Part shown: one piece after another, positions 1 to 64,000 of the stretch | Layout: every line of letters starts with the position of its first letter | How positions within the stretch are numbered: the first letter of the stretch is position 1 | Assembly: GCA_004213515.1 (NCBI GenBank) | Contig: SHAK01000002.1 | Location: forward strand, 57,941 to 121,940 | DNA length: 64,000 bases | Source: Limisphaerales bacterium | GTDB taxonomy: Bacteria; Verrucomicrobiota; Verrucomicrobiia; Limisphaerales; UBA1096 | Direction of reading: 5' to 3' | Translations under genes and position numbers: made by a program | The notes under the pieces: model-generated | Told to the model about the DNA's origin: nothing | Databases searched by the model: none | Seen by the model: the letters and a program-made list of their open reading frames with translations, nothing else

Positions 1-57
1 AAAAGCTGAAATTGACTGACTGAAGGTTACACGTCCAATGACTTTACCTAATCTCAT
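1..57 (-). CDS. BMC-P (EutN/CcmL-type) shell vertex protein, partial
   Basis: This is the first 19 codons of a gene that runs off the left edge. The ATG at 57 overlaps the TGA of the upstream BMC-P gene (ATGA). The visible protein begins MRLGKVIGRVTFSQSISAF. The opening MRLxKVxGxVxxS is the first beta strand typical of EutN/CcmL pentamers, which cap the vertices of microcompartments. It would be the third BMC-P gene of this operon, in line with the several BMC-P paralogs known from planctomycete and verrucomicrobial loci. Only the N-terminus is visible, so the family call rests on the motif and the context. Confidence 0.8.
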   Translation of the reverse strand, partial: MRLGKVIGRVTFSQSISAF

Positions 58-332
58 GCTCTTTTTTCTTCCTCCATTCGGTCTATTATTCCTGTTATCA
101 TCATTCGAACTGGACTGCGTTTATCTCCTACCACGTTTCTTGCAGCAGCACCATCAGACGTTACAACCACTCGCTGATGCATTCCTGCACCATAAGGGTC
201 AATGGCAATAATAGGTGTACCATCATTTTCACCCTCGAGATCAATTGGCTGACAAACAACCATTCGCCAACCATCAAGGCTTGAATGCTTGCGTGTTGCA
301 ACAACGTTACCTTCAACTCGAGCAAGGCGCAT
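54..332 (-). CDS. BMC-P (EutN/CcmL-type) shell vertex protein
   Basis: A 92-residue EutN/CcmL-family protein, the usual length for a BMC-P pentamer that closes the vertices of the polyhedral shell. The N-terminus MRLARVEGNVVATRKH and the segment IIAIDPYGAGMHQRVVVTSDG match the family's beta-barrel core; the AIDxxGAG loop is characteristic. The gene starts two bases after the aldehyde dehydrogenase stop and overlaps the next BMC-P gene by ATGA, so it is translated within the operon. It differs clearly from the other complete BMC-P (1851-2174) and probably fills a different vertex role. Family assignment is firm; the individual role is inferred. Confidence 0.93.
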   Translation of the reverse strand: MRLARVEGNVVATRKHSSLDGWRMVVCQPIDLEGENDGTPIIAIDPYGAGMHQRVVVTSDGAAARNVVGDKRSPVRMMITGIIDRMEEEKRA

Positions 333-334
333 AT

Positions 335-1807
335 CTAGTATATTCTTAAGTTATCAACCATAACACAGCGACGCACACGGGTGAATGTTCTCGGATTAGT
401 CACGCCTTCTCCAGTCGGGGTTGCAATTGAAAAACTTAAGTAACCTTCACCTCCCAAACCTAAGCCAGCCATAGAAGGGCCATTCTTAACAAATAGTGTG
501 GTATCAAGCGCTCGCCCCATAGCTGTCATATTATTGACATCGTGCGAGTGGATGATCGCCGTATGGCGATAATTGTGCTCTGACTTCTTTGCTGCAGCGA
601 TACCTTCATCAATAGTACGAACACGAACTATCGGAAGCATTGGCATCATCTGCTCTTCTTCAACAAAAAGATGATCAGGACGTGTCTCTGCAAAAAGCAG
701 TTGTGTTCCAGAAGATACATTGACACCGGCAGCCTGAGCCAAAACTGAGACATCCTTACCTATAAAATCCTTATTCGTTGCAGCATGGCCACACCCTGCG
801 CCTTTTCCTTCTGGAAATACAAATGCAGCTTGCGTCAATGCATCAAGCTGAGAGTTATTTAATCGGACCGCAGCGTGACGCTCCATTGCGCCCATGAAAT
901 CATCAGCGATACTATCCAAAACAAATATCTGTTTTTCACCAATGCAAAGAAGATTATTGTCATAGCTTGCCCCCTGCACTACACAGCGCGCTGCACGATC
1001 TATATCTGCCGTATTATCGACAAGTACAGGAGGGTTGCCTGGTCCTGCACAGATGGCTCGCTTTCCCGTCTTCATTGCAGCCGCAACAACTCCTGGCCCG
1101 CCAGTGACACACAACAAACGAACGTTTTCGTTGCCGCACATTTCCTTAAACGAATCAAAAGTTGGTTGCTCGATTATACATGCAATGTTTTCGATACCAA
1201 TTGAACGATAAATTGCTTCATTAAATTTACGAACTGCCATTGCAGCACACTGAGCAGCGGCTGGATGAGCGTTGAATACCACTGCATTACCTGCTGCAAC
1301 AATATTAACAATATTCCCAGCAAGTGTAGGGATCGAATGAGTAGAAGGAGTAACTGCACCAACTACACCAAATGGGGTATACTCTTCCAATGTGATTCCA
1401 TTATCTCCGCTTCGCCCTTCAGGCCTAAGCCACTCAACACCAGGAACATCACGAATAATATGAAGCTTCTCGATCTTATGATCTAATCGTCCGATTTTGG
1501 ATTCCTCAAGCTCAATTCGCCCCCAATCATCAGCATTGGTCTCACACATGCCTTTAACGATTTCAATGATTTTTCGGCGCGCCCCAATACCCTGATTTCG
1601 TAGTTGAATAAAAGCCTCTGCAGCTGCTTCGCAGGCGTCATTTGCATTTTTAAAAACACCAAAATCCTTACTACTGCTGCCTTTGCCGCTGCAGCCACAA
1701 GATCCATTATCACTTTTTACATCTTGAATGGAAGAGTCACCACCCAAGCGCCCTAAAACATCTTGGATGACATCTTTGATCAACGCTTCGTTAACTGCAT
1801 TAGCCAT
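335..1807 (-). CDS. Microcompartment CoA-acylating aldehyde dehydrogenase
   Basis: A 490-residue aldehyde dehydrogenase of the PduP/EutE family, which oxidises an aldehyde to acyl-CoA with NAD inside the shell. Residues 1-23 (MANAVNEALIKDVIQDVLGRLGG) form an amphipathic helix typical of an encapsulation peptide. A flexible linker follows (about 24-48) that contains a CGC pair, Cys37 and Cys39. The catalytic domain has the cofactor loop near TPSTHSIPT and the catalytic Cys288 in NNLLCIGEK. The start has an AGGAA Shine-Dalgarno. In PV-type BMCs the substrate is thought to be lactaldehyde from fucose or rhamnose, giving lactyl-CoA; the substrate here is inferred from context. The product would pass to PduL and then to acetate kinase, both encoded upstream in the same operon. 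Confidence 0.93.
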   Translation of the reverse strand: MANAVNEALIKDVIQDVLGRLGGDSSIQDVKSDNGSCGCSGKGSSSKDFGVFKNANDACEAAAEAFIQLRNQGIGARRKIIEIVKGMCETNADDWGRIELEESKIGRLDHKIEKLHIIRDVPGVEWLRPEGRSGDNGITLEEYTPFGVVGAVTPSTHSIPTLAGNIVNIVAAGNAVVFNAHPAAAQCAAMAVRKFNEAIYRSIGIENIACIIEQPTFDSFKEMCGNENVRLLCVTGGPGVVAAAMKTGKRAICAGPGNPPVLVDNTADIDRAARCVVQGASYDNNLLCIGEKQIFVLDSIADDFMGAMERHAAVRLNNSQLDALTQAAFVFPEGKGAGCGHAATNKDFIGKDVSVLAQAAGVNVSSGTQLLFAETRPDHLFVEEEQMMPMLPIVRVRTIDEGIAAAKKSEHNYRHTAIIHSHDVNNMTAMGRALDTTLFVKNGPSMAGLGLGGEGYLSFSIATPTGEGVTNPRTFTRVRRCVMVDNLRIY

Positions 1808-1850
1808 ATTGATTCCTATAAGTTATATTATTTATTATGATCAATCAGAT

Positions 1851-2174
1851 TTAGATATGATCGTCTTTTTTTGCATCAAAAATTATCTGACCTAATACAT
1901 CCACAGTGTCAACAATGCCCACAACTACAGCATCCACAGGTGCGCTCTTCATATTTGGCGCCAACCGCGCAGAACTGCCTTGGGTAAACATTATTAACTC
2001 CCCTTCTCCGGCACCAACAGAGTCGACTGCTATAATTGTATTTTTTCCGGGGCGAAATTTGGCTGGATCGCTTTCGTCAACCAATTGAGGACGAACAAGA
2101 AGTAACTTTCGGCCACTCAATGCTTCATCCTTCTTGGTCGCGACAACTGACCCCTCTACTCGGGCAAGGAACAT
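1851..2174 (-). CDS. BMC-P (EutN/CcmL-type) shell vertex protein, longer form
   Basis: A 107-residue EutN/CcmL-type pentamer protein. MFLARVEGSVVATKKDE is the first strand, IIAVDSVGAGEGELIMFTQGSSAR is the conserved core with the AVDxxGAG loop, and VVVGIVDTVDV is the last strand. It is about 15 residues longer than the neighbouring BMC-P, with an insert around DESDPAKFRPGKN and a longer C-terminal tail. Its ATG is preceded by a near-perfect Shine-Dalgarno that overlaps the stop of the BMC-H gene upstream, suggesting coupled translation. It sits between a BMC-H gene and the aldehyde dehydrogenase. Confidence 0.93.
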   Translation of the reverse strand: MFLARVEGSVVATKKDEALSGRKLLLVRPQLVDESDPAKFRPGKNTIIAVDSVGAGEGELIMFTQGSSARLAPNMKSAPVDAVVVGIVDTVDVLGQIIFDAKKDDHI

Positions 2175-2180
2175 TCCTGT

Positions 2181-2188
2181 ACCTCCTT
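2181..2188 (-). promoter_or_regulatory. Strong ribosome binding site overlapping a stop codon
   Basis: On the minus strand the junction reads TAAGGAGGTACAGGAATG. AAGGAGGT matches the anti-Shine-Dalgarno core, lies six bases before the ATG of the BMC-P gene at 2174, and shares bases with the TAA stop of the BMC-H gene. Most other genes in the operon have weak or no such site, so this one stands out. It fixes the start of the 107-residue BMC-P and implies translational coupling. Confidence 0.75.
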
Positions 2189-2474
2189 ATTTCTTGGTTT
2201 TTGGTAAAACCGTAGCGACGTCACTATGTGGACGCGCTATTACGTGCACACTTACAACTTCACCTCCAATGGCTTTAACGGCTTCCGCACCAGCATCAGT
2301 TGCGGCTTTCACTGCAGCAACATCTCCGGTAACACAGGCGCTAACGAGAGCATTGCCAACTTGCTGCATCGGCCCAGACAACTCCACATTTGCGGATTTT
2401 AGCATGGCGTCGGTTCCTTCAACCAAGGCAACAAGGCCTCGAGTTTCTATCAATCCTATAGCTTGTTGAGACAT
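2187..2474 (-). CDS. BMC-H shell hexamer protein with altered pore loop
   Basis: A 95-residue single-domain BMC protein (Pfam BMC, PduA/CcmK type) that forms hexagonal tiles of the shell facets. The core AIGLIETRGLVALVEGTDAM and [13 protein letters not shown] are canonical, as is the VIARPH end. The pore-lining segment reads QVGNAL, whereas its two paralogs have KVGSGL and PIGGGL; a small residue at the third pore position is usual in sugar and diol BMCs. It also carries one extra residue in KAIGGEVVSVHV. The gene lies apart from the other two BMC-H genes, downstream of ackA. Fold and role in the shell are secure; a changed pore selectivity is inferred. Confidence 0.93.
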   Translation of the reverse strand: MSQQAIGLIETRGLVALVEGTDAMLKSANVELSGPMQQVGNALVSACVTGDVAAVKAATDAGAEAVKAIGGEVVSVHVIARPHSDVATVLPKTKK

Positions 2475-2507
2475 ATTATTTCTTTGTTTTTGTTATTTTA
2501 AAAAAAG

Positions 2508-3698
2508 TTAGTTTTGTTTGTTTTCTAAAAATCGCTTCACTTCACGAGCCACCACTAGCTCCTCATTAGTTGGTATTACCAACACCTTAACTGTAGAATT
2601 TTCCGAGCTAATAATGGCTTCTTCTGCTTTTATGGAACCATTCTTGGATGGATCCAATTCAATTCCTATCTGGTCCATATTTGCACAAATTTCTGCACGA
2701 ATTTCTGCACGGTTTTCACCAATTCCAGCAGTAAACACGAGAGCATCTAGTCCATTGAGTTGAGCCATGTATGCTCCAATCCAGTGGCGTACTGATTTCA
2801 CAAATACTTCCAAAGCCAATCGAGCATTTGCATCTCCACTGTCTGCCGCAGATTGTATATCGCGAATATCATTGTACTTTCCGCTCAATCCCTTAAGCCC
2901 ACTCTCATTACACAACGCATGTTCAACTTCATCAACCGAGAGACCGTCTCGTCGCATCATGTGAAGCACAGCCATAGAGTCTAGATCCCCTACACGATTA
3001 TTATGTGGTAAACCAGACTGAGGGCTTAGGCCCATACTATTACCAATTGCCGCTCCATTGAGAATACCAGTAACAGAAGAACTACCACCAAGGTGACATG
3101 AAACCACTCTGAACATTGAACCCTCAACTTGTGAACTCACCTCATCAACATAAAGATTACGCGCACGGCTAGCCACGTCTTCTCGACCTAGAATTTCTGC
3201 TGACCTTTCCGCAATAAACTTGTGACTTGCTCCATGAAAACCCCATCGCCGGACTCCAGCATCATACCAACTTTTAGGTACTGCATAGCGGCGGGATGAC
3301 TCTGGCATCCATTGGTAAAAAGCCGTTTCAAATAGACCCACTAAAGGTGTCTCTGGCATCTTCTCCGCAAATAACCTTATACCACTAATATAAGGCGGAT
3401 TATGAGCGGGCGCGACGTAGTTGCATTTTTCCATGGACTCAACGACTTGTTCCGTTAACTCAAGACAACCAGTAAGCCCCTCGGCCATAATAGTCTTGAA
3501 TCCAACCGCATTAAGATCAGCCTCAGAGGTAATCCACCCTCCCTCCTTCAATTCAGACTGCACTTGCTCAATTGCCGCAGAGTGATCATTGACACGTTCA
3601 ATGCCACCCTTAACTAACAGCTCTCCTTCACCGCTTGAAAAATCAAACAAGCGATATTTCATAGAAGTAGATCCGAGGTTAGCAATGAGAATTTTCAC
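2508..3698 (-). CDS. ackA: Acetate kinase (acyl-phosphate kinase of the BMC pathway)
   Basis: A 396-residue acetate/propionate kinase, full length for the family, which makes ATP from an acyl phosphate. The N-terminal ILIANLGSTSMKYRLF matches the family signature (N-x-G-S-x-S-x-K), GFHGASHKF is the second signature, and DALVFTAGIGENRAEIR is the nucleotide-binding segment near the C-terminus. The start is a GTG without a clear Shine-Dalgarno. The gene lies between BMC-H genes, and no encapsulation peptide is evident, so it probably works outside or at the surface of the shell on acyl phosphate released by PduL. The substrate could be acetyl-, propionyl- or lactyl-phosphate; sequence alone does not decide. 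Confidence 0.94.
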   Translation of the reverse strand: MKILIANLGSTSMKYRLFDFSSGEGELLVKGGIERVNDHSAAIEQVQSELKEGGWITSEADLNAVGFKTIMAEGLTGCLELTEQVVESMEKCNYVAPAHNPPYISGIRLFAEKMPETPLVGLFETAFYQWMPESSRRYAVPKSWYDAGVRRWGFHGASHKFIAERSAEILGREDVASRARNLYVDEVSSQVEGSMFRVVSCHLGGSSSVTGILNGAAIGNSMGLSPQSGLPHNNRVGDLDSMAVLHMMRRDGLSVDEVEHALCNESGLKGLSGKYNDIRDIQSAADSGDANARLALEVFVKSVRHWIGAYMAQLNGLDALVFTAGIGENRAEIRAEICANMDQIGIELDPSKNGSIKAEEAIISSENSTVKVLVIPTNEELVVAREVKRFLENKQN

Positions 3699-3736
3699 GA
3701 CTGTTTAAACCAATCGGTTGGCTATGCAAGAATGTA

Positions 3737-4015
3737 TCAAGTTAACCAATCGCCTAATCCCTTTAAATCCTCATGAGGACGAGGAATAACTTGAACACTG
3801 ATAACTTCTCCAACATCTGCCGCAGCGGCCGCACCTGCATCAGTAGCTGCCTTTACTGCTGCTACGTCTCCTCGATAGAAGCCTGTTACTAAACCACTGC
3901 CAACTTTATCCCAGCCGGTCATTGTAACATTTGCCGCTTTTAAAGCAGCGTCGCTAGCTTCCATTAAGGCACAGAAGCCCTTGCACTCAATCATTCCTAT
4001 TGCTTGTTCAGCCAT
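3737..4015 (-). CDS. BMC-H shell hexamer protein
   Basis: A 92-residue single-domain BMC protein. [26 protein letters not shown] is the first half of the fold, KVGSGLVTG the pore loop with the canonical [17 protein letters not shown] the following helix, and [14 protein letters not shown] the last strand. It lies 22 bases downstream of the other BMC-H gene of this pair and 38 bases upstream of ackA. The two genes probably arose by duplication and supply the main facet hexamers. The assignment is secure from motif and length. Confidence 0.96.
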
Positions 4016-4037
4016 AATATTTTTTTCGTTTTAAGTT

Positions 4038-4328
4038 TTATTTGTTAGCTTTACCGGGTGCTGTACTAAAAGCCTTTAATAATTCCTCGTGAGGACGAGC
4101 AATAACATGCGAACTAACCAATTCGCCCACTCGTGCTGCAGCATTGGTTCCCGCATCAACGGCTGCCTTAATACTGCCTACGTCTCCTTTGGCTAACACG
4201 GTAATTAATCCGCCACCAATTGGGACGGTCTTTACCAAACTCACGTTAGCTGCCTTGACCATTGCATCGCTGGCTTCAACACTGCCAACGTATCCCTTGG
4301 TCTCGATCATTCCTAGTGCTTCACTCAT
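4038..4328 (-). CDS. BMC-H shell hexamer protein
   Basis: A 96-residue BMC-domain protein, the first shell gene after pduL. ALGMIETKGYVGSVEASDAMVKAANV is followed by a glycine-rich pore loop PIGGGLITV and KGDVGSIKAAVDAG; VSSHVIARPHEELL closes the domain, and a short polar tail ends GKANK. The G-G-G pore differs from the G-S-G of the next gene, so the two hexamers may differ in permeability. The gene starts 29 bases after the pduL stop. Confidence 0.96.
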   Translation of the reverse strand: MSEALGMIETKGYVGSVEASDAMVKAANVSLVKTVPIGGGLITVLAKGDVGSIKAAVDAGTNAAARVGELVSSHVIARPHEELLKAFSTAPGKANK

Positions 4329-4357
4329 AATGTTTTTATTTTACGTTTAAAATTTGA

Positions 4358-5035
4358 TTATTTAACCAGCTCACAAGGTGTGTCCGGTTTTAAATTCACA
4401 GAGTTGCCTTCGTCAGTATCAATATGCACCTCAAGTTTAAAACTATCATCTACTCGCACTAACATCTCATCAAAGGTTACCGCGCATGGTCCGCCGACTT
4501 TTAACTTCATTCGGTCACCAGCCGACACGCTATAAAATGCTGCATCGTCAGAATTCATATGTACATGGCGCTCAGCTCTTATTATACCATCAGGCATTTC
4601 AAAAAAACCTTCAGGACCCATAAGCATACCACCAGGAGTTCCTTCTATCTTGCCGGACTGGCACAACGGAATATCAAAGCCAAGCGCAATTGCATCTGTA
4701 TATGCTAGTTCAACCTGATTTAATGTTCTGCATGGTCCAAGAATACGCAAATTAGATATAATACGACTACGGGGACCAACTAAAGTCACTGTCTCTTTAG
4801 CAGCAAACTGCCCGTCCTGATATAACCACTTCATCGGCGTAAGTTGATGATCCTTGCCAAAAAGTGATTCAACCGCTTCCTGAGTAAGATGACAGTGACG
4901 CGCGCTAACATTAACCACCAAAGGATTGGGTGCCTGTCCAGTGGCGGGCACTGTCTTACCCATTCGCTGGTAAACCGCTTGGCGAACTAAATGTTCCACC
5001 ACTGCGCGATGAACTTTGTTAGACTGACTCTCCAT
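4358..5035 (-). CDS. pduL: Phosphate acyltransferase PduL
   Basis: A 225-residue PduL-type phosphotransacylase, which converts acyl-CoA and phosphate into acyl phosphate and CoA and so recycles CoA inside the shell. The N-terminal helix KVHRAVVEHLVRQAVYQRMG looks like an encapsulation peptide. Two zinc-binding clusters are visible, VNVSARHCHLT in the first half and RAERHVHMNSDDA in the second, matching the duplicated beta-barrel architecture. It is the first gene of the BMC operon, with a candidate promoter 36-64 bases upstream and a divergent DeoR regulator beyond it. Length and motifs fit the family well. Confidence 0.96.
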   Translation of the reverse strand: MESQSNKVHRAVVEHLVRQAVYQRMGKTVPATGQAPNPLVVNVSARHCHLTQEAVESLFGKDHQLTPMKWLYQDGQFAAKETVTLVGPRSRIISNLRILGPCRTLNQVELAYTDAIALGFDIPLCQSGKIEGTPGGMLMGPEGFFEMPDGIIRAERHVHMNSDDAAFYSVSAGDRMKLKVGGPCAVTFDEMLVRVDDSFKLEVHIDTDEGNSVNLKPDTPCELVK

Positions 5036-5070
5036 ATTTAACTATTCGCGAAGAACAAAAAACCAATTAC

Positions 5071-5099
5071 ATGATAGTTCGTCAACAAAAAACTTGCAA
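5071..5099 (-). promoter_or_regulatory. Candidate sigma70-like promoter of the BMC operon
   Basis: On the minus strand TTGCAA (5099-5094) is separated by exactly 17 bases from TATCAT (5076-5071), a good -35/-10 pair. Transcription would start near 5064, about 30 bases before the pduL ATG. A six-base inverted repeat, AACTAT at 5040-5045 and ATAGTT at 5074-5079, has one arm on the -10 and the other in the leader, and a TTCGCGAA palindrome lies at 5045-5052. These are candidate operator elements for the divergent DeoR regulator. The pattern was read by eye and is not proven. Confidence 0.5.
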
Positions 5100-5130
5100 A
5101 ATCTATCAATTTCTACCAAATTATTTGCTT

Positions 5131-5889
5131 ATGCAGGCGGAAGAACGCCAATTTTTGATCGAACAACACCTTCAGAAGGTTGAATTTGCCTCGCTTGAAG
5201 AACTTTCTGAGAAGGTTGATGTTTCTATTTCTACTGTCAGGCGTGATCTGACCTTACTTGAAACCAAAGGTACTATTAGAAGAACGCACGGCGGAGCACG
5301 CTTAATTACTCCAAAATCTGATGAATTTACCTTTAGCGCGAGGGATACTCATCAATTAACCGAAAAGGACTTGATCGGTCATGCTGCGGCGTCATTAATA
5401 AAACCTAACCAAGGAGTCATTATAGATGCCGGAACTACTGCTTATCACGTTGCCAAGCATTTAGGAGGAAAAGCCTCGCATATTATTACAAACTCATTAC
5501 CAGTAGCTAATCATTTTGGCTCAGACAACAGTGTCGAAGTACTGGTAACAGGCGGAGTGATTTATCCAAGACTTGGAGTACTTGTGGGGCCACTGGCAGT
5601 CGAATCTCTCTCAATGATGCATGCCGATATAGCTATTATGAGTGGCGGTGGCATTACACTTGATGGCGTTACCAATTCCCACGCATTACTAATAGATATA
5701 CAACGCGCCATGCTGAAGTCCGCACAGCATATAATTTTTTGTCTGGACCACACTAAGTTTAGCCGCCGCTCAGTCTCTCATCTATGTGAAATAAGTGCCA
5801 TTGACACTGTAGTTACCGACAAGCAATCTCCAAAAGTTCTTGTCGAACAACTTAAGCAATCAAATACAAAAGTAGTTATTGCGGAATAA
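5131..5889 (+). CDS. DeoR-family transcriptional regulator of the BMC operon
   Basis: A DeoR-type repressor of about 252 residues. I take the ATG at 5131 because the protein then begins MQAEERQFLIEQHL, the usual start of the family; the frame is open from 5071. The winged helix-turn-helix lies near residues 15-55 (LEELSEKVDVSISTVRRDL, then KGTIRRTHGGARL). The C-terminal DeoRC domain, a sugar-phosphate sensor, has the loop IIDAGTTAYHVAKHL and IMSGGGITLDG. It is transcribed divergently from pduL, an arrangement known for PV-type BMC loci, where such a regulator is expected to sense a phosphorylated sugar intermediate. The ligand is not known from sequence. Confidence 0.93.
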   Translation: MQAEERQFLIEQHLQKVEFASLEELSEKVDVSISTVRRDLTLLETKGTIRRTHGGARLITPKSDEFTFSARDTHQLTEKDLIGHAAASLIKPNQGVIIDAGTTAYHVAKHLGGKASHIITNSLPVANHFGSDNSVEVLVTGGVIYPRLGVLVGPLAVESLSMMHADIAIMSGGGITLDGVTNSHALLIDIQRAMLKSAQHIIFCLDHTKFSRRSVSHLCEISAIDTVVTDKQSPKVLVEQLKQSNTKVVIAE

Positions 5890-5982
5890 CAAATTTGGAA
5901 ATTTGATTACGCTCATTTTTGAATCAAAAAATTAATTTTCTTAACAACGCTTAATTTATAAAATAATAAACTTTCTTGGATG

Positions 5983-7098
5983 CTAATATCTCAATAACCC
6001 AGCGATGCCACCTAGCTGCTTTAACTCAGCAATCTGTTCGCAAAACTCAATTTCAGCACTTGATTGAGTAAGCAATTCAGCCAGTTCATTTACAATTCCA
6101 ACATTATAAAGATCATCAGAATTGCACTTTTCACAATTATTGGATTGAATTTGAAGGTGATTACATTTCCTACAACGGGTCCCTGAAATATTAAGTGTCT
6201 TTTCAATGATCACTGAGTCAAGCCTTCCACTTTCAGCATAATCAATTATATCATTCACTCCTGTTACTCCCAACCCACCTACGAACAACTCATTCTTAAT
6301 CTTATCCCAAAGATTTTTTTCATCAGCAATTTCAAGTTCACCAATTAGAGTGTTGATCTCCAACTGAATCTCATTTTCAGAACGATTTATATCAATAACC
6401 TTATCGATCAATTCCTTTGATACTTTAATTGAAGAAGGCAAAGCGGATTTTATTGATCGCAATATTTCATCCGAACCAAGAAGGACAATCCGGTCAAAAT
6501 CTGTTTCGTTATCCAGTCGGACTAATTCCTCGCATATATCTTTCACATAATGGTGAATTTGTTTATCTCGCCTCCGACTATATCTCTTTTGCGACCACCC
6601 TCCGACCTTAACGTGGTTTTTAATGTTACCTTTTATATTTTTAATCAGATCATTGGACTTCTCAGATGATAGCATAAAAATTTTGGTTGCTTGATTATCT
6701 GAAATCACAATTGCGCAAGATTCGTATTCATCATTCAATTCAGCCAAGGGCCTTATAAATGGTGATGAATCAACCTTAAATAAGTTGTATGATGTTTTAA
6801 AAGGCAACGAATAAACTTCACAAAAATCCATTGCCCAACAACAAAATGCAGCAATGCTGTTTTCTTTTTGAACATTCTTATCCAAAGTTTCCTCAAGCAT
6901 TTTAACATTCATACGAAAATGCTCTAATTCATCTGGGTTTTCTTTCAACAAGACTTCAAATTTTTTAATGTCATTTTTGTGTTCTTCCCATTCATTCCAC
7001 CCATTAAAATAAACAGACAAAAACGTCCTGTGTTTAGCTGCAAGTTCTGATAGAGCCCTGAGGTTTATCTCTTCTATTTTTTTGATCTGGTTGAACAT
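5983..7098 (-). CDS. Bacterial eRF1/Vms1-like (baeRF/VLRF1) release-factor-like protein
   Basis: A 371-residue protein that resembles archaeal and eukaryotic release factor 1 and its bacterial relatives (baeRF/VLRF1). The N-terminal third contains SIAAFCCWAMDFCEVYSLPF, like the aRF1 N-domain. A middle-domain loop reads KVGGWSQKRYSRRR (GGWSQ at 166-170), a GxxQ-type active loop as in Vms1-like peptidyl-tRNA hydrolases rather than GGQ. The C-terminal part has an L7Ae-like stretch and a zinc ribbon with Cys309, Cys312, Cys322 and Cys325. By family knowledge it may cleave peptidyl-tRNA on stalled large ribosomal subunits. It stands alone between the BMC regulator and the aldolase gene and is locally A+T-rich. 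The family call is good; the function is inferred. Confidence 0.7.
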   Translation of the reverse strand: MFNQIKKIEEINLRALSELAAKHRTFLSVYFNGWNEWEEHKNDIKKFEVLLKENPDELEHFRMNVKMLEETLDKNVQKENSIAAFCCWAMDFCEVYSLPFKTSYNLFKVDSSPFIRPLAELNDEYESCAIVISDNQATKIFMLSSEKSNDLIKNIKGNIKNHVKVGGWSQKRYSRRRDKQIHHYVKDICEELVRLDNETDFDRIVLLGSDEILRSIKSALPSSIKVSKELIDKVIDINRSENEIQLEINTLIGELEIADEKNLWDKIKNELFVGGLGVTGVNDIIDYAESGRLDSVIIEKTLNISGTRCRKCNHLQIQSNNCEKCNSDDLYNVGIVNELAELLTQSSAEIEFCEQIAELKQLGGIAGLLRY

Positions 7099-7164
7099 TT
7101 TTTATTAAAGACACCTAACCCTTATCAAAAATTTATATTATTGTCATCAATTAATAATTTTATC

Positions 7165-8133
7165 TTAACTTTCTTCAGTTTTTTCCTTCATATTTTTCAG
7201 GTTACCTTCCCAACTATTCCACCAATTTTTAAATTGTCGCCACTGTGCATGAAGATATTCACGTTGACTCATATGAAGTTGATCTGATGAAAAAATTTGG
7301 TTAGCAAACTCCAAATGACCTTCAAGAACCATGAGTTCCTTGTAATAAAGAACCAAGTCAGGCCCTTCATCAAACTTTGATAATACTGAGAGCGCATCGT
7401 CTAGCTCCTTGGCCAATCGGAGTGCCTTATTATTACCAGATGCGGCCTGTTCACATAACCCAACTAAGCGCAAAACCTCTTTCGGCAATGCATTGCCCAC
7501 ACCAGTAATTGCCCCAGAAGCGCCACAGCGGACGTAACCATGAAAAACTTGAGTATCAACTCCAACCATTAAGGTAAGACTTGAGTCCTGATTAGTAATA
7601 TTTTCAGCGGCGTAACTTAGTGATGCAGCACCACCAAATTCTTTAAAACCTATTAAATTTGAAAATTTGCGATTGAGTTTGAAAAATAAATCAGCCTTAG
7701 TTTCAAATCCATAATAAGGGCTATTATAAATTACTGAGGGCAAATCACCGGCTGCCTCAAGAACTCCTGTAAAATGAATATGTTGGGCTGCCGAAGAGAT
7801 CCCTCTCGAGAGGACTCGAGGAATAATCATTAATCCAGCCGCACCTACCTTTCTTGCATGAATAGCGTGGTTGACAGCTTGCCTCGGACTTTGGGCTCCA
7901 GTTCCCACTACCACTGGAACACCAGCTTTAACTAATTGACTTATCCCTTCTTGCCGCTGTTCATCCGTCAACAAAGGCCAGTCTCCCATTGATCCGCAAT
8001 ACACAACACCACGCATTCCAACTTTCACCAATCGCTTGGCGGTATCTACTAATGCATCGTAATTGGGATTACCATTAATATCACAAGGAGTCATTAAAGC
8101 GGGAATGCAACCACGAAAAATATTCGAACTCAT
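7165..8133 (-). CDS. DapA/NanA-family class I aldolase (dihydrodipicolinate synthase-like)
   Basis: A TIM-barrel lyase of about 322 residues in the DHDPS/N-acetylneuraminate lyase family, which makes or breaks C-C bonds on 2-keto acids through a lysine Schiff base. The ATG at 8133 is preferred; an in-frame GTG at 8151 adds six residues. Counted from that GTG, Lys170 in IGFKEFGG is the Schiff-base residue and Tyr142 in VIYNSPYYG the catalytic tyrosine. The substrate loop is GSMGDW instead of the usual GxTGE, so true DapA activity is unlikely. It follows the DUF1501 gene after about 50 bases on the same strand, suggesting a role in sugar-acid or sialic-acid-like catabolism. The substrate is unknown. 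Confidence 0.8.
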   Translation of the reverse strand: MSSNIFRGCIPALMTPCDINGNPNYDALVDTAKRLVKVGMRGVVYCGSMGDWPLLTDEQRQEGISQLVKAGVPVVVGTGAQSPRQAVNHAIHARKVGAAGLMIIPRVLSRGISSAAQHIHFTGVLEAAGDLPSVIYNSPYYGFETKADLFFKLNRKFSNLIGFKEFGGAASLSYAAENITNQDSSLTLMVGVDTQVFHGYVRCGASGAITGVGNALPKEVLRLVGLCEQAASGNNKALRLAKELDDALSVLSKFDEGPDLVLYYKELMVLEGHLEFANQIFSSDQLHMSQREYLHAQWRQFKNWWNSWEGNLKNMKEKTEES

Positions 8134-8184
8134 GTCCCGGAAATCATCCACAGTTCAAGCCAATTTGGTCAACTCTCATAATGG

Positions 8185-9597
8185 CTAAACTAAAAGATTT
8201 TGAACAACCTCACCATGGACATCTGTTAAGCGAAAGTCACGGCCTTGGTGCCTATAAGTAAACTTCTCATGGTTCATACCAAGGCAATGAAGAATAGTCG
8301 CATTTAGGTCATGGACATGAACTTTTTTATGTTCAGCAAAATAACCAAACTCATCAGTAGCGCCATGTACAATTCCTGGTCGAACCCCACCTCCGGCCAT
8401 CCATACGGTAAATCCATGAGGGTGATGATCACGACCAAAACCAGCCCCACTCCCTTGCGCCATGGGGGTCCTCCCAAATTCACCACCCCAAACCACTAAT
8501 GTTTCATCAAGCAAACCACGCTGTTTAAGGTCAGATATCAAGGCAGCGATAGGCCGATCAACAGCAAGGCATCGCTCAGAATGTTGCTTATAAATATCGC
8601 CATGGGAATCCCAACCTTTTTCGTATAACTGAATAAATCTAACACCACTCTCACTTAAACGCCTAGCAAGAAGGCAGTTGTTAGCAAAGGAAACCTTCCC
8701 TAGTTCAGCACCATAAGTTTCAAGCACCTGCTCTGGCTCACTAGCAATATTTGCTAACTCTGGAACTGCAACCTGCATCCGAAATGCCAACTCGTACTGT
8801 TTGATTCGTGCTATAATTGCAGGATCTTTTACTAACTCGTGACGATGACGGTTTAACGAACTCAAGAGGCTAATTTGTTCACGACGTGTTTCACGGCTAA
8901 CCCCTTCTGGATTCTTAAGGTACAACACTGGTTCTCCCTGAGTACGCAACTGCACTCCCTGATACTCTGGAGGTAAAAAACCAGCACCCCAGTAACTATC
9001 AAGTAATGGTTGAATGTTACGACCTGACGCTAAAACAATGTATGCCGGTAGATCGCTATTTTCAGTACCCAGTCCATAAGAAGCCCACGCACCAAGCGAA
9101 GGCCAACCGAATCTCACATTCCCAGTGTTCATGAATGTTACTGCAGGATCATGGTTGAAAGTATCGGAATACAATGACCGAACAACAGCTAATTCATCGG
9201 CCACACTTCCAATATGCGGGAACAACTCAGAAATCTCAGTACCACTTTGGCCATACTTTCGGAATGACCAAGAAGAACCTTTTACTTTTGGTTCCTTGGT
9301 TTTAATCATCGCGAACTCATGGTTTTTAATAATATTCGCAGGCATCGACTGTCCGTCCAGCTTTGTAAGTAAAGGCTTAGGGTCAAATGTATCAACATGC
9401 GAAGGCCCACCGGACATGAAAAGACTAATGACTCTTTTAGCACGTGGAGCAAAATGTGGTCCATACTGGTTAGTCATAGCATTCTCACGGAGCATACAAC
9501 CCAAGGCCAAACCACCAAAACCTCCAGCTGCCCGACCAAAAAACGCCCGACGTGTTTGGGCTGCAAGAAAATCAGATTGAAAATTAAAAGGTCTCAT
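8185..9597 (-). CDS. DUF1501 family protein with twin-arginine signal
   Basis: A 470-residue DUF1501 protein, a sulfatase-fold family very abundant in planctomycetes and verrucomicrobia. The N-terminus carries a Tat-like signal, TRRAFFGRAAGGFGGLALG, so export is expected. Family landmarks are FMSGGPSHVDTFDPKP, the central VRFIQLYEKGWDSHGD and the C-terminal VVWGGEFGRTPMAQGSGAGFGRDHHP. Its ATG overlaps the TGA of the upstream PSD1 gene (ATGA), the standard pairing. The biochemical role is unknown; co-occurrence with PSD1 cytochrome-like proteins suggests a periplasmic or surface role in polysaccharide processing. Confidence 0.92.
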   Translation of the reverse strand: MRPFNFQSDFLAAQTRRAFFGRAAGGFGGLALGCMLRENAMTNQYGPHFAPRAKRVISLFMSGGPSHVDTFDPKPLLTKLDGQSMPANIIKNHEFAMIKTKEPKVKGSSWSFRKYGQSGTEISELFPHIGSVADELAVVRSLYSDTFNHDPAVTFMNTGNVRFGWPSLGAWASYGLGTENSDLPAYIVLASGRNIQPLLDSYWGAGFLPPEYQGVQLRTQGEPVLYLKNPEGVSRETRREQISLLSSLNRHRHELVKDPAIIARIKQYELAFRMQVAVPELANIASEPEQVLETYGAELGKVSFANNCLLARRLSESGVRFIQLYEKGWDSHGDIYKQHSERCLAVDRPIAALISDLKQRGLLDETLVVWGGEFGRTPMAQGSGAGFGRDHHPHGFTVWMAGGGVRPGIVHGATDEFGYFAEHKKVHVHDLNATILHCLGMNHEKFTYRHQGRDFRLTDVHGEVVQNLLV

Positions 9598-12110
9598 TCG
9601 CGGTACAACCCTTCATCGAGATTGAGTAAAACTGCAGCAAAAACAGACCACTCATCTCCAACAGTCTTTGCTCTTTTTTCCCGATGTTGACTTATAAATT
9701 GAAGGGAATGTTGCAGCTCCTGAGAATCCGGCATCCTTGAAAAGCAAATAAGATAAGCCATCCTCACTTTTTCAGAGTCTCCTTCATACTTGCTCAGACG
9801 CTTTGCCAAGTCATTAGCCGCAGCATGCATAGCTGGCTCATTCATGCCTATCAAAGCCTGCTGAGGCGTGTTTGTAACTGAGCGTTTAGCCACGCATACC
9901 TGCCGCGTGGGAGCATCAAAAGTAGACATTACAGGATGAAGCATCATGCGTTTCCAATAAGTGTATATTGAACGCCGGAATTGATTTTCACCAATAGAAT
10001 TATTCCACTTAAAATTCGAATTCCCGGGTAAATCCTGACCGCGTTCCTCATAAAGTCCAGCAGGCTGCACTGGAAAAACACTTGGTCCACCAAGACGACG
10101 GGATAATTTACCGGATGATGCAAGTATTCGATCTCGAATTTGCTCCGCAGGTAGTCGCACACGCGAGAACCTAGCAAGTAATCGATTAGATGAATCAACC
10201 TTAGAGAGATCCTCTCGATGTATAGAAACTTGCCGATAGGTCGAAGAATTGACAATTAATCGATGCATTGCCTTAACATCCCAACCACTCTCAACAAAAC
10301 GGACTGCTAACCAATCCAATAATTTCGGATGCGACGGACGGTCTCCGTATAGTCCAAAATCCGCAACTGTACGCACTAAACCCTCACCAAAATGATATCG
10401 CCAGATTCTATTTACTGCTACCCTAGCAGTTAGCGGTTGATCATCAGAAAAAAGCCAACGTGCAAAATCAAGCCTGTTCGGATTACGACCTTTTGATGAA
10501 CGTATGACTGGTAGTATTTCTGGGGTGCCAGCAATAATTTTTTCTCCTTTGTTTTTGTAATCTCCACGAATAAGCAAATGAGTAACTCGTGGTTCAGTCA
10601 ACTCATCCATTACAGGCACCTCTATCGAAGGCGTATCTAATTTAGCTACTTGGCTAAATAATTGCTGATACTCAGGCAACAAAGGACTAGATAAATCTAT
10701 ACCAGCTGGATTATCGATCGCTCGATCGTATAATTTGACATTTTTTAGCTTTCCTTCAAACCGAAAAGCTGTCGCTTTAGATGAATTTTCAAAACCAGCA
10801 CCGACGGCAAGGCTTCGAGTACTTTTAGCAATAGTTTTTGGAACTGCACCCTCAACTCGAACAGCCTTATCTTCAATCCCATCAACAAAAAACCTTACTG
10901 AACGCCCAGCTTCGAAAACCATTGCCACATGATGAGGAAGTCCATCATTAACTCGCTGACTTCCATATGCAACTGCACCCTGAAACGTAGCTGCATCGGA
11001 GGAAAACCAAGCAAAAAGTTTTCCTGGGTTGGCCTTCACATCCCCTTCCCCTCCAATCCCAAAAATATAACTACGCTGCCCCGCCTTCCAATCATACTTA
11101 GAAAGAATATTACCAACCGGAGTAACTGTCTGGACCTCTGCTGTGACACTCATATCTTGATGTAAATTAAACAAATTCGGATCCTGGATCTGTTGTATTT
11201 TCTGCCACTCACCAACAATTCCTTCATGTTTTACGAGACCAAAAGGGATCTTCTCCCTGATCATATCTAAACGCTTGATTATTCGATTTTTTTTAAGTTT
11301 TGAATCTGAAGGGGTTAGCATCATCATAGGACCGTGTACTCCATAGCCGCTACCTAGGTGAGGTACATTATTGAAGATCGCAAACATCCTATAATAATCT
11401 TTCTGACTAATTGGATCGTGCTTATGGTCGTGACACTCGGCACACTCTAAAGTCAAACCAAGCCAAGTTCGGCCAGTTGATTCTAGTCGATCAACAATAC
11501 CTTTAATACGAAACTCTTCCTTACGAGGATTATTACCTTTTGCCTGCATAGCATGTCGATGAAATGCACTAGCAACTCGCTGGTTCTGAGTGGCATTAGG
11601 GACCATATCACCTGCGAGTTGATCAATTGAAAATCTATTAAACGGCATATTAGTATTGAATGCATCGATAACCCAATCGCGGTAAGGCCAAACATTTCTT
11701 GTTCGATCTGCAGCATAACCAGAAGTATCAGCGAACCTAGCAAGGTCGAACCAATCTTGTGCCTGTCTTTCCCCAAAATGAGGGGATGCCAACAAGCGAT
11801 CAACTAAAAGAGAATAAGCTTTTATTGAATCATCGCTAATAAAATCCAACACCAAATTTGGCGACGGAGGCAATCCTGTTAGATCCAATGACAATCTTCT
11901 TACAAGTGTAGCCCGATCCGCCTCCTTGGAGGGCACAATTTTCTCAGCTTCAAGTTTAGCTAAAATGAATTGATCTATTTCATTCCTTATCCAGCTGGAA
12001 TCTCGAACCTCCGTTGGTAAACTATTTTTGGGAGGAATAAATGCCCAGTGCTCCGCTTTCACCAAAACAGGCAAAGAAAGCAAAATTAAAAAATACTTTA
12101 AGCGGAACAC
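9594..12110 (-). CDS. PSD1 protein: DUF1549 + LamG-like + DUF1553
   Basis: An 838-residue exported protein. Residues 1-19 are a signal peptide, read from a GTG start. DUF1549 follows (ADRATLVRRLSLDLTGLPPSP, then ERQAQDWFDLARFADTSGY) and includes a CAECHDHKHDP motif, a CxxCH-type haem or metal site. A concanavalin/LamG-like domain sits in the middle (about 330-470; WKAGQRSYIFGIGG, HHVAMVFEAGRSVRFFVDG). DUF1553 ends the protein (LTARVAVNRIWRYHFGEGLV, STFDAPTRQVC). Unlike the second PSD1 here (60093), it has no N-terminal PSCyt1 haem domain. It is the first gene of the PSD1-DUF1501-aldolase operon. The glycan-binding middle domain fits a polysaccharide target; the enzymatic role is unknown. Confidence 0.9.
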   Translation of the reverse strand: MFRLKYFLILLSLPVLVKAEHWAFIPPKNSLPTEVRDSSWIRNEIDQFILAKLEAEKIVPSKEADRATLVRRLSLDLTGLPPSPNLVLDFISDDSIKAYSLLVDRLLASPHFGERQAQDWFDLARFADTSGYAADRTRNVWPYRDWVIDAFNTNMPFNRFSIDQLAGDMVPNATQNQRVASAFHRHAMQAKGNNPRKEEFRIKGIVDRLESTGRTWLGLTLECAECHDHKHDPISQKDYYRMFAIFNNVPHLGSGYGVHGPMMMLTPSDSKLKKNRIIKRLDMIREKIPFGLVKHEGIVGEWQKIQQIQDPNLFNLHQDMSVTAEVQTVTPVGNILSKYDWKAGQRSYIFGIGGEGDVKANPGKLFAWFSSDAATFQGAVAYGSQRVNDGLPHHVAMVFEAGRSVRFFVDGIEDKAVRVEGAVPKTIAKSTRSLAVGAGFENSSKATAFRFEGKLKNVKLYDRAIDNPAGIDLSSPLLPEYQQLFSQVAKLDTPSIEVPVMDELTEPRVTHLLIRGDYKNKGEKIIAGTPEILPVIRSSKGRNPNRLDFARWLFSDDQPLTARVAVNRIWRYHFGEGLVRTVADFGLYGDRPSHPKLLDWLAVRFVESGWDVKAMHRLIVNSSTYRQVSIHREDLSKVDSSNRLLARFSRVRLPAEQIRDRILASSGKLSRRLGGPSVFPVQPAGLYEERGQDLPGNSNFKWNNSIGENQFRRSIYTYWKRMMLHPVMSTFDAPTRQVCVAKRSVTNTPQQALIGMNEPAMHAAANDLAKRLSKYEGDSEKVRMAYLICFSRMPDSQELQHSLQFISQHREKRAKTVGDEWSVFAAVLLNLDEGLYRE

Positions 12111-12220
12111 TTAAAGACCTTGGTAAGACTTCAAAATCTACTCAAGCATAATCATAGTCATAAAATATACACTTTAGCCTTTTCACTTGGCCAAAGTGGT
12201 TAAGATAACTAAATTGAGTT

Positions 12221-13612
12221 ATGGCTTTTTACAAAATAAGTCTAGTTCGAACACTTCTATATGTATGCGTAATGCAAAGTCTAGCATTTGGCTTAGTATC
12301 AGCGACTGAGGAAAAAGATATCGCATTTTGGAATTCAGTTTACAAAGAAAACCATGTCGTTCAAATCCATATATCTGCGAACCGCGAAGCATGGGATGCA
12401 ATGCAGCCCAAGAAGGTAGAACGTAATCCAGACGGGCCAAAAGTTCATTTCGGAAATAAATTTGGCTACGCCAAGGCAAACATCACTATAGATGGTGAAG
12501 TTTTTAAAGATGCTGGTCTGAGATTTAAGGGAAACTCATCGTATCGTTTCGCAGGGCGAAGCCTAAAAAAACCTTTTAAGATTGATACTAACCGCTTCAT
12601 TAAAGGGCAGAAATTTCATGGACGAACAAAGATCAATCTGTCGAATGCATTTCTCGACTCAGCCTTCATGAAGGAAAAGCTAGGATATGAAATTTATCGG
12701 GCTGCTGGCATTCCAACTCCAGACGTTGGTTGGGCTGCTGTCACACTCACAGTCGAAGGGGTTACAGAAAAAAAGCATCTGGGTGTCTACTGTCTAATCG
12801 AACAAGTAGATGATCGTTATTTAACCCGAAAGTTTGGTAAAAATTCAAAAGATAGCTTGTTAATGAAACCCGAAGCTGTTGATGACTGGGAATATTTTGG
12901 TAGCGAATTAGAGAAATATCAGCGGTACGGCATCAAGTATGGAAAAAATAACACGAAACTAATTAAACGATTTTCTGAATTGCTTAAACTCATTGAACAC
13001 GGATCAAAAACAGAATTTGAAAAACAAATTGGCAATCGATTAGATTTAAACTTTTTTGCTGGTTATCTTGCTGCAACATCAATCCTAGTCAATATCGACA
13101 GCTATGTAGGCATGCCGCACAACTATTATTTAATGATCGATAAGGCCAACGAAAAATTAAGAATACTTCCATGGGACTTAAACGAAACATTCGGCACTTT
13201 CACAATGGGGAGATCTCCAGAAATGCTAGTTAAATGGGACATAGACAAACCTTTGATTTCCAAGCGTCGACTTTCAGAGCGACTATTTGAAATGGAGTCT
13301 TTTAGAAAACGTTATCGGGCTATTATTGTCAAATTAATGAAAGAAGATTTCATCGAGGAAAAATTATTTAAACGGATATCTGCATTTGAAAAGGCCATCA
13401 TCCCTCATATCAAAAAAGACGAGATTGGAAAAGGCCTCCCAGGCATGTACATGGGTATAAACGGCGATTCAAGTGGAGTTAATAAGGCAGTTGGTCGAAG
13501 AGTATTCGCTATCAAACCTTTTATTCGTCAGCGTATCGCAAGCGTTAATGATCAATTGGCAGGCAAAGCCGAAGGTGAAAAAATCCAAGGCCGCAGAAAA
13601 CGGCCGAGATAA
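12221..13612 (+). CDS. CotH-like (spore-coat kinase fold) exported protein
   Basis: A 463-residue CotH-family protein, an atypical protein-kinase fold first known from spore coats but widespread in non-sporulating bacteria. A signal peptide covers about residues 1-28. Family motifs are GLRFKGNSSYRF followed by KKPFKIDTNRF, INLSNAFLDSAFMKEKLGYEIYRAAGIPTP, the YCLIEQVDDRYL stretch, and the catalytic-type ILPWDLNETFG near residue 325. It is the only plus-strand gene between two long minus-strand operons and converges on the methyltransferase gene at 13619. In PVC genomes CotH proteins often accompany PSD1/DUF1501 genes; the target protein is unknown. Confidence 0.88.
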   Translation: MAFYKISLVRTLLYVCVMQSLAFGLVSATEEKDIAFWNSVYKENHVVQIHISANREAWDAMQPKKVERNPDGPKVHFGNKFGYAKANITIDGEVFKDAGLRFKGNSSYRFAGRSLKKPFKIDTNRFIKGQKFHGRTKINLSNAFLDSAFMKEKLGYEIYRAAGIPTPDVGWAAVTLTVEGVTEKKHLGVYCLIEQVDDRYLTRKFGKNSKDSLLMKPEAVDDWEYFGSELEKYQRYGIKYGKNNTKLIKRFSELLKLIEHGSKTEFEKQIGNRLDLNFFAGYLAATSILVNIDSYVGMPHNYYLMIDKANEKLRILPWDLNETFGTFTMGRSPEMLVKWDIDKPLISKRRLSERLFEMESFRKRYRAIIVKLMKEDFIEEKLFKRISAFEKAIIPHIKKDEIGKGLPGMYMGINGDSSGVNKAVGRRVFAIKPFIRQRIASVNDQLAGKAEGEKIQGRRKRPR

Positions 13613-13618
13613 ACGAAC

Positions 13619-14335
13619 TCACAACTTTAATTCTTTCATCGACCAAAGGCTAAGGTTTTTGTCCTTAAACTCTATCTCCAAACAATTCTCATTAATAACT
13701 TCAGCAGGATACGGCAGATTAAATGGTGGGAGCATCAAGTTAATAGGACGCCACTGACCAGTAACAATATCATTATTTCGTTTCACGTCTGGGAAATTAG
13801 TAGTTAATAACCATTTTATACCGGATCGATTGATATTAATAAATGCAGCTTGCACATCATCAAAAGACATGTGCACCAAACAATCCCTACAAAGAATAAC
13901 ATCAGCAGCGGGCAATGAGTCTTTTACAAGGTTTATCTTTTTAAATTCTATTCCTTCGCGAGCATATTTAGCCAGATTACGCTCCACGAGTTCGCTCACT
14001 AAATCTCCACCTATGTAATTTATTTCTGAGAGATCAACATGTTGCATCCAGTGAAAGTCTCCACATGGCAAATCAAGTAATGTCTTTACCTCAAGCTTGT
14101 GGAACATTTTTCGAAGTCTTTCACGTAACCATTTAGTTTCTTCCAAAGTTGAACCTGGACCAGAAACCGATTCGATTTCATTCCAATGATTCGTTTCATA
14201 AAAGTGCCTAAAACGATCCTCAGAATTAGTAAATCGCTTAACTAAACGCTGTCCAGAATATCGCTGAAGTAATCGATACAAAGGCCCTGCATATTTCCGC
14301 AAAGTTTGCTCGAGATTTTTTTTTAAACGATCCAC
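13619..14335 (-). CDS. Class I SAM-dependent methyltransferase
   Basis: A Rossmann-fold methyltransferase of about 238 residues. The SAM-binding motif is LLDLPCGDFHWMQHVDL, followed by YIGGDLVSELVERN and ADVILCRDCLVHMSF. The DLPCGDFxW form is typical of a family found in cell-surface polysaccharide loci. I prefer the GTG at 14335, which overlaps the permease stop as TAGTG and is preceded by AGGAAGGA at good spacing; a GTG at 14365 would add ten residues. It is the last gene of the eight-gene run and probably modifies a sugar or lipid made or exported by it. Confidence 0.8.
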   Translation of the reverse strand: MDRLKKNLEQTLRKYAGPLYRLLQRYSGQRLVKRFTNSEDRFRHFYETNHWNEIESVSGPGSTLEETKWLRERLRKMFHKLEVKTLLDLPCGDFHWMQHVDLSEINYIGGDLVSELVERNLAKYAREGIEFKKINLVKDSLPAADVILCRDCLVHMSFDDVQAAFININRSGIKWLLTTNFPDVKRNNDIVTGQWRPINLMLPPFNLPYPAEVINENCLEIEFKDKNLSLWSMKELKL

Positions 14336-15336
14336 TAATCGTATTCCTTCCTTGAAAAAATCCACATACCCAATAATAGAAAAGAAAGGAAAGCCAAAAC
14401 CAAAATAATTTGTGACGAGACAGCCCCAACAGGATCATAGGCAGGAATACTTGACTCTAAACCGAGTGACAACGACTTATCATATAGCCAACTATTAGCA
14501 TAAAATGAGACAGTGATACTCTTCACTACTCCTGGCATATTCGCGGTAAGGGTCTCGACCATTAATGCATAAGCCAACGCAAGAAATGTCGCCCGACGAA
14601 CCAACGCACTGAATAGTAAAAACAAGCTGACATAACAGGTAGTAGCAAGAAAAACTACAGGGGTATATTTATAACAAACATCAAAACCGGCTGTGCCAAT
14701 AATCAAACAAAGCGCAGCCAAACAACTCAGTGTAACTGCAAGGGTAAGCAATAAAACAGCTAAATAGATTGAGAAATATATAAGCGATCGCGGAATACTA
14801 GTACTAAGCAAGTAAACTAAAGTCTGACTAGTGCGCTCTCCGGAAATCGCGGCTGAAGCGTAACCAAGCGAAATGATCGGAAGAAGAAAACCCATGAAGA
14901 GTGGTTGGAGAATTTTGCCGGCAAGTTGTAACCCTGTGCGATCAGGCTGTATCCGTACCAACGTTTCACGGCGACTAACCTTAAAATCGTTTTCAATTAT
15001 AATTTCACTAATTACACCGCTTACTCTGGCTTTTAGTTCTCTCTTCCCCCCTCTTCTTCCTTGGACAACGCACACAACTGACTCAGCTTCGACACGGTCA
15101 CCAACTACATAGTAAGCATTAGTTTCCGGTGACAATGCTCGGTAATATGTTGTTGTCCCTCTCATCGGTGCCCGCACATAAGAATCTGAAGCCAACCAAA
15201 CAATAGTAATCGCCAAGGACAATCCCAGAAGGACAGTTATTACAATCGTTTGACGCGAAAAAAACTGACGCCTAAGTGTCAATCCAAACACCTGAAAACA
15301 GGAAGCAAAAAGAGAAAATTGAAGGGTTGTTTTCAT
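14335..15336 (-). CDS. ABC-2-type permease with inserted biotinyl/lipoyl-like domain
   Basis: A 333-residue membrane protein. TM1 lies at about 31-50, followed by an approximately 80-residue soluble insert and then five or so TM helices (about 143-166, 182-203, 207-230, 235-260, 302-325). The C-terminal helices carry the usual ABC-2 pattern (GYASAAISGERTSQTLVYLLSTSIPRS). The insert (about 52-131) closely follows the biotin carboxyl carrier domain: YVRAPMRGTTTYYRALSP, VVGDRVEAESVVCVVQ, LKARVSGVISEIIIEN and ETLVRIQP. The biotin-accepting AMKM is replaced by QGRRGGK. With the N-terminus in the cytoplasm, the insert would face the periplasm. It partners the ATPase encoded three bases upstream. 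The transported substrate is unknown. Confidence 0.82.
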   Translation of the reverse strand: MKTTLQFSLFASCFQVFGLTLRRQFFSRQTIVITVLLGLSLAITIVWLASDSYVRAPMRGTTTYYRALSPETNAYYVVGDRVEAESVVCVVQGRRGGKRELKARVSGVISEIIIENDFKVSRRETLVRIQPDRTGLQLAGKILQPLFMGFLLPIISLGYASAAISGERTSQTLVYLLSTSIPRSLIYFSIYLAVLLLTLAVTLSCLAALCLIIGTAGFDVCYKYTPVVFLATTCYVSLFLLFSALVRRATFLALAYALMVETLTANMPGVVKSITVSFYANSWLYDKSLSLGLESSIPAYDPVGAVSSQIILVLAFLSFLLLGMWIFSRKEYD

Positions 15337-15339
15337 TAG

Positions 15340-16305
15340 TTATCCTGGTTTTGATGAGCGTTCCATAAGATAATCAAAAATAGGCTCAGCCGATGTATCA
15401 GTTGCTTTTAGCCCACGAATATCAACATTCTTCGAAAGAACAAATTCAGCGAACTCTCCATAAAACCGGTTCGGATTTTGAACCTCCAAAAACAAGTCAT
15501 CTGATGTCTCGATCCTCACAGATTTTACAGAATCAAGCTCCATTAACAGTGAAGCAACTCGTCGGGGTGTCTCACACGAAACTCGAACTTTTAGTGGATA
15601 ATCGTCCAGTAAATCACGGATAGTTTCCAGCGAACCAGATGCTAATAATTTCCCTCGGCACACAAAAATTATGTGATCTGCCAACTGATCCATTTCGTTA
15701 AGGATATGACTTGAGATTAATACCGCCTTACCATCCTGAGCCAAACGAATGAATAACTCATTAAGCTCATCTCTCCCTACCGGATCAATCCCGTTTAGAG
15801 GCTCATCAAGTACTAGTAAATCAGGATCATGAATCAGCGCTTGTCCAAGCTTGATACGTTGTCGCATTCCTTTTGAATAAGTACGAATCGGCCGATGAGC
15901 CCGATCGGCCATACCTACGATATCAAGTACCGTTTCAGTACGGTGCCTAGCCTCATCTCCTTTAAATCCATGCAAACCAGCAGAGACACGCACCGCTTTA
16001 CGACCAGGCATCTCATCCCATGCTGCGTCACCGTATGGACAAAAACCAACATGAGACTTGGCCTTTGCTGACCATGCATTGTTTTCGCAAATGCGAATCC
16101 CACCGATACTGGGCTTGCTTTGTCCAGTAAGAAGCCTAAGCAGCGTAGTTTTTCCAGCTCCGTTAGGTCCGACTAAACCCGTGATGCCAGGATTAATATC
16201 TAGACTAATACCATTTAACGCCATCAAAGGTCCGAACCATTTTGATACATTCTTAACCTCAACGATGGGAGATGCGGATACAGATACTGAAGGCTCAAGA
16301 GTCAT
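15340..16305 (-). CDS. ABC transporter ATP-binding protein
   Basis: An ABC ATPase of about 321 residues. Walker A is GPNGAGKTTLL, the signature YSKGMRQRIKLGQAL, Walker B LLVLDEPLNGIDP, and the H-loop lies in LISSHILNEM. I place the start at 16305, where ATG overlaps the TGA of the upstream permease (ATGA); the open frame reaches back to 16362. The roughly 100-residue C-terminal extension after the H-loop resembles those of ABC-2 exporters. It is encoded between two permeases and probably energises the downstream one at 14335-15336. Confidence 0.93.
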   Translation of the reverse strand: MTLEPSVSVSASPIVEVKNVSKWFGPLMALNGISLDINPGITGLVGPNGAGKTTLLRLLTGQSKPSIGGIRICENNAWSAKAKSHVGFCPYGDAAWDEMPGRKAVRVSAGLHGFKGDEARHRTETVLDIVGMADRAHRPIRTYSKGMRQRIKLGQALIHDPDLLVLDEPLNGIDPVGRDELNELFIRLAQDGKAVLISSHILNEMDQLADHIIFVCRGKLLASGSLETIRDLLDDYPLKVRVSCETPRRVASLLMELDSVKSVRIETSDDLFLEVQNPNRFYGEFAEFVLSKNVDIRGLKATDTSAEPIFDYLMERSSKPG

Positions 16306-17183
16306 GATTGGTGTTGTAGATAACGAAGCCGGAAAAAAATTGCCGTTATTGAAAAGAGGCAAACAGTAAAGATCACAATAATAGCTCCATAAAACAGAGG
16401 AAGTTCCACTCCAAAAAATTTACTCCCCACAATGTAAAGATTGTTCCATAAATCAAGCAAGCGCCATGAAGATTCCTCTAAATTAACTTCTGAATCACGC
16501 AAAGTTTCAGCAAGAACACTACTTAAAATAGGCAAGAACACAAATAATCCACCCCATAAAATTACCAATGGAACCGGACGAGGCATCCAAGAGACCAATG
16601 CTAATAAAAGTAGCCCAATTGATAAAGAAAGCAAAAGACCATAACCAATAATACCGAACACGATCTGAAAGTTCTCCCTAAAATATTCAGCCATATCTCC
16701 AAGTAAACCATACTCAAAAAACAAAACTAATGCAGGTATGGTCGTTATCAATAATACTAAAAGTCCGATTGCCAACAACTTCCCTAAAGCGTAGTAAACT
16801 AAACTTATTCTGCGCGACATATAAAACATAAATCCACCTCGGGAATGGTCATTACCTGCCAAAACAGATCCAGCAAATGCCAATAAAATCATCATCACAG
16901 TGCCCTGTAGCTTCATGAAATTAAGATAAGTAGTACCGGAACCATCCAAATCTTTTAACATTGAAGTAATAAATCTCGCCATTTGTGGAAGCTCTTGTTT
17001 AAGAGTAGCCAAAAGATAAATCGCTCCAAAAGTGAAAATAAAACTCAACATCGCTACAGCAAATAATAACCAGAATAATTTGCGCCGAAAGACCAGAAGC
17101 ATAGCTGTACGCGCAATAGGCCAAATTGAAAACCATGCAAGGCTTGTTGCCATCTCCTTGGTATTATTAAGTTTCGAGCTCAT
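16302..17183 (-). CDS. ABC-2-type transporter permease
   Basis: A 293-residue protein with about six hydrophobic helices (FWLLFAVAMLSFIFTFGAIYLLA first, LFYGAIIVIFTVCLFSITAIFF last), typical of an ABC-2 export permease. SVLAGNDHSRGGFMFYMSRRIS after the second TM is the usual coupling-helix region. ATGA overlaps link it to the ATPase genes on both sides. Unlike the other permease of this cluster, it has no inserted soluble domain. It probably pairs with the ATPase at 17180-18169. Confidence 0.85.
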   Translation of the reverse strand: MSSKLNNTKEMATSLAWFSIWPIARTAMLLVFRRKLFWLLFAVAMLSFIFTFGAIYLLATLKQELPQMARFITSMLKDLDGSGTTYLNFMKLQGTVMMILLAFAGSVLAGNDHSRGGFMFYMSRRISLVYYALGKLLAIGLLVLLITTIPALVLFFEYGLLGDMAEYFRENFQIVFGIIGYGLLLSLSIGLLLLALVSWMPRPVPLVILWGGLFVFLPILSSVLAETLRDSEVNLEESSWRLLDLWNNLYIVGSKFFGVELPLFYGAIIVIFTVCLFSITAIFFRLRYLQHQS

Positions 17184-18169
17184 GAATTCACCTCGCTTAC
17201 CTCAGGCTTTTTTAAGCTAATCACAGGCGGCAAATTTTTTTTATATCCGACCACTCTTTGATAAACAGTTCGTAAGTCTATTTCTTCAGGCTCAAGGCCA
17301 ATAAGTGTTACATGTGCTTCTTTGGCTAATTTAAAAAACTGTTGCTTTGACCACGCATCCGTAACAACTACACGGGCTTGGCCAAACTCTTCACTAAGTG
17401 ACACCTCTGCACCAGATTGTTTGAGAGCAGCAAGATACACGTCATTGCTACTACTATTTTTGTTTTTCCAACGAATCAAAAAAGTATTCAATTGACTCTC
17501 TAGCATTAAATCAAGCGCACCAGAAGCAGCAATTTTACCTTTCTCCATTATAATTGCATGATTGCAAACATGTTCAATGTCTCCAAGCAAATGAGTTGAG
17601 AAAAGCAACGATTTACCTGGTCGTTGAGCAAGCGACTTCAAAAGAGCAAGCATTGCCGCCCGCCCATCGGGATCAAGTCCCGAAGTCGGTTCATCTAGCA
17701 AAATTAAATCAGGATCATGCACTAGCGTAGCAGCTAGTTTAATGCGCTGTATCATGCCAGCTGAATAATTTTCGAGTCGCCGATATCTCGCCTCATCAAG
17801 ACCCAACTGTGATAATAACTCATGAGCTCGTCGCAACGCAATCTTACGCGACATACCATTCAACTCTCCTGAAAGCCCCACATACTCAATCCCATTCAAT
17901 CCTGGTATAATCCCCTCTCGTTCAGGCATATAACCAATCCGCCCTCGCAAACCAACACTGTGCTGAGATATATCAGATCCAAAAACCTTCACAGTTCCAT
18001 TAGTATGTTTAAGAAGCCCAAGTAAAATCTTTATCAAGGTTGATTTGCCAGCGCCATTCTGGCCAACCAGTCCGATAGACCCTTGATCGACCGATAATGA
18101 GACCTCGTTCAGCGCGAATATGGAGCCGTATCGATGAACAAGGGAATCAATTTCAAATAAGTGGCTCAC
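17180..18169 (-). CDS. ABC transporter ATP-binding protein
   Basis: A 329-residue ABC ATPase. Walker A is GQNGAGKSTLIKIL, the signature ENYSAGMIQRIKLAATL, Walker B LILLDEPTSGLDP, and the switch His lies in LLFSTHLLGDIEH. It starts with GTG and has a C-terminal regulatory-type extension (about 220-329). It follows the glycosyltransferase by about 40 bases and overlaps its permease by ATGA. The two ATPases of the cluster are only distantly similar, so two separate exporters, or one heteromeric exporter, are both possible. Confidence 0.92.
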   Translation of the reverse strand: MSHLFEIDSLVHRYGSIFALNEVSLSVDQGSIGLVGQNGAGKSTLIKILLGLLKHTNGTVKVFGSDISQHSVGLRGRIGYMPEREGIIPGLNGIEYVGLSGELNGMSRKIALRRAHELLSQLGLDEARYRRLENYSAGMIQRIKLAATLVHDPDLILLDEPTSGLDPDGRAAMLALLKSLAQRPGKSLLFSTHLLGDIEHVCNHAIIMEKGKIAASGALDLMLESQLNTFLIRWKNKNSSSNDVYLAALKQSGAEVSLSEEFGQARVVVTDAWSKQQFFKLAKEAHVTLIGLEPEEIDLRTVYQRVVGYKKNLPPVISLKKPEVSEVNS

Positions 18170-18208
18170 AGAATTAATTTTATTAAAAAACTGGAAGAAA
18201 AGTTATAT

Positions 18209-19318
18209 TTAAATTTTATCACTCGCCAAGTTCTCCAACCAGTTGCACGTCAAAGGCAATACTTTTTTCCAAAGAAATTCATGTGACCGGGACCAAGCAT
18301 TTTCCCGTAGCCTTTGGTATTTTACAGGATCAGCAGCCAAATTCATCACTTCTGCTGCTAAGCTATTAGGTGTTTCTTCCTTACAAACTAAACCGGTTAC
18401 ACCATGGACAGTTGAATCCACTAAACCACCAACCGGATAAACCACAGCAGGCGTACCCATAGCATTAGCTTCAATTACGTTTAAACCCCAACCCTCGCGC
18501 ACAGATGTATGAAGTAGTAAATGTGCGTTTTGCAACTCGATATTTTTATCCTTGTCATCGAGATTATCCTTAAATTGCACCATGCCTACCTGGCCAAGTG
18601 ATTTAACCAAGCGCTCAAGCAGGCCACGTTCCCATCCAGAGCCAACCACAGTAAGTTCAGCAGAACATCCACTGTTGTTAAGTAATGCGAGCACGCGAAT
18701 CGCATCACTTACCCTTTTATTGGGGGCAAGCCGTGACAAGACAACTAATTTTAATGGTTCAACAAAACTCTTTGATGGTAGATCTGATAATGGCTCAGTA
18801 TCAGTCCCATTTGGCCACACCAGTACATCAACTACACCTTCTTGCATTAACTGCAATCTCGTCGATTCTGATACAGTCCAAAATGGAACATCACAATAGA
18901 ACTGGTGAATCAATTTTTCCTGAAACTGGCCAATCGAGCTTATCGGCCAACGATAAAAAGACTCCCAAACAGGACCAAGAACTTCATGTATATATGCCAC
19001 ATATTTAGTTCTCGACCACCACTGAGCAAACCACGGGATACCATGATGCTGATCAATCACCAAATCAAAAGGACCATATTTCCGATTACAAAAAAAAGCA
19101 TGAAAAATGGATGTGCCCGGCCCTCCACCGCGAACAATTTTTATACCTTCAATTTCCGTTTCCGGTTCAGCGCCCTCGAAAGCATTCGCAAACCAAACCA
19201 CTTTGTGCCCCCTCCGAATTAGCTCCACCATATGCTTCAACGTTACACGCTCGGCACCACCGGCTAGAGGATTCTCAGGATCACGCCAGTTGAGCATCAA
19301 AAAACTGCATGGACTCAT
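18209..19318 (-). CDS. Glycosyltransferase family 4 (GT-B fold)
   Basis: A GT4-like glycosyltransferase of about 369 residues. The N-terminal domain begins MSPCSFLMLNWRDPENPLAGGAERV, with the GGAE motif of the acceptor side. The C-terminal donor domain has LVVLSRLAPNKR, LLLHTSVREGWGLNVIEANAMGTPAV and PVGGLVDSTVHGVTGL, the EGWGLxxxEAxAxGTP block that binds the nucleotide sugar. I place the start at the ATG at 19318, which overlaps the TAA of the upstream gene (TAATG). It lies between a methyltransferase and an ABC exporter, so it probably builds a surface glycan that the exporter handles. The sugar is unknown. Confidence 0.9.
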   Translation of the reverse strand: MSPCSFLMLNWRDPENPLAGGAERVTLKHMVELIRRGHKVVWFANAFEGAEPETEIEGIKIVRGGGPGTSIFHAFFCNRKYGPFDLVIDQHHGIPWFAQWWSRTKYVAYIHEVLGPVWESFYRWPISSIGQFQEKLIHQFYCDVPFWTVSESTRLQLMQEGVVDVLVWPNGTDTEPLSDLPSKSFVEPLKLVVLSRLAPNKRVSDAIRVLALLNNSGCSAELTVVGSGWERGLLERLVKSLGQVGMVQFKDNLDDKDKNIELQNAHLLLHTSVREGWGLNVIEANAMGTPAVVYPVGGLVDSTVHGVTGLVCKEETPNSLAAEVMNLAADPVKYQRLRENAWSRSHEFLWKKVLPLTCNWLENLASDKI

Positions 19319-20043
19319 TATGAAGCACCTCCAAATTCCGCAATCATGATAGCATTTGCATATGGAAAAGGACTTCCATATCGACAAGCTAAAGCCTTCT
19401 CCATAGTAGTAGTCTCCCACTTTAGAGGCCCTATGCGACAGATGAAAAATGATCGAATACTTTTAAGTGTGCCTCCTGAAATTAAAAGGTCAAGTGATGG
19501 ATTATAGCCAATTGGCAAAGTTAAAACCAACCGACCATTCTCAGCCAATAACTTCCTGCTAGCATCAATTGCATGAAGTATTTTCACACCACTGTCATCG
19601 TCCATGTCATCATCAAAGCCAATATGCTCAAACGTCGAAATAGATACTATCAATTCGAATTTTTCAGTTGCGACAAAGTTCAAAATATCCTCGTTAATAA
19701 TGCCCTTTCCTCGCTCAAATTTATCAAGAACAGTGTGATTCACATCACCATAATGTGACAAAACATTCCCAATTTCTAAAACACCTTTAGACTCATAATG
19801 GCTCAGATAATCATTAATTATAGGGATTTCAACTGATCGCTCATTTGCCCAAGTCATATTATACGCATGATAAAAAAGTGAAATTAAACGATCATCGAAA
19901 GTAAATTCAGACTTGTCTAAACGCGAAATAATAAACGGGGCAAAAATGCAACGAATTGGTTTCAAGAAAAGCTCGCATATCCCAAAACGACGAACGAACC
20001 AGATCACCTTAGCAAAACCACTATTATAAAGATGCGAAGCCAT
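19318..20043 (-). CDS. Probable SAM-dependent methyltransferase-like protein
   Basis: A protein of about 241 residues. The SAM-type core is GVLEIGNVLSHYGDVNHTVLDKFE followed by ELIVSISTFEHIGFDDD and LLAENGRLVLTLPIG, matching motifs I, IV and post-motif helices of class I methyltransferases. Motif I (EIGNVLSHY) is unusual, lacking the GxGxG pattern. An N-terminal stretch of about 90 residues with a hydrophobic segment (CIFAPFIISRL) may contact the membrane. The start is the ATG at 20043, two bases after the dehydratase stop; an in-frame TTG at 20049 would overlap that stop as TTGA. A role in surface glycan modification is inferred from the GT next door. Confidence 0.62.
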   Translation of the reverse strand: MASHLYNSGFAKVIWFVRRFGICELFLKPIRCIFAPFIISRLDKSEFTFDDRLISLFYHAYNMTWANERSVEIPIINDYLSHYESKGVLEIGNVLSHYGDVNHTVLDKFERGKGIINEDILNFVATEKFELIVSISTFEHIGFDDDMDDDSGVKILHAIDASRKLLAENGRLVLTLPIGYNPSLDLLISGGTLKSIRSFFICRIGPLKWETTTMEKALACRYGSPFPYANAIMIAEFGGAS

Positions 20044-20045
20044 AC

Positions 20046-21980
20046 TCAACTCGATCTCAATCGCTCAACAATCTCTTCGACATTAAAAACACATCCCCCC
20101 CAAGTGCCTCCACCAACTCCCTGCAATGCAGCCCAAAGCTTAGTATCATCCGGCAATTCTGGATGAGCGGAAATATCCTCTCGAATTTCACGTTTAGCTA
20201 ATCTCTTTGCACCTTCTTCCACATCAAATCGATCCTTACCCTCGCCCACAAAATTAACCAAGCCTTCCAGTTGTTTTATATTAATTTCTATTGAGATAAT
20301 ATCGCCATTTTTCAATTTACCAATTGGCCCACCAGCTAAACCTTCTGGCCCAACGTGCCCAATACAAGCCCCAGTGGAAACACCAGAAAACCGAGCATCA
20401 GTTACTAATGCTACATTTTTGCCAAATGGAAGGAATTTAAGTGCAGAAGTTAATTGATAAGTTTCTTCCATACCAGTCCCTACTGGCCCACAACCAGTGA
20501 CTACCATAACATCACCAGCCTCAATCTCTTTTTGCTTTATCGCGGCTATAGCAGCTTTCTCACTCGTGAAAACCTTAGCCGGCCCTTCGTGAGAATATAT
20601 ACCATTCTCATTAATAAGGCTCGGATCGATCGCTGTACTTTTAATTACAGATCCATCAGGCGCTATATTCCCAGCTGGAAACATAACTGTGCTAGTCAAC
20701 CCCCGCTCACGAGCACGCTTCGGTGGAAGAATTACATTATCAGGATCAACATTATCCTGTTGTTTCAATATTTCGCGAAAACGCAGCCTCCTTTCAGACT
20801 GCTCCCATAAGTTCAATTCTTCGTCAAGTGTAAGACCAGTAACACTAAGCTGAGTTGTATCAATAAGATTCATTTCCCTTAAGTGAAGCATCACCTCTGG
20901 CACCCCTCCGGCAAGATACACTCTTACGGTTGAATGATCACTCGGCCCATTGGGCAAAACATCCACAATACGAGGGACAGATTTATTAATATCAATCCAA
21001 TCCTCAACTTTAGGTCTTTCAATTCCAGCAGAATAAGCAATGGCAGGTATGTGAAGAAGTAAGTTTGTCGAACCACCAAAGGCTGCATGCAAAGCCATGC
21101 CATTGCGTAAAGAAGCTGGCGTTAAAACGTCTTTTAGAGAAAGTCCATTTTGCCGCATCGCGACCAATGAATCGGCTGAACGATTAGCAATATCTAACCA
21201 CACCGGTTGACCAGATGGAGCCAAAGCTGAATGAGGCACAGACATTCCCATGGCTTCTGCCACAACTTGAGACGTCGCAGCCGTTCCCAAAAACTGACAG
21301 CCTCCTCCTGGTGATGCACAAGCCTTACATCCCAATTCATTGGCCTCATCAAGAGACAATAGACTATGAGAAAATCTCGCGCCTATTGTCTGAACAGTTC
21401 CTGCATCCTCACCTTTTTCAGGAGGCAACGATACTCCCCCCGGCACGATAATACCTGGCAAATCACTCAAGCCAGCCAAAGCCATCATCATTGCTGGCAA
21501 TCCCTTATCGCAGGTAGCCACTCCTAGCACACCTTTTCGGGTAGGTAGCGATCTAGCTAAGCGTCGAAAAACTTGAGCAGCATCATTCCGATACGGAAGA
21601 CTATCAAACATACCAGTCGTACCCTGAGTACGCCCATCACAAGGATCAGAACAATAAGCAGCAAAAGGGATTCCTCCTAATTGTTTTAGCCTCTCGGAGG
21701 CCTCTCTAGCCTGCAATGATATCTCCCAATGGCCAGTATGAAAACCCAGTGCTATTGGATTCCCGACATCATCTCTCATCCCTCCCTGTGTGCTTAAAAC
21801 TAAATAGTGATCACGTCCCAATTCGGCTGGATTCCAGCCCATACCAGCGCTCTGTGTCATCCCAAAGATGTCACCACTGGGTTTACTACGCATATCATTG
21901 GCAGATAGTGGTAGCTTACCAACTGGACCAGGGGCCTTAGTTTGAATGGAATAAATGTCCTGTGATACTTCTTTGCTCAC
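20046..21980 (-). CDS. YjhG/YagF-type sugar-acid dehydratase (IlvD/Edd family)
   Basis: A 644-residue dehydratase of the IlvD/Edd superfamily, of the YjhG/YagF type that turns D-xylonate into 2-keto-3-deoxy-xylonate. Fe-S ligands are likely the cysteines of CDKGLPAMM and [36 protein letters not shown] and [21 protein letters not shown] are family motifs. The length (about 650) fits YjhG rather than IlvD (about 570). The start is a GTG. It is the first gene of a run that continues with methyltransferase and glycosyltransferase genes, odd company for a catabolic enzyme. It could act on xylonate or a related aldonic acid; no kinase or aldolase for the product lies next to it. Confidence 0.88.
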
Positions 21981-22020
21981 ACGGAGATTGAAACATCAAT
22001 CATGTCACAAAGCGAACTGG

Positions 22021-22956
22021 CTATGCTGGCCGAATCGCACTTGCTAACAACGTTTCGAAATACGGTTCCTCCTCTTCCCTTGCAACAACACTGACCTCGA
22101 TTTCTCGAAAACCAGCTGATTCAAGCCACTGATGAAGTTCCCCTTCATCAAATCCTAACCATCTGTCACCAAATAATTCTTTTGCCTTGTCGAACTTATG
22201 CTTCATTAAATCCAGAACCATTATCTGTCCACCCGGCTTTATAATACGAAAGGACTGCTCAATTGCTACAAACGGATTATCTGCATGATGCAATGCTTGA
22301 CTTAATATGGCTAAATCCACCGAATTGTCGTCAATAGGAGGACTCTGTAAATTGCCTTGTCGAAACTCTAAATTAGTAAGCCCGTTCTTCCTTGCTTTAG
22401 CTTTACCAAACTTCACTATCTGATCTGAATTATCAACTGCGATAACTTGTTTGCATTTACGCGCAAGCAACTCACTAAGCAGGCCCTCACCGGATCCAAG
22501 ATCTGCGACGACAATCTCCGGTAACAATCTTAGAAGTAATTGACCAAATGCCTGCCAAGAACGACCTGGTCCATACACACTATCAAATCGACCGGCAACA
22601 TGATTGAAGTATTGCAGGTCTTGGTTCTCTCTAAGCTCAAGAATACGCTTGAGATTTCGTAAATCCGAATCGTGCTCAATAAGCTCTGAAGCACCTGCTG
22701 CTGCTAAATCAATCATATTGCGATTATCAGATTCCTTTCCTTGAACCACACGATAATATGCATTCTTCCCCTCACGACTCGATTCAACTAATTCAGCCTC
22801 CTGCAATTGGCTAAGATGCATAGAAATTCCGGACTGACGCATTCCGGTGATATCTGTCAATTCACGCACCGACAACTCACTTTTAAGCAATAAGCCAACA
22901 AGCCTTAAACGGGGAGGAGAAGAAAGTGCTCGAAGTGATTTGAGAGTAGAGGACAT
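22021..22956 (-). CDS. ArsR-type regulator fused to a UbiE-like methyltransferase
   Basis: A fusion of about 311 residues. Residues 5-70 are an ArsR-like winged helix (LRALSSPPRLRLVGLLL, VRELTDITGMRQSGISMHLSQL). The C-terminal 180 residues are a methyltransferase (VVADLGSGEGLLSELLARKC, LAILSQALHHADNP, IKPGGQIMVLDLMKH). I use the ATG at 22956; the frame extends upstream to 23019 without supporting signals. In other bacteria such fusions often control methionine/SAM metabolism, with the methyltransferase fold sensing SAM or SAH. Here metK-ahcY lies about 8 kb away with an operator-like palindrome. Whether this protein methylates anything is unknown. Confidence 0.85.
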   Translation of the reverse strand: MSSTLKSLRALSSPPRLRLVGLLLKSELSVRELTDITGMRQSGISMHLSQLQEAELVESSREGKNAYYRVVQGKESDNRNMIDLAAAGASELIEHDSDLRNLKRILELRENQDLQYFNHVAGRFDSVYGPGRSWQAFGQLLLRLLPEIVVADLGSGEGLLSELLARKCKQVIAVDNSDQIVKFGKAKARKNGLTNLEFRQGNLQSPPIDDNSVDLAILSQALHHADNPFVAIEQSFRIIKPGGQIMVLDLMKHKFDKAKELFGDRWLGFDEGELHQWLESAGFREIEVSVVAREEEEPYFETLLASAIRPA

Positions 22957-23052
22957 TAATATGAATTTCTTAATCTGCTTAACCAAATCAAAACAAACAA
23001 AAGCCGAATCATAATACAAGCGACAGTTACACTTTAGACCTGTGTTTTCAAG

Positions 23053-23982
23053 TCAGGCATTCAACACTTCAGCAGTCTTAGTTAAGCTGTCAATATCACT
23101 AACATTAAGTATTTCGACCTCACGATCAATACGGCGCATAAATCCGGTCAAAGCAGAACCTGGGCCAAGCTCAATAAATCTTGTCACGCCATGAGCAATC
23201 ATCGCTCGGATACATGCCTCCCACTTCACTGGTGATGTCACTTGATCGACCATTGTCTCAGCAATAGTTTCATCACTAACATGCATTTGGCCAGTTACAT
23301 TGCTAAATACAGGTAACTTATGAGAATTTATAGTAACCTTAGACAAAGCATCTGCCAGACCAGCTTTAGCTGATTGCATCAATGGAGAATGATAAGCCCC
23401 AGCTACTGTTAAGGGAATTGCCCGTTTGGCTCCTGCATTTTTAGCAGTTTCACAAGCGGATACGATTTTTTCTGCCGCACCAGAAACCACAATTTGCCCA
23501 GGACAATTCAAATTAGCTATGTGTACCCCAGTCTGTAGACAGACCTCTTGAACCTTCTCTTCTTCCAGTCCAACGATCGCCGCCATACCACCAGAAGTCG
23601 CCTCACAAGCCTCTTGCATTAATTCGCCTCGACGCCGCACTAAAAGCAATCCATCTTCGAATCCAATTGTTTCGGCGGCAGCTAGTGAAGTAAATTCACC
23701 TAAAGATAAACCTGCAGTAGCATCAAAAGTAAAAGATGACACTTGTTCCCGTAACAATTGAAATGCTATCCATCCAACAAGATATATAGCAGGCTGTGCA
23801 TGCTCCGTTCGCACTAAATCCTCCTCTGGTCCTGAAAAACATATCTCACTCAGACTATAACCAAGCACCTCATCGGCTTGAGAGAAAAATTTCTGCGCCG
23901 TCGAGTGAGTCTTAGCAAGATCTTGTCCCATTCCCACGAACTGAGAACCTTGACCGGCAAATAATAATGCAGTCTTTACCAT
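23053..23982 (-). CDS. fabD: Malonyl-CoA:ACP transacylase
   Basis: A 309-residue FabD, standard length, which loads malonyl groups onto acyl carrier protein in fatty-acid synthesis. The N-terminal LLFAGQGSQFVGMGQDLA is the oxyanion-hole motif, Ser93 in the GLSLGEFTSL nucleophile elbow is catalytic, and the His of AGAYHSPLM completes the dyad. VTRFIELGPGSALTGFMRRI is the C-terminal signature. No other fab gene is adjacent; fabD stands alone upstream of the ArsR fusion on the same strand, 96 bases from its start. Confidence 0.95.
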   Translation of the reverse strand: MVKTALLFAGQGSQFVGMGQDLAKTHSTAQKFFSQADEVLGYSLSEICFSGPEEDLVRTEHAQPAIYLVGWIAFQLLREQVSSFTFDATAGLSLGEFTSLAAAETIGFEDGLLLVRRRGELMQEACEATSGGMAAIVGLEEEKVQEVCLQTGVHIANLNCPGQIVVSGAAEKIVSACETAKNAGAKRAIPLTVAGAYHSPLMQSAKAGLADALSKVTINSHKLPVFSNVTGQMHVSDETIAETMVDQVTSPVKWEACIRAMIAHGVTRFIELGPGSALTGFMRRIDREVEILNVSDIDSLTKTAEVLNA

Positions 23983-24032
23983 GCCCCAAATCTATCAACG
24001 GAAATTAAATGTGTGGAGAAGGAATTGTATAA

Positions 24033-24755
24033 TTATTTCTCCGCCGGAAGATTAGTAAGATAACGCTGATGCGTTCGTGATGCTATACTTGTCGCAGAGG
24101 ATTCGGAACCGCCAGATGCTCGAAGCATCTTTGCTATCTCACAGTTAATAGTCAAATCAAGGGGAGTACCATATTCACAAACCTGATTTAGGCGAGCTCC
24201 ATTGGCAATCAAGAACTCTGCCACTTCAACATCCTCCCGTTTGGCAGCATTATGCAATGCACTTCGACCATAATGATTACCAATAGGGACATTTGCTCCA
24301 GCTTCAACAAGTAATTTTATTACTGGCAAACTGGCAAATTCAGCTGACGCAATCAATGGAGTAGATCCACGACAGTCACGAACATTTACCTCGGCTCCTT
24401 TAGCCAACAACAAACTGACGATATCTAATCGGTCCTCATCAGCAGCTCGATGCAAAGGCGTGCGACCAAATTGATTTCTAAAGTTTATTTGCGCTCCGCT
24501 CGCCAAAATCAAATTAACCATCTTGATATTAGAAATAGCAATTGCTTCATACAATAACGAGTTGCCAACATGATTAACCACATTGACTGTAGATGGACGC
24601 TCTTCCAAATACTCAGCCAATTGATGCTCTTCGCCTTTCTTCAAATGCTGCCATACAATCTTATCATTAACCTCGATTCTAGACTGAAAGTCACATCCAA
24701 TAGATGCTCCCAAATAAAATAAAAGGAGTAAGGTTTGAAGCTGAACGAAATTCAT
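24033..24755 (-). CDS. Ankyrin-repeat probable lipoprotein
   Basis: A 240-residue protein whose N-terminal hydrophobic segment ends at GASIGC, a plausible but weak lipobox (Cys21). About four to five ankyrin repeats follow from about residue 60, such as NSLLYEAIAISNIKMVNLILASGAQ, TPLHRAADEDRLDIVSLLLAKGAEVN and SALHNAAKREDVEVAEFLIANGARLN. Ankyrin repeats bind other proteins; the partner is unknown. It lies 13 bases downstream of the sulfatase gene on the same strand and may be co-transcribed with it. Confidence 0.82.
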   Translation of the reverse strand: MNFVQLQTLLLLFYLGASIGCDFQSRIEVNDKIVWQHLKKGEEHQLAEYLEERPSTVNVVNHVGNSLLYEAIAISNIKMVNLILASGAQINFRNQFGRTPLHRAADEDRLDIVSLLLAKGAEVNVRDCRGSTPLIASAEFASLPVIKLLVEAGANVPIGNHYGRSALHNAAKREDVEVAEFLIANGARLNQVCEYGTPLDLTINCEIAKMLRASGGSESSATSIASRTHQRYLTNLPAEK

Positions 24756-24768
24756 AACTAAACTAATT

Positions 24769-26277
24769 TTAATCCAATGGCTTAATAGGGTAAAACTCAG
24801 AAGGAGTATGCTCTCTAGCCATCAATTTACGCAATCGATTTACCACTTTTAGATTTTCATCTGCAACATCATTTGACTCACTAATGTCAGCATTCAGGTC
24901 ATACAATTGAATCTTAAGTGGTTGCTTATTTTTCTTTCGCAAAATGTTCTGTCGAATTGCCTTCCATTTACCAGACCAAACTGCCTGCTGACCACCATAT
25001 CCAGAAAACTCTCGGTACAAAAATTTACGAGGACTCTGATTTTTACCATATAAAATATTAGCAATACTTAACCCATCAAGACCTGCTGGTATTGATTTTT
25101 TCTCGCCTATCAAGTCAAGTAATGTCGGAATCCAATCCTCAAGTCCCGTTACATAATTTGTTGTAGTTCCAGCTGGCACACGACCGGGCCAACGTACGAT
25201 TAGTGGGACACGAATCCCACCCTCGTAAAGTGAGCCCTTTAAACCTCGCAAAGGTTTCACACTCTCAAAAAAGTTATAGTCCACCTCAGCTCTAAGATGA
25301 GTTGTACCATTATCAGAAGTGAATACGATAATTGTGTTTTGCGCTAAGCCAAGTTTATCTATTAAATCAATTACCCGACCAATATAACGATCCATTCTAC
25401 TAATCATAGCAGCATAGGCAGCCCGAGGAGTAAAATGCGGGGTATAGCCATACCCATTTGCTCGAACGAAAGGAGGATCATTCCATTTTTGATCAAGATA
25501 AGGCTTCAACTCTTCGTCCGGCACATGCAATGCCACATGTGGAATAACCGTCGGATAATAAAGGAAAAAAGGTTTATCTTTATGATCATTAATAAACTTT
25601 AGAGCCTGTTCATTGATACGATCTGGAGCATAATCTTTTCCCTTAAATATATCGTAGCTTAGCGGATCGCTTGGATCAGCGCCATTTGGCAACGAAGCAT
25701 GTCCTGGCACTGGTGGCTCATTGTCCAAAGCTACCCGTTTAAGATTACTCCACAAATAATTTGGATAATAACTATGTGCATGACGCTGGCAGTTGTAGCC
25801 ATAAAAACGGTCAAAGCCTTGGTGAATAGGATCCCCTTCCGAACTTGGAAACCCAAGCCCCCACTTACCAAAAGCGCCAGTCGAATAGCCTTGATTGCGT
25901 AACAACTCAGCAATTGTTATTTCATCTTTTGGAATGGGTCTCTGCCCCTCTGGTTTTATCTCGCCGTTATTTCGGACAAAGGCATGACCGGGATGCTTGC
26001 CAGTCATTAATACGCACCTTGAAGGCGCACAAACGGCGTTACCAGAATAATTACGAGTAAAGCGCATTCCTTGACTAGCCAAGCGATCGAGATTTGGAGT
26101 TTTAATTTTTTTCTGACCATAGCTACCCAACTCAGCATAACCCAGGTCATCGGCCATTATAAAAATTACGTTAGGCTTTTCCAATTTTGCAGCCGACATC
26201 TCAACAAAGCCGCTTAAACTAGATATAATAAAAAAAAGCTTGGCCAAAAACTTTCTGTTAAATTCTAAATACCGCAT
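24769..26277 (-). CDS. Type I (formylglycine) sulfatase
   Basis: A sulfatase of about 502 residues that removes sulfate esters, probably from a carbohydrate. An N-terminal signal peptide (about 1-30) marks export. NVIFIMADDLGYAELG gives the metal-binding Asp pair; CAPSR holds Cys83 (from the ATG at 26277), to be converted to formylglycine; GAFGKWGLG and IIVFTSDNGTTHL are further active-site blocks. A GTG at 26292 would add five residues. No maturase gene lies in the window, so maturation must come from elsewhere. Such sulfatases are highly expanded in marine PVC bacteria that degrade sulfated algal glycans. The exact substrate is not readable. Confidence 0.93.
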   Translation of the reverse strand: MRYLEFNRKFLAKLFFIISSLSGFVEMSAAKLEKPNVIFIMADDLGYAELGSYGQKKIKTPNLDRLASQGMRFTRNYSGNAVCAPSRCVLMTGKHPGHAFVRNNGEIKPEGQRPIPKDEITIAELLRNQGYSTGAFGKWGLGFPSSEGDPIHQGFDRFYGYNCQRHAHSYYPNYLWSNLKRVALDNEPPVPGHASLPNGADPSDPLSYDIFKGKDYAPDRINEQALKFINDHKDKPFFLYYPTVIPHVALHVPDEELKPYLDQKWNDPPFVRANGYGYTPHFTPRAAYAAMISRMDRYIGRVIDLIDKLGLAQNTIIVFTSDNGTTHLRAEVDYNFFESVKPLRGLKGSLYEGGIRVPLIVRWPGRVPAGTTTNYVTGLEDWIPTLLDLIGEKKSIPAGLDGLSIANILYGKNQSPRKFLYREFSGYGGQQAVWSGKWKAIRQNILRKKNKQPLKIQLYDLNADISESNDVADENLKVVNRLRKLMAREHTPSEFYPIKPLD

Positions 26278-26338
26278 GAGCAATATGGTCACATACTCAA
26301 ATTAGAGGAACAAGGAAATGAAACTCTCAATTATAACT

Positions 26339-27040
26339 TTAAAGTGTGAAATCAGTTAATATCTCAGTTTTTTCCCTACCTTGAAGCACACGAGCCAAAG
26401 GGGTAATTGAGCTGACTGCTATAGAACTGCGCAGAGCCTCCGCCTTTCCTTGGCCGGATGCTAATACCCAAACCTCTCTTGCAGCAATCAGTGCTGAATA
26501 ACCAAGTGTAACTCTTCGCGATGGAGGTTTAGGCCCTGTTACAACTCTGTATACATCTTTAGACACTACTGCCTCGGTATCACCTGGGAAAAGAGAAGCG
26601 ACGTGGGCATCTTCACCCATTCCAAGAAAAACCAAATCGATGACTGGCTGCCCATTCTCATTAGTTTTAGTGAATCGCATTAGATCATCAGTGACAACCT
26701 GAATAGCCTTCGATTCATCATATTCAGTCAACACACGATGTATTTGGTCAGTCGCAATTCCTAGTGGGCTTAGCAACCTTTCATCTGCAAGTTTGAAATT
26801 ACTCTCATCATCAGTGGGGGGGACTAAACGCTCATCACTCCAAAAGAAATGAACATTTTTGAATACACTAGGATGAGCCAATTCCGTTACTTCTTGATAA
26901 AACAGTTTAGGAATACGCCCCCCCGAAAGAGCCACAGTGAATGGTCTATTAGGATCAGTTAAAGCTAAGCGATCGAGCCACATTTTTGCAGCAAAACGCG
27001 CAAGCTCTTGTTTGTTATCGAATGCTTTATAGCCTCTCAT
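26339..27040 (-). CDS. pgl: 6-phosphogluconolactonase
   Basis: A 233-residue DevB/Pgl enzyme, which hydrolyses 6-phosphogluconolactone in the pentose phosphate pathway. The family blocks are FTVALSGGRIPKLFYQEV near residue 40, HFFWSDERLVPPTDDESNFKLADERLL, VFLGMGEDAHVASLFPG with the catalytic Asp/His pair, and RVTLGYSALIAAREVWVLASG. The gene begins three bases after the zwf stop, so both are co-translated. Cytosolic; no signal peptide. Confidence 0.94.
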   Translation of the reverse strand: MRGYKAFDNKQELARFAAKMWLDRLALTDPNRPFTVALSGGRIPKLFYQEVTELAHPSVFKNVHFFWSDERLVPPTDDESNFKLADERLLSPLGIATDQIHRVLTEYDESKAIQVVTDDLMRFTKTNENGQPVIDLVFLGMGEDAHVASLFPGDTEAVVSKDVYRVVTGPKPPSRRVTLGYSALIAAREVWVLASGQGKAEALRSSIAVSSITPLARVLQGREKTEILTDFTL

Positions 27041-27043
27041 TAC

Positions 27044-28600
27044 TTAGTCTGGTAGTGGGATGTGCCATACATGATTATCCACCTCAAGCAAATCATCTGC
27101 AGCGACAGGGCCCCAAGTTCCAGCAGCATAAAACTCACGATTAGAAAGTGGGGTATCACCCCATCCTTTGCGAATACTATCAACGATCTGCCATGCCGCT
27201 TCAACTTCATCACGGCGGATAAATAATGTCGCATCACCTGCCATAGCCTCTAGTAATAAGCGCTCATAAGCTTCTGGTGTGTAAGCACCAAACTCAGCAT
27301 TATATCCAAAATGCATTCGCACCGGACGCGTTTCAATACTATTACCTGGCACCTTGCCATTGAACCTTAGAGATATCCCTTCGTCCGGCTGTAAACGAAG
27401 AGTTAACGCGTTAGCATGCAAATCCAAATTATCTTGAGCAGCAAAAAGAACATTGGGAGTCGGACGAAACTGCAAGCGCACCTCACTAGCTCGATTGGGA
27501 AGATTTTTCCCAGTTCTTAGATAAAAGGGAACGTCACTCCAACGCCAGTTATCTACAAACAATTTCATCGCCACAAAAGTTTCAACATTAGACTCAGGAT
27601 CTACGCGTTCCTCCTGCCTGTACCCATTACGGGAATCTTCATTGACAGTTCCTGCAAAGTACTGGCCCCTCACTACATTTTGAGCAACTATCTCAGGTGT
27701 CATCTTACGGATCGACTTCAATAATTTGACTTTTTCATTTCTGATATCCTCTGCCTCAAGCGATGGAGGCGGCTCCATTGCTACTAGCGACATGATCTGC
27801 AACAAGTGATTCTGCATCATATCCCGCAATGATCCTACCTCCTCAAAATACCCCCCGCGACTACCAACACCAATATCCTCACTCACTGTGATTTGAACAT
27901 GATCAATTGCTTCTCGGTTCCAAAGCTGCTCAAAGATAGCATTTGAAAAACGGAACATCATTATATTCTGTACAGTCTCCTTGCCTAGATAATGATCAAT
28001 ACGAAAAATCTGCCGCTCTCTGGCATGTCGCATAAGATGATTGTTTAGTAATTGAGCTGACTTTAGATCATGACCAAATGGCTTCTCTACAACCACTCGT
28101 TGCCATCGGGCATCTCCTTCTACATAGCGATTTAGTAATTTAGCAGTATGAAGTTGATCCACTACTTCGCCAAACAAACTAGGTGAAATCGCTAGATAAA
28201 AAACAAGGTTACTTGAAAGCCTATTGTTTTCACTTTTAGTCAGCCGTTCAGCTAAAGCATCGTATGCAACAGCATCAGTTAAATCACCACGATGGTAACA
28301 AATATTTTTAGAAAAAGCCTGCCATTGTGAATTATTAACCTTGCAGGTACGTGAATATTTTTCGATGCCTGCACGCATTTCCTTACGCCAACTTTCATCT
28401 GTTTTTTCCCGACGAGCAAAACCAACCACACGAAATGACTCAGGCATCTGACCTTCGATGAAGAGATGATAAAGCGCAGGAATTAACTTACGAACCGTTA
28501 AATCTCCACTGGCTCCGAAAATAACAATTGTACAAGGCTCATCTACTTTTCGACCATCTTGTAAACCGGCCATATGATTTTTATAAGCCTTATCCTCCAT
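27044..28600 (-). CDS. zwf: Glucose-6-phosphate 1-dehydrogenase
   Basis: A 518-residue G6PDH, usual length, which oxidises glucose-6-phosphate and makes NADPH. The nucleotide-binding motif is FGASGDLTVRKLIPALYHL; the active-site signature is RIDHYLGKETVQN, with the catalytic His and Lys; VVEKPFGHDL is a further block. It forms a two-gene unit with pgl (3-base gap). A tRNA-Phe gene ends 39 bases upstream on the same strand. Confidence 0.97.
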   Translation of the reverse strand: MEDKAYKNHMAGLQDGRKVDEPCTIVIFGASGDLTVRKLIPALYHLFIEGQMPESFRVVGFARREKTDESWRKEMRAGIEKYSRTCKVNNSQWQAFSKNICYHRGDLTDAVAYDALAERLTKSENNRLSSNLVFYLAISPSLFGEVVDQLHTAKLLNRYVEGDARWQRVVVEKPFGHDLKSAQLLNNHLMRHARERQIFRIDHYLGKETVQNIMMFRFSNAIFEQLWNREAIDHVQITVSEDIGVGSRGGYFEEVGSLRDMMQNHLLQIMSLVAMEPPPSLEAEDIRNEKVKLLKSIRKMTPEIVAQNVVRGQYFAGTVNEDSRNGYRQEERVDPESNVETFVAMKLFVDNWRWSDVPFYLRTGKNLPNRASEVRLQFRPTPNVLFAAQDNLDLHANALTLRLQPDEGISLRFNGKVPGNSIETRPVRMHFGYNAEFGAYTPEAYERLLLEAMAGDATLFIRRDEVEAAWQIVDSIRKGWGDTPLSNREFYAAGTWGPVAADDLLEVDNHVWHIPLPD

Positions 28601-28639
28601 AGTTCTCGAGCATTATACTATTGGACAGGTAAAACGAAG

Positions 28640-28715
28640 TGGTGGCTGGACCCGGAATCGAACCGGGGACACACGGATTTTCAATCCGTTGCTCTACCAA
28701 CTGAGCTATCCAGCC
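28640..28715 (-). tRNA. tRNA-Phe (GAA)
   Basis: A 76-base tRNA on the minus strand beginning GGCTGGATAGCTCAG and ending TCCAGCCACCA. The acceptor stem pairs GGCTGGA with TCCAGCC. The D-loop reads AGCTCAGTTGGTAGAGC, the anticodon arm CGGATTGAAAATCCG with anticodon GAA, and the T-arm CCCCGGTTCGATTCCGGG. The 3' CCA is encoded. Confidence 0.97.
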
Positions 28716-28734
28716 ATCCCTTAAAGGGAGGCGC

Positions 28735-28763
28735 ATCCTACGCATCGGCCTAAATTGCCTCAA
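28735..28763 (-). promoter_or_regulatory. Candidate promoter of tRNA-Phe
   Basis: On the minus strand TTGAGG (28763-28758) and TAGGAT (28740-28735) are 17 bases apart. Transcription would start about a dozen bases before the tRNA 5' end. A seven-base inverted repeat AAATTGC/GCAATTT (28752-28770) overlaps the -35. Match quality is moderate (four of six in each hexamer). Confidence 0.4.
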
Positions 28764-28811
28764 GCAATTTCGAGGTAAAAACGAAACTTGATTTAAACTT
28801 ATCAAAATGAC

Positions 28812-30557
28812 TCATTCTTCCTTAAAATCATTGTGAAATTCACGACCAGCTCGTGTCTCAGCAACATAACCTGCACGAATTACAAAGTCCCCAAAACGCT
28901 CTCCAGCATCTCTTTCTTTGGCATATCGTTCAAAGATCGGACGAAGAATTCCAGTAATTTCTTCTGCCTTAGCCGAAACTTTGTATAATTTATTTAATCT
29001 ATCTCCAACAAACCCACCACCAAGGTAAATATTATACTTGCCAGGCGCACGACCAACAAAAGCTATCTCTGCAATGTATGGACGAGCACAACCATTTGGA
29101 CATCCAGTCATTCGTATGGTAATTGGGTCATTTTCAAGTTCAAATTCCTTAAGAACCTCTTCAATTTCACTTATTAAATCTGGAAGGTAACGCTGACTCT
29201 CTGCAAGAGCCAATCCACATGTCGGTAAAGCCACACAAGCAATTGAGTTTAGTCGAAGACCAGAATGATCATAACAATTAGTTAAATTATATTTATCAAG
29301 TAATATCTCTATCTCTTCGCGTTTAATTGGTGAAATGTTTGCAATTATAAGATTTTGATTTCCAGTTAAACGGAAATCACCTTCATGAATCTTTGCAATT
29401 TCACGCAACCCTGTCCGCATTGGAAAAGCTTCTTGATCTAATACACAACCATTTTGTATATATAAAGTGAGATGGCTGTTGCCATTCTCGTCGTCTACCC
29501 AACCGTAGCGATCTCCGTTATGTTCAAAATGAAAAGGACGAGCCTCAGCAAGCTGATAGCCTAAACGGCTCTCGACTTCATTTCGAAACCAATCCAGGCC
29601 TCGATCCTCAATAGTGTACTTAAGCCGCGCATGCTTTCGATCAGTACGATCACCATAGTCACGCTGTGTAGTAACAATTTTTTCCGCCACATCTGTCACT
29701 TTATCAGGCAAACAAAATCCAAGCACATCTGCCAGGCGGGGAAATGTCTTTTCTTGTCCATGATTCATACCCATTCCACCACCTACAGTAACATTATAAC
29801 CTATAATTTTATCACCTTCTATTATTGCAATAAAACCAAGATCATTTGCATACAAATCCACATCATTGTTAGGAGGCAAAACAACAACTGTTTTTAATTT
29901 CCGAGGTAAATATGTTTTACCATAAATTGGCTCATTTTCTGGTTCAGGATCAATAGTAACTTTTTGTTTTTCCCCATCCCCATCATCTAACCAGATTTCG
30001 TGGTAAGCTTTAGTTGTGGGAGTCAGATGATTACTAATAGCCTTTGCAACCTCTAATGCCTCTGCATGCAATTTAGATTGATAAGGATTTGGATTACACA
30101 TCACATTTCGGTTTACATCACCACAGGCCGCAACCGTATCCATCAAAGAATCATTAATATCTCTTATAGTAAGCTTAAGATTTTTCTTGATCGTACCATG
30201 CAACTGGAAAGCCTGACGGGTAGTAAGCTTCAATGTGCCATTTGCATATTTAGTGCAAATTTCATCCATATCCAACCACTGCTGTGAAGTACAAACTCCA
30301 CCTGGAAGACGGACTCGTGTCATGAAGGAATAAGCGGGTTCAAGTTTGGCTTTACGCCTCTCTTTACGAACATCTCGGTCATCCTGTTGATATATACCAT
30401 GGAACTTGGTGAGTTGGGTATCGTCTTTGGCTAATGCACCGGTGGAATCGTCAAGAAGCCCTTCAGAAATTGTTCCACGAAGAAAATTACTTTCATCCTT
30501 AATGTGCTCGTTTTTAGCTAACTTCAGCTCCTCTCCGCTGTCATTCTTAATTGTCAT
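28812..30557 (-). CDS. cysI: Sulfite reductase (haemoprotein)
   Basis: A sulfite reductase of about 581 residues, which makes sulfide from sulfite for cysteine synthesis. Siroheme/4Fe-4S ligands lie in [16 protein letters not shown] and [31 protein letters not shown] and [15 protein letters not shown] are ferredoxin-like half-domain motifs. I use the ATG at 30557; a TTG at 30560 is also in frame. No flavoprotein partner (cysJ) is adjacent, so the electron donor may be elsewhere or be ferredoxin. A perfect TTGACA lies on the minus strand at 30639-30634, with an A+T-rich -10-like TAATTT at 30617-30612 (weak). It is divergent from metK. Confidence 0.93.
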
Positions 30558-30753
30558 CAAAAAATTGATCCCGCTCGGATATAAAAACTTAAATAAACCA
30601 ATATGAAAACAAAATTACATTTAATCCCTATAATGTCAATAGAGTATAAGAACAATAGTAAAATTAAAAAAATTTAAACCGATAATCTGACAAAATCAAA
30701 TCACGCTTTCCAAAAAACTGTAAGTAACTGTTAGTAAAAACTTAAAAATCAGC

Positions 30754-30782
30754 TTGAAAGCCAATAAAAATAGACATATCAT
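30754..30782 (+). promoter_or_regulatory. Candidate sigma70 promoter of metK-ahcY
   Basis: TTGAAA (30754-30759) and TATCAT (30777-30782) are separated by exactly 17 bases; each matches the consensus at five of six positions. The start point would fall near 30789, leaving a leader of about 50 bases before the metK ATG. It is the best -35/-10 pair I found in the window. Confidence 0.6.
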
Positions 30783-30783
30783 C

Positions 30784-30803
30784 ATATCTTGATTTATTGA
30801 TAT
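30784..30803. promoter_or_regulatory. Operator-like palindrome at the metK start point
   Basis: A 20-base inverted repeat ATATC-N10-GATAT lies directly downstream of the -10 and over the expected start point, the classical place for a repressor site. A further ATATC at 30776-30780 precedes the left arm. No SAM riboswitch was recognised in the short leader, so protein control is likely. The ArsR-methyltransferase protein (22021-22956) is a plausible binder, but that link is inference. Confidence 0.45.
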
Positions 30804-30837
30804 TGTATTTTTTATTTCTCAAATTACACATTAGCTC

Positions 30838-32013
30838 ATGAGCAAAAACTATATATTTTCCTCCGAATCGGTTGGTGAAGGTCACCCAGACAAAGTCTCT
30901 GACACAATCTCTGACGCATTACTAGACGCCTGCCTCGAGCAGGACAAATTTAGTCGTGTTGCTTGTGAAACTTTCGTTAAGAGTAATATTGTTTGTGTTG
31001 GGGGAGAAATAACCACCAAAGCTAAATTTGATGTGGAACAAGTTGTTCGAAATGCAATAAGGGAAATCGGCTATGTCAACAAAGACGACGTTTTCCATGC
31101 CGATGAAGTTTTCATAAATAATTACCTCACCGCCCAAAGCCCTGATATTTCTCAAGGAGTCGATGCAAAAGCCGCTAAAGGCAAATCAACGGCAGAACAA
31201 GGTGCTGGAGATCAAGGACTAATGTTTGGGTATGCAAGTGACGAAACCCCTGAGCTTATGCCTGCACCAATCATGTATGCACATCAACTTGGCCGGCAAC
31301 TAACGAAGTTACGCAAAGCCGGAAAAGCCAAGTGGCTGCGTCCAGATGCCAAAAGCCAAGTTTCAGTTAGATACATAGATGATAAACCTGTAGAGATCAC
31401 TAGTGTTGTTATATCCACTCAGCATGCAGCTGAAGCATCTAACAAAACAATTCGTGAATTTATAAGTAAGCAGGTCATTCAGAAAGTTCTTCCAAAAAAA
31501 ATGTTGTCCCGCAAAACACAAATTTTGATTAATCCTACTGGAAGATTTGTTGTCGGTGGTCCTCAAGGAGATAGCGGCCTAACAGGTCGCAAAATTATTG
31601 TTGATACCTATGGTGGCATGGGAAGACACGGGGGCGGAGCTTTTAGTGGTAAAGATCCTAGTAAAGTTGATCGGAGTGCGGCTTATATGGGCCGATACGT
31701 TGCTAAAAATATTGTAGCTGCTGGACTAGCAAAGCGTTGTGAAATTCAATTTGCTTATGCAATTGGATATCCAGATCCCGTTTCTGTCTGTGTCGACACA
31801 TTCGGTACCGGCGTAGTGGATGACTCTAAAATAACTGCTGCTGCTGAAAAAGTGTTTAGTTTCAAACCTGCAGATATTGTAAAACAGCTTAAATTACTTC
31901 GCCCGATTTATTCAAAAACTACTAATTATGGACATTTTGGAAAAGAAGATGACTTGAGTACAATTACTTGGGAAAAAACAGACAAAGCAAGAGCACTAAA
32001 AAAATTAGTCTAA
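30838..32013 (+). CDS. metK: S-adenosylmethionine synthetase
   Basis: A 391-residue MetK, full length, which makes SAM from ATP and methionine. The N-terminal [25 protein letters not shown] holds the catalytic His and metal-binding Asp; [12 protein letters not shown] is the first PROSITE motif and [19 protein letters not shown] the second. It is the first gene of a two-gene unit with ahcY (37-base gap). Its product feeds the methyltransferases seen elsewhere in the window. Confidence 0.98.
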
Positions 32014-32050
32014 TTTGACTTATAAAACTTAAAGTAAATATTTTAAAAAA

Positions 32051-33496
32051 ATGGCTGAGACATTAATAACAAAGGATACAAAAGACTATCTAGTCGCTGA
32101 CATCACCCAATCAGATTTTGGTAGACGAGAAATTCAAATAGCGGAAAAAGAAATGCCGGGCCTAATGGCTACACGCGATAAGTATGGCTCTGAACAACCT
32201 CTTGCGGGTAAAAAGATTATGGGTTCGTTACATATGACAGTTCAAACTGCTGTACTTATTGAAACACTTACCGCTTTAGGAGCAGATGTTCGCTGGTGCT
32301 CGTGTAATATTTTTTCAACTCAAGACCATGCAGCTGCTGCAATTGCAGCGACGGGGATTCCTGTGTTCGCGTGGAAAGGTGAAACACTCGAGGAATACTG
32401 GGATTGTACTTTTAAGGCTCTTACATGGCCAGATGGCTCTGGTCCTGATCAAATCGTAGATGATGGTGGGGATGCCACTTTGCTCATTCATAAAGGCGTT
32501 GAATTAGAAAAGGGAAGCGATTGGGTCAATAGCAAATCAGAAAGTGAAGAAGAACAGGTAATAAAAAATTTACTGAAAAAAGTTCACTCAGAACGTGATG
32601 GTCATTGGACAAAGATTGCTGAAGCAGTTGTGGGTGTGTCTGAAGAAACAACTACCGGTGTCCACCGACTTCTTCAAATGGAAGAACGCGGTGAATTATT
32701 ATTCCAAGCAATAAATGTTAATGACTCCGTTACAAAATCTAAATTTGACAATGTATTCGGATGCCGCCACTCACTGGTTGATGGAATCAAAAGAGCACTT
32801 GATGTTTTAGTCTCTGGAAAAGTGGCTATGGTCTGCGGTTTTGGAGATGTTGGAAAAGGCTCGGCTGAATCATTAGCTATGGAAAAAGCAAGAGTTATGG
32901 TTTCTGAAATCGATCCAATTTGCGCATTACAAGCTTGCATGGCAGGATATAAAGTAACCACAATTGAAAATGCACTTACAGAAGCTGATATATTTGTTAC
33001 AACTACAGGAAATAAAGATATTATAACGGCAGAACATATGAGCCAAATGAAAGATCAGGCTATTGTCTGCAACATCGGACATTTCGATAATGAAATCCAA
33101 GTAGCAGAACTTGAATCCATGGAAGGCGTTACTCGTGAAGTAATTAAAGACGATTCAATTCCAGGTGGTCCAGTAAGTCGCTTCACTTTTCCCAATGGCA
33201 ACTCTATTTACCTCCTAGCTGAGGGACGTTTGATAAATTTAGGTTGTGCGACAGGTCATCCGAGTTTTGTTATGTCTAACAGTTTCACCAATCAGACCAT
33301 TGCTCAGATTGATATACAGAAAAATCCAGATCGCAAAATTAGTGTATACCGTCTTGATAAGAAGCTCGACGAAGAGGTAGCTCTTCTTCACCTAGATAAA
33401 CTAGGTGCTAAACTCACCAAGCTTTCTCAAGAACAAGCCGATTATATTGGAGTACCTGTTGACGGGCCTTACAAACCTGAACATTACCGTTACTAA
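32051..33496 (+). CDS. ahcY: S-adenosylhomocysteine hydrolase
   Basis: A 481-residue SAHase, which splits SAH into adenosine and homocysteine and so relieves product inhibition of methyltransferases. [17 protein letters not shown] is the substrate signature, [20 protein letters not shown] the NAD-binding Rossmann motif, and the C-terminus ends YKPEHYRY, the typical Lys-x-x-x-Tyr-Arg-Tyr end. An insert of about 40 residues (around [20 protein letters not shown]) matches the long bacterial and plant form of the enzyme. It is followed by a strong terminator. Confidence 0.98.
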
Positions 33497-33514
33497 AAAA
33501 ATAAATTATAACTT

Positions 33515-33558
33515 ATCCCAAATGGAAGATATATAACCTTTCATTTGGGATTTTTTTT
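33515..33558 (+). terminator. Rho-independent terminator after ahcY
   Basis: A perfect ten-base stem (atcccaaatg at 33515-33524 paired with catttgggat at 33542-33551), extended by about four further pairs, is followed by a run of eight T (33551-33558). It lies 18 bases after the ahcY stop. It touches the 3' end of the converging minus-strand gene, whose stop codon begins at 33557, and may act in both directions. Confidence 0.9.
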
Positions 33559-34528
33559 AATCTTCAATTTGGTTGTTCAATTCAGACAACTCTAAGAATA
33601 ATTTCTCAAGATCGCGATAATAAATATCAACATCTAATGTTTTCTTTAATGATCTTAATGTTTCTATCTTAGTTTCTATCTGCGTTCTTTTTTTCCTAAA
33701 AGTTTGAGATATCCCTTTTTCCTTGAGGGGCACGACAGGAAAGACGAGACGAGAAATTTTACCATCTGCAACTTTATTTTCCTGAGACTCTTTATTAATT
33801 CGGACACCACTAAACCAGTTTGCTGGAGTACCGCGTCCGTCACCGTTGTCATCGAGTAATGCACTTTCAGATGCCAGCCTGTCATTCTCACGATAATATT
33901 CCTCAACTTTTCGAGACGCGATTAGAAAAGCTTCAAGGACTGACACAGCACCATCTTTATCGAGATCAGCTTTTTTTTGTTCAAGAGCCGACGAAATATA
34001 ACCGCCAAAACGACAAAAATTTTGTTCGTATCCACTTTTTGTTGCTGTTGCAATAACTCGATTTGGCCCGGATAAAGTTCTAATAAAAGGAGCACTAGAA
34101 GAGCTTGTGTTTATGAATACTAAAGGTCCCTTATGAGGCTTTAACCAGCTCTGAAATTCTAAATCTGACACATCGTCACCAACTAAATTAAATTTAGCTT
34201 TCTTGCCATCGAAAGTGCCGTGACCCACAAGTAAAACCCAAATTTCATTGCCCTTATCTACCGCCCATTCTTTCAATTTTATTTCAATGATTTTTCGTGC
34301 ATCGGTATTTTCTGGTTTATTAGAAACGTTCACTAATTCAGTCGAATTACCTTCAAACGCATTAGAAATAGTGCCTGCCCATTCGGAAAAAAGACTAGTG
34401 TACTCTTCCTCTCCTCCAGCACCGGCGACAACCATTACCCTACGGTTTTTGGTAGAATTGAAATCTAGTGCCTCTCCCAATGATTGAGACAAGACTAAAG
34501 TTATAAGACATAACAAAAAGACTCTCAC
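33557..34528 (-). CDS. Caspase-like fold protein with substituted catalytic Cys and EF-hand loops
   Basis: An exported protein of about 323 residues. I place the start at the GTG at 34528, which overlaps the upstream TGA (GTGA) and begins exactly at a signal peptide (VRVFLLCLITLVLSQSLGEA); the open frame reaches 34609. The C13/C14-like core shows the catalytic-type His103 in VLLVGHGTFDG, but where the nucleophile Cys is expected the strand reads VFINTSSSSAPF, without Cys. A canonical EF-hand loop follows (DLDKDGAVSVLE, 188-199), and a second Asp-rich loop DDNGDG sits at 226-231. It is the last gene of the MoxR/vWA operon. A non-proteolytic, calcium-binding role is inferred. Confidence 0.7.
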   Translation of the reverse strand: MRVFLLCLITLVLSQSLGEALDFNSTKNRRVMVVAGAGGEEEYTSLFSEWAGTISNAFEGNSTELVNVSNKPENTDARKIIEIKLKEWAVDKGNEIWVLLVGHGTFDGKKAKFNLVGDDVSDLEFQSWLKPHKGPLVFINTSSSSAPFIRTLSGPNRVIATATKSGYEQNFCRFGGYISSALEQKKADLDKDGAVSVLEAFLIASRKVEEYYRENDRLASESALLDDNGDGRGTPANWFSGVRINKESQENKVADGKISRLVFPVVPLKEKGISQTFRKKRTQIETKIETLRSLKKTLDVDIYYRDLEKLFLELSELNNQIED

Positions 34529-36876
34529 GGTAACCAATGCCTCCTTCGCATCCACCATTCGGCAACCAATAATAATAAAGCGGCAGCAAACATCCACGGC
34601 ATATGCCACAATGAAGTTTGAAACGAATCCATTACAGGTGATTGTTTAGAAGGCAAATCCTGTGCCCAGTCTTTTAGCTCGCTAATCTTGAGAACACGAC
34701 CTCCGGTTCTGTTAGCTAAGTCCTTCATGAGAGCAATATTAGGCTGCAGGGAACGAAATTCATCCGCTGCAGGATTACTAGCCCAACCAGATTCAACATC
34801 ACCTATGAGTTTCCCATTCTCATCTCGAACGATTGCCTTTGCAACATACCCTCCTTCTTCACGTGGAATATAAATTGACTCAAAAATGCCAGTCTCGGTT
34901 GCTGCGGCTTCTACACTGAGATCAACCGCTTTTGATTCTTCACCCCAAGGCATAACAGTTAATTCAACATTGGCAAATCCAAGCGGTTTGAATTCCTCAT
35001 TCCGTGCACGCACAATTATTTTGCGCCCAAGCCCAGACACTCTCGAATCTGCAGCTGTAGTCAGTTCAATCCTCCGAGGCACATCAGATACCAACCATCG
35101 AATAATCTGCCTCCAAGCCCGAGGTAAATCATCGCGTTTTCCTTTGCCTGCCATTTGCCAACGCCACATGTCGCCAACTAACAATGCTGCAGATTTCCCA
35201 TAACCATATCGCTGAACTACTAAAGCTGGAGTTCGCTGCCCCCCCTCTCCTAATACTGAAGCCATAACGCTGGCCCCTGGCTTAATTCTGTCAACCTGAT
35301 TAAGAACTCGAAATTTTGGCATATCTTCTAGCCTATCTTTTTCATCAGCTTCAGTTTTTCGAAGCCTAACCCATTGACTCAACCAACCATCACGCTCAAG
35401 ACCAAATTCTAAATTATCCACTGGAGAAACAGCTCCATTGCGCTGCAAGTAAACTGGAAGCAATTCAGCAATCGGAGTATTCTCATATTTACCCTGAGAA
35501 AAAGATTCCTGCCCGCCTAACATCATAAAACCCGCCCCACGTTCAGAAACCGCACGGCGAATTAATTCACGCTGATGGGGCATGAAAAATGCTGACTCTA
35601 AATCATCTAGAATAATTGCATGGTATTTAAATAGATCACCAGCGTTTTTTGGAAACTCACCATCCTTTAACTCATCCTCATTCTTTACGTTAAGTCTTTT
35701 CATTATTGGCTTATCGTATCTACCTTCTTCCTCTTCATCCCCACGAAATCCTTTGAAAAGCGGATTACTAGTTTCCCCCTCACGACCTTTAAAGACAAAT
35801 TTGGGTTCCCTCTTGGCAATTCGAATTAAGCCAACCATGTCCACCTGAGGATCCTCATCTAGTGCTCGCTTTAAAAACTTATATTCCCAATTGGGACGAC
35901 CAGCTACATAAAGCACTCGAAACGGTTCCTTACGTCGCTCAACTGCAACAATTCGCTTATTGTTGGCCAAAGTCGCCTCCTCGCCAGCTGCTTGGCTATC
36001 TGCCGTTTCAGCTTGGGCAAGCTCAACAGTATAAAACGAAACCCCCAAAGCCTCAGGTTTAATCTCAAACTTAACCTTCATGCCTTGACCAGAGGAAGGA
36101 TATTGCCTGTCCAACTCATTGCCTTCGGAATCTAGCAATCGAGCGATAATTTTTTCAGCAGAAAATCCAGTAGCCGCCAATTTACAATGAATTGCCACAG
36201 GAGCATCTTCAAATGTTGAAGATGTTACTTGAATATCCGTAATGGCAATATCTTTTATTGACGATTGTTTACCCATTACCACAGGATAAATGGGAGGCAG
36301 TTGCCCGAGGCCATCATTTAAGCTTTCAATGTCGGTAGCATTCCCATCACTAAACAAAAGAATTCCAGCAAGAGGGCGACCACTGAACCGCTGACCGAGA
36401 TTGCGAGCAGATCCTACCATTGCAGAAGCACGCCCTTTGAAATCAAGGGAATCGAAATCACCAGTCGCACGCAACCGACTGTCAAAAGAGTAACGGCGAA
36501 CTTGAAAATTCTCATCAAGCGCTTCTTGCCAATCTCCCGGCTGCTGTTTCAAAACCGCAGCTAATTGATCTGAACGAGAGGTGGTACTCCCTGCGTCCCG
36601 TATTTCCATACCTTGACTATTATCAGCCAATACAGCGATAAAGTTGGCGCCAGGTTTGGCTTTTTTTTCCACCCATTGCGGCTCAAGGAGACAAAAACAG
36701 AGTAAAAGAACCCCCAAAGTCTTAAGTATAATTCCTATAAACTTGAGATGAATTGGTAATCTGGAACGTCTGTAACCCCAAAATGATACAAAGATCACTA
36801 GGACTGCAGCTACAGCTGCCACTGGAAACCAGTCGCGGCTCAAGAAAACAATGGTCTCAATCCCAAACATTATCAT
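34525..36876 (-). CDS. Membrane-anchored vWA/glutamine-amidotransferase-like protein
   Basis: A protein of about 783 residues. Two or three hydrophobic helices lie at the N-terminus (WFPVAAVAAVLVIFVSF, FIGIILKTLGVLLLCFCLL) and one at the C-terminus (MPWMFAAALLLLVAEWW). A vWA-like region (FIAVLADNSQGMEIRD, then GILLFSDGNATDI) and a class I amidotransferase-like region (HAIILDDLESAFFM, GAGFMMLGGQESFSQG) face the periplasm. This architecture recurs in PVC genomes next to BatA-like genes. The start is ambiguous: ATG at 36876 or 36870, or TTG at 36882. It lies 15-22 bases after the coiled-coil protein gene and overlaps the caspase-like gene by GTGA. Function unknown. Confidence 0.82.
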   Translation of the reverse strand: MIMFGIETIVFLSRDWFPVAAVAAVLVIFVSFWGYRRSRLPIHLKFIGIILKTLGVLLLCFCLLEPQWVEKKAKPGANFIAVLADNSQGMEIRDAGSTTSRSDQLAAVLKQQPGDWQEALDENFQVRRYSFDSRLRATGDFDSLDFKGRASAMVGSARNLGQRFSGRPLAGILLFSDGNATDIESLNDGLGQLPPIYPVVMGKQSSIKDIAITDIQVTSSTFEDAPVAIHCKLAATGFSAEKIIARLLDSEGNELDRQYPSSGQGMKVKFEIKPEALGVSFYTVELAQAETADSQAAGEEATLANNKRIVAVERRKEPFRVLYVAGRPNWEYKFLKRALDEDPQVDMVGLIRIAKREPKFVFKGREGETSNPLFKGFRGDEEEEGRYDKPIMKRLNVKNEDELKDGEFPKNAGDLFKYHAIILDDLESAFFMPHQRELIRRAVSERGAGFMMLGGQESFSQGKYENTPIAELLPVYLQRNGAVSPVDNLEFGLERDGWLSQWVRLRKTEADEKDRLEDMPKFRVLNQVDRIKPGASVMASVLGEGGQRTPALVVQRYGYGKSAALLVGDMWRWQMAGKGKRDDLPRAWRQIIRWLVSDVPRRIELTTAADSRVSGLGRKIIVRARNEEFKPLGFANVELTVMPWGEESKAVDLSVEAAATETGIFESIYIPREEGGYVAKAIVRDENGKLIGDVESGWASNPAADEFRSLQPNIALMKDLANRTGGRVLKISELKDWAQDLPSKQSPVMDSFQTSLWHMPWMFAAALLLLVAEWWMRRRHWLP

Positions 36877-36897
36877 TAACAAATGAAAGAGATATCT

Positions 36898-39800
36898 TTA
36901 GTTAGTTCCTTCATTCCTATTCTTTTGATTACGCCCACCAAGACGCTCGTAATATCGGCGAACCAGCTCAGAGTATTCTTCTGGAACTGGATCATGGTCA
37001 ACAGGAACCATTTCTCTCTTAGGCTGACGAAGTGTCAACTCTTGCTCAAGTCGTTTGTTGATCTCGGTCAGAGGTTTAAGAATTTGCATATCTACAAGGT
37101 CCCATTTTGGCGACTTTCCGTTCTCCTTATTTTCACGTCGTATGTCCCGGGCGCTCTGTCGCACCTCTGATAGTTCGTTACGAAGCTCAGGAATTTCAAT
37201 GACTTCTTCGACTTCTCGAAGTCGATCCTCCCATTCGCGAAAATCTAGGCCTGTCAAAGGACCGTCTAGATCAAAATTATCTAAATCACGAAAAAGATCA
37301 GAACCCTCACTGCCTCCGGCATTGCTAGAGTTTCCTCTTGGACGGTTTTCATTTCTTCTATTGGTATTTTGCCGCTGTCCACTCCTATCCTGAACTGTCT
37401 CAGGATTTTGCTGATCACGTCCACGACCTTGACCTCGAGAACCTTCACCCTCCTGTTGACCAGTTTCGCCTTCTTGAGGCTGCCGACCTTGTCCCTCTTC
37501 CTCCTGATCACGTCCACGACCTTGACCTTGAGAACCTTCACTCTCCTGTTGACCAGTTTCGCCTTCTTGAGGCTGCCGACCTTGCCCCTCTTCCTGCTGA
37601 TCACGTGAACGCTCCCCTCTTTCACCCTGCATATTTAAAGCGTTCTCCATTTCACGCTCAACTTGCTCACGCAAATCATCGAGCTGATCTGCTGCAAAGC
37701 GCATAGCGTCCTCATCATTGCCAATGATTTTTTCAGCCGCCTGTTCTACCGTATCTCGCAATTCAGAAATATTCTCAGTTAGCCCACGTTGAATATCAGA
37801 AGTTTCATCAGGCAGATTATTGCGCATTAACAATGATAGCTGATCAAGTGATTGCTCCATATTGTCCTGTTGTGCACGACGAATGCCATCGTACAGTTCC
37901 TGGGAAAGGAGCTTTTCAGAGTTCTCAGCTTCGCGAGATACTTGTTCCATCTGTTTTAATAAATCATCAAGCTGCCCCTTCTGCTGTTCAGTAATATCTA
38001 ATACATCCTTTAAATTACCCTCCTCACTTAATGAACGGAATGAATTCTGACGATCCTGTTCTATAGCCTTATTCAATTCATTCTGGTTGGAATCGAGTTC
38101 GCGAGCATCACGTCGCATCTCACGCATCGCCTCTGCAAATTCGTTAGCAGTTTGCTCCTTATAATCTTCCTCAACTTCTTCCAGGTTACGGCTAGCACGA
38201 GAACCAGAATTGGCTGCCTGCGACAAGTTCTGCTGCTCCAAGTTACGAGCTGTTTCATCCATCTGCTCACGGGCCTGTTCCAATTGTTGCTGAGACTCGG
38301 CTAGTTCATCATTTTGATTTCGCTCCATTCTCTGCTGCACCTCATCAAGATCATCAATAAGATTACGCTGTTCTTCTTGTAATCTCTTTAGCTCTCGCTC
38401 AATACGCTCGCGTTCCGCTTCTTCCTCGGAATCAAGAAGTGCAATCTGAAGCTCCTGAAGTCGTTCGTTAAGGTCAGATTGGCGGCGGGCAAGTTCCTTA
38501 AGTCGATTGAGAGTTTGCAACTGCTCTGCTCGCTCTCCCTGTTGCTGAGCCTGTTGCTGCTGACGTTCAGCCTTACTCTCGAGCTCATAATTGTTCCGAG
38601 AATCTTGCATATTAAGCTGATCCAACTGACGTTGAGCCCTATTACTGTTCCCTCTACCCTGCTGTTGTTGACGCTGTTGGCGAGCCTGTTGGCGAGAAAT
38701 TTGGAATTCATTTTCACGAAGCTTTTGCAAATGTTGAAGGGCGGTTTGCTCATTCAAAATTGCATCCGAAAGTGCCTTCGAAATCTCTTTTCCTTCAGCA
38801 TCTATAGCCGAAGCCAAATTTTCAGTCGCACCCCGCATAGCTTCATTAGCCTGATAGGCTTGCCCACCAGATTCCGAGTCCTGCAACATTGCAGAAGCCT
38901 GCTCAAGCAGGCTGAGCAATTCACTTTGGGAATCGAGTACTACCTGAATGTCCTCAGACATTTTTTTATCATCAGGCTTGCGGCGTTTGAGGTTCCATGT
39001 AGCACTAATTACTTCCTTTTGGTTATCAAGTAATCTGCTGATGGATTGCTGCTGCTCACCTCCCTCACCACCTTCTCCCTGTCGTTGTTCCTGCTCCTGT
39101 CGCAGTCCTTCAGTAGCCGAACGGTTTTGACGAAAAATCTCATCAAAAGGACGAACTGTAGCGAAGAATAAATCACTAAAATTTCGCCGTAATTCTCCTT
39201 CCTTATCTCTGTCATCCGCCCATAGAAAATAACTGACTACCTGCCCTTCTTCGACATCAAGTTCTTCCATTCGAATAATGTAAGAAACATCTAATTTATT
39301 GGTAGCTAACCCATCATATTGTGTTGCAATGTGTTTCGGCTGTTCACCCGCTAATTGATAACCGATACCTAACGCTTCAATCCCATAATCGTCACGAGCC
39401 TCACCCTGTAATCGCATTTCCTCTATAGCCGTCACTTCCGTATCTCCAGCAGGGGCTTTAAATTTGAGTGCTGGCGGAAGATTTTCCATTACGTTGAAAA
39501 CGTATTGGGATGGAAACTGATTCATGCGACCGTCTTGATCTTCTAAATGCAATTCATATCGAAATTCTCCAGTCTCATTAAAACCCCATAATAATTGATA
39601 TTTCATGTCATCATCCTCAGTTGCATTAAGCACAATGTCATCCCTGTCATTATCACGAGCCTTTAAAATCGCTGATTTAAGAGGTTTATTGAATTGAAAA
39701 TCAAACGTTAGCCCGGTCCCTTCGACTGCAGTAAGGCGTCGAGTGTTTTTAATTGTCTTATCTTCTCGACCTGTAAATTCAGGATAAACCAACTTTGCCT

Positions 39801-40608
39801 GAGAATTTTTAAGATTAGGGTATTCAAACACCATCATGCGATATAGATCAGTTTCAAGACCATCATACACAACATTGTACAAAGCATTAGATTGAACATT
39901 TGTGAGGCGATAGCTGTAAGTTGGATCGTCAAGACTCTGATTCATGGACATCCAGCGTTTGGGCCTACCTGGTTCCTGAACAACCAGTTTGACGTCGGAT
40001 TTAAAATCAGAAAATTCTGCTGAAATTATTAAGCTGGCACCTCGAACGATATTAGTATCTCCGGGTATTACTTCTACTCCGGCAAAAGCTATTCGAGCAT
40101 TTCCGTAACCTGAAGACTCATTTCTTTCAGCCAACTGCCAGAAAGCAAACAAAAAAACAGTTAAAGAAGCTCCATGAAAAACATGCGTCAATGCTAGTCT
40201 CCCATTAGACTCCATCTCCCAGCCTTGATCTCTACTAGCTTGAAGAGCCTCAGCAAGAACCCGCTGCTGCATATAGTCGAGCCTTTCGGGATCATTTTTC
40301 TCTAATTGTTCTGAAGCCGTTTCCAACAACTTGTTAAGTCCTGGATAATGCTGTTCGATCATCCTTACAATTTCATTCAATGTCAGCCAATCTACCATCC
40401 ACACCTTAACCAAAACAAGTGCAGCCAAAACAGCAGATGAAATTCCCAGTACTGGCCAAGCCAATGCCGGTGCTTCGGCAAGCATCAATACAATAGCCAC
40501 AATCGCGCAAATCGACCAACATATGGCCAAGCCAGAGTATAGTTTCCTGCGGCGATGTTGCTGCCGGTAGAAAGTTAGGTTTTCCTCCAGTGTTATTGGT
40601 TCATTCAT
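36898..40608 (-). CDS. DUF4175-like giant coiled-coil membrane protein
   Basis: A protein of about 1236 residues. Two TM helices lie near residues 28-70. A beta-rich middle of about 450 residues has Ig-like character. From about residue 500, a Gln/Glu/Arg-rich coiled coil extends for about 550 residues, ending in an RDQxEEGQGRQPQEGETGQQ repeat and a final helical region. The start is the ATG at 40608, which overlaps the BatA stop (ATGA); the open frame reaches 40698. The repeat occurs twice in tandem (31 residues, 93 bp each). The protein is a standard partner in PVC MoxR-DUF58-BatA operons; a scaffolding role in the envelope is inferred. Confidence 0.85.
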   Translation of the reverse strand: MNEPITLEENLTFYRQQHRRRKLYSGLAICWSICAIVAIVLMLAEAPALAWPVLGISSAVLAALVLVKVWMVDWLTLNEIVRMIEQHYPGLNKLLETASEQLEKNDPERLDYMQQRVLAEALQASRDQGWEMESNGRLALTHVFHGASLTVFLFAFWQLAERNESSGYGNARIAFAGVEVIPGDTNIVRGASLIISAEFSDFKSDVKLVVQEPGRPKRWMSMNQSLDDPTYSYRLTNVQSNALYNVVYDGLETDLYRMMVFEYPNLKNSQAKLVYPEFTGREDKTIKNTRRLTAVEGTGLTFDFQFNKPLKSAILKARDNDRDDIVLNATEDDDMKYQLLWGFNETGEFRYELHLEDQDGRMNQFPSQYVFNVMENLPPALKFKAPAGDTEVTAIEEMRLQGEARDDYGIEALGIGYQLAGEQPKHIATQYDGLATNKLDVSYIIRMEELDVEEGQVVSYFLWADDRDKEGELRRNFSDLFFATVRPFDEIFRQNRSATEGLRQEQEQRQGEGGEGGEQQQSISRLLDNQKEVISATWNLKRRKPDDKKMSEDIQVVLDSQSELLSLLEQASAMLQDSESGGQAYQANEAMRGATENLASAIDAEGKEISKALSDAILNEQTALQHLQKLRENEFQISRQQARQQRQQQQGRGNSNRAQRQLDQLNMQDSRNNYELESKAERQQQQAQQQGERAEQLQTLNRLKELARRQSDLNERLQELQIALLDSEEEAERERIERELKRLQEEQRNLIDDLDEVQQRMERNQNDELAESQQQLEQAREQMDETARNLEQQNLSQAANSGSRASRNLEEVEEDYKEQTANEFAEAMREMRRDARELDSNQNELNKAIEQDRQNSFRSLSEEGNLKDVLDITEQQKGQLDDLLKQMEQVSREAENSEKLLSQELYDGIRRAQQDNMEQSLDQLSLLMRNNLPDETSDIQRGLTENISELRDTVEQAAEKIIGNDEDAMRFAADQLDDLREQVEREMENALNMQGERGERSRDQQEEGQGRQPQEGETGQQESEGSQGQGRGRDQEEEGQGRQPQEGETGQQEGEGSRGQGRGRDQQNPETVQDRSGQRQNTNRRNENRPRGNSSNAGGSEGSDLFRDLDNFDLDGPLTGLDFREWEDRLREVEEVIEIPELRNELSEVRQSARDIRRENKENGKSPKWDLVDMQILKPLTEINKRLEQELTLRQPKREMVPVDHDPVPEEYSELVRRYYERLGGRNQKNRNEGTN
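37411..37600 (-). repeat. 93-bp tandem duplication inside the coiled-coil gene
   Basis: The word ctgatcacgt recurs at 37411, 37504 and 37597, exactly 93 bases apart, framing two near-identical copies that encode 31 residues each (RDQxEEGQGRQPQEGETGQQ...GQGRG). The copies differ by only a few substitutions, so the duplication is recent or kept uniform by recombination. The third occurrence marks the start of the next, diverged unit. Confidence 0.9.
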
Positions 40609-42686
40609 GATGCTGTGATAAGTTCTCCTGCCCGACTGCCTTTTGCAGCCAGAAAAGTTTCTATAATGACAAACAAAAGCATAGCCGCCAAGGCCCATTG
40701 CCAGTATTCGTGACGTTGCGCCTCAGTCTTTTCTTTTGCAACTGACGACGCAAGCTGCTCTGGGGTTGCTGCCAGATCGTTCATTGGTAGCCCTAGCTTT
40801 TGAAATTGGTCCATTGGAATAGGCTCGGTGCGACTTTCAGATGGTAAGATATTTACTGCAAATATATCTGACCAATCAGTTCCCATAACTTTATATAATC
40901 CTGGTTTATCTGGCAAAAAAACATCCCCTACTTTAATAGAAGCGTCCTCTTTTCCTGGAGGGATAATTGAAATGCTGCCAGCCACATTGCCATTATTAAA
41001 TTTAGATATTTTGATCTGATCACCAACGAAAAACTGACGAGACTGGGTTTTAGACTCTAGGACGGGTTGCAGGACAGAATAAAGCAACGGTATGAACTTA
41101 GTAGATAAAGCCAGTTGGCTATCCGTCGGCCTCCAACCTGAAGTCATTACTATCAAACGACCTTTCTCACGAGAAGCAAGCAACCAAGCAGGCGGACCGG
41201 TATCAAATTGTGCTAACACCTGAACACCTTCCTTAGGCAGATTTTGAAGTTCACGATAATTCCAAAAATGCAAATTAGTGAAATCACTATAACGAGAATC
41301 ACGGAAAACCGACAAAATTGGGTGATCCAGTTTGAGAGATTGCAAAAGCCCATAATCCTTTGATTTCACATCATCAATAACCAAATTTGGGGCATCAAGC
41401 CACTGCTTGATATTACTGGTTTGTTTTTCAGAATGAACAATCACAAGTGCAGTGCTCCCTAATCTCACAGCCTTGTCGAGTGACGCGGATAATTTCTCAT
41501 TCAATGTGTCTCCCACCACATACAAGTCTGCTTCTGGCAACGAAGCTGTCGATTGCCCACTGATAAATTGCACATCAAAATTTAATGCACTCGTTTTCTG
41601 GAATGCGCTTTTCAAATAAAATAGCGATCCCTCCGCATCATCAGGTTTGTCTTCTCCAATATAAACAAGACGAACACTTTGCTGCTTCTCTTGAGCGATA
41701 TAAAAAATATTATCAAAATCTGAAACATCTCCACGAAGGGAAAGCTGATTAATGGATTGCTCCAACCATTCATTCGGAAACTCAATTACCCTACTTCTTC
41801 CTGGAGGCACATGAACTTTTTGACTTAGCGTTTTATTGCTATCTGAAATCTGGGCAACAAAATCGAACTCGTCAGTTGATGAATTTGAAGAGTTGCTAAC
41901 CCTAAAAGATGGTACTGACTCAGTCACAGCCCAAAGAGATCGAGCAGCCACTTGCTCAACACCACAGTTTCCTTGGTCATCCTCACCGATTTGATCAAAA
42001 GATACCTTTATTCCAGTCGGCCATTCGTAACCTTGAACATCTCCTAAACGAGAACCTTTTTGGATATCACTAATGACAAGTATGTCATGCATTACCAAAG
42101 GCTGTTCATCAGGATTAGCCTCATATTCCTGAATCGCTTCCCCAGCAAAAACAAGAGCTTGTCCAAGGTTACTACCACCAAAACTCGGTTTATCTAGTCG
42201 TTCAAGTAGTTGCTTAACTTCTCCCTCTGATGCACTACCTTGCCAAGAAGTAACATCTATCAAAAGGTCAGCCTTATTGTCAAAAGCATATAATGCAAAG
42301 TGATCACCAGGACTCAGTTGTTCAATAGCAGTCAACACATTACCTTTGGCTTGTATCCAAAGATCACCACGTTGCATGCTAGCACTTCGATCAAGAAGGA
42401 CCGTCAACCATTGACGATCACGTTTTCCAGTTGCTTCAGGGTCATCAACCGTAACAAACGGTCTCGCAAATACGAAAACCAGCAATAAAAGGGCAAGACA
42501 ACGTAATAACAAAAGAAGCAAATGGGTTGGCCGCCTCTTGCGATCAACAGGAGGCTTGGTCTTATCAAGAAACATCAGACTACCAAACACCTGTTTGTTC
42601 TTCGGTCTGTCATGCAATAAGTGCAAGATAATTGGAATAGCCAATCCTATTGCTCCAATTAAATAAAGAGGTGTTAGAAAACTCAT
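40605..42686 (-). CDS. BatA-type vWA membrane protein
   Basis: A 693-residue BatA-like protein. The N-terminal anchor is MSFLTPLYLIGAIGLAIPIILHLL, followed by a second TM (LLLLLLRCLALLLLVFVFA). The vWA domain begins at VLLDRSASMQRGDLW, an intact MIDAS DxSxS. A long beta-rich region (about 280-650) follows, and a final TM ends the protein (YWQWALAAMLLFVIIETFLA). It overlaps DUF58 upstream and the DUF4175-like gene downstream by ATGA. By family knowledge such proteins act with MoxR ATPases in envelope complexes. Confidence 0.9.
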   Translation of the reverse strand: MSFLTPLYLIGAIGLAIPIILHLLHDRPKNKQVFGSLMFLDKTKPPVDRKRRPTHLLLLLLRCLALLLLVFVFARPFVTVDDPEATGKRDRQWLTVLLDRSASMQRGDLWIQAKGNVLTAIEQLSPGDHFALYAFDNKADLLIDVTSWQGSASEGEVKQLLERLDKPSFGGSNLGQALVFAGEAIQEYEANPDEQPLVMHDILVISDIQKGSRLGDVQGYEWPTGIKVSFDQIGEDDQGNCGVEQVAARSLWAVTESVPSFRVSNSSNSSTDEFDFVAQISDSNKTLSQKVHVPPGRSRVIEFPNEWLEQSINQLSLRGDVSDFDNIFYIAQEKQQSVRLVYIGEDKPDDAEGSLFYLKSAFQKTSALNFDVQFISGQSTASLPEADLYVVGDTLNEKLSASLDKAVRLGSTALVIVHSEKQTSNIKQWLDAPNLVIDDVKSKDYGLLQSLKLDHPILSVFRDSRYSDFTNLHFWNYRELQNLPKEGVQVLAQFDTGPPAWLLASREKGRLIVMTSGWRPTDSQLALSTKFIPLLYSVLQPVLESKTQSRQFFVGDQIKISKFNNGNVAGSISIIPPGKEDASIKVGDVFLPDKPGLYKVMGTDWSDIFAVNILPSESRTEPIPMDQFQKLGLPMNDLAATPEQLASSVAKEKTEAQRHEYWQWALAAMLLFVIIETFLAAKGSRAGELITAS

Positions 42687-43630
42687 GCAGCAGTCCTTCC
42701 GGTTGATCTTCGCTGCCTAACTACGGCTCTGGCGGGCTGTTGTTGAAGAAAACGTAATAAAACAAGCTCCATAGGCTCCGTAGTGGTCACTCGAAATGAA
42801 GTAATACCTTGAGCACTAAAAGTATCATCAAGTGCAGCATTGTGAGCTTTGATTTTCTCTAAATAAGATTCGCGGGCTAAGCTAGGATCGAGAATCAGAC
42901 TTCGACCGCTTTCCATATCTTCAAAAATCGCAGCGTCTTCAAAATCAAAATTAAGCTCACGCTGATCCAACACTTGAACAACTCGTACATCGTGCCCGGC
43001 TGCAGTAAACAAATTTAAGCTTTTCTCTAGATCTGCAATCGGAGTTAGAAAATCAGACACTAAAACGATCATACCCCGCTTGCCAACAAGAGATGCCAAT
43101 TTATTCAATGCTTGGCACAAGTCAGTCACCTGACCAACTGGTTGCGTCTCCAGCCGGCCTAAAATAGTATTTAGCTGATCCTGTCGGTAACGAGGAGGAA
43201 TAAATTCTCGAACATCACGATCAAACGTTGCCAATCCAACAGCATCTCTTTGCTGCAATAAAAACCAAGTTAAAGATGCAGCAAGGGTTCGGCCATAATC
43301 GCTCTTTTTAACACCGGAATCATCGCCGCCAAACTCCATAGATTTAGAAAAATCAACCATGAATGTGCAGCGTAAATTGGTTTCATCTTCAAACTTTTTA
43401 ATAAATTCACGATCGTTTCGAGCCATCACTTTCCAGTCTAAAAAACGAACATCGTCACCTTGTGAATACTGACGATACTCCGTAAACTCGGTGGAGAATC
43501 CATTTCGAGGACTACGATGCAGTCCACTCATAAACCCTTCAACAACAGCACGCGCTCGAAGCGAAAGGCTTTTGATTTCCATCAAGGCCCTTGGATCCAG
43601 GAAACGGTGTGTTGTATTTGGTCGACTCAC
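42683..43630 (-). CDS. DUF58 protein (vWA-like)
   Basis: A 315-residue cytosolic DUF58 protein. The hallmark is YSQGDDVRFLDWKVMARNDREFIKKF, followed by a vWA-like domain beginning TFMVDFSKSMEFG. The start is a GTG overlapping the moxR stop (GTGA). DUF58 proteins almost always lie directly downstream of a MoxR ATPase and are thought to bridge it to the membrane vWA proteins, as the neighbours here suggest. Confidence 0.94.
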   Translation of the reverse strand: MSRPNTTHRFLDPRALMEIKSLSLRARAVVEGFMSGLHRSPRNGFSTEFTEYRQYSQGDDVRFLDWKVMARNDREFIKKFEDETNLRCTFMVDFSKSMEFGGDDSGVKKSDYGRTLAASLTWFLLQQRDAVGLATFDRDVREFIPPRYRQDQLNTILGRLETQPVGQVTDLCQALNKLASLVGKRGMIVLVSDFLTPIADLEKSLNLFTAAGHDVRVVQVLDQRELNFDFEDAAIFEDMESGRSLILDPSLARESYLEKIKAHNAALDDTFSAQGITSFRVTTTEPMELVLLRFLQQQPARAVVRQRRSTGRTAA

Positions 43631-44637
43631 GGAACAGGAATAGTTTCAATAATTTTACGAATCACTTGAGCAGTATCAACACCTTCTGCTTCAGCTTTAA
43701 AATTTGTCAAAATACGATGACGCAAAACCGGTACTGCGAGAGCTTTAATATCATCCGGAGTTACATGTGAACGCCCTTGCAGTAAAACTCGCGCCTTTGC
43801 ACAAATGGTTAGCGCCTGACCAGCCCGAAGCCCAGCACCCCAATTGATCCATTCGTTGACAAAGTCTGGTGTTCCTGGCTGATTAGGCCTTGAACTAGCC
43901 GCAATCCTCACAGCATATCTTATTACAGAGTCAGCTACTGGGACTTTTCTAACAACATTTTGTATTCGCATTACGTCCTCAGCATTAAAGATAGGACTAG
44001 TCTTATAATCAGTACGTCTAGTTGTTTCACTTACAACCTTAACTTCATCCTCTTCCGAGAGATAATCAACAAAAACGTTGAGTAAAAAACGATCTAATTG
44101 TGCTTCAGGCAACGGATAAGTCCCCTCCATTTCGATTGGGTTTTGCGTTGCCAAAACAAAGAAAGGCTTAGGCAATTCACGACTGGATCCTCCAACTGAA
44201 ACCTGTTTCTCCTGCATAGCTTCAAGCAATGCAGCCTGAGTTTTTGGTGGAGTACGGTTAATTTCATCTGCCAACAAGACATTTGTAAATACCGGCCCCT
44301 TGACGAAGCGCAACTCTCGCCCATGTTCACCATCGGTAAGAATTTCTGTTCCTGTAATATCTGCAGGCATAAGATCAGGAGTAAACTGAATGCGATTAAA
44401 GTCTAAATCAAAAATCCCGGAAATGGCACGAACCATAAGTGTCTTTGCGAGGCCAGGCACACCGGTAATAAGGCAGTTACCACCAGCAAACAAAGTGATA
44501 AGTATTTCCTCAACCGCCGACTTCTGACCAATTATTACTCGGCCTAGTTCTTTTTCTATTTTTTCACGGCCAGCAACTAGTTGTTCGACAGCCTGCCGAT
44601 CTTGTTCGTGTGTATTATCTGTTGTTTCGTTGTCCAT
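43627..44637 (-). CDS. MoxR-family AAA+ ATPase
   Basis: A 336-residue AAA+ ATPase of the MoxR family, a chaperone that activates metal- or protein-containing complexes. Walker A is TGVPGLAKTLMVRA, Walker B VLLADEINRTPPKTQAALLEAMQE, sensor 1 FVLATQNPIEMEGTYPLPEAQLDRF. It starts two bases after the DUF4159 stop and is followed by DUF58 with GTGA overlap, the classical MoxR-DUF58 order. No N-terminal signal is present. Confidence 0.96.
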   Translation of the reverse strand: MDNETTDNTHEQDRQAVEQLVAGREKIEKELGRVIIGQKSAVEEILITLFAGGNCLITGVPGLAKTLMVRAISGIFDLDFNRIQFTPDLMPADITGTEILTDGEHGRELRFVKGPVFTNVLLADEINRTPPKTQAALLEAMQEKQVSVGGSSRELPKPFFVLATQNPIEMEGTYPLPEAQLDRFLLNVFVDYLSEEDEVKVVSETTRRTDYKTSPIFNAEDVMRIQNVVRKVPVADSVIRYAVRIAASSRPNQPGTPDFVNEWINWGAGLRAGQALTICAKARVLLQGRSHVTPDDIKALAVPVLRHRILTNFKAEAEGVDTAQVIRKIIETIPVP

Positions 44638-44639
44638 TG

Positions 44640-45485
44640 TTAGTGTGTCATTGAATAAAAAATTATATTAATCCCCATAGGATAAGCTTTTGGTTCAGAA
44701 AATTCTTTAAAGTACCATTCTCCAGCTCGACTCTCCTCTTCCCAACCATCTCCAAGATCCGTGTTATGGCAAATAACAACCATTAATCTACCCTCATCAT
44801 CGTAAACGCCTCTGTAATGAGGTGTCTTAGCATCCCAACGCTCCCATGTAATACCTCGAGAAGCTCCCTGCATTGCAGTTCTTGGATTAGGCACCTGTGG
44901 TTTTTGTTTTAAAGGAAATACGCATTGAAATAATTCGTGTTCAATAGGCAACTCCACAATTTCTCGCGTTGGAAAAACCCGACGAAATTGCCGCTCAAAA
45001 TTCTTCCATTCAGCTTCTCCCCAGAAGTCATCCACCATCAGAAAACCTCCATTCAACAAATACTTGCGCAAGGCTTTAACTTCAGCATCACTAAAGTACA
45101 ATTCCCCAGGTTCTATAATATAAATGAAAGGGTAATTGAACAATTTGTCCTCATTTAGACTTAGGACTATTCCTTCAGGATCGACCTTTAGTGATGTTAG
45201 TTGCTCCAACCGAAACGACATATTTAAATCACTCTCAGGGTAATCCACCGACCACTTACCTCTTCCTCGCCAACCCCTACCCCATGAGTCATACTGAATA
45301 CGAGCAAATGTGAACATATCGTTAGGCAACTCTTCGTCTCGATCCCAATTCGGAACTCCAGCTCTGGGATCTCTTTCGCCACGCGACCATTGATGCTGAC
45401 TCCAGCCAATAATTGTTGTCAAAATAAGAACCCCCAACATCAAAGCACATGACAATAGACGCATGAATCGGCGCTTAGCGGTCAT
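44640..45485 (-). CDS. DUF4159 exported protein
   Basis: A 281-residue DUF4159 protein. An N-terminal helix (LLSCALMLGVLILTTIIGW) is an anchor or signal. The core FNYPFIYIIEPGELYFSDAEVKALRKYLLNGGFLMVDDFWG is the family signature. It overlaps the upstream TPR gene by ATGA and precedes MoxR. DUF4159 is a common first partner of PVC MoxR-vWA operons; function unknown, though its Rossmann-like fold may act on a ligand. Confidence 0.9.
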   Translation of the reverse strand: MTAKRRFMRLLSCALMLGVLILTTIIGWSQHQWSRGERDPRAGVPNWDRDEELPNDMFTFARIQYDSWGRGWRGRGKWSVDYPESDLNMSFRLEQLTSLKVDPEGIVLSLNEDKLFNYPFIYIIEPGELYFSDAEVKALRKYLLNGGFLMVDDFWGEAEWKNFERQFRRVFPTREIVELPIEHELFQCVFPLKQKPQVPNPRTAMQGASRGITWERWDAKTPHYRGVYDDEGRLMVVICHNTDLGDGWEEESRAGEWYFKEFSEPKAYPMGINIIFYSMTH

Positions 45486-48061
45486 TCAGCTTTGACCTTC
45501 TCGGACGGTTTAATTTTAGGTTCATTCAAGCGTACGAGCAAATTCTGAGCAGCTCGGAAACGCGGAGCATCCTCAAGCGCCTGAAGTGCATGACGCTTTG
45601 CTTCATCCGGTGAAATATCGACCAATGCAGAGGCCAATCGAAAATGTAAATCGACGGGGTCAGCCGGGTTAAGGAGTAAAAGCCTTTTAAGTGGCCGAAC
45701 GCTAGCAGCCTTATCTCCCGTTTCTTGAGATTTCAAAGCCATAAAGCGATGAGAAACTGGAGATAAAGGGTTAGCTGAAAAGAAGCGCTTAGCGGAACGT
45801 TCAACCGAAGGCCAATCTTTTCGATCAGCATAAATTTTCATTAACCTCTCATATAATTTAGTTGCAGAATCTTCAATGGCTGCCCACTTCTCCAAGACAG
45901 ATAGTTCATTATCCGCCTGTCCGAGCTCACGATGGGCTAAGCTTAACATTCCATATGGGGAACTCCCGCCTCGTTGGCGCGGATACAACTTAATCGATTT
46001 TTCTAATAACGGGATTGCTTCAAGATATTTCTCTTGATCAATCAAATTTACACAAGTTGCATTTAATGCCCAAATATTATTGGGATTCGACTCCAGCCAA
46101 TCAACGATTGCGTTTTGATCAAGAGGGTTAACCTCAAGGGGATTAGGTTTAGTCAGATCTGCTTCGGCGGCGAAATCTTTTGCTTTTGCAGTTGCATATT
46201 CTGTGAATGCTGGCTGCAACTCGTCCAGTTTAGAGGCATGATTTTCTATAGCGATATTAATAAATATTCCATCACCAAGATCTTGCAAAATCTTACTAAT
46301 ACATTCCTCCCCATAATTTTCCACCAGATATTCCACAACCAAAGATGATTGATAATAGGCAAATTGAATATGAGCCGCACTCTTCGGAACAAGAAACGCC
46401 ATACTTAAACGCTCTATCGGACTCAATTCTCCTCCAAGAATAAATTCCTGATATTCTGGCGTCATTTGCTCTCCCCAAGAGCTGTGCCTTAGCCTTTCCT
46501 CGTAAACTGAAATACCTTCACTAAACCAACGCGGCATACGATTTTTTGTCTTTTGCAAAGTTATGACATGGCAATACTCATGCCATAATAACGACTGCCA
46601 ATTCTGCTGAAAAGCGATAAGAGACTTAGGACTATTTGCAGTAATAACTTTACCAAAGCAAACACCCATATACCCATCGCCACCAGGGATGCCAAAAGTC
46701 CGAACTGCAAAATCTTTTTTCTCAGGAAAAATCTCTACAATCACCGGATCCTCAATTCTAGCATTATATTTTTTAGAAAATAAATCTCGAGCCTGAATCA
46801 GCAACTCTAAAGCTTCTTCACTATAAAGTGCCGCCTCATCTCTTGTCATCCTTAAGATAAATCCGTCGCGCTTGATATTTACATAATTTTTCAGCGAATC
46901 ATAAAGAGTTAATAAGTTATATGTTGTCACATCATATCCGTCTTCTTTATGCGCTTCCTCTGCTAATTTCCAGCCTTCATCATCTTGGCCAAGCCTGAGT
47001 AAATCCTGAGCCAATTGAGTCTTAGCAAGAACATAGCCCTTATCAAAACCCAAGGCTAATCGCTGATGAAAAGCTCCTTCCTTAAAGAGGTATTTGGAAG
47101 AAAGCTTTTTTCCTATTTCGTAATCAACATGCGGATTTGTCTTCCAAAACTTTAATCCATTCTCGCGAGCAGTCTTAGCTTCCTGAGATTTATTCTGAAC
47201 AGTGTGAATAGAAGCCTGCAAAGCCCAACTTTCAGGATGATGTGGGTTTATTTTAAATATCGCCTTCAGTATTCCATTTGCAGTTTCATACTGCTCGGCA
47301 TCAGCTTGATTATGAGCCTGTAATAATAAAGACGGAATGTGATCTGGGTTAGAAAACATAGCCTTATGTAAAGGCTCTTCCATTTGGGATGGATCACTTT
47401 CTGAATACGCTTTTGCTAAAGCATATAAAAGATCTGCATCTTCTGGATAAATCCCAATGGCTCTCGTCAATGTTTGTCCGGCTAATTTGAAATCTCGCTT
47501 AGCCAAAGCCAATTCACCAACTGCTAGCAATGCTTCTCGGTTTTCGGGGTCAGATTTAAGGACACGATCATATAAATTCTCTTTAATTTGTTTTGGGTCA
47601 GCAGTAGCTGTTTTTAAAAGTGCTCTTCCAATAAATACAATTGTACTCTCATCACTAACCCCTCGCTGACCTTCTAAAAACTGCATTATAATTTGCAGCA
47701 TCTGCTTTGACTTATCAGATTCTCCATTAGCCTCGAATGAAAGGTGAAACAACCAAAGAGCCTCAGCATTGTAGCGGTATTTGTAATCTTGAAGCAAAGT
47801 TTCAGACAACTTCTTGGCTTGGAGGAGTTGGCCAGTAACCAGATACGATCGAAGTAACAACAATCTCCAACCACTATCAAACTGCTTGTCTTCTATGGCT
47901 TTTTCACATGACTCAATTGCTTTAGCATATTCACCAGTAGCGTAAAACTGACGACCCTCCTTCAATGTTACTGCCTCCGTATTGGCTATATGTAAAAACA
48001 ACAAAGATAAAGTTGCTAAAATCCTTAGAAAATAGGGGGAAATTACCAATCTATTTATCAT
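45482..48061 (-). CDS. TPR protein with a peptidase-MA-like zinc metallopeptidase domain
   Basis: An 859-residue protein with a signal peptide (about 1-30), many TPR units in the N-terminal 350 residues (such as EALLAVGELALAKRDFKLAGQTLTRA) and more at the C-terminus. In the middle is a gluzincin domain: HEYCH at 494-498 gives two zinc-binding His and the catalytic Glu, and WFSEGISVYEE about 15-20 residues later supplies the third ligand. It overlaps DUF4159 by ATGA and heads the MoxR/vWA operon. An intact active site beside a degenerate caspase-like protein is notable. Substrate unknown. Confidence 0.88.
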   Translation of the reverse strand: MINRLVISPYFLRILATLSLLFLHIANTEAVTLKEGRQFYATGEYAKAIESCEKAIEDKQFDSGWRLLLLRSYLVTGQLLQAKKLSETLLQDYKYRYNAEALWLFHLSFEANGESDKSKQMLQIIMQFLEGQRGVSDESTIVFIGRALLKTATADPKQIKENLYDRVLKSDPENREALLAVGELALAKRDFKLAGQTLTRAIGIYPEDADLLYALAKAYSESDPSQMEEPLHKAMFSNPDHIPSLLLQAHNQADAEQYETANGILKAIFKINPHHPESWALQASIHTVQNKSQEAKTARENGLKFWKTNPHVDYEIGKKLSSKYLFKEGAFHQRLALGFDKGYVLAKTQLAQDLLRLGQDDEGWKLAEEAHKEDGYDVTTYNLLTLYDSLKNYVNIKRDGFILRMTRDEAALYSEEALELLIQARDLFSKKYNARIEDPVIVEIFPEKKDFAVRTFGIPGGDGYMGVCFGKVITANSPKSLIAFQQNWQSLLWHEYCHVITLQKTKNRMPRWFSEGISVYEERLRHSSWGEQMTPEYQEFILGGELSPIERLSMAFLVPKSAAHIQFAYYQSSLVVEYLVENYGEECISKILQDLGDGIFINIAIENHASKLDELQPAFTEYATAKAKDFAAEADLTKPNPLEVNPLDQNAIVDWLESNPNNIWALNATCVNLIDQEKYLEAIPLLEKSIKLYPRQRGGSSPYGMLSLAHRELGQADNELSVLEKWAAIEDSATKLYERLMKIYADRKDWPSVERSAKRFFSANPLSPVSHRFMALKSQETGDKAASVRPLKRLLLLNPADPVDLHFRLASALVDISPDEAKRHALQALEDAPRFRAAQNLLVRLNEPKIKPSEKVKAE

Positions 48062-48240
48062 ACCACCTTCAAACTATCAAAGTTACTAATATGAGTTAAA
48101 GATTTCATATTTTAAGAAAAGACATATTCAGTTTGACAGACTCTTTCTTCAAGAAAATTCAACACATCAGCCAAGCTAATATTAAGCAATTATCAGAAAA
48201 GATCTTGATTACTCGGCACTCAAGTGCAGACATTAGCTGT

Positions 48241-48621
48241 ATGGATCAACCGGATCAATTGAGAGAACTTTTCAGAATGCAGAAAGCACTCAATGAACGT
48301 ATTGGAGTAAGCACAGATGAATTCAACGATGAACAGAAAACTGAGTGGGTACTTAATTACTGTCGTGCAATGTCGCAAGAGTTAGCAGAACTCACCGATA
48401 GTGTGCCTTGGAAATGGTGGGCCAAGTACCAAAAACTCGATGAGCAAAATGCCAGAGTAGAGGTTGTAGACCTTTTCCACTTTCTTATCAGCCTAGCGCA
48501 AACACTTGGCATGAGTGCCGATGATGTCTTTGAAGCTTATCTGAAAAAAAATGAAGTAAATTTCCAGCGACAGGAAAGCGGCTATACAAAAAAAGACGAG
48601 GACGACTCACGCCATATCTAA
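48241..48621 (+). CDS. Dimeric (all-alpha) dUTPase
   Basis: A dUTP diphosphatase of about 126 residues in the MazG-like all-alpha superfamily, which prevents uracil incorporation. MQKALNERIG is the first motif, EWVLNYCRAMSQELAELTDSVPWKWW the metal-binding helix, and ARVEVVDLFHFLISLAQTLGMSADDVFEAYLKKNEVNFQRQESGY the second. I choose the ATG at 48241 because the protein then starts just before the family's first helix; an in-frame TTG at 48133 is part of a perfect TTGACA and probably a -35 element. It precedes hpt by nine bases. Confidence 0.88.
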   Translation: MDQPDQLRELFRMQKALNERIGVSTDEFNDEQKTEWVLNYCRAMSQELAELTDSVPWKWWAKYQKLDEQNARVEVVDLFHFLISLAQTLGMSADDVFEAYLKKNEVNFQRQESGYTKKDEDDSRHI

Positions 48622-48630
48622 ACAAATAAA

Positions 48631-49161
48631 ATGAGGAGCCCGAGTGATCGCTTAGCTAAGACATTAATCTCTGAAGAAAAGCTTCAGGAGCGTGTTGCCG
48701 AACTAGCTGACCAAATCAATTCTGACTTCAAAAACAGTAATCTAATTGTTGTTGGGCTTCTCACTGGAACAATTATTTTCCTAGCAGATCTTGTCAGGAA
48801 GATTGATCTTCCTTTGCGCTTGGATTTTATCGGTGTATCAAGTTATCGAAATAATACCGAATCATCAAAACTTGTATTCACCAAGGAACTAAATATTGAC
48901 GTCAAAGACCAAGACGTACTAATTGTCGACGATATCCTCGATACCGGAAAAACACTAAAATCGGTAATTGATAAAATTAATACTATGCATCCGCGCAAAA
49001 TAAGCACCTGTGTTTTGCTATCAAAAAAGGCTCGCCGTGAATACATTACTCCAGCTGATTATGTTGGCTTTGAAATTCCTAACGAATTTGCAGTAGGCTA
49101 TGGCCTCGACTATGCTGAGCATTATCGAAACTTGCCATTCATTGGAGCTTTAAATAATTAG
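48631..49161 (+). CDS. hpt: Hypoxanthine phosphoribosyltransferase
   Basis: A 176-residue purine-salvage PRTase that makes IMP (and probably GMP) from hypoxanthine or guanine and PRPP. The PRPP loop is VLIVDDILDTGKTLKSV, the flexible-loop region GVSSYRNNTESSKLVF, and the N-terminal LIVVGLLTGTIIFLADLVRK is the family's substrate strand. FEIPNEFAVGYGLDYAEHYRNLPFIG is the typical C-terminus. It forms a salvage pair with the upstream dUTPase. Confidence 0.95.
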   Translation: MRSPSDRLAKTLISEEKLQERVAELADQINSDFKNSNLIVVGLLTGTIIFLADLVRKIDLPLRLDFIGVSSYRNNTESSKLVFTKELNIDVKDQDVLIVDDILDTGKTLKSVIDKINTMHPRKISTCVLLSKKARREYITPADYVGFEIPNEFAVGYGLDYAEHYRNLPFIGALNN

Positions 49162-49223
49162 TGAAAAATGCAGAAAATAAATCTTATCAGATATTCAAAG
49201 CTGCTCATTCCAACATTTATTCT

Positions 49224-49469
49224 ATGAAAATCAAAGTGCGTTTCTGGTCTTATTTTTCCGATTTAACCGGTTGCAAACAAACCAGCATTGAAGTCGATCA
49301 AGGGATAACTTTAGGGCAATTACACGAGAAGGTTTGCGACAAGTTTTTGGAACTCAAAGCCGCCAAGAATAGCACCCTTAAGGTCGTGAATGTCGATTAT
49401 CAAGATAGTAATTTCGTTTTATCCGATGGTGATGAAGTATCACTCTTTCCACCAGTACAAGGCGGTTAA
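49224..49469 (+). CDS. moaD: Molybdopterin synthase small subunit
   Basis: An ubiquitin-like MoaD of about 81 residues ending in the required double glycine (PPVQGG), which carries the sulfur as thiocarboxylate. IKVRFWSYFSDLTGCKQTSIEV is the first beta-grasp strand region. The ATG at 49224 is preferred; the frame is open from a GTG at 49161. The TAA stop overlaps the moaE ATG (TAATG). No other molybdenum-cofactor gene lies in the window. Confidence 0.93.
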   Translation: MKIKVRFWSYFSDLTGCKQTSIEVDQGITLGQLHEKVCDKFLELKAAKNSTLKVVNVDYQDSNFVLSDGDEVSLFPPVQGG

Positions 49470-49861
49470 TGAAAATTGAATTAAACATATCCACTGAACT
49501 AATAAACGAAATAGCCTTAAGTAAACACCAAACGATAAGTGAAAAGGCAGGCGCAGTAGTTACATTTTCTGGTATTGTTCGCGCCCAAGAAGGCGAATCT
49601 CAGATCTCAGCAATTAACTATGAATCATTTGATGAAATGGCAGAACACCAATTCAAACTAATCTTTTCGGAGATTAATGAACGTTGGCCTATCGAATCCA
49701 TTCGTTTAATTCATCGCATAGGAATCGTCAAAGTTAATGAAGCTTCACTTTGGGTCGAAGTTATTTCCTGCCATCGGAAAGAAGCATTTGATGCTTGCCA
49801 ATACTTGATAAACGAAATGAAAAGTCGCGTGCCGATATGGAAAAAAATAATCAATAAGTAA
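49469..49861 (+). CDS. moaE: Molybdopterin synthase large subunit
   Basis: A 130-residue MoaE that transfers two sulfurs to precursor Z with MoaD. AVVTFSGIVRAQEGESQISAINYESFDEMAE is the family's core, RIGIVKVNEASLWVEVISCHRKEAFDACQYLINEMKSRVPIWKK the C-terminal signature with the catalytic lysines. It overlaps moaD by one base. A molybdoenzyme must be encoded elsewhere. Confidence 0.95.
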   Translation: MKIELNISTELINEIALSKHQTISEKAGAVVTFSGIVRAQEGESQISAINYESFDEMAEHQFKLIFSEINERWPIESIRLIHRIGIVKVNEASLWVEVISCHRKEAFDACQYLINEMKSRVPIWKKIINK

Positions 49862-49876
49862 TTTAATTTTTCAGAA

Positions 49877-51235
49877 TCATGAATCAGAATTTTCAATCTT
49901 TTCCACTTGAGCCTTAAGCCAACCAAGCGCCTGTGTTCGACTAGTAATCTCTCCTTCAAGTTGACGATCTCTTGCCTTTTTTAACAAATAACCAAAATCA
50001 GGCCCAGGAAGTTGACCAAGGGTGATCAAGTCATCTCCATTAATAAATGATTCCTTTAATTCCGGCTTTCTTTCAAAGACTTGAAGTTGATCTCGGAGAT
50101 AAATAAAATTGTCTAATTTACCAGAGGAGCAAATACAATCAATCCGATGCAATTCCAACTCTGTCATAAAATGAGGCCGTAGAAACAGCTTTCGAAGAGA
50201 TGCTGTTCGCAGCTTTTTCACATCATGTAATTGCATATGGTGTCGCACACAAGTGGCCACAGCATCGATATCATTATTTGGGAAACGCAATCTTTTCAAA
50301 ACTCTACGAGAAATATCCTCTCCTTTTTTCTCATGACCAAAGAAATGGATTTGCCCATTCTCATCTCGACTGAATGTCTCTGGCTTTGCGATATCGTGCA
50401 TTAATACAGACCAAATTAATTCTGTACCAGCTTCAGTCGTTAACTTACTAAGCATAAGCCTAACATGCTCAAAAACATCACCTTCAGGGTGATGCGCAGA
50501 CGACTGTTCGCAACCGATCAACTCCTCCAACTCAGGAAGAACTTTAGCCAGCAATCCACTTTTGTGTAACAAATCTAATCCACGATCAGCATAAGAGGGT
50601 TTAAAAATTTTTAATAATTCGTCACGAATACGCTCTGCACTAACATCCAAAATAAGAGAACAGTTTTCTCGAATTGCGTTAAATGTTTTAGACTCAATCT
50701 TAAATCCAAGTTGTGCAGCAAAGCGTACGGCACGCAACATTCTCAAGCGGTCCTCACAAAACCGCTCCACTGGATTCCCAATTGTCCGAATACATTTTAA
50801 TTTAAGGTCGTTCTTACCATCCACCCAATCATGCAATTTTTCAGCTATAGGATCATAAAATAAGCCATTAATTGTGAAATCACGCCGTAATGCATCTTCA
50901 CGAGCATCGGCAAAACTTACACTATTAGGATGTCGGCCATCAGAATAATCTGCCTCAGCTCTAAATGTAGCTACCTGATATTCATGGCCAGAATCTAAAA
51001 CAATAATAACCCCAAACTTCTTTCCAACTGGAATAGTTTTACTAAACAAATGTTCTACGTCTTTAGGCTTAGCATCAGTCGCAATGTCATAATCCTGTGG
51101 TATAAGACTAAGCTGCTCATCCCGAACTGATCCTCCAACAAAAAACGCTTCAAAACCAGCATCGACAAGACGCTTTACCAGACTGATCGCTCCATTGCGA
51201 AGAGACATCAACTGATGATTAAGAGAATCAGGCAT
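49877..51235 (-). CDS. CCA-adding / poly(A) polymerase family nucleotidyltransferase
   Basis: A 452-residue class II nucleotidyltransferase. FFVGGSVRDEQLSLIPQDYDIATDAKP holds the GGxVRD motif and the metal-binding D-x-D; RRDFTINGLFYDP and EDRLRMLRAVRFAAQLGF are motifs B-C. An HD domain follows (LIWSVLMHDIAKPETF, FFGHEKKGEDISRRVLKRLRF), suggesting phosphohydrolase activity. Its action on tRNA 3' ends (CCA) or mRNA (poly(A)) cannot be told from motifs alone. Although the tRNA here has an encoded CCA, repair would still be needed. It converges on moaE 16 bases away. Confidence 0.88.
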   Translation of the reverse strand: MPDSLNHQLMSLRNGAISLVKRLVDAGFEAFFVGGSVRDEQLSLIPQDYDIATDAKPKDVEHLFSKTIPVGKKFGVIIVLDSGHEYQVATFRAEADYSDGRHPNSVSFADAREDALRRDFTINGLFYDPIAEKLHDWVDGKNDLKLKCIRTIGNPVERFCEDRLRMLRAVRFAAQLGFKIESKTFNAIRENCSLILDVSAERIRDELLKIFKPSYADRGLDLLHKSGLLAKVLPELEELIGCEQSSAHHPEGDVFEHVRLMLSKLTTEAGTELIWSVLMHDIAKPETFSRDENGQIHFFGHEKKGEDISRRVLKRLRFPNNDIDAVATCVRHHMQLHDVKKLRTASLRKLFLRPHFMTELELHRIDCICSSGKLDNFIYLRDQLQVFERKPELKESFINGDDLITLGQLPGPDFGYLLKKARDRQLEGEITSRTQALGWLKAQVEKIENSDS

Positions 51236-51370
51236 GAATCAATATGAATATCCGCTGCGTACTTTTCAATGAAATCACAATTGAAACAAGTCTCAGAAAA
51301 GCAAAAAAATAAATACCTTAATTAATTTTCTTAATTCTTTCACGCTGTACTATCCTCGTTTATTCTTTCT

Positions 51371-53155
51371 TTGGTGTCTTTAGACAATAAAAATTCAGAA
51401 CTTAAATTACGCGGTATTCCCGTTTCGGAAGGCGTATCCCGAGGTCGAGTTGTGGTTTTAAATCGTCATCGAATCGTTCCAGCTAAAACTAGTTTTGAAA
51501 CACTCAACCCAGAAGCTGAAGAGGCCCGATTCCTAGCAGCACTGGACAAAACACGTCAACAGATACTAGAAATACAAAAAAGGCTTCATGATAAAATTGG
51601 TGCGAAGCAATCTTTAATTTTTGATGCACATCTTTTAGTGCTAGAAGATCCTGCAGTTTTAGAAGAAGTAAACCGAAAAATTCGAGAAGAAAAACTTTCT
51701 TCCGAATACGCTTTGTATAATGCCACAGAGAAATATGCTGAAGCATTGAGCGCAGTTGATGATTCGTATTTAAGTGAGAGGGCTGCTGATATTCGAGATG
51801 TTATTCAAAGAGTATTAGGAAATTTAACAGGCCAATCAAAACAGTACGGGCTCAAGGATCTCACTGAACCATGTATTATAGTGGCAAATGACCTAACCCC
51901 GTCCGACACAGCAAATTTAGACTCAGAAAAAGTATTAGGATTCATTACAGAAATTGGCAGCAAAACTTCTCATACAGCAATCTTAGCTCGATCACTTCAA
52001 ATCCCAGCAGTGCTTGGCCTTGGTAAAGACATCCATGAATTAAAAGCAGGGCAATCCATTCTACTCGACGGTTTTAACGGCTTCGTTGTCATTTCCCCTT
52101 CCGATCAGCTACTCTTCGAATATGGACAGCTTGTAAAACGCCAAAATACAATCGAGACGAGTCTACAAAAAATAAGGACTGAGCCAGCAAAAACTCTAGA
52201 CAACCATTCAATAACTCTCTCAGCCAACATTGAACGAGCCACGGATGTTCAAGCTGTTTTAAAAAGTGGAGCGACTGGTGTTGGACTCTTTCGAACAGAA
52301 TTTCTGTTTATTAATCGGACAGATTTACCAGATGAAGAGGAACAGTTTCAGTCTTATAAAAAAGTATCTGAGGCACTAAATCCAGAACCAGTAATTATTC
52401 GTACGCTCGACCTTGGTGGAGATAAACTTTTATCGCATGTCAATGTATCTGCAGAGATGAATCCGTTTCTTGGCTGGAGAGCTATAAGACTTTGCCTTCA
52501 AGAAAAAGACCTTTTCCGAACTCAATTACGAGCTATCCTTAGAGCAAGTGCATTTGGAAATCTAAAAATCATGTACCCCATGATCTCTGGAATAGACGAA
52601 TTGGATGAAGCTAATAATCTTCTAGAAGAATGCCAACAAGAGCTAAGGGTTAAAGGAGAGAAATTTTCTGAAAAAATTGAGATTGGAGTAATGATAGAGA
52701 CTCCATCAGCTGCAATGATTTCCGATAAACTCGCAAAGCGAGTTCATTTTTTTAGCATAGGCACCAACGACTTGATTCAATATGCGCTAGCAGTTGACAG
52801 ACTAAATGAAAAAATTGCTCATCTTTACGAACCAACTCACCCGGGCATTTTAAGACTTATTAAAACCACAGTAGATGCTGGTAAAGAGAATGGTATATGG
52901 ACAGGTGTTTGTGGGGAAATGGCAAGCGACTTATCAATGGTCCCGCTTCTCATTGGGCTAGGAGTAGAAGAATTGAGCGTGGCCTCATCAATGGTTCCCA
53001 GAGTAAAAATGTTGATACGCAACATTAATGTGACACAGGCTAAAGAACTGGCAGATTTTGCTTTGAGTAGTGATTCTCCTAAGGAAATACTTAGACGAGC
53101 TAAAAAATTGTCAAGGGAAGCAGTTCCAAATTTCTTCGAAACCAAAGAGGACTAA
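51371..53155 (+). CDS. ptsI: Phosphoenolpyruvate-protein phosphotransferase (Enzyme I)
   Basis: A 594-residue Enzyme I of the PTS. The phosphorylated His is His201 in GSKTSHTAILARS; LFRTEFLFINRTDLPDEEEQF and IGVMIETPSAAMI are PEP-binding blocks; GTNDLIQYALAVDRLNEKIAHLYEPTHP and CGEMASD are the C-terminal signature. The start is a TTG at 51371 or the next codon GTG. No HPr or EII gene is adjacent. In many bacteria a lone PtsI with HPr/EIIA has a regulatory role, which may be so here. It ends eight bases before the converging DUF2723 gene. Confidence 0.96.
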   Translation: MVSLDNKNSELKLRGIPVSEGVSRGRVVVLNRHRIVPAKTSFETLNPEAEEARFLAALDKTRQQILEIQKRLHDKIGAKQSLIFDAHLLVLEDPAVLEEVNRKIREEKLSSEYALYNATEKYAEALSAVDDSYLSERAADIRDVIQRVLGNLTGQSKQYGLKDLTEPCIIVANDLTPSDTANLDSEKVLGFITEIGSKTSHTAILARSLQIPAVLGLGKDIHELKAGQSILLDGFNGFVVISPSDQLLFEYGQLVKRQNTIETSLQKIRTEPAKTLDNHSITLSANIERATDVQAVLKSGATGVGLFRTEFLFINRTDLPDEEEQFQSYKKVSEALNPEPVIIRTLDLGGDKLLSHVNVSAEMNPFLGWRAIRLCLQEKDLFRTQLRAILRASAFGNLKIMYPMISGIDELDEANNLLEECQQELRVKGEKFSEKIEIGVMIETPSAAMISDKLAKRVHFFSIGTNDLIQYALAVDRLNEKIAHLYEPTHPGILRLIKTTVDAGKENGIWTGVCGEMASDLSMVPLLIGLGVEELSVASSMVPRVKMLIRNINVTQAKELADFALSSDSPKEILRRAKKLSREAVPNFFETKED

Positions 53156-53162
53156 ATAATTT

Positions 53163-56100
53163 TCAAGGCTTCCACGACTTAAACTCTGGCAATAATCTTA
53201 TCTCTGCAAAGCGGGGATCATCCTGCACTCTCTCGTACAAATTATCAGCAGCTGCATTAGAAGATCGGCGACTTTTATCAAGCGATAACGCTTTTATTAA
53301 AGTATTCCAAGCCTCTTGAATGTTAGTTCCATTAGAAGCCTGAACTCCGGCTAGATCATACCAACTTTCTGGACTCTCAGGCATTTTTTGGGTAAGCCTA
53401 ACTAAAGCTACTTCAAGACTTTTCGAATCACCTAGCTGGTTAAAAAACTCCGCTGCCATCAAAAGGTTGGTCATATTGATTTTTGGTTGTCCTATTGTCT
53501 TTAGCAATACATTCACTCCCTTTTGCTTCTGACCAAGTTGCACCTGAACCGTAGCAAGCCGAAGTGCTAGATCGAATTTGCTTGGCTCTTTCTCAAATTC
53601 AGCCTCAAGTTTTTGGAGCTCAGCAACTGCAACCCCGTTCTGCTCATTAGCTTTGTCTACTTTTCCAAGTGCATTGTATATTGAGGCAACTGTGAATCGT
53701 ATACCGATCTCAAGATCAGATTGCAGCAAAAGTGAATCAACTAATTTTAATGCCTGCGCATTTTGCTTGAGGCGAATATAAATCGACGCCAACTCAAGTG
53801 TCACCTTGGGATCATTGGGATCAATCTGATGCCGCTGTTTCAAAACAACCAATTGCTGTTGGATTTTTTGAATTTCCTGATCATTCAAGTTAAGGCCGTT
53901 GCGTTGAGGCGTGACTGGTGGTGCTAATGAGGCAGATTGGTCCTTATTCATAACCTCCTGCAGATTCTGACTCATGGCTTCGATTAAATTAAGTAATGCC
54001 GGGCTATTTGATATGAGTTTTTTTAGAATTGGGTCATCAAATTCAAATAACTTTGTTGCACTCATGAACTGTAACAAACCACCAAGCAATCTATTTAATA
54101 TTGGGCTTCCAGGATCAAACTGTTCATAGGTATATATTAGATGAAACAAGTCATCTCGCCGCAAGATAGCCGTGGCTTTGTCTCCTTGCTCAAATTTTTC
54201 ATAACCTAATTGTAATTTTAACTGCGCAAGGTGTGAGATCACCTCAGGGCTATACGGACAAAAAGCCCATGCCTGCTTGAGAGCGAATATGTATTCTTTG
54301 GTCATTCGCTTCTCTTTCTGAATCAAGTTGTTTTTCTTGGCAGGGTCCTTTTCCTTTGCAATCGCAAGCTTATAGTTACTGATACGCCAACGATACATAT
54401 CAGCTATGGAGGTTCTTAATTTACTAAATGACTTTTGTGCCGCTTCATCACGTACAAAAGCAGGAGAACCATTATAGCCATCCAAATCCCAACGTTTATA
54501 TGTTTTAACTGACCACTGACCGATCTCTGATATTTCTGTTTCATCGGTAACCCAATCCCCTGTTAAACGCGACTGATACTTTGCCCAAAAAAGTCTATCT
54601 TTTCGCATCATCTCGTCAGTTATTTCAGGAACCTCTTCTCTATTGAGTTTGAGGATTACTCCAAAAGGAGTTAAGTGCGGATACATCCACTCTAATGGAT
54701 AACTGACTTCTATAAAAAAGTCTCGATCAGGATTTTTATCAAACAATATTTTAGCCAATTTGGAATTGATCTCCATCACAGAAACTTGACCAGCAACCTG
54801 AATCCTCCCATTTCTATTTTGAACAATCTCACCAGGCTTAAGCGACCCGGCTTTCCTGCGGACTTCAGCTTCCTGTACGTATTGAGCAAAAGCCATCTCA
54901 GCTTCAATCTGCGAAGGGGCATTCAACTCAAGGTCAGGATAAAGCCCTGCCTTTCCAGGAAGAATCAATCCGGAAAACAGCTCATCGAGAACACGTCTGT
55001 TAAGGCGAATATGAGCCTGCTTCCAACGAACATAAAGGCCATTTTGCTCGACCTTTTTTGGTTTAGATTTGTCAAGAGCTGCAACTTGTTTTTGCAAAGA
55101 TCTGGTTGTGCCTGAAAACTCGGCTCCCTTGAATAACAATTCACTCCATAAAGGCTCCCCATCAATTAAGAGGTTAAAAGCATCGGACAAAATAATGCGA
55201 CTAACATCCCCAGATGCCCCATTAGCCTTCTCAACGATTCCATTTGGAAGACTAGATGAAATGAACCTATAAGGCTCACTTGATTGTAATTTTAAAAGTT
55301 TTATAAGTTCTGCCGGCTTGAGTATATCTTCTGACTTAAAATAAGAATCACGCGTCCTTCGATCTAACTCCCAATCCGCACCTATACCAATCATCCATCG
55401 ATCTATAGTTTTTGAAAAACCTGAGAGAAAGTTTGTGCCTAATAACTTACTCTTTGCGCCCGAAGCGAAAGGGACATAATTGGGATCGTTTGGATTCCAG
55501 TCGATCTGTTTGCTGCGCTGATAGTGAGCACGAACAGTATCAAGGTAAGTACTATCAGCCAGTGCATTTTGGGTTATCAGAGCAACATCTCTTCGATCAA
55601 AATTAGGATCCTTGGATTTTTTACTGGCCGGGATAAAACTCTCAGCAAAAATCATATATGTCGGATTAAATCTACCGGGATCAGTTCCCCCAAATAAAAT
55701 GGCATTTTCCGACATTTCAGGATAGATCGGACTACCATCAACTTCCTCGAAAGGAGGCGTAAACATGTCATGTCCATACCAATAGCCAAACTGATGATCA
55801 TGCTGCTCATTCTTTCCCCAATGAGCCAATATTGACCATAGTGGCAAAAAGCTCAGCACCAGTAGCACCACACTTACCGGAGGAGATTGAACTTTATCTG
55901 CACTTTGATTAGGCCGATGCACAAGGAAAATCGCGCCAAGAAAAACCAGGAGCCCAAAAGCAAAACCACGTGTCCAATGATTAAGAAAAAACTGAGTGTC
56001 AGCTAATTCAGCAGACCAATCTACCAACGCGAGAGCAGCACCTAAAACCAGTCCCAACCCTAAAATCAATCTTAACTCTTTATATCGTCGAGCTATGGCA

Positions 56101-57545
56101 GCCCCAAATATGGCGAGCCCAAAACCTAGCCACATGGCTAGCATGACATGCGAAGCAGCAAAAAACACTCGTGTCATATCTCTACCATGCTTGTCATTCT
56201 CAGGGTTAAGAAGAACCATCAGTAAAACTGCTAGACACAAATAAGTGGCTAGTGATCCCACCATCCAGCCACGTTCGCGATTTCGCATTCGGAATATGAG
56301 TGCAAATGGCAATATCACTAACAAAAGAAATGATGCATTAAATTCGTCAAATGCTCCTTCCCAATACATAAAGATCTGATCAATGAATTTTTCAAAAGAT
56401 GTCGTAGGGTTCGTTTGCGCATACTGCCCTCGGCTAAAAGCATGAGTAAAACCAAGCCAAGTTCTAGGATAACCCCAGTTGAGCGGCGGATTAGTCATGG
56501 AGGAAAGTGGCATGAACAAATAAAAAGCCGCTCCAAGCCCATAGGCGAATCCACTCCATAAAACTTTTAGGCCATCCTTAAACTCCGAGGCTAAATTTAT
56601 ACCGCCCCGACTTTGGCTTTGATTTAAAGTGGCAAACCAGAGAAATCCTGTTAAAAAAAGGAAACTTATTCCCAGCAGATGAAACATGACCTGCATAGGC
56701 ACGTTATCCTGGAATAACTCAGTTGCCCCAATTCCCATCAATACCAATATAAATAAATATACGACTGAGTTAACTGTGAAAAAATTTCTTCCTAAGCGCG
56801 GATGCGCAAAAAGTATCACTGTCTCGATACCCATTGCCGCTACGATCAATGTTTGATGATTACACAAACAGATCCCAAACCAAAAGAATGTCCAGTAAAG
56901 ATATCGAATACGTTGTGTATCCTGCGTCCACCTGTACAGACAACATAACACTCCCATCAAAGATAAAACACTCAGCGTATAAACCTCTACAATTACCGCC
57001 TGACTCCACATAAAGCCACTAAAGGCCAACATTAAACCAGCAACACAACCACTCACCAAAGCCAACCGCTTAACTAATTGTTCCTCAATCCCGTTAAACC
57101 AATCGATACTTTCAACAATTCGAGAAGAAGCCCTGCTAGTCAGCAAGGCAAGAAGCCCGCTCGAAAACGCAGCAGCGACGGCTGATGATAATGCAACGCG
57201 AAACGCAATATTTGAAATCGGAACTAATTTGGTAAACAACCAAGTATAAAGTGTCCATACCGGATATCCAGGAGGGTGTGGCACCCCTGCATACATTGAC
57301 GCCACAGCCAACTCACCACTATCTTCCAGAGTTAAATCTGGTGAAATTGTCAGATAATAGCCTATAAAAGATACAAGTAGAGTAATCGTAAAAGCCAGCC
57401 AATCTATTGGCCGAAAAAAACGTTCCCCAGCCGCCAATGCTTGATCAGTCTTTAGCCAACTCGGCATCAAATCCGGCTTTAGCGGCTTTGAATCTGGCTT
57501 TAGCTTTCTTGGTCGTACAACCCTATCTTTCTTCCTTTGTGACAT
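53163..57545 (-). CDS. DUF2723 (GT117-like) membrane protein with C-terminal TPRs
   Basis: A 1460-residue protein. After a basic N-terminus, about twelve TM helices extend to residue 560, with the DUF2723 signature SPDLTLEDSGELAVASMYAGVPHPPGYPVWTLY, in which Asp and Glu are the catalytic-type residues of the first outer loop, as in GT-C enzymes. GFLWFATLN and GYPRTWLGFTHAFSRGQYAQTNP are further landmarks. A soluble region of about 500 residues follows, then TPR-like repeats in the last 350 (ALKLVDSLLLQSDLEIG). Family knowledge suggests lipid-linked sugar transfer to secreted proteins. The length is at the upper end of the family. It stands alone between ptsI and the Nudix gene. Confidence 0.9.
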   Translation of the reverse strand: MSQRKKDRVVRPRKLKPDSKPLKPDLMPSWLKTDQALAAGERFFRPIDWLAFTITLLVSFIGYYLTISPDLTLEDSGELAVASMYAGVPHPPGYPVWTLYTWLFTKLVPISNIAFRVALSSAVAAAFSSGLLALLTSRASSRIVESIDWFNGIEEQLVKRLALVSGCVAGLMLAFSGFMWSQAVIVEVYTLSVLSLMGVLCCLYRWTQDTQRIRYLYWTFFWFGICLCNHQTLIVAAMGIETVILFAHPRLGRNFFTVNSVVYLFILVLMGIGATELFQDNVPMQVMFHLLGISFLFLTGFLWFATLNQSQSRGGINLASEFKDGLKVLWSGFAYGLGAAFYLFMPLSSMTNPPLNWGYPRTWLGFTHAFSRGQYAQTNPTTSFEKFIDQIFMYWEGAFDEFNASFLLLVILPFALIFRMRNRERGWMVGSLATYLCLAVLLMVLLNPENDKHGRDMTRVFFAASHVMLAMWLGFGLAIFGAAIARRYKELRLILGLGLVLGAALALVDWSAELADTQFFLNHWTRGFAFGLLVFLGAIFLVHRPNQSADKVQSPPVSVVLLVLSFLPLWSILAHWGKNEQHDHQFGYWYGHDMFTPPFEEVDGSPIYPEMSENAILFGGTDPGRFNPTYMIFAESFIPASKKSKDPNFDRRDVALITQNALADSTYLDTVRAHYQRSKQIDWNPNDPNYVPFASGAKSKLLGTNFLSGFSKTIDRWMIGIGADWELDRRTRDSYFKSEDILKPAELIKLLKLQSSEPYRFISSSLPNGIVEKANGASGDVSRIILSDAFNLLIDGEPLWSELLFKGAEFSGTTRSLQKQVAALDKSKPKKVEQNGLYVRWKQAHIRLNRRVLDELFSGLILPGKAGLYPDLELNAPSQIEAEMAFAQYVQEAEVRRKAGSLKPGEIVQNRNGRIQVAGQVSVMEINSKLAKILFDKNPDRDFFIEVSYPLEWMYPHLTPFGVILKLNREEVPEITDEMMRKDRLFWAKYQSRLTGDWVTDETEISEIGQWSVKTYKRWDLDGYNGSPAFVRDEAAQKSFSKLRTSIADMYRWRISNYKLAIAKEKDPAKKNNLIQKEKRMTKEYIFALKQAWAFCPYSPEVISHLAQLKLQLGYEKFEQGDKATAILRRDDLFHLIYTYEQFDPGSPILNRLLGGLLQFMSATKLFEFDDPILKKLISNSPALLNLIEAMSQNLQEVMNKDQSASLAPPVTPQRNGLNLNDQEIQKIQQQLVVLKQRHQIDPNDPKVTLELASIYIRLKQNAQALKLVDSLLLQSDLEIGIRFTVASIYNALGKVDKANEQNGVAVAELQKLEAEFEKEPSKFDLALRLATVQVQLGQKQKGVNVLLKTIGQPKINMTNLLMAAEFFNQLGDSKSLEVALVRLTQKMPESPESWYDLAGVQASNGTNIQEAWNTLIKALSLDKSRRSSNAAADNLYERVQDDPRFAEIRLLPEFKSWKP

Positions 57546-57678
57546 TGGTATTCGCGAAGACGCAAAAGGCGTTCAGTCAACAACGTCTATCGCCAGAAGT
57601 CCATCCCGTAATAAGATTCTCACTAAGTCATTTACCTGATCTTGCTACCGGCTCTTGGTATCGGCAAAGTCAACCCCG

Positions 57679-58182
57679 ATGTCACTGCCACACAAATTGG
57701 CCACATTATTATATTGCTTTGATCCAGATGGTAGGCTTTTGCTACTTAAACGTCACCGGCCACCAAATGTCGGTCGCTGGGTACCTCCAGGAGGAAAAGT
57801 TGAAGTCTCAAAAGGAGAATCTCCTTATGCCTGTGCGTGCCGAGAAGCCGATGAAGAAGCTGGACTAAAAATCCTCCCAAAAGATTTACATTTGACCGGC
57901 CTTATCAGCGAAAACGGCTACGAAGGAAATACTCACTGGTATATCTTTCTATTTGAAATCAAACCACGCTTACTCAAGTTACCGAAAGCATGCGATGAGG
58001 GTGAATTTAATTTTTTTGCAACAAAAGAAATTGAGGATCTTAATATACCCAAAACTGATCAGGAACAAATATGGCCGCTATTCCAGAAACATAGAGGTGG
58101 TTTTTTCTCGGGACACTTTCATTGTCTGGATGGTGATAATTTTAATTGGACACTCGAAGAATCAATACGAATTAAAGAATAA
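57679..58182 (+). CDS. Nudix hydrolase
   Basis: A Nudix protein of about 168 residues. The Nudix box is GKVEVSKGESPYACACREADEEAGL (G-x5-E-x7-REUxEExGU), intact. I use the ATG at 57679 (MSLPHKLATLLYCF), which begins just before the first beta strand; a TTG at 57655 would add eight residues. It lies five bases upstream of tadA. The substrate may be a damaged nucleotide such as 8-oxo-dGTP, but this is not decided by motif. Confidence 0.9.
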   Translation: MSLPHKLATLLYCFDPDGRLLLLKRHRPPNVGRWVPPGGKVEVSKGESPYACACREADEEAGLKILPKDLHLTGLISENGYEGNTHWYIFLFEIKPRLLKLPKACDEGEFNFFATKEIEDLNIPKTDQEQIWPLFQKHRGGFFSGHFHCLDGDNFNWTLEESIRIKE

Positions 58183-58187
58183 TAATT

Positions 58188-58682
58188 ATGAGCGATGAAC
58201 CTATTATTGATTTAACCAGCGATGAGTACTTTATGGGGGAAGCACTTCGCCAAGCAATGAAGGCCTGGGATGCTGAAGAAGTCCCCATTGGAGCAGTTAT
58301 AGTTCATGAAGGGCATATACTTTCCCGTGGGTTTAATCAGGTAGAAATGCTTAAGGACGCAACAGCTCACGCAGAAATGCTTGCGCTTACAGCAGCTGAA
58401 GAAGCATTTGGAAATTGGAGGCTAACCGGATGCACTCTCTATGTAACCAAGGAACCTTGCCCAATGTGTGCCGGAGCAATCGTAAATTGCCGAATTGATC
58501 GTGTAGTGTTTGGCGCTTCTGACCCTAAATACGGAGCAGCTGGGGGTGCTATGAACCTACTCCAACATGATGGTCTCAACCATACAAGCAGTATTACTTC
58601 TGGTGTTGGAGAAAAACAATGTTCAACTGTTCTTAGAGAATTCTTTGCCGAACAGCGCACCAAAAAAGCAGAAAAGTACTAA
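58188..58682 (+). CDS. tadA: tRNA-specific adenosine deaminase
   Basis: A 164-residue TadA, which converts A34 to inosine in tRNA-Arg(ACG). Zinc ligands are His61 in TAHAEMLAL and Cys91/Cys94 in EPCPMCAGAI, with Glu63 as the proton shuttle. RVVFGASDPKYGAAGGAMNLL is the family's substrate region. It forms a unit with the Nudix gene. Length and motifs are standard. Confidence 0.96.
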   Translation: MSDEPIIDLTSDEYFMGEALRQAMKAWDAEEVPIGAVIVHEGHILSRGFNQVEMLKDATAHAEMLALTAAEEAFGNWRLTGCTLYVTKEPCPMCAGAIVNCRIDRVVFGASDPKYGAAGGAMNLLQHDGLNHTSSITSGVGEKQCSTVLREFFAEQRTKKAEKY

Positions 58683-58716
58683 TTAAATTGCATGCTTTTA
58701 ATAAGACAAAAACGCA

Positions 58717-59958
58717 TCATCTAATTAAGGATTCGTAGACAGCTTTTCGAAACTGCTTAAGTGTTTCTCCATTATAAGGGTACCTACGACACATAAAAAT
58801 AGCGTACAATTCATTTTTAGGATCTATCCAAAAATGAGTAGTATGATACCCCCCCCAACCAAATACACCTTCGGCACCAAACTTATTAAAATCGTTTAAG
58901 ACATAAAAACCAAGGCCAAAACCGTTTCCATTTTTTTGATCATCGTAGCCTGGGATATTGCCAATTTGATCTTTCCACATAAGCTTTAGCGTATCGGCTT
59001 TTAATATTTTTTCCCCACCAGATGCAGAACCTCCATTCACAAGCATCTGACAGAAGCGTGCATAGTCTGGCAAAGTAGATACTAATCCTTCTCCTCCAAG
59101 ATAGAGCGAGCTGTCCTTCTCATATGGCAACTCGTCCTCTTCAGGTTTACCTGCGCGATAATTCCCATCCTCAAATACACTCAGTGGTTGGAATGATTTA
59201 CGAGTACTTTTAGTCAGGTAAAATCGTGTATTTTCCATCTTCAATGGCTTAAAGATTTCCTTGCGAAGAAACTTATTAAATGACTTTCCAGATAATACCT
59301 CAACTGCACGCCCCAAAACCGCTGTACTCATTCCGTAAGTATATTTTGCACTCGGTTGATGCTCCATCGGTTTCTTAGCAAGTTCTCGAATAATTACAGT
59401 TAGACTCTTGGCTTGAGTTGTCTTAGCCCAAAATCCATCTTCGTGATATAGGCCTTCATAACCATTAAAACCAGCTGTATGCCGAAACAGATCGCGGTAG
59501 GTTATAGACTTAGCCAAAGGTGCCAATTCCCCATCCTTTGTTCTCACCTTTACCGCGGCCATTTCTGGCAAAACATTAGACACTGGATCATCTAATTTAA
59601 ACTTGCCTCTTTCATATAGAATCATTGCAGCAACACTAGTAATTGGCTTAGTCATAGACCAAATGGGAAACACCGTATTATCACTAATAATGCGGTCATG
59701 CGGCATTGATGATGATGCTGCCCTATGATAGACAACTTTTCCCCTTCGAACGACAAGCCCAACATTCGATGGTGCATGCTTATCTGAGATTAGTTTTTTT
59801 TGGACCTTAAAAACGTTATCTAGCTTAACGGGATCAAATCCGAGCTCGGCAGGGTTCTCAACCGCTAACAGTCCAACTGTTTTTCCGAGTTCATTGGCAA
59901 CAGGGTTCGATAGAGCAAGCGCAAAAACAAAAAAAATTAAAATCGAAAATCTAACCAT
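58717..59958 (-). CDS. Serine beta-lactamase-like hydrolase (family S12)
   Basis: A 413-residue protein with an N-terminal signal peptide (about 1-20). The SxxK motif is in PIWSMTKPITSVAAMILYERG, the second motif YTYGMSTAVLG contains Tyr, and the C-terminal HTTHFWIDP may replace the usual KTG. FRHTAGFNGYEGLY is a frequent S12 landmark. It is a probable periplasmic esterase or peptidase rather than a true beta-lactamase. It is divergent from the PSD1 gene at 60093. Confidence 0.88.
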   Translation of the reverse strand: MVRFSILIFFVFALALSNPVANELGKTVGLLAVENPAELGFDPVKLDNVFKVQKKLISDKHAPSNVGLVVRRGKVVYHRAASSSMPHDRIISDNTVFPIWSMTKPITSVAAMILYERGKFKLDDPVSNVLPEMAAVKVRTKDGELAPLAKSITYRDLFRHTAGFNGYEGLYHEDGFWAKTTQAKSLTVIIRELAKKPMEHQPSAKYTYGMSTAVLGRAVEVLSGKSFNKFLRKEIFKPLKMENTRFYLTKSTRKSFQPLSVFEDGNYRAGKPEEDELPYEKDSSLYLGGEGLVSTLPDYARFCQMLVNGGSASGGEKILKADTLKLMWKDQIGNIPGYDDQKNGNGFGLGFYVLNDFNKFGAEGVFGWGGYHTTHFWIDPKNELYAIFMCRRYPYNGETLKQFRKAVYESLIR

Positions 59959-60046
59959 AATTACAGACCCAATTTAAACTCCTATTATTAAAGGAACAAA
60001 TCAAAAGCGTTTGATTGATTAAAGTAAGCAGCTTGATCAAACTTAG

Positions 60047-60074
60047 TTGATTCGTTTGAGCGATTTAGTAATAT
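60047..60074 (+). promoter_or_regulatory. Possible promoter of the second PSD1 operon
   Basis: TTGATT (60047-60052) and TAATAT (60069-60074) are 16 bases apart, 19 bases before the ATG at 60093. Only four of six match at each hexamer, so this is a weak suggestion. Confidence 0.3.
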
Positions 60075-60092
60075 TCACGCATCCCTTTTTGG

Positions 60093-62741
60093 ATGAATAT
60101 TCTCAACAACATAAAGGCTTGGAGAGTCATATTTATACTTACGGCATTTTTCGCTAATGACCCCAAAGTAAAACTATCTGCCAAATCGGAAGAAATACTT
60201 TCTTTTGAAGCAGACATTCGCCCAATTTTCAAGGCTGCCTGTTTTCATTGTCATGGTGAGGAAAAAAAGAAACATGGCGGCCTTGACGTTCGGTTAGTTC
60301 ACCTGATGAAAACTGGAGGAGAATCGGGAGCAGCAATAGTATCTGAAAAGCCAGATCAAAGCCTGTTATGGAAAAAAATCGCCTCAGACAAAATGCCAGA
60401 TGGCCCTAAGAAGTTGACGCCAAGTCAAAAACAAATCATCAGGAAATGGATAAAACAGGGAGCCAAGACATTACGACCAGAACCGAAGGATCCAAACTCA
60501 ATTCGATTTACTGAGGAAGAATTTAATCACTGGGCATTTAAACCGGTCAAAAAATATACTGTCCCAATGCCTGCTGGTTATGAAATTAGAACTCCCATCG
60601 ACGCCTTTATAGCAAATAAGTTATCTGAATTAGGAATTGGATTTTCCCCGAAAGCCAGCCGAGAGAGCTTGATACGCCGAATTACATTTGACTTAACCGG
60701 GTTACCACCATCACCAAGTGAGGTAGAAGTATTCATAAATGACGAAACCCCGCAGGCATGGTCACGATTAGTGGACCGACTTCTAGACTCACCTCAATTT
60801 GGAGTGCGCTGGGGAAGGCACTGGCTTGATGTAGCAGGATATGCTGAAAGTGAAGGGGGATCCGGAAACGATATCAAGCGCCCACATGCTTGGCATTTTC
60901 GTAATTATGTTATTCAGTCGTTTAATCAAAACAAACCAATAGACCAGTTTATTATTGAACAGATTGCAGGAGATGAACTTATCGATGGCAGTCCTAATAG
61001 TAAAGATCCGAGGCATATTGAACTTCTTACTGCCACCGGATTTATGCGCATGGCCCCTGATTCAACACAAAATAATAACTCACTAGAGAATCGAAACCAA
61101 GCTGCAGCAGATGCCATACAGGTAATTAGCTCATCGATGCTCGGCCTTACGGTTGCTTGTGCACAATGTCACGACCATAAATATGATCCGATTGGAATTG
61201 ATGATTATTACCAGTTTAGGGCTATTTTTGATCCTGTTTTTCCGCTTCAAAAATGGCAACAACCTTCATCACGATTGATCGACATCACCTCCGCCGAAGA
61301 CCAAATAAAAGCTGAAAAAATTGAGGAGAAGGCTAAGAAAATGGATGCTGAAATTCAGGCAAAGAAGAATGCTTTAGCTAAAATAATTCAGGCGTCAAAA
61401 GTTAAGGATGTCCCGGAAACAATTCGAGACGAGACTCTTCAAGCGGTGCTAACTCCAGAAAAAAAACGAACCGACCGCCATAAAGAACTATTGGACTTAT
61501 ATCCTATGGTCAAACCTGTCAGTTTTATTGCAGGATTTCTTGTAGAATATGATAATGCTGCGCATAGAGAATTTGAAAAACAAAAGGTGGAAGTCACCAA
61601 TGTTCGAGCTACGAAACCACCAAAAAAAATGTTACGAGTTGCTACAGAACAACCAGATGTCATTCCAGTAAGTGCTGTTTTCTTTCGAGGAAATCCAAAT
61701 AGTCCAGGCGAAAAAGTTCAGCCAAAAGAACTGACTGTTTTGACTCAGACTAATCGTAAGGTATCGCTACCAATCAACGATAAAAACCGTGCTACTACCG
61801 GACGACGGCTCGCCTACGCTCAGCACCTGACCAACGGGCAGCATCCTTTAACAGCAAGAGTTTTTGTGAACCGGGTATGGAAACATCATTTTGGCCGAGG
61901 CATTGTTAACACCCCTGGAGACTTCGGACTTAATGGAGATTCACCTTCACACCCTAAACTGCTGGATTGGTTGGCAAATGATTTTGTCAAACACGGCTGG
62001 AACCATAAAAGATTGCATCGCATGATTTTACTTTCTACCGTTTACAAGCAGTCCAGTAAACGTAATCCAACATTAGACAAACGGGATCCGGAAAATCGAT
62101 TTTTTGCTCGATACAACCTGCGCCGCCTTGAAGCCGAAGCAGTTCGGGACTTTATCTTGGCAACTACCTATAATCTAAACCTAAACACCGAGGGGGCAAG
62201 TGTACCTGTAACTACAAACGGAGAAGGAAAAGTTGTTATTGGGATACAAAAAATTCGAGATGGCCTGGCTGCCGGAGTTAGTGAACAACAGGATGCAGCA
62301 TTACGTCGAAGTGCATTTATTGAGGTCAACCGCAGCCAACCATTAAACATCTTGGCAACATTTGACCTTCCTGAAATGACTCCCAACTGTGACAGCCGTA
62401 GAGAAACCACTGTTGCAACACAGTCTCTATGGTTCCTTAATGACGATCAAATAATTCAACTCACCAACCAGTTATCAGAAAGATTGTTTACTAAATATCC
62501 GGATAAAAAAAATAAAAGATTAAACACCTTATTTAGTAGACTGTACTCCACCAATCCAAGGCCTGCAGAAAGAAATTTGATTTCTGATTTTCTCAAACGC
62601 CAAGAAGAACACTTTCAAAGAGATCAAAATTCAGATTGGCAAAAAAAAATGAAGGCTGATCCAGAAGCTTCAAAAAAACGCGCTCTGGCCTCGTTGGCTC
62701 AAGTACTTATGGCTTCGAATAGATTTTTATACATTGACTAA
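60093..62741 (+). CDS. PSD1 protein: PSCyt1 haem domain + DUF1549 + DUF1553
   Basis: An 882-residue protein. After a hydrophobic N-terminal signal (about 7-22) comes a planctomycete cytochrome C domain (FEADIRPIFKAACFHCHGEEKKKHGGLDVR), with a CFHCH haem motif and the Met ligand region DKMPDGPKKLTPSQ. DUF1549 follows (SRESLIRRITFDLTGLPPSP, RWGRHWLDVAGYAESEG, and CAQCHDHKYDPI, a second CxxCH), then a coiled-coil insert (about 405-440), and DUF1553 (LTARVFVNRVWKHHFGRGIV, LATFDLPEMTPNC). It pairs with the DUF1501 gene nine bases downstream. Exported electron-transfer or glycan-linked function is inferred. Confidence 0.93.
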   Translation: MNILNNIKAWRVIFILTAFFANDPKVKLSAKSEEILSFEADIRPIFKAACFHCHGEEKKKHGGLDVRLVHLMKTGGESGAAIVSEKPDQSLLWKKIASDKMPDGPKKLTPSQKQIIRKWIKQGAKTLRPEPKDPNSIRFTEEEFNHWAFKPVKKYTVPMPAGYEIRTPIDAFIANKLSELGIGFSPKASRESLIRRITFDLTGLPPSPSEVEVFINDETPQAWSRLVDRLLDSPQFGVRWGRHWLDVAGYAESEGGSGNDIKRPHAWHFRNYVIQSFNQNKPIDQFIIEQIAGDELIDGSPNSKDPRHIELLTATGFMRMAPDSTQNNNSLENRNQAAADAIQVISSSMLGLTVACAQCHDHKYDPIGIDDYYQFRAIFDPVFPLQKWQQPSSRLIDITSAEDQIKAEKIEEKAKKMDAEIQAKKNALAKIIQASKVKDVPETIRDETLQAVLTPEKKRTDRHKELLDLYPMVKPVSFIAGFLVEYDNAAHREFEKQKVEVTNVRATKPPKKMLRVATEQPDVIPVSAVFFRGNPNSPGEKVQPKELTVLTQTNRKVSLPINDKNRATTGRRLAYAQHLTNGQHPLTARVFVNRVWKHHFGRGIVNTPGDFGLNGDSPSHPKLLDWLANDFVKHGWNHKRLHRMILLSTVYKQSSKRNPTLDKRDPENRFFARYNLRRLEAEAVRDFILATTYNLNLNTEGASVPVTTNGEGKVVIGIQKIRDGLAAGVSEQQDAALRRSAFIEVNRSQPLNILATFDLPEMTPNCDSRRETTVATQSLWFLNDDQIIQLTNQLSERLFTKYPDKKNKRLNTLFSRLYSTNPRPAERNLISDFLKRQEEHFQRDQNSDWQKKMKADPEASKKRALASLAQVLMASNRFLYID

Positions 62742-62750
62742 ACTACTGCT

Positions 62751-64000
62751 ATGAAAACCATGCTTTGTTCCCGCCGCCACATGCTACATACCTCAGCATT
62801 TGGCCTAAGCTCAATTGCTGCATCTTTGCTTCTAAAGCGAGATGGTCTATTGGCTGAAGAAGCCGGAATACCAGTTAAACCGGAGCTTGAACAAAAAACA
62901 TACGATCTATTACCCAAGCAGCCTCATCACAACTCAAAAGCAAAGGCAATGATATCAATGTTTATGCTGGGTGGCCCGAGTCAAATTGATCTCTTTGATC
63001 CTAAACATGAACTTATTAAACACAATGGGAAATCTTTTACCGGAGATCTAAAGTTTGATAACCCTGCACAAGCCAGCCGAGAAATCATGGCGCCGCTGTG
63101 GAAGTTCAAATCTCATGGACAATGTGGAATGGAACTTTCCGAGCTGGTTCCTCATTTAGGAGGTATTGCTGACGATATCACCTTAATCCGATCAATGCAC
63201 ACAGGCGCTAACAATCACATCCCATCCAACTACGCGCTAAACACAGGTAAAGCCGCAAGCGGTCGAGCAGTCCTAGGCAGTTGGTTAACCAGTGCACTGG
63301 GAAGTGAAACACAAGAATTACCCTCTTATGTTGCTTTGACTGATACCCGAGGTCTGCCATTGATCGGCGGAGAAAATTGGTCAAATGGCAAATTGCCCTC
63401 GATATACCAAGGAACGGTTGTAAGACCGATAGCACCAAGAATTTTCAATCTCGACCCACCCAGACACCTCAAGGGAGATCCACAAGAAGAACAGCTGCAA
63501 TTGTTATCCAAACTCAATCAGGAATATATTAGGGAACATCCAGGTGAGAACGATCTGGATGCAAGAATGCAAAGTTATGGTTTAGCTGCGCGCATGCAGG
63601 TAGCCGCACGTGAAGCTTTTGACATATCTAATGAATCGACTGCCACCAAAAAGATGTATGGCATTGATCAAAAAGTTACGCGTGATTACGGCACTCGCTG
63701 TCTAATTGCTAGGAGGTTAGTAGAACGTGGTGTCCGATTCGTTCAAATCCTTTGCAACGGACAAGTCTGGGATCATCATGGCTCAATCAAAAAAGCCCTT
63801 CCACAAAGGTGCGCGGAAATAGACAAACCTGCTGCTGCACTTGTCCGCGACCTCAAAGAACGTGGATTACTTGACAGCACAATAGTTCATTGGGGAGGAG
63901 AAATGGGAAGATTGCCAGTTATTCAATTCCGAGATGGACTAACAAAGCGAGAAACGGTTGGGCGTGACCATAACACCTATGGTTTTAGCATGTGGGTCGC
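62751..64000 (+). CDS. DUF1501 family protein, 3' end cut by the window
   Basis: The first 416 codons of a DUF1501 gene, starting at the ATG at 62751. The N-terminus MKTMLCSRRHMLHTSAFGLSSIAASLLL is a Tat-like signal (SRRHMLHTSAFG). SMFMLGGPSQIDLFDPKHEL is the first family block, VRFVQILCNGQVWDHHGSI the second, and STIVHWGGEMGRLPV with RDHNTYGFSMWVA the third, so little of the protein is missing. It lies nine bases after its PSD1 partner. Confidence 0.93.
   Translation, partial: MKTMLCSRRHMLHTSAFGLSSIAASLLLKRDGLLAEEAGIPVKPELEQKTYDLLPKQPHHNSKAKAMISMFMLGGPSQIDLFDPKHELIKHNGKSFTGDLKFDNPAQASREIMAPLWKFKSHGQCGMELSELVPHLGGIADDITLIRSMHTGANNHIPSNYALNTGKAASGRAVLGSWLTSALGSETQELPSYVALTDTRGLPLIGGENWSNGKLPSIYQGTVVRPIAPRIFNLDPPRHLKGDPQEEQLQLLSKLNQEYIREHPGENDLDARMQSYGLAARMQVAAREAFDISNESTATKKMYGIDQKVTRDYGTRCLIARRLVERGVRFVQILCNGQVWDHHGSIKKALPQRCAEIDKPAAALVRDLKERGLLDSTIVHWGGEMGRLPVIQFRDGLTKRETVGRDHNTYGFSMWV

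Follow-up and report, generated by a model that had tools for sequence, protein, structure and literature searches.

An AccB-type biotinyl domain without its biotin lysine is inserted in a NosY-type ABC permease of a Limisphaerales bacterium

We found that an ABC permease of the NosY type, encoded in the 64,000-nucleotide stretch of DNA analysed here (the window), carries an AccB-derived outer domain, which is a real and unusual domain insertion. This biotinyl domain has lost its biotin lysine. We consider it probable that it was copied from the lineage's own accB and that it now serves the transporter as a rigid lid or docking module, without catalysis, at the face predicted to be periplasmic. 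Among the papers listed in searches of the open-licence PMC literature, no described case of a BCCP/lipoyl-like insert in an ABC-2 permease was apparent.

The permease and the identity of its insert

The permease gene lies at positions 14335..15336 on the minus strand, as an open reading frame of 333 residues. The protein matches PF12679 (ABC2_membrane_2) at 40.6 bits, over a Pfam cut-off of 27.2, and this family score together with a NosY-like transmembrane fold, found by fold match, makes it a NosY-type permease. PF12679 and PF00364 (Biotin_lipoyl) thus both match within one 333-residue protein. TM1 comprises residues 28-50 (15187..15255, minus strand; AlphaFold helix H28-50, hydropathy peak 25-54), and TM2 comprises residues 135-169 (14830..14934, minus strand; AlphaFold helix H135-169 and conservation). 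At the end of TM2 lies the conserved segment GERTSQTLVYLL, which we take to face the ATPase. Between the two helices, residues 50-131 (14944..15189, minus strand) form the insert, as defined by PF00364, by a TIGR00531 match below its cut-off, by 46% identity to the genome's own AccB, and by short relatives that lack this segment.

An earlier note on this DNA had described a BCCP/lipoyl-like domain inside an ABC-2 permease, at residues 52-131 (14944-15183, minus strand), between TM1 and TM2 and on the predicted periplasmic side. The coordinates are correct, with PF00364 matching at residues 54-129, and the described anatomy is supported. The TM1-TM2 loop of the NosY fold lies outside, and loop 1 of this permease is accordingly predicted to be on the periplasmic face. 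The loop holds 15 lysines and arginines, a count that by itself gives no sign of an outside location.

The character of the domain is borne out by several searches. PF00364 scores 30.7 bits (cut-off 22.1) on the permease, covering profile positions 3-73 of 73, and it matches all seven of the insert-bearing members scanned (E 0.01 or better; best E 2.3e-12). When the whole genome was searched in six frames, the permease insert was one of five places with a PF00364 match. Among NCBIfam models, the top match of the insert is the BCCP model TIGR00531, at 40.3 bits over model positions 80-155 of 156. This score stands against the 115.2 bits required of an AccB equivalog, and the N-terminal part of AccB is absent. 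The best solved relative is E. coli BCCP, with E 3e-6 from a single sequence and 3.9e-9 from a profile. The insert aligns end to end with the C-terminal domain of AccB, from DPEIKSPM to the last residues RVRPA.

The AccB-type thumb falls at residues 67-74 in the alignment (15115..15138, minus strand; ALSPETNA, for APSPESDD in AccB), the exact limits being our assumption. As far as sequence alone can tell, the thumb is kept, since FYRAPSPES of AccB corresponds to YYRALSPET in the window and to FYRALSPES in the related protein P0006. PMC11926652 describes the thumb as shared by the BCCP of bacteria and plants.

The earlier note had named a profile comparison and a structure prediction as the results that could overturn its reading, and the two came out differently. 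Compared with an AccB profile of the genus, the insert profile gave a probability of 99.3% and an E-value of 7.6e-21, from small alignments of seven and eight rows, which upholds the BCCP/lipoyl likeness. The structure predictions, on the other hand, gave neither the fold nor a contrary one. In a full-length AlphaFold model (56 rows) the insert has a pLDDT of about 30, and a model of the insert alone (eight rows) is a low-confidence all-beta structure with a mean pLDDT of 53.6 and a pTM of 0.41. Foldseek ranked E. coli BCCP (1bdo) first for the insert-alone model, but at E 0.93, and neither the full-length nor the insert-alone model had a PDB match at E 0.001 or better. VIA-align Z-scores of the insert reached 3.5 at most (2.7 for 1bdo), in a list that mixes lipoyl-like and unrelated chains. 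AccB relatives that could deepen the insert alignment were also sought in viral contigs, and none was found among 226 stretches.

Distribution and origin of the insert

Six of 100 related proteins (P0001-P0006, 330-333 residues) bear the domain, and the cluster P0001 alone comprises 236 member sequences. Because the insert recurs in these clusters and in a second genome, G015 (L036), it is real, and we rejected an assembly artefact. We aligned loop 1 of the window protein with that of 55 of the 100 related proteins. In these 56 rows, the loop after W47 has 83-86 residues in seven rows, 5-14 in 48, and 75 in P0100. P0100 belongs to the family but is only distantly related, and its sequence at the same TM1-TM2 position is unrelated to the insert, so that this loop may be an insertion hot spot.

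The permease was found in 12 of the 21 genomes of the window's genus, two of which carry the insert (G000 and G015). In G014, a thirteenth genome of the genus, a permease fragment (residues 280-333) lies at a contig end; this genome is not counted among the 12. Across the order, the same 12 of 320 genomes match the permease at E 1e-25, while a search with the insert alone matches 284 of the 320 at E 1e-5. In the ranking of the latter search, the 334-residue frames of G000 and G015 come first, followed by 16 matches from the window's genus and then by the remainder. Among the matches listed, the other frames have a length that fits AccB, 88-225 residues, except for one of 629 residues (L030), an AccB whose open frame is extended. 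Two protein searches of narrow reach were also made: one with the P0006 insert, for lysine-bearing inserts, returned only P0006 from 18 candidates, and one with the window insert returned five proteins from 20 candidates. A plasmid origin was considered, and the permease had no plasmid match.

We constructed a permease tree with the insert cut out, omitting nine of the 100 proteins (P0088-P0090, P0092-P0095, P0099 and P0100). The seven insert-bearing permeases and ten short forms fall in one clade (97/82), within which the unity of the insert-bearing forms is poorly supported (26/16). That the insert-bearing permeases arose once is therefore inferred mainly from the position of the insert and from its hairpin, both of which they have in common. 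Loss of the domain in the short forms, instead of gain, was disfavoured by this tree.

As to the source of the domain, the window insert is 46.2% identical to the AccB of its own genome. The insert of P0006 reaches 57.5% to an AccB of the genus, at most 51.2% to eight AccB of family f2, and at most 48.8% to 29 other AccB of the phylum. In an AccB tree the inserts join the AccB of the genus weakly (77/56), and AU tests keep other origins, namely family f2 (p 0.18) and the 29 other AccB (p 0.34). The set of 52 AccB used here omits fragments (L054-L056), duplicates (L024 and L057) and matches without a named locus. From these comparisons, the lineage's own accB is the likely donor. A parent-type accB gene is still present in the genome that encodes the insert-bearing permease. 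A single in-frame insertion would have taken the place of a linker some 10 residues long.

Loss of the biotin lysine, charge reversal and selection

The acceptor lysine motif was said to be gone, with QGRRGGK in its place, and the loss proved to hold for every insert. AMK is present in all 52 AccB and in none of the eight inserts, all of which have arginine in the lysine column (the eight rows include two identical ones, P0003 and G015). The rewritten hairpin comprises residues 92-100 (15037..15063, minus strand), with R95 in the biotin-lysine column: EAMKVMNE of AccB corresponds to QGRRGGKRE, and in P0006 to EGRRGRNE. Of 30 strongly conserved AccB columns (shared by 90% or more), the majority of inserts keep 15. 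The 15 that changed include seven in the hairpin, five hydrophobic or aromatic swaps, and the three substitutions E104R, G123R and Q124E; residue 123 is glycine in 52/52 AccB and arginine in 8/8 inserts. Net charge runs from -5 to -7 in all 15 AccB of the genus, as against +3 to +5 in all eight inserts.

The insert is under purifying selection, as seen from the low dN/dS of one sequence pair. For the two inserts with DNA, dN/dS is 0.137 in the insert and 0.168 in the rest of the gene, and bootstrap ranges of pN/pS for that single pair are 0.07-0.33 and 0.17-0.32, respectively. At the protein level, conservation of the insert equals or exceeds that of the rest in 11 of the 15 pairs that exclude P0006; in all six pairs with P0006 the insert is the less conserved part (58-65% versus 73-75% identity).

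Gene neighbourhood

To describe the gene neighbourhood, we compared ten named loci, one with the insert and nine without. Directly upstream of the permease gene, and next to it in all ten, is a gene for an ABC ATPase (15340..16362, minus strand; PF00005, 90.1 bits), the likely partner of the permease. Further upstream lies a gene for a second permease-like membrane protein (16302..17183, minus strand), which has a relative in 10/10 loci and matches no Pfam or NCBIfam family over its cut-off; judged by where it lies and by its hydrophobic stretches, it may be an ABC-2 permease. A second ABC ATPase, assigned by PF00005 (101.1 bits) and gene order, is encoded at 17180..18169 (minus strand). The order of second permease, ATPase and the permease treated here is constant in all ten loci. 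On the other side, a gene for a putative SAM methyltransferase (13619..14365, minus strand; all Pfam matches below cut-off) overlaps the permease gene. It follows the permease in nine of the ten loci, and the tenth locus ends at the permease. In P0099, a 343-residue open reading frame spans the C-terminal half of a short permease and continues into the downstream methyltransferase, as by a frameshift or a gene fusion across their overlap. CotH comes after the methyltransferase in seven loci; it was not found in L039, though the DNA continues there, and two loci end earlier.

The region 13619-21980 holds two ATPase-permease pairs, a GT4 glycosyltransferase and two putative methyltransferases. 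Because its order is largely conserved across the genus, a shared substrate of the cluster is suggested. Seven cluster proteins were scanned (ATPases, permeases, the methyltransferase-like protein, the GT4 glycosyltransferase and CotH), and among these seven we found no nosD, nosZ or other nos-type gene that would indicate NosDFY copper maturation, and no adaptor or outer-membrane channel. Beyond the glycosyltransferase and methyltransferases lies what we take to be an IlvD-like gene. Elsewhere in the window, positions 8185-12110 presumably encode tandem DUF1501-like and PSD1/cytochrome-type proteins, frequent in Planctomycetes and Verrucomicrobia.

Discussion

Loss of the lysine, the predicted periplasmic place of the insert and the low dN/dS together make a structural or binding role the most likely one. 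NosY-fold transporters act as dimers, and two domains, one per subunit, would sit above the outer opening of the transporter dimer. A lid or docking face would act through its basic surface, and the basic Gly-Arg-Arg tip and overall basic make-up would suit an anionic partner, such as lipid head groups, a glycan or a periplasmic protein. The rewritten hairpin would prevent biotinylation before membrane insertion. PMC3418276 reports that Sec exports the BCCP domain of E. coli, with or without biotin, when it is attached to the end of YebF or MBP. A BCCP domain in the periplasm is therefore feasible, and, since exported BCCP tolerates biotin, export did not strictly demand that the lysine be lost. 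We tentatively propose the following sequence of events: within one narrow bacterial lineage, the whole AccB domain was grafted into the loop between TM1 and TM2, lost its lysine, changed from acidic to basic, and became fixed as a lid or docking adaptor built into an ABC exporter, with accB retained.

One could instead suppose that the insert is a tolerated passenger, which landed in a permissive loop by accident, has no function of its own, and owes its conservation solely to the need to fold harmlessly. The unrelated 75-residue loop of P0100 shows that loop 1 tolerates other content, and the presence of the insert in just two of the 12 permease-bearing genomes of the genus means that the family does without it. 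A mere passenger is nevertheless rather unlikely, given that dN/dS in the insert is no higher than in the rest of the gene, and that all eight inserts share the charge reversal and the GRR tip, including P0006 with its 58-65% insert identity. Continued use as a carrier, with another hairpin lysine lipoylated, biotinylated or otherwise modified, is scarcely credible: K98 does lie in the hairpin of the window insert, and seven of the eight inserts have lysine in that column, but P0006 has arginine there, the biotin-lysine column is arginine in all eight, and the surrounding motif has gone.

The remaining two readings take their cue from known BCCP-like or barrel-sandwich proteins. The earlier note had suggested a built-in adaptor, by comparison with those of the HlyD type. 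Such a ready-made adaptor would dock, in the manner of membrane fusion proteins, to a partner channel in the periplasm or outer membrane. Adaptors of this kind are built in part from barrel-sandwich domains, and the predicted periplasmic place would fit. HlyD/MacA-type adaptors share the general fold class and lie in the periplasm beside a transporter, but they belong to a different family and are separate proteins with a helical hairpin. This hairpin has no counterpart here, since the 82-residue insert aligns end to end with BCCP. The domain is AccB-like, keeps the thumb, and has its best matches among BCCP; no HlyD-family model was among the six Pfam matches listed up to E 1 (HMMER filters drop most above E 0.1), and the cluster scan, as noted, gave no adaptor or channel. 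The likeness to HlyD is thus one of analogy only, and a true adaptor of this kind is improbable. A BADC-like regulator, in which a lysine-less BCCP copy binds acetyl-CoA carboxylase and tethers or controls the enzyme at the membrane, seems to us more improbable still. According to PMC11926652, plant BADC are BCCP relatives without the biotinylation motif that act in carboxylase assembly or, as others proposed, in its inhibition. By its sequence the insert is likewise BCCP-derived with the biotin motif lost, a non-catalytic reuse, and it retains the thumb segment. BADC are separate plastid proteins that bind carboxylase subunits, whereas the insert sits in a membrane transporter. The fold match to NosY, whose first loop lies outside, speaks against this reading, as do the absence of the AccB N-terminal part and the reversed charge; because the loop is predicted to be periplasmic, a carboxylase-binding role fits poorly.

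The lid or docking module that we favour combines features of known proteins. Like the C-terminal domain of AccB/BCCP (PF00364; TIGR00531; PDB 1bdo), the insert is whole, including the thumb and the C-terminal strand; unlike it, the insert has no biotin lysine, a GRRG hairpin, a reversed charge and no AccB N-terminal part, and lies inside a membrane protein. Close relatives among the NosY/ABC2_membrane_2 permeases (PF12679; PDB 7o0z) mostly have a loop 1 of 5-14 residues (48/56 rows), where the branch of the window has an 82-residue domain. Extracellular domain 1 of ABCA1/ABCA4 is another large outer domain carried by an ABC-2-type half, and ABCA1 chain range 3-846 aligned to the permease TM bundle. 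That domain likewise lies between TM1 and TM2, but is far larger and of another kind.

By the time a domain insertion in a membrane protein comes to notice, it is usually old. In this case the comparison can take in relatives without the insert, the P0006 insert, which is closer to AccB, and the likely donor gene, for a locus of conserved local gene order, so that the change of a cytoplasmic metabolic domain into an outer part of a transporter, with its lysine loss and charge reversal, becomes testable. The natural insert can also be set beside the engineered BCCP fusions from export studies. The finding also shows that a NosY-type permease can accommodate a whole domain in its TM1-TM2 loop.
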